Notes under the pieces: model-generated
The model's database searches: none
Seen by the model: the letters and a program-made list of their open reading frames with translations, nothing else
Told to the model about the DNA's origin: nothing
Origin: a bacterium
GTDB taxonomy: Bacteria > BMS3Abin14
Length of the DNA: 11,693 nucleotides
Direction of reading: 5' to 3'
Assembly: GCA_020350725.1 (NCBI GenBank)
Contig: CP070719.1
Location: forward strand, 2,616,986-2,628,678
Part shown: piece by piece, positions 1 to 11,693 of the stretch
Position numbering within the stretch: the first letter of the stretch is position 1
Layout of the letters: each line of letters starts with the position of its first letter
Made by a program: the position numbers and the translations under genes

Positions 1-200
1 GGGCGAAGGGGCGAAAAGCGTACACGGAGACGCGGGAAGTAACAAAGTCATCGCGAGCTGTCCATGAGCGAAGCGATCTCGGGAAAGGCATTTACCACAG
101 AGGGCCACAGAGCGGTCCCTTTCAGACCGCATCACAGAGGGCCACAGAGATGTTTTCAGTTTTGGATTTTGGATTTGGGACTTTGGATTTGCAATCTAAT
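1..200. repeat. Direct repeat copy A (~200 bp, reaches window edge)
   Basis: This block is repeated at 1129-1328 at a constant offset of 1128 bases, with only two differences that I can find (positions 28 and 135). It is composite. GGGCGA words (1-16) are followed by an imperfect hairpin word around 47-84, in which ATCGC at 50-54 pairs with GCGAT at 73-77. Next come two CACAGAGGGCCACAGAG words (about 96-113 and 132-149) separated by a small hairpin (GCGGTC at 112-117 with GACCGC at 125-130). The start of a 7-base-period array follows from 153. Similarity ends at position 200, inside the heptad array. The left end may extend beyond the window. I see no gene in it. Confidence 0.95.
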
Positions 201-302
201 TACGAATCACAAATCACTGATTCACCAACTGAGAACTGTGAACGGTGAACGGTGAACCGGAAACCGTGAACCGGGAACTGGGAACGGTGAACTGGAAACC
301 CG
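153..302. repeat. Heptad array (TTTTGGA to GAATCAC to GAACCGG words)
   Basis: From 153 the sequence divides almost perfectly into 7-base words. TTTTCAG, TTTTGGA twice, TTTGGGA, CTTTGGA and TTTGCAA come first. After a short irregular stretch, GAATCAC (204-210) and AAATCAC follow. Then from 226 come CAACTGA, GAACTGT, GAACGGT twice, GAACCGG, AAACCGT, GAACCGG, GAACTGG, GAACGGT, GAACTGG and AAACCCG (to 302). The words drift in sequence while the 7-base phase is kept, apart from an occasional 8- or 9-base unit. A 7-base period is not a codon period, so the overlapping short reading frames here are not credible genes. Confidence 0.9.
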
Positions 303-329
303 ATTTTGAAGGGATATAGTACCGAGGGA

Positions 330-495
330 GGCCTGCCGGCCCCTGGGCCGACAGGCCGCTGTCCCGCGGGAGATTCCGGCTGCATTCCGCGAGGTAGAGA
401 CCGGACCTCACGAGCAGACTTTCTCCCTCAGCGCATTCCCCAATGCTCGCCAGACAGTTCCCCCGGACGGGGTTCCCCTCCTTTCAGGGGCCACC
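330..495. other. Cluster of GC-rich hairpins, function unknown
   Basis: This non-coding stretch between the first heptad array and the 60-residue gene contains consecutive stem-loops. GGCCTG (330-335) pairs with CAGGCC (352-357), and inside that CGGCC pairs with GGCCG, giving about 11 pairs. GAGGT and ACCTC lie near 389-408. GCATT and AATGC flank a CCCC loop near 431-445. CCCCG/CGGGG is followed by CCCCT/AGGGG near 462-495. Such density suggests a structured transcript or a terminator region downstream of the minus-strand gene at 567-749. No U-run follows any stem. I looked for RNase P, tmRNA and cobalamin-riboswitch signatures and saw none. Confidence 0.35.
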
Positions 496-566
496 CACAA
501 AACTCAAAAGGTTATATGATGATCCACCGTTCCGCCGGCCACTCTGTCCCGGACCCCGGAAACGGA

Positions 567-749
567 TCACCCCTGTCCATTCCGCTCCGTCGAGGGCAGC
601 TTCGATTTGGGACCGCAGAGGATCTCCAGCAGCTCCTCCGCGCTGCGGAAGGATTCACGTCTTTCCGTCTCCACAAACTCCACGATCCCGGTGACGTTCC
701 CGGGATCGTTCTCTTCGCGCCGGTAGATGCGGATGATGTAGTTGTCCAA
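567..749 (-). CDS. Small conserved-looking hypothetical protein (60 aa)
   Basis: I do not recognise a named family, but the protein looks real. It begins MDNYIIRIYRRE, has an alternating hydrophobic/charged beta-rich first half (IIRIYRR, GIVEFVE), then an amphipathic helix (SAEELLEILCG) and a short charged tail. The composition is that of a folded soluble alpha/beta mini-protein, unlike the overlapping frames. No signal peptide or membrane segment is visible. The start is TTG at 749, chosen because it begins the compact fold and has GAGGG five bases upstream; the frame opens only eight codons earlier, after a TGA. It stands alone, flanked by repeats on both sides, inside the segment bracketed by the two 200-bp direct repeats. 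Its function is unknown. A non-ATG start and short length keep confidence moderate. Confidence 0.6.
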   Translation of the reverse strand: MDNYIIRIYRREENDPGNVTGIVEFVETERRESFRSAEELLEILCGPKSKLPSTERNGQG

Positions 750-860
750 TAAGCCCTCGCAAGCAGGGGGTCACGGCAATAGCTGAGACCGTGTCCGCTG
801 TTTTAAGCGCATTTTTGCACAGAAAAACTTACAGATTGGTTACAGGTGGGGAAAATCGGA
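750..860. other. Short intergenic spacer, nothing decisive
   Basis: Upstream of the 60-residue gene I find a weak CACGG/CCGTG inverted repeat (about 773-795). There is also an AT-richer stretch (around 800-850) that could hold its minus-strand promoter. No pair of -35 and -10 boxes stands out. Confidence 0.3.
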
Positions 861-1034
861 GATTGGAGCATTAGAGAATTAGAGCATTGGAGATTAGAGC
901 ATTAGACCATTAGAGCATTGGAGCATTAGAAATTAGACCATTGGAGATTGGAGCATTAGAGCATTAGAGCATTGGAGCATTAGAAATTAGACCATTGGAG
1001 ATTGGAGCATTAGAGATGAGGCATTGGAGCATGG
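861..1034. repeat. CATTRGAG short tandem array
   Basis: About 22 consecutive units of 7 or 8 bases, of the forms GGAGATT, RGAGCATT, AGACCATT and AGAAATT, run without interruption. Unit order is irregular except for one exact higher-order duplication (see 909-1016). The same word family occurs in reverse orientation at 8504-8539, so it is dispersed and not a single-locus microsatellite. No coding potential. Confidence 0.92.
909..1016. repeat. Two tandem 54-bp units inside the CATTRGAG array
   Basis: Positions 909-962 and 963-1016 agree at 53 of 54 bases, differing only at the last one. Each contains seven shorter words in the same order. The near identity shows a recent tandem duplication within an otherwise degenerate array. 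Confidence 0.92.
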
Positions 1035-1079
1035 GAGATCAGGGGAACGGGGTGGTTGAACTGCAGACGGGGGGGGAAA

Positions 1080-1145
1080 TGAGTCCAGAGTCCAGGGACC
1101 AGCGTCCAGAGAGGGCGATGGGGCGAGTGGGCGAAGGGGCGAAAA
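1080..1145. repeat. GAGTCCA and GGGCGA word runs
   Basis: GAGTCCA occurs twice in a row at about 1081-1094, followed by degenerate copies (GGACCAG, GTCCAGAG). From about 1114 a run of GGGCGA words spaced 7-8 bases apart leads into the second 200-bp repeat copy. It is another short-word family with a period near 7. Confidence 0.75.
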
Positions 1146-1328
1146 GCGTACACGGCGACGCGGGAAGTAACAAAGTCATCGCGAGCTGTCCATGAGCGAA
1201 GCGATCTCGGGAAAGGCATTTACCACAGAGGGCCACAGAGCGGTCCCTTTCAGACCGCATCAAAGAGGGCCACAGAGATGTTTTCAGTTTTGGATTTTGG
1301 ATTTGGGACTTTGGATTTGCAATCTAAT
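1129..1328. repeat. Direct repeat copy B (~200 bp)
   Basis: The second copy of the block at 1-200, 198/200 identical by direct comparison, with the same order of submodules: GGGCGA words, ATCGC/GCGAT hairpin, paired CACAGAGGGCCACAGAG words with a GCGGTC/GACCGC hairpin between them, then TTTTGGA heptads. The copies bracket a segment (201-1128) that holds the hairpin cluster, the 60-residue gene and the CATTRGAG array. Confidence 0.95.
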
Positions 1329-1394
1329 CACTAATCACGAATCACAGTTTACGGCTGTTTCCCAACCGTGAACCGTGAACGGTGAACTGTGAGC
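1281..1394. repeat. Heptad array next to the BTAD gene 3' end
   Basis: The same succession as at 153-302 but shorter. TTTTGGA-type words are followed by TAATCAC, GAATCAC, a disrupted middle, then GAACCGT, GAACGGT and GAACTGT, ending a few bases before the stop codon of the regulator gene at 1400. An 8-base inverted repeat, TCACAGTT (1342-1349) with AACTGTGA (1385-1392), encloses a nested ACGG/CCGT pair. This could act as a transcript end for the gene, although no U-run follows. Confidence 0.85.
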
Positions 1395-1399
1395 TTCTC

Positions 1400-4300
1400 C
1401 TACCCCCCCTCCCTGATCTCGTCGCAGAGCCTCCTGGTCTCCGGTGAGATGTCCATTTCCAACGATCTGGACAGGGCGTTCATGCACCGATGGCAGACCG
1501 CCACCGCCTCCGCCTGCCGGCCCATCCGCTGGTAGCAGCTCATGAGCCTCCTGTAGACGTCCTCGGCGAGGTCGTCCACCTCCAGGGCTTTCAGGTATAA
1601 ATTCGACGCGCTTTCCCAGTTCTCCATCCTTTCCCAGAATTGGCCCACGCTGATCAGAATGCGAAGGTACCGGCTCCTCAGCCGCTCGCGGGAGGAGGTG
1701 GCCCATGGCTGGTGGACATCGGAGATCAGGAAGGGCCCCTTGTACAGATCCAGACCCAGTTGAAAGATCTCCAGTTGTCCCTCGTCTACCGTGCCTGGCA
1801 CCCGACTCCCGATGAAGGTATCGATCCGGTCCAGCCAGCTTTCCAGGGCCCACCTGTCCACCCAGCAGAGCTCCGGATCCAGGGACAACAGACCTCCTCT
1901 CAACTTAATCACCTCTCGCCTCCCCAGGTGGCTCCTGAGGCGGTGCAGGGTCGTCGTAAAGGCCCTGTGGCCCGCGTCTCCCTCCAGATCGGGCCATAGG
2001 GCGTCTACAACCTGTTCCTCTTTGACCCCTGTACCTCCTAAGGCGATGAGCGCCCTGAGCAATTCCAGTGGTTTATTCTGAACGCCGCCCCCAGATTCCA
2101 ATGGTTCCTCATCCCTTAACACTTCGAACCGACCCAGCGTGTATATTTTGACGGGCCAGGGCCAGGCCTCCAGTTCCACCATGACACCCACGGGGACAAG
2201 GTTATGCCTTCTTATGAGATCTCTGACATAGTTGGTTTCGATACCCGCCCCGAGGGCCCTGCCGCAGAGACGGGACATGACCGACGGCTGGAAAAGATGC
2301 CAATAGAAAAATCCCTCCCTGCGGCCAGTGGCCAGAGCCTCTGCCAAATGGTCATCGCCGCCCTTATCGTCCCCCCGCTTAAAGGCAATACGTGCCCTGA
2401 GGAGAAGACATAAAAAGGTGACAAGGTGATTTCCCAGTTCCTCTCCCAGTGCGGAGGTCTGATCAAGGTATTCCTCTGCCCTGTCCACCCTGTCCATCTC
2501 GAAGTTGATCAGGGCCAACAAGAAAATGTTCTGAGCATGGGTGTCCCCAAATCCCGCCAAACTTTCGGACAGATTCCGACAGACCTCTGCAAAATGAAGC
2601 GCCAGATCAAGGTCTCCCGTGCCGACCAGATACCATGCGTGACGAAAGTAGTAGAAGTTGCTGCCAAATGGAGAGAGTCCCTCCAATTGTTCCCCCATAT
2701 TGACAAGCACTTCCCATGCACGGACCCAATCCCCCTCGGCCAACGCATAGTTCAATCTCTGCCCGTAGAGCAGGTGATCCCAACCCTGGACACCCCATTT
2801 ACCGGCCGCTTCCAGCCCCTCATCGACCTCCCGCAGGCAGTTGGCACGGTCCCATTTGAAACAGTAATCAATGGCACTGAGTGCTTTGATCATTACCAGA
2901 TTGTAGGGACTGCGTTCCGAGGCCTTGGCATGCCTACGAAGTAAATCCACCGTCAGGGAGAAGCCCTTGAGATCCCCCCTGAAACGATGCAGGAGAGATT
3001 TCGTGAACAGGGACCAGACAATCAGGTTGATGGAACCGCTTCTCTGCGAAAGGTCAAAGGCCCTGTCCATCCACGTCCCAAGCTCGGGATCGTTTATCCT
3101 GCAGAAGACCATGGCGGAGAACATGCTGGCGGCGATCCTGGCCTGGGAGAGGTCGTCCTCGGGTTGAGGACAAAGACTCTCCAGTTCCGCGAAGCGGTCG
3201 ATCAGGGCGTCAAGGTGGTCCATATCCACCTGATACAGAACGAACGTCGATACGAGGCCTGACCATGCCGGATAGCATTCCTCGTAATGGCCCGCCTCCC
3301 AGCTGAGATCGAAGGCCCTCTGAAAAGCCCTGCGGCTCGCAGGCCGGTCTATGGGCAGGGCGTTTCGCCCCTGCCAGTAGAGAAGGGATGGTTCACGTTC
3401 CAGAAAATCGGCGGGAAAGGAGTCGAGCCAGAGTTTAAGGGTTAAATATTGACCAGCCTGCAACCAATAGGAGGCCCTTTCTCCCACGATTTCAGCCATG
3501 CTGTTCCAATCCCCGGAGGCCTTCAGGAGGTCAAGACTCTCCTCCTCGAAACCCGAATCCCGCAGAAGGCGGCCGGCCATCGATCGGTATTCCTTCATCT
3601 GCTTTGGAGAGAATGTACCTTGAGCCCGTTGCAACAAGAATTTCCTGAACAGGTTGTGATAGAGAAAAAGAGGCGGATCTTCGCTGTAGCGATCGAGGAA
3701 CAGGTGGTTCTTATGAAGGTACTCCAGGATCCGTCGGGGCCGCCCGATGCCCGTCAGATCCTCGGCCATCCGGGGGTTCATCACTGGCATGAGGGACGTC
3801 TTGAGGAGAAACTCCCTGACCTCAGGTTCCTGCCGATCCAGAATTTGGGAGGAAAAAAAATCAAACAGTTCATTGGTTAAGGGAAAAAGGCTGGCGCCCG
3901 GTGAAATTCTATTCATCTTGATGAATTCGCCCAGGACCAGCAGCCCGGCAATCCACCCGTCGACACTCCTGAAAAGGCCCTGCAAGGATTCCTCCGGCAA
4001 ATCCTGCAATCCTATCATCTCGATAAATCGGCTGAATTCATCACGGTCCAGTTTGAGATCCGTCCACTCCAGCCTGTCCATGCGTCGGTACACCTGCAGC
4101 TGAGCAAAGGCGGGCGAGGGAGCCTTGCGACTTATCAAAATGATATTTTGACCCGGCCGCAACATCGAACTTGCATCCAGGATCACTCCGTCCAGAAGAG
4201 ACTGATCGCCGACATCCTGGATGCTGTCGATCACGATGAGGGTCTCCTGACTCACCTGGCTGAATAGTGTGTCAAAGAAGCTGCACGAGAACCCTGAGAT

Positions 4301-4621
4301 ACTGATGGTGTGCTGCGGATTGAGTCCGGGCAGCGTCGCCCGGCTCCGTTCAGCCCCTGGCTCACCGGCCAGGGCAAACATGTGGAAGAAACTGGCGATA
4401 TCCGAATCACTTGGGTCGACCCGGTACCAGAGAGAGGTCAGACGGCGGTCATCTATGTAACTGTTCACCAGGGTCGACTTACCCGACCCGGCAGGGCCCG
4501 ACAGCCAGATGACGGGCTTTTCTCTGGCCCTGTCGAGACGCTGGAACAGTCTCTCCCGCGGGAGGATCTCAGTAAGGGCCGGCCGGGAGATCTTGGTTTG
4601 GATCCCTGGCTTCTTGTCCAC
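1400..4621 (-). CDS. STAND ATPase / BTAD-domain transcriptional regulator (1073 aa)
   Basis: A large signalling regulator in the style of MalT/AfsR. The N-terminus carries a P-loop (GPAGSGKST, residues 42-50) and a Walker B-like strand (LIVIDSIQD, 128-136). Next come the rest of an NB-ARC-like ATPase and a long helical region (about 340-820) that looks like TPR-type superhelical repeats for sensing or protein contacts. The C-terminus has an OmpR/SARP-type winged helix (about 823-920, with LGRFEV and a KPLELLRALI helix), then a BTAD helical domain (about 920-1065) typical of SARP regulators. It lacks the C-terminal LuxR HTH of classical LAL proteins. The protein is cytoplasmic and probably activates transcription after ligand- and ATP-driven oligomerisation; the ligand and targets cannot be read from the sequence. 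The start is GTG at 4621, with AGGA about 10 bases upstream. The gene stands alone, with its own promoter candidate and no co-directional partner within 590 bases upstream. Confidence 0.9.
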   Translation of the reverse strand: MDKKPGIQTKISRPALTEILPRERLFQRLDRAREKPVIWLSGPAGSGKSTLVNSYIDDRRLTSLWYRVDPSDSDIASFFHMFALAGEPGAERSRATLPGLNPQHTISISGFSCSFFDTLFSQVSQETLIVIDSIQDVGDQSLLDGVILDASSMLRPGQNIILISRKAPSPAFAQLQVYRRMDRLEWTDLKLDRDEFSRFIEMIGLQDLPEESLQGLFRSVDGWIAGLLVLGEFIKMNRISPGASLFPLTNELFDFFSSQILDRQEPEVREFLLKTSLMPVMNPRMAEDLTGIGRPRRILEYLHKNHLFLDRYSEDPPLFLYHNLFRKFLLQRAQGTFSPKQMKEYRSMAGRLLRDSGFEEESLDLLKASGDWNSMAEIVGERASYWLQAGQYLTLKLWLDSFPADFLEREPSLLYWQGRNALPIDRPASRRAFQRAFDLSWEAGHYEECYPAWSGLVSTFVLYQVDMDHLDALIDRFAELESLCPQPEDDLSQARIAASMFSAMVFCRINDPELGTWMDRAFDLSQRSGSINLIVWSLFTKSLLHRFRGDLKGFSLTVDLLRRHAKASERSPYNLVMIKALSAIDYCFKWDRANCLREVDEGLEAAGKWGVQGWDHLLYGQRLNYALAEGDWVRAWEVLVNMGEQLEGLSPFGSNFYYFRHAWYLVGTGDLDLALHFAEVCRNLSESLAGFGDTHAQNIFLLALINFEMDRVDRAEEYLDQTSALGEELGNHLVTFLCLLLRARIAFKRGDDKGGDDHLAEALATGRREGFFYWHLFQPSVMSRLCGRALGAGIETNYVRDLIRRHNLVPVGVMVELEAWPWPVKIYTLGRFEVLRDEEPLESGGGVQNKPLELLRALIALGGTGVKEEQVVDALWPDLEGDAGHRAFTTTLHRLRSHLGRREVIKLRGGLLSLDPELCWVDRWALESWLDRIDTFIGSRVPGTVDEGQLEIFQLGLDLYKGPFLISDVHQPWATSSRERLRSRYLRILISVGQFWERMENWESASNLYLKALEVDDLAEDVYRRLMSCYQRMGRQAEAVAVCHRCMNALSRSLEMDISPETRRLCDEIREGG

Positions 4622-4748
4622 GGCCCGGTGTTCCTTTTGGATCGATGGCGGACAGGGGCGGCAGGAGCGGGGGAACGGAAGTGCGGTGTGACTCTGGGAA
4701 GATCGGATTTTGACGGAGCAGGAGCGCCATAGATTTCCTTCAGCCCCC

Positions 4749-4780
4749 CTGTATTTACTTAAAGAAGATACAGCTTTTTT
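4749..4780 (+). terminator. Possible plus-strand terminator
   Basis: CTGTAT (4749-4754) pairs with ATACAG (4768-4773), followed on the plus strand by C and six T residues (4775-4780). No plus-strand gene ends here, so it may be fortuitous or may stop antisense transcription toward the regulator gene. It overlaps the -10 box of the minus-strand promoter candidate. Confidence 0.3.
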
Positions 4781-4793
4781 AACCGAAGTTCAA
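4765..4793 (-). promoter_or_regulatory. Candidate sigma-70 promoter of the BTAD regulator
   Basis: On the minus strand TTGAAC (4793-4788) is followed, after exactly 17 bases, by TATCTT (4770-4765). Each box matches consensus at four of six positions. A start near 4757 would leave a leader of about 135 bases before the GTG at 4621. Confidence 0.45.
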
Positions 4794-4821
4794 TTTTTAT
4801 CCTCAATAATGGGAGGTGCTC

Positions 4822-4902
4822 ATGATGCAGGCAAGACCCATGTCCTTTGCCCACCTTCTTTGGATGCTCCGGTCCCTGCGACCTTTGCTGAAGCCCGCCT
4901 GA
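4822..4902 (+). CDS. Possible micro-ORF (26 aa), very uncertain
   Basis: An ATG with a good ribosome-binding site (GGGAGG five bases upstream) opens a 26-codon frame. It encodes a short basic hydrophobic peptide (starts MMQARPM, contains LLWMLRSLRPLLKPA). No promoter is convincing and no family is recognised. Small amphipathic basic peptides of this kind occur by chance, so I list it only because of the ribosome-binding site. Confidence 0.18.
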   Translation: MMQARPMSFAHLLWMLRSLRPLLKPA

Positions 4903-4930
4903 TTCTCTTTCCCGCAGTAAAAATGTCCCT

Positions 4931-4958
4931 GGAAAGAAAGGGCTCCCTTGGGAGCCCT
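4931..4958 (-). terminator. Intrinsic terminator (minus strand)
   Basis: The perfect stem GGGCTCCC/GGGAGCCC (4957-4950 and 4947-4940 on the minus strand, extended by one A-T pair) is followed by TTTCTTT. It ends the structured RNA candidate or the small membrane-protein transcript. Its 5' arm overlaps the outermost pairs of the rod-like structure, so the two folds compete. Confidence 0.55.
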
Positions 4959-5145
4959 CAAGATGTCTGGTCGGGATCCACCGCCGTCGGCTCGGCATAT
5001 CCGTGCCCCACCTCCGCAGCCTTCCGTTAGAGACCCACTAAGGAGGACATCGAGGGGTACCGCGTCGATCACCCTCTCCTGAGCGCAATAGACGCCGGCT
5101 AACGTCGATGGGATTCCTTCCCCGCCGACATTTCGATTCCCTCCC
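4950..5145 (-). ncRNA. Candidate ~196-nt rod-like structured RNA (6S-like)
   Basis: Read on the minus strand, the two ends of this non-coding stretch pair extensively. GGGAG (5145-5141) pairs with CTCCC (4954-4950) and TCGA (5136-5133) with TTGA (4961-4958). ATGTC (5131-5127) pairs with GACAT (4967-4963), GG (5126-5125) with CC (4970-4969), and GGG (5123-5121) with CCC (4975-4973). After an internal bubble (5120-5100 against 4979-4976), GCCGGCGTC (5099-5091) pairs with GACGGCGGT (4988-4980) at eight of nine positions. A closing stem, asymmetric bubble, upper stem and ~190-200 nt length recall 6S RNA, but I cannot confirm the family and no sigma-70 promoter is clear. It could instead be the structured 3' end of the 71-residue gene's transcript. 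Confidence 0.33.
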
Positions 5146-5213
5146 CCGGTATGGCCCAGAACCCTGACACCCCGATGGTCCCGCAGGCCGGAGGATCTGC
5201 CCCGGCCGCCTTT

Positions 5214-5429
5214 CTAAACGATCCTCGCCCAGGCGGCGGGCCGATATAAAACCAGCGTTTTATGCCTGACCAGCTTGCCCTCGGTCAGGCGGATCGTGTG
5301 ACGTCCGGCAGCAAACGGTTTCGTGATATCCCTGGCGGTCAACACGTAGACCATCTGCAGGCCAAGGACGGTGATGAAACCGACACCGAGAATGCCGAGA
5401 AGAATGAGATCGAAAAATCCCAGCTCCAT
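5214..5429 (-). CDS. Small single-pass membrane protein (71 aa)
   Basis: Family not recognised. Residues about 7-30 are a continuous hydrophobic segment (LILLGILGVGFITVLGLQMV lies within it) with acidic residues before it and an arginine just after, predicting an inner-membrane anchor with the C-terminus in the cytoplasm. The remaining 40 residues are basic and beta-prone (RHTIRL, GKLVRHKTLVLYRP). The ATG at 5429 is preceded by a G-rich stretch and not a clear AGGAGG, so initiation looks weak. Codon use and the sharp hydrophobic/basic division favour a real gene over chance. It lies 80 bases downstream of a leader that ends in a terminator-like hairpin and upstream of the rod-like RNA candidate. 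Function unknown. Confidence 0.55.
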   Translation of the reverse strand: MELGFFDLILLGILGVGFITVLGLQMVYVLTARDITKPFAAGRHTIRLTEGKLVRHKTLVLYRPAAWARIV

Positions 5430-5506
5430 GATCGTGCCCCCCCAAAAAAACGTCTTTTGTCCTCGAGCCGGTGCGGTAAGAAGTCCACCGTGCTCTCACT
5501 GTGGCT

Positions 5507-5528
5507 AAAAAGATCTCCCACCGGAGAT
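5507..5528 (-). terminator. Leader terminator / attenuator before the 71-aa gene
   Basis: On the minus strand ATCTCC (5528-5523), loop GGTG, GGAGAT (5518-5513), then C and TTTTT form an intrinsic terminator about 80 bases before the ATG at 5429. The sequence CCGGTG, made of the end of the 5' arm plus loop, can instead pair with CACCGG some 22 bases upstream. That gives two mutually exclusive folds, as in an attenuator or riboswitch. Confidence 0.5.
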
Positions 5529-5779
5529 GTCCTCCGTATCCCGGTGGGGAAAGGAGATTTCCCGATGCCGGTGGCGGCCGGGAATGTCATCGGCAGGCCG
5601 AGGTCACGGATGGTACACCTTATCATCCTGCCGGGGGGGTGGGCATCGATTGACCACGAGGGATTTACCACATAAGGAAAGCCGCTCTTCTCCACTACTT
5701 CGGAGGAGTGCGGCTGAATGCCCCCTCTGTACAACTGGATCCCAAGAGATCCACCCCCAAATGAATATACAGTAAATTA
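5529..5779 (-). promoter_or_regulatory. Structured 5' leader of unknown class
   Basis: Between a good promoter and the terminator at 5507-5528 lie several minus-strand stem-loops. TGGATC/GATCCA is at 5736-5753. A 14-position stem with one mismatch and one G-U pair is at 5680-5715 (AGCCGC... with ...GCGGCT). GGGAAA/TTTCCC is near 5551-5570. I found no signature of cobalamin, TPP, FMN, glycine, SAM or fluoride riboswitches. It may be a cis-regulatory leader or an independent small RNA of about 265 nt. No credible reading frame occupies it. Confidence 0.4.
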
Positions 5780-5808
5780 AGTAAAACTCCCCGACCCCGT
5801 GATGTCAA
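5780..5808 (-). promoter_or_regulatory. Sigma-70-type promoter for the structured leader
   Basis: A perfect TTGACA (5808-5803 on the minus strand) is followed, after 17 bases, by TTTACT (5785-5780; four of six to TATAAT). It lies just downstream of the degP terminator, so it would start an independent transcript running into the leader and the 71-residue gene. Confidence 0.5.
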
Positions 5809-5826
5809 GTCAAATATCGAGAGAGG

Positions 5827-5851
5827 AAAAAAAAGGCCCCCGAAGGGGCCT
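5827..5851 (-). terminator. Strong intrinsic terminator of the htpX-degP transcript
   Basis: AGGCCCC, a TTCG loop and GGGGCCT are followed by a run of T residues (A at 5827-5834 on the plus strand). The C-UUCG-G tetraloop and uninterrupted U-run make it a textbook Rho-independent terminator about 85 bases after the degP stop codon. Confidence 0.9.
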
Positions 5852-5875
5852 GGAAAGACAGATAGTTAAGGTCGA

Positions 5876-5931
5876 AAGGTGAAAACCGGGGTCAAGTAGC
5901 CTTGAGACACGATCCTTTCCCCTTTCACCTT
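5876..5931 (-). repeat. Nested inverted repeats in the degP 3' UTR
   Basis: AAGGTGAAA (5876-5884) and TTTCACCTT (5923-5931) are perfect 9-base inverted repeats just after the degP stop. They enclose a TCAAG/CTTGA hairpin (5892-5905). Together with the terminator this gives a structured 3' end that could protect the mRNA. Confidence 0.6.
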
Positions 5932-5935
5932 CCCG

Positions 5936-7429
5936 CTATTTTGATACCGCAACAAAGATCGTTCTACCTCCCCGGTTGACGAGGAACAGGATCGATTTTT
6001 TATCCTTTTCCGCTTTCAGGACCTCGGAAAGAGCGCCCACGTCCTTTATCTTCTTGCGGTTCACCTCGAGAATAACGTCTCCGCGGCGCAGTCCCGCTTC
6101 ATCGGCAGCGCTGCCGGACTCGACGTTGGAAACGAGGGCTCCCTCGGTACCCGTCAGTTCGAGTCTGTCGGCCATCTCCGGGGTTATGTCCTGGACGGTG
6201 AGGCCGAAGTCCTCCTGGACCTCCTCCGAGGGCTCACCGACAGCGGCTATCTGACCTTCCTCGGTCATCTCCTCCAGGGTGACCTTGAAGGTCGCCTCCT
6301 CACCCTGTCTCAGGACCACCACTTCAACTGCGGTGCCCACCGGCAGATAGGCCACCATGGTGGGAAGCTCATGCTGGCTCTCAACGTCCTGGCCGTTGAA
6401 CCGGATGATGACGTCACCTCTGGCTATCCCGGCCTTGTGGGCGGGGCCGTCCTTCACCACGTCGGCCACCAGGGCGCCCTTGCGCGTCTTGAGGCCGAGG
6501 CCCTCCTGGAGCTCCGGGGTGATCTCCTGGATCAGGACACCCAGCCAGGCCCGGGTCACGGTACCCGATTCCCTGAGTTGGGTGATGATGCTCTTGGCCA
6601 GGTTGATGGGTATGGCGAAGCCGATACCCTGGTTGCCGCCGCTTCTCGTGTAGATGGCCGAATTGATACCGATGACGTTGCCGGCGGTGTCGAACAGGGG
6701 GCCTCCGCTGTTGCCTGGGTTGATGGCGGCGTCCGTCTGGATGAAGTCGTCGTAGGGCCCTGCTCCCAGCTCTCTGCCCTTGGCGCTTATGATACCGGCG
6801 GTGACCGTGTGTCCCAGGCCGAAGGGGTTGCCGATGGCCAACACCCAGTCTCCAACCCTGGCCCTGTCCGAATCGCCCAGGTTGCAGGTGGGCAGGCCGT
6901 TCTTCGGGGTGATCTTGATCAGGGCGATATCCGTCTTCTCGTCCGTGCCGATGATCTCGGCCGGGTACTCGTCGCCTCCCTCCAGAATGACCACGATCTC
7001 GTCCGCTTCAGCAACCACGTGGTTGTTGGTGATGATGTAGCCGTCACCATTGATGATGAAACCGGAGCCCAGGCTCCGCTTCTTGAAGGGTCTTGCCTTC
7101 GGGTCGCCGAAGAACCTCTTGAAGAACTCGTCGCCGAAGAAATCACGGAAGGGGCTGTCCTCCCCGAAGGGGGAATGCATCTGCTGGTCGCCACCCTTGA
7201 TCACCGTGGCGGTGCTGACGTTGACAACTGCGGGTGAAAGTTCCTCGGCGAGGTCGGCAAAGGAAACGGGAGGGCCGACGGTCTGCCTGACCGTTCCCTC
7301 CTTCCACAGGACACCCTGTTTCGCCTCTGTTGGCGGGGTGAGGGAGAGCTGAGACGCGACGACCATACCGATGATGAGGCAGAAAACAGCCACGAGGCCG
7401 ACGGTCAATCCTCTGTAGGTACGTGCCAT
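5936..7429 (-). CDS. degP: DegP/HtrA-family periplasmic serine endoprotease
   Basis: An ATP-independent protease and chaperone of the cell envelope (497 aa). Residues about 9-26 form an N-terminal signal anchor. The trypsin-like domain shows the full catalytic triad: His137 in NNHVV, Asp167 in TDIAL and Ser241 in NPGNSGGP. Two PDZ domains follow (about 290-385 and 405-490), the DegP/DegQ/DegS-with-two-PDZ layout; total length is normal. A Phe- and Gly-rich loop before His137 (PFRDFFGDEFFKRFFGDP) corresponds to the LA loop. The start is ATG at 7429, because AGGAGG lies nine bases upstream; a TTG 42 bases earlier lacks such a site. It follows htpX by 57 bases and ends before a strong terminator, so the two are probably cotranscribed. 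The degP versus degQ name is not resolvable from sequence alone. Confidence 0.96.
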   Translation of the reverse strand: MARTYRGLTVGLVAVFCLIIGMVVASQLSLTPPTEAKQGVLWKEGTVRQTVGPPVSFADLAEELSPAVVNVSTATVIKGGDQQMHSPFGEDSPFRDFFGDEFFKRFFGDPKARPFKKRSLGSGFIINGDGYIITNNHVVAEADEIVVILEGGDEYPAEIIGTDEKTDIALIKITPKNGLPTCNLGDSDRARVGDWVLAIGNPFGLGHTVTAGIISAKGRELGAGPYDDFIQTDAAINPGNSGGPLFDTAGNVIGINSAIYTRSGGNQGIGFAIPINLAKSIITQLRESGTVTRAWLGVLIQEITPELQEGLGLKTRKGALVADVVKDGPAHKAGIARGDVIIRFNGQDVESQHELPTMVAYLPVGTAVEVVVLRQGEEATFKVTLEEMTEEGQIAAVGEPSEEVQEDFGLTVQDITPEMADRLELTGTEGALVSNVESGSAADEAGLRRGDVILEVNRKKIKDVGALSEVLKAEKDKKSILFLVNRGGRTIFVAVSK

Positions 7430-7486
7430 GGGTGGTATCCTCCTTTTTTTCTCCCCTCGCTTTACTGGCAATCCTATTGATCGGCT

Positions 7487-8329
7487 TCACCTTCCGGTGT
7501 CCGAGCCGAGCAGGCGCTGGACCCGTTTCTCCACCGGCGGATGGGTGGAGAAGAGCTCCATGAGGGCCCGTCCGGCAAAGGGCTTGACGATAAACATGTG
7601 GGATGTCGCCGGGTTGGCGGCCATGGGAACACCCTTGGCGGCCAGGGTGAGCTTCTTCAGGGCGGAGGCCAGGGCCCGGGGGTCACCCGCGATCCTCGCC
7701 CCGGTCTGGTCGGCCTGGTACTCCCTGGACCGGGACACCGCCATCTGGATGATAACGGCGGCGATGGGGGCCAGGATGGCCATGGCGAAGAGGGCGATGG
7801 GGTTGTCGTCCTCGTCCCCTCCCCGCCCGAAGATCATGGCCCATCGGGCCATATTGGCGAGCATCATGATGGCTCCGGCTATGGTCGCGGCGATGGACGA
7901 GATGAGGATATCCCGGTGTCCGATATGGGCCAGCTCGTGGCCGATGACGCCGGCAAGCTCTTCGTCGGTGAGCAGCTGCCTGATCCCGTCGGTGACGGCC
8001 ACAACAGCGTGCTGAGGGTTCCTGCCGGTGGCGAAGGCATTGGGCGAGGGATTTGGGATGCGGTACACCCGCGGCATGGGGAGCCCTGCCCGAGTGGAGA
8101 GGTTCCGGACGATGGAATGCAGTGTCGGGTCCTCCGATTCGGTCACCGGCTTGGCCCTGTAGAGAGCGAGGACGATGCGGTCCGAGAACCAGTAGCTGCC
8201 GAAGTTCATCACCATGGCCAGACCGAAGGCGAAGATCATGCCGGTCCGGCCGCCGAAGACGGAACCGAAGAATATGAGGAGTCCGGTCAGCGCCCCCAGC
8301 AGCAAGGTTGTTTTAAGGAAATTGTTCAT
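7487..8329 (-). CDS. htpX: HtpX-type M48 zinc metalloprotease
   Basis: An inner-membrane protease (280 aa) that cuts damaged membrane proteins together with FtsH. Two hydrophobic helices at the N-terminus (about 4-26 and 29-48) precede the zinc motif HELAH (His131, Glu132, His135); the third ligand is Glu203 in SREYQAD. Two further membrane segments lie between the motifs (about 140-165 and 178-197). [10 protein letters not shown] (93-102) and [10 protein letters not shown] near the C-terminus are HtpX hallmarks. Length is typical. The ATG at 8329 has AGGAGG 11 bases upstream. A three-codon frame (ATG AGT AGA TGA) lies between the Shine-Dalgarno sequence and the start and overlaps it by four bases. 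It heads the htpX-degP pair, separated from cbpM by a 233-base gap of repeats. Confidence 0.96.
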
Positions 8330-8383
8330 CTACTCATCTACCTCCTGTATTAGACCCCTGATGGGCCGTAAGGTTTAAACATA

Positions 8384-8439
8384 AGTTTCCAGTTTCCAGT
8401 TTGAAAACCGCGATTTGTGATTCGCGATGAGTGATTTGT
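8384..8439. repeat. Heptad array upstream of htpX
   Basis: Eight consecutive 7-base words with no slip: AGTTTCC, AGTTTCC, AGTTTGA, AAACCGC, GATTTGT, GATTCGC, GATGAGT, GATTTGT. Read on the other strand they are GAATC- and GGAAACT-type words, so this is the inverted orientation of the families at 153-302. It lies in the htpX upstream region, where a promoter might be expected. Confidence 0.9.
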
Positions 8440-8466
8440 TCTTTATACCGCGCCTCCGTGTGATCC

Positions 8467-8487
8467 GAGTCCTGAGAGGCAGGACTC
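8467..8487. repeat. Perfect 8-bp hairpin between cbpM and htpX
   Basis: GAGTCCTG (8467-8474), a five-base AGAGG loop and CAGGACTC (8480-8487) form a perfect stem-loop. No U-run follows on the minus strand, so it is not a standard terminator for cbpM. It may stabilise or process the transcript. Confidence 0.6.
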
Positions 8488-8503
8488 TTCCACGTTCCAG
8501 GTC

Positions 8504-8539
8504 GTCTAATCTCCAATGCTCTAATTTCTAATCTCTAAC
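8504..8539. repeat. Inverted CATTRGAG-family words
   Basis: TCTAATCTCCAATGCTCTAA and what follows are the reverse complement of the 861-1034 word family, here as about five units just after the cbpM stop codon. Confidence 0.85.
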
Positions 8540-8562
8540 AATCTGTATTACCCCCCCCACAC

Positions 8563-8961
8563 CTACTTTTCTTCCCGCTTGGTGCCCCGGGATACGGCCA
8601 GGAATTCCTCGCCGGGGCCGAGGGCCATGGGGTAGTTCTCCTCTCCGAGGAGCTCCCTGAGGTCCTCGGAGATCTGCCTGCGGAGGAAATCCAGGATCTG
8701 ATCCACCTCCTGGCGCATCTGGATCATCCTGCCCCTCATCTCGAGGATCACATCGATACCGGGAAGGTTCACTGCCAGGTCCCTGCTGAGCCGCCCGATA
8801 ATCTCCAGGCGCTCGAGCTGTCCGTCATCGAGGACCCTTTTCCCCTGTACTGTTTCGACGGTGATGAGCCCCTCGGCCTCAATGGCCTCGAGGTCCCGGG
8901 AACCGATGCCCAGACGGCGGCAGGTTTCGAGGAGATCGTGAATGGTTTTACTCTCATCCAT
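8563..8961 (-). CDS. cbpM: CbpM-like / MerR-type chaperone modulator
   Basis: A 132-residue protein with an N-terminal MerR-like helix-turn-helix fold (about 6-60: TCRRLGIGSRDLEAIEAEGL then DDGQLERLEIIGRL) and a conserved-looking second part (RDLAVNLPGIDVILEMRGRM, 60-79) leading into a coiled-coil helix to about 105. This is the layout of CbpM, which binds the J-domain of CbpA, and of HspR-type regulators that pair with DnaJ. Its ATG lies three bases after the dnaJ stop, so translation is probably coupled; no strong ribosome-binding site is visible. Whether it acts as a J-protein inhibitor or a DNA-binding heat-shock repressor cannot be decided from sequence. Confidence 0.82.
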   Translation of the reverse strand: MDESKTIHDLLETCRRLGIGSRDLEAIEAEGLITVETVQGKRVLDDGQLERLEIIGRLSRDLAVNLPGIDVILEMRGRMIQMRQEVDQILDFLRRQISEDLRELLGEENYPMALGPGEEFLAVSRGTKREEK

Positions 8962-8964
8962 AAT

Positions 8965-10062
8965 TTACCACAGCCCCTCTCGAGGGTCCAGATCGATGAC
9001 ACCATCGAGCTCTTCGATCAGTTCAGCGGCCCGGCCCTTTGGCGCCTTGGGTACCCTGATCTTCACCACGGCGTAAAGGTTGCCTCGCCCTTTGCCTTTG
9101 AGCTTCGGGAACCCCTTTTCCTTGAGGCGGAGCTTCTGCCCGCCCTGGGTCCCCGCCGGCACGGTCAGAAGCGTTGTCTTTCCGTCGGGCAGGGGGATTT
9201 TTATCCTGTCCCCCTGAGCGGCCTCCCGGAAGCTGAGGGGCAGATCGAGGTAGATGTCCGAACCGTCGCGCCTGAAGAACCTGTGCGGTCCCACCTGGAC
9301 GGTGATGAAAAGGTCCCCCGGGGCCCCCCCGTTGATGCCCGCATTCCCCTTGCCCGCCACCCTGACCTTGGATCCGGTGTCCACCCCGGCCGGGATCTTG
9401 ACCGTGATCCGGTCCTGCTTGTCGACGATGCCCCGGCCCGCGCAGTGGGAGCAGGGGTTGCTGATGACCGTGCCGGTACCCTCGCACTGCGGACAGGCGC
9501 GGGCGAACTGGATAGGCCCCTGGGAGACCTTCTCCTGTCCTGTCCCGCCGCACCTGGGACAGGATGCGGTGGAGGAGCCGGGCTCGCTGCCGCTGCCCCC
9601 GCATCGGTCACACCCGGAGGAATGGGCGTATGCCAGGGGGACGTCGACGCCGCGGTAGGCATCTTCGAAGGCGATCTGGAGCGTGTAACCGAGGTCGTCA
9701 CCGCGGACGGGTCCCCGGCGCCGGGACCTGCCCAGGAGGTCCCCGAAAAGGTCCTCGTAGGCGAATCCGCCGAAGTCGAATCCGCCGGTGCGGAAGCCGC
9801 TCAGGTCGAAATCGGAGAAATCGAAACCGGTGCCCCTCGCCCCGGCGTGGCCGAACTGGTCGTACTCAGCCCGCTTTTCCCTGTCGGCCAACACGGCGTA
9901 GGCCTCGCTCAACTCCTTGAAACGGGCCTCCGCCTCCTTGTCGCCTGGATTGACGTCGGGGTGGTGTTTCCGGGCCAGGCGCCGGTAGGCTTTCTTGATC
10001 TCCTCCTCCGAGGCCTTCCGGGAGATGCCGAGGACCTCGTAATAATCCCTCTTGCCGGCCAT
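8965..10062 (-). CDS. dnaJ: Type I DnaJ (Hsp40) co-chaperone
   Basis: Stimulates the DnaK ATPase and delivers unfolded clients (365 aa, cytoplasm). The J-domain covers residues about 5-70 with His34-Pro35-Asp36. A Gly/Phe-rich linker runs to about 110 ([20 protein letters not shown]). The zinc domain has four CxxCxGxG motifs at Cys151, Cys168, Cys190 and Cys204 ([32 protein letters not shown]). The C-terminal substrate-binding domains end at residue 365. The protein is slightly shorter than the usual 370-380. The start [12 protein letters not shown] is canonical although no good Shine-Dalgarno lies before it. It sits 164 bases after hsp20 and three bases before cbpM. No dnaK or grpE is in the window, so this may be an accessory dnaJ and not the dnaK-operon copy. 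Confidence 0.96.
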
Positions 10063-10226
10063 TACGATTCGGGGAGAGAGGAGACGCCCGGCCTGAGGGT
10101 CAGCGAGGGTGACACCTGGAATTCCCCCGACGTCACCTTCATCTGCCCTCCCTGCCGATCTTCATTCACCCTCCCTGTCCTTTCCTTATGTCTCCGCACC
10201 ATCCGCAATCGGTTGGGAGGTGCAGA
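10063..10226. other. hsp20-dnaJ spacer with an inverted repeat
   Basis: An eight-position inverted repeat with one G-U (AGGGTGAC at 10106-10113 with GTCACCTT at 10132-10139) lies in the spacer. No promoter or terminator is evident, and the spacer is C/T-rich on the plus strand. Readthrough from hsp20 seems likely. Confidence 0.35.
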
Positions 10227-10667
10227 TCACTCCGAGATCTCTATTTTTCTTGGCTTGACCGCTTCCACCTTGGGCAGGGTGATCTCAAGGACGCCGTCCT
10301 TGTATGCCGCCCTGACCCCGTCGATCTGCACCGGGGTTCCCAGGATGAAGGAGCGCCTGAACTTTCCATAGGCCCTCTCCATCCGGTGGTACTGTTCCTT
10401 CGTCATGCCCTTCTCGAAGGGGCGCTCTCCCCGGATCGCCAGGACGTCATCCTTGACCTCCACCGAGATCAGGTCCTTTGCGATGCCAGGGACCTCGACG
10501 TTGACCACGATGTCGTCCTTGGTCTCGTAGATGTCCACCGGGGGGGCCCAGGTCGCCGCCTCGAGGTCCTGTTCAGTCCCCTCTCGGCCGAAATTGCCCG
10601 TGAAGAGCCGGTTCATCCTGTCCTGGAGCGCCATCAGCTCCCTGAAGGGTTCTTTGGTCGGTGTCAT
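10227..10667 (-). CDS. Hsp20 / alpha-crystallin small heat-shock protein
   Basis: A 146-residue ATP-independent holdase. A short N-terminal arm (1-40, MNRLFTGNFG) precedes the alpha-crystallin domain (about 42-134), with PPVDIYETKDDIVVNVEVPG at its start, FRRSFILG, and the signature A-x-x-x-x-G-V-L (AAYKDGVLEITLP). The C-terminal IEI (142-144) is the I-x-I motif that docks subunits in oligomers. Length is typical of bacterial class A small heat-shock proteins. The ATG at 10667 has AAGGAGG nine bases upstream. It is the first gene of the quality-control cluster and has its own promoter. Confidence 0.95.
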   Translation of the reverse strand: MTPTKEPFRELMALQDRMNRLFTGNFGREGTEQDLEAATWAPPVDIYETKDDIVVNVEVPGIAKDLISVEVKDDVLAIRGERPFEKGMTKEQYHRMERAYGKFRRSFILGTPVQIDGVRAAYKDGVLEITLPKVEAVKPRKIEISE

Positions 10668-10730
10668 TCGAGATAACCTCCTTACGGTCCGAATAATAAC
10701 CCTATCCTAGTCCATTATTTCACTGCTGAA

Positions 10731-10758
10731 AATCTAATTCGGGCCCCGACGGTGTCAA
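10731..10758 (-). promoter_or_regulatory. Promoter of hsp20 (and probably dnaJ-cbpM)
   Basis: A perfect TTGACA (10758-10753) and TAGATT (10736-10731; four of six) are spaced 16 bases apart on the minus strand. The -35 lies in CCCTTGACA, which also resembles a sigma-32 -35 (CTTGAA). A CCCGAATT further down is a poor match to the sigma-32 -10 and too close. No CIRCE element is present. The leader would be about 57 bases. Confidence 0.55.
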
Positions 10759-10774
10759 GGGTGCGACTTAATAG

Positions 10775-10795
10775 AAGTCAGTATTCAGTATTCAG
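10775..10795. repeat. CAGTATT heptads
   Basis: CAGTATT occurs twice in tandem (10779-10792), with partial copies on each side. The related word TGAATAC (its near reverse complement) recurs at 11438-11465. Confidence 0.8.
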
Positions 10796-10923
10796 AAAAA
10801 ACCTGGATCTCCTCTGCAAAAACCCTATTTAAAGTCTATCCCGGTTTCCGGATACTGTCTCTTGATCCCTGTGCTCACCGGGACCGCACCGCTGACGGAG
10901 GCAATCTCGAGGACCATAAGCCT

Positions 10924-10951
10924 AACCACAGAGGACACAGAGGGCACAGAG
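10924..10951 (+). repeat. CACAGAG word array, left arm of an inverted pair
   Basis: AACCACAGAGGACACAGAGG and a third unit (GCACAGAGA) have a period of about 9 bases. The first 19 bases match the reverse complement of 11299-11317 at 17 of 19 positions. The same word family lies inside the 200-bp repeats near 96-149 and 1224-1277. Confidence 0.85.
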
Positions 10952-11002
10952 ATAAACAGAATTCAAGATCCAGGACGCATGAACTGCCATCATCACTGGG
11001 AG

Positions 11003-11142
11003 AAAAAGCTTCTCACCTGACCTTTCCCTGTCGGGAAAGGGATTTCACGGAAATCCATCGGTTGGGCCTTTTTGGGATGGGATAAAAGCCGACTTTGATC
11101 ACAACCCAAAAGTGCCCAACTGTTCAGGTGAGAGGTTGTTTT
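11003..11142. ncRNA. Compact four-way-junction structured element
   Basis: Closing stem: TCTCACCTGA (11011-11020) with TCAGGTGAGA (11124-11133), extended outward through wobble and A-T pairs to 11003/11141. Inside, with almost no unpaired bases, are three hairpins. The first is CCTTTCCC, loop TGTC, GGGAAAGG (11021-11040). The second is GATTT, loop CACGG, AAATC (11041-11055). The third is long: GTTGGGC (11061-11067) with GCCCAAC (11114-11120), CTTTT plus GGG with CCC plus AAAAG, and a tip in which GAT-AAAG pairs with CTTT-ATC around CCGA. This cannot be chance. It could be a structured RNA (both strands end in T-rich runs) or a folded single-stranded DNA site. Family not recognised. Confidence 0.7.
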
Positions 11143-11178
11143 CGTTGCGTGACTTGCCTGTCCTGAGGCCGTCGCCTG

Positions 11179-11197
11179 CCATGAGCTTGTCGAATGG
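11179..11197. repeat. CCATGAGCTTGTCGAATGG word
   Basis: Resembles the GAGCTTGTCGAA core of a dispersed intergenic repeat that I recall from many bacterial genomes. Here its ends CCAT and ATGG can pair. A single copy is present in the window. Confidence 0.5.
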
Positions 11198-11257
11198 AAG
11201 GGCGTCTTGGTGTGAGGTTAGTTTTTTGCCCAATTTCTAAATTTAAGTAAGTAGCGA

Positions 11258-11317
11258 TTTCTCCGTGGTTCTCTGTGGACAGGTCTGCGAGTGACCGTCT
11301 CCGTGTCCTCCGTGGTT
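11258..11317 (-). repeat. Inverted CACRGAG words, right arm
   Basis: CTCCGTGGTTCTCTGTGG near the left, and CTCCGTGTCCTCCGTGGTT at 11299-11317, are reverse-strand copies of the 10924-10951 family. With the left arm they bracket a segment of about 394 bases containing the four-way-junction element. I see no flanking target-site duplication. Confidence 0.8.
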
Positions 11318-11374
11318 AAAACTCTCTTATTTCACCTATCTGTTCAGGGTACCGGCTCCTAGTATTTTTTTGAC

Positions 11375-11465
11375 CTATGATTATTCACGAATTACGAATC
11401 ACCAATCACGAATCACTGATTACGAACCACGAAATACTGAATACCGAATCCTGACTACTGAATAC
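11375..11465. repeat. Thirteen-unit heptad array upstream of the last gene
   Basis: CTATGAT and TATTCAC are followed by GAATTAC, GAATCAC, CAATCAC, GAATCAC, TGATTAC, GAACCAC, GAAATAC, TGAATAC, CGAATCC, TGACTAC and TGAATAC, with no slip in phase from 11382 to 11465. The family changes from GAATCAC to TGAATAC within one array, so the two word families are related. It ends 27 bases before the promoter at 11493. Confidence 0.93.
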
Positions 11466-11492
11466 CTGTCTTTTGATTCCCACCTGCTCTTG

Positions 11493-11521
11493 TTGACATC
11501 GATATATGAAATGATTATATT
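11493..11521 (+). promoter_or_regulatory. Near-consensus sigma-70 promoter
   Basis: TTGACA (11493-11498), a 17-base spacer and TATATT (11516-11521; five of six) form the best promoter in the window. A start near 11528 gives a leader of only about 20 bases before the ATG at 11549. Confidence 0.75.
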
Positions 11522-11548
11522 TAAGCCGTCCGAAGAGACGGAAAGCAA

Positions 11549-11693
11549 ATGACGATCGGTATGCTTAGACGCATCGGAAACATAGCTTTAATCGCCGTCC
11601 TCGCCCTGAATCTGATGGGCGTTTGGGCATTTGCGTCCAGTTATGACTGCGGTATGGCGTGCTGCCAGCCCAGTGAGACGGCGAAAGCCGGCA
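11549..11693 (+). CDS. Exported Cys-rich small protein, 5' part (cut by window end)
   Basis: From ATG at 11549 the frame is open for 48 codons to the window edge. The start MTIGMLRRIGN carries two arginines. It is followed by a hydrophobic core (IALIAVLALNLMGVWAFA) and a plausible signal peptidase site after AFA-S. The mature part begins SSYDCGMACCQPSET, with three cysteines in a CxxxCC pattern. Such a cluster suggests metal binding or disulfides in the periplasm, but I recognise no family. A second ATG four codons later (11561) is possible; GAGACGG before 11549 is a modest ribosome-binding site. It is the only gene of good confidence on the plus strand and has its own strong promoter. Confidence 0.65.
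   Translation, partial: MTIGMLRRIGNIALIAVLALNLMGVWAFASSYDCGMACCQPSETAKAG

Follow-up and report, generated by a model that had tools for sequence, protein, structure and literature searches.

A four-way-junction sequence between bacterial genes is probably a copy of a small DNA repeat family

Positions 11003-11142 of the window, the whole analysed stretch of 11,693 nucleotides, form a four-way junction on either strand. Judging from sequence comparisons, this feature is probably one copy of a small non-coding intergenic DNA repeat family, whose copies have been gained and lost over evolution in this bacterial family. The repeat family is multicopy and family-wide, lies outside predicted genes, is random in orientation and is polymorphic between close relatives. 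Apparently, it has been uncatalogued so far. The core had no match to any curated family in Rfam at gathering or relaxed thresholds.

Anatomy of the core and its outer arms

The RNA fold of positions 10980-11170 reached -84.8 kcal/mol (z -6.3) and none of 200 shuffles was as good, while DNA folds of 11003-11142 gave z -7.6 on the + strand and z -6.9 on the - strand. Together with the coordinates, these folds confirmed the four-way junction that an earlier note had read from the letters, including the closing stem of at least ten perfect pairs (ten in fact, 11011-11020 with 11124-11133, extended by weaker pairs), the two perfect and directly abutting hairpins and the one long hairpin. The features of the element are the following.

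10921..10951, + strand: left outer arm, period-9 array AACCACAGAGGACACAGAGGGCACAGAG; forms an inverted repeat, with similar arms in relatives
11003..11142, + strand: four-way-junction core of the repeat, from RNA and DNA folds and the covariance model match
11011..11020, + strand: closing stem, 5' arm TCTCACCTGA, from the window sequence and the alignment
11021..11040, + strand: hairpin 1, 8 perfect pairs (11021-11028 with 11033-11040), loop TGTC
11041..11055, + strand: hairpin 2, 6 perfect pairs (11041-11046 with 11050-11055), loop ACG; abuts hairpin 1
11059..11122, + strand: hairpin 3, long and imperfect with several internal mismatches; tip AAAGnnnnCTTT conserved
11124..11133, + strand: closing stem, 3' arm TCAGGTGAGA, from the window sequence and the alignment
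11258..11321, + strand: right outer arm TTTCTCCGTGGTTCTCTGTGG...CTCCGTGTCCTCCGTGGTTAAAA, enclosing a small GGTC/GACC hairpin (11282-11295)

The junction leaves only 11056-11058 and 11123 without a partner. Within the 5' arm of the closing stem, TCACCTGA is nearly invariant across the repeat family, the stem being TCACCTGA/TCAGGTGA. Identity between copies is about 90-93 % in the closing stem, 78 % in hairpins 1 and 2 and 44-46 % in the arms of hairpin 3, which are hypervariable in sequence and still keep their pairing. The third arm is thus constrained in shape, while its sequence is free. The T-rich ends described previously are real in the window copy, but they are not a trait of the family, as TTTT within 14 nt was seen in 10 of 78 copies on the + side and in 8 of 78 on the - side.

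Around the core lies an inverted repeat of larger size (about 10921-11321), whose arms are made of period-9 CACAGAGGA words; in it, 10923-10942 and 11299-11318 are 90 % complementary. When the composite 10915-11325 (411 bases) was folded, the outer arms paired with each other (z -7.1). Copies in relatives are flanked by the same arms as the window core, and in many of them the core lies inside a period-9 inverted repeat, with CACAGAGGA, CGCAAAGGA or GGGATGGAG on one side and the complement on the opposite side. The own genome holds about 30 period-9 arrays; with the exception of the one in the window, those that were read have no core and usually contain a small hairpin. Since period-9 arrays occur without the core, arms and core are separable modules, and as this holds for CACAGAGG-type arms the whole element is a mosaic. 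The arms around the core have been exchanged between copies. The closing stem forms an inverted repeat and so do the outer arms; the latter, however, vary from copy to copy and do not define the true ends of the element.

Several other arrangements were noticed among the repeats. Core variants of 69-76 nt lack hairpin 3 but retain hairpins 1 and 2 together with the closing stem (L124:2969-3043, L128:1355-1430, L130:3026-3094 and L132:3047-3115). In another group, a different palindromic repeat word, CCCTTCGACAAGCTCAGGG-like, widens the loop of hairpin 1 (L154:2998-3152, L161:6227-6383, L121:2139-2296 and L127:1452-1640), which looks as though small repeats went into the loops of larger repeats. 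Word-like short tandem repeats (CTAATCTCTAATG, TTTTGGATTTTGGACTTTGG, GAATCACGAATCAC, GTGAACCGTGAACTG and GTCCAGAGTCCAG) are dense in intergenic parts of the window (1-300, 840-1380, 8380-8560 and 11380-11470) and recur across the own genome; literature searches for these repeat words gave nothing relevant. Near-identical CACAGAGGGCCACAGAG arrays at 95-150 and 1217-1280 of the window, each interrupted by a small hairpin CGGTCCCTTTCAGACCG, lie within a longer duplication, and a similar layout with a CGTCCCTTGAGACG hairpin recurs many times in the own genome.

Copies, neighbours and turnover in the bacterial family

A DNA search of relatives recovered many copies in genomes of the same bacterial family, and 92 core copies were aligned. 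The covariance model, built from 30 copies, matched all 12 genomes of the family, 11 of them with strong copies (E down to 1.3e-30) at about 4-15 confident places in each relative; G010 (71 % complete) had only degenerate core copies. The window core itself scored 118 bits (E 2.5e-25), being among the 30 sequences used for building the model. In the own genome (2.78 Mb, one contig), which was searched by queries, we found a single full core copy, so the multiple identical copies named beforehand as a sign of a mobile element did not turn up there. At E <= 1e-5, the search of 386 genomes returned family members and one weak match (E 6.8e-6) among the 374 non-family genomes. At E <= 0.01 there were scattered weak matches outside the bacterial family, the best with 7e-5, which we took as chance. 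A degenerate exact pattern, searched across 84,980 species, had 14 matching stretches, each of them in a record from uncultured bacteria (bin582, bin676, PFL40 and SZUA-204); these are probably the same genomes as our relatives G008, G001, G011 and G007. The core pattern was not found in viral contigs. Most of the relatives are draft or partial metagenome-assembled genomes and the repeats are often situated at contig ends. G002 carries two near-identical core copies on the same strand (L040:2990-3122 and L040:3749-3881), 759 bp apart and with near-identical nearby flanks, explained either by segmental duplication in tandem or by an artefact of assembly.

None of the 92 copies overlapped a predicted gene, with genes predicted by a simple script and not by a full gene finder. 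Orientation to the neighbouring genes is random (27, 23, 13 and 10 cases for the four arrangements), and the neighbours are ordinary and varied, e.g. sigma-54 regulators, ABC proteins or GGDEF proteins. Two regulatory roles were considered and rejected: a cis-regulatory leader because of the random orientation and the ordinary, varied neighbour genes, and a transcription terminator because T-runs are not conserved and convergent genes are not enriched.

Regarding orthologous positions, the core was present in only one genome at all four loci compared between G003 and G009, which belong to the same genus. The spacers measured 342 vs 78, 762 vs 24, 413 vs 144 and 435 vs 10 bp, and at one of these loci the core-less genome still carries repeat arrays. 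In G008, a cytochrome c assembly gene and hemA are separated by a 432-bp segment holding a core copy, whereas in G011 the same genes are a few bp apart; the core copy found in G011 beyond these two genes is matched in G008 by a decayed remnant. The neighbours at the own locus, DnaJ-Hsp20 and the divergent ORF at 11549, keep their synteny in G002, G007 and G008, where the spacer without the core has roughly 500, 360 and 400 bp, vs about 880 bp in the window. A few core positions are common to several genomes, so that some copies are older. Decayed core copies are common. No target-site duplication was recognised at the inspected empty sites and the junctions were ragged, so some of the differences could be deletions and not insertions. 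The direction of each change is inferred from these comparisons.

The search for a mobilising gene covered Y1_Tnp, discussed below, and some of the immediate neighbours of copies. No linked transposase or recombinase was seen among the neighbouring proteins inspected. Beside truncated copies no transposase was recognised either: seven of the eight neighbour proteins checked were ordinary enzymes or regulators, including DapA, DapB, methylmalonyl-CoA mutase and glycyl-tRNA synthetase beta, and one had no Pfam match.

These observations bear on two other explanations. The first is a classical MITE, an internally deleted insertion-sequence derivative with terminal inverted repeats, moved by a DDE transposase that is now lost or unsampled. 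The size, the inverted-repeat ends, the intergenic location, the multiple copies and the polymorphic sites would agree with such an origin. However, it sits poorly with ragged junctions that have no target-site duplication, with arms exchanged around the core and with the failure to find a transposase near the copies, and the third arm varies far more than expected among copies of one deletion derivative. We regard this origin as unlikely, though it deserves to be kept in mind. The second explanation is a DNA site maintained by the host, e.g. for binding of a chromosome-organising protein or for absorbing supercoils, and spread by ordinary recombination or duplication. Constraint on the fold at the DNA level, the near-invariant closing stem and the presence in the whole bacterial family speak for it, but positions are mostly unconserved even within a genus, decayed copies are common and one full copy suffices for the own genome, and we find a maintained site of this kind distinctly unlikely.

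Probable pairing at the level of DNA

In the 30-copy alignment, 92.1 % of the cells were paired and two-sided changes occurred at 25 of 40 stem pairs. The covariation score was 0.303, vs 0.132 after shuffling and at most 0.154 with slid partners. For the mismatch count we used 74 full-length copies and symmetric Watson-Crick-only pairing, which does not favour G·U. The core contained 74 G·T and 101 A·C mismatches against 3,624 Watson-Crick pairs. In tRNA genes of the same loci, which served as a control, the numbers were 24 and 0, and this control is only indicative as ARAGORN itself allows G·U. The similar numbers of G·T and A·C mismatches, symmetric between the DNA strands, point to pairing at the DNA level. 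From these sequence patterns, the fold seems to be kept at the level of DNA and not as SPECIFICALLY RNA. Part of the two-sided changes could stem from template switching inside the palindrome and not from selection.

A structured non-coding RNA with a fold selected in the transcript, be it a small RNA acting in trans or a cis-regulatory leader, is the third alternative. The very strong covariation and the very stable fold are what such an RNA would display, but G·U is not in excess over A·C, in contrast to the tRNA control, copies are randomly oriented to genes, T-runs are not conserved, orthologous loci exist without the core and Rfam has no match. The mismatch symmetry together with random orientation, the lack of gene overlap and the unconserved T-runs argues against an RNA gene, a leader and a terminator alike, and we consider an RNA improbable. 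The earlier note had proposed a covariance search in which compensatory changes would support RNA. The search did find a family with abundant compensatory changes, but the RNA reading does not follow from them, because G·U mismatches are roughly as frequent as A·C mismatches, orientation is random and the sites are polymorphic between relatives. Of the two possibilities the note had offered, a structured RNA on one hand and a mobile element or a recombination site folding as single-stranded DNA on the other, the evidence disfavours the first and favours the mobile element, despite the single full copy in the own genome and the failure to find a recombinase beside the copies.

Relation to known elements and possible mode of spread

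Prokaryotic MITEs are described as short (<500 bp), non-coding, intergenic and multicopy (PMC10969869), and the core is all of these. Like ERIC/IRU and other prokaryotic MITEs, it is a short imperfect palindrome, intergenic and non-coding, with tens of copies and a taxon-dependent copy number (PMC10969869); the length of ERIC is given as about 127 bp (PMC2759123). It differs from them in being a four-way junction and not one long hairpin, in its hypervariable but paired third arm, in its different lineage, in having no target-site duplication seen and no Rfam match. With BIMEs and with REP/REPIN elements and their RAYT, it shares the intergenic mosaic of palindromic and other modules and the ability to fold as single-stranded DNA, but the core has about 130 bp and not 20-40 bp, carries no REP tag and shows no association with Y1/RAYT.

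The last point was followed through Y1_Tnp, which was present at 14 loci in 8 of the 12 family genomes. Neither the core nor the CACAGAGG arms lay near Y1_Tnp at any of these 14 loci, and no Y1_Tnp was found in G007, a genome 98 % complete with about 15 core copies. In the 30-copy alignment, the foot of the core had no conserved GTAG/GGAG or CGTC tag. The palindromic, intergenic and ssDNA-foldable core and the occurrence of Y1_Tnp genes in most family genomes would fit an element of the REP/REPIN type that a Y1 (RAYT) transposase mobilises. As the core is neither associated with these genes, which were not found in G007, nor tagged, this explanation was rejected and is in our opinion highly improbable.

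Integron attC sites are conserved in shape and variable in sequence, and they fold as single-stranded DNA. The core resembles them in all three respects, but its copies are scattered between ordinary genes and form no cassette arrays, and RYYYAAC/GTTRRRY boxes are absent from the near-invariant closing stem TCACCTGA/TCAGGTGA. Short tandemly repeated repetitive sequences of cyanobacteria have no structured core; the period-9 arms and word-like arrays of the own genome look similar to them in style.

By analogy, the core would work most like an element of the MITE/ERIC/BIME type. We do not claim membership in MITEs, because neither a target duplication nor a parent transposase was found. The element would spread non-autonomously. 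Its core may be extruded into a cruciform, or take up its fold when replication exposes single-stranded DNA, and a putative enzyme could recognise it by its two short hairpins and by the closing stem with the conserved TCACCTGA/TCAGGTGA. In the long third arm, the stem form would be needed, but not a particular sequence. We tentatively raise the possibility, which we do not rate high, that this is a new kind of DNA element, non-autonomous and recognised through its shape, namely by a four-way junction on one strand or in an extruded cruciform with a third arm of free sequence, and that the putative enzyme belongs neither to the Y1/RAYT transposases nor to the integron integrases.

The pattern is unusual in combining a near-fixed closing stem and small hairpins with a hypervariable yet paired third arm and a symmetry of mismatches pointing to DNA, and not RNA, as the molecule that folds. 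Searches for new RNAs by covariation should take note of it: where G·U pairs are not in excess and the sites are polymorphic, strong covariation can be the mark of a structured DNA repeat and not of an RNA gene. Should the junction itself be what an enzyme recognises, the family would offer a natural library of four-way-junction substrates.
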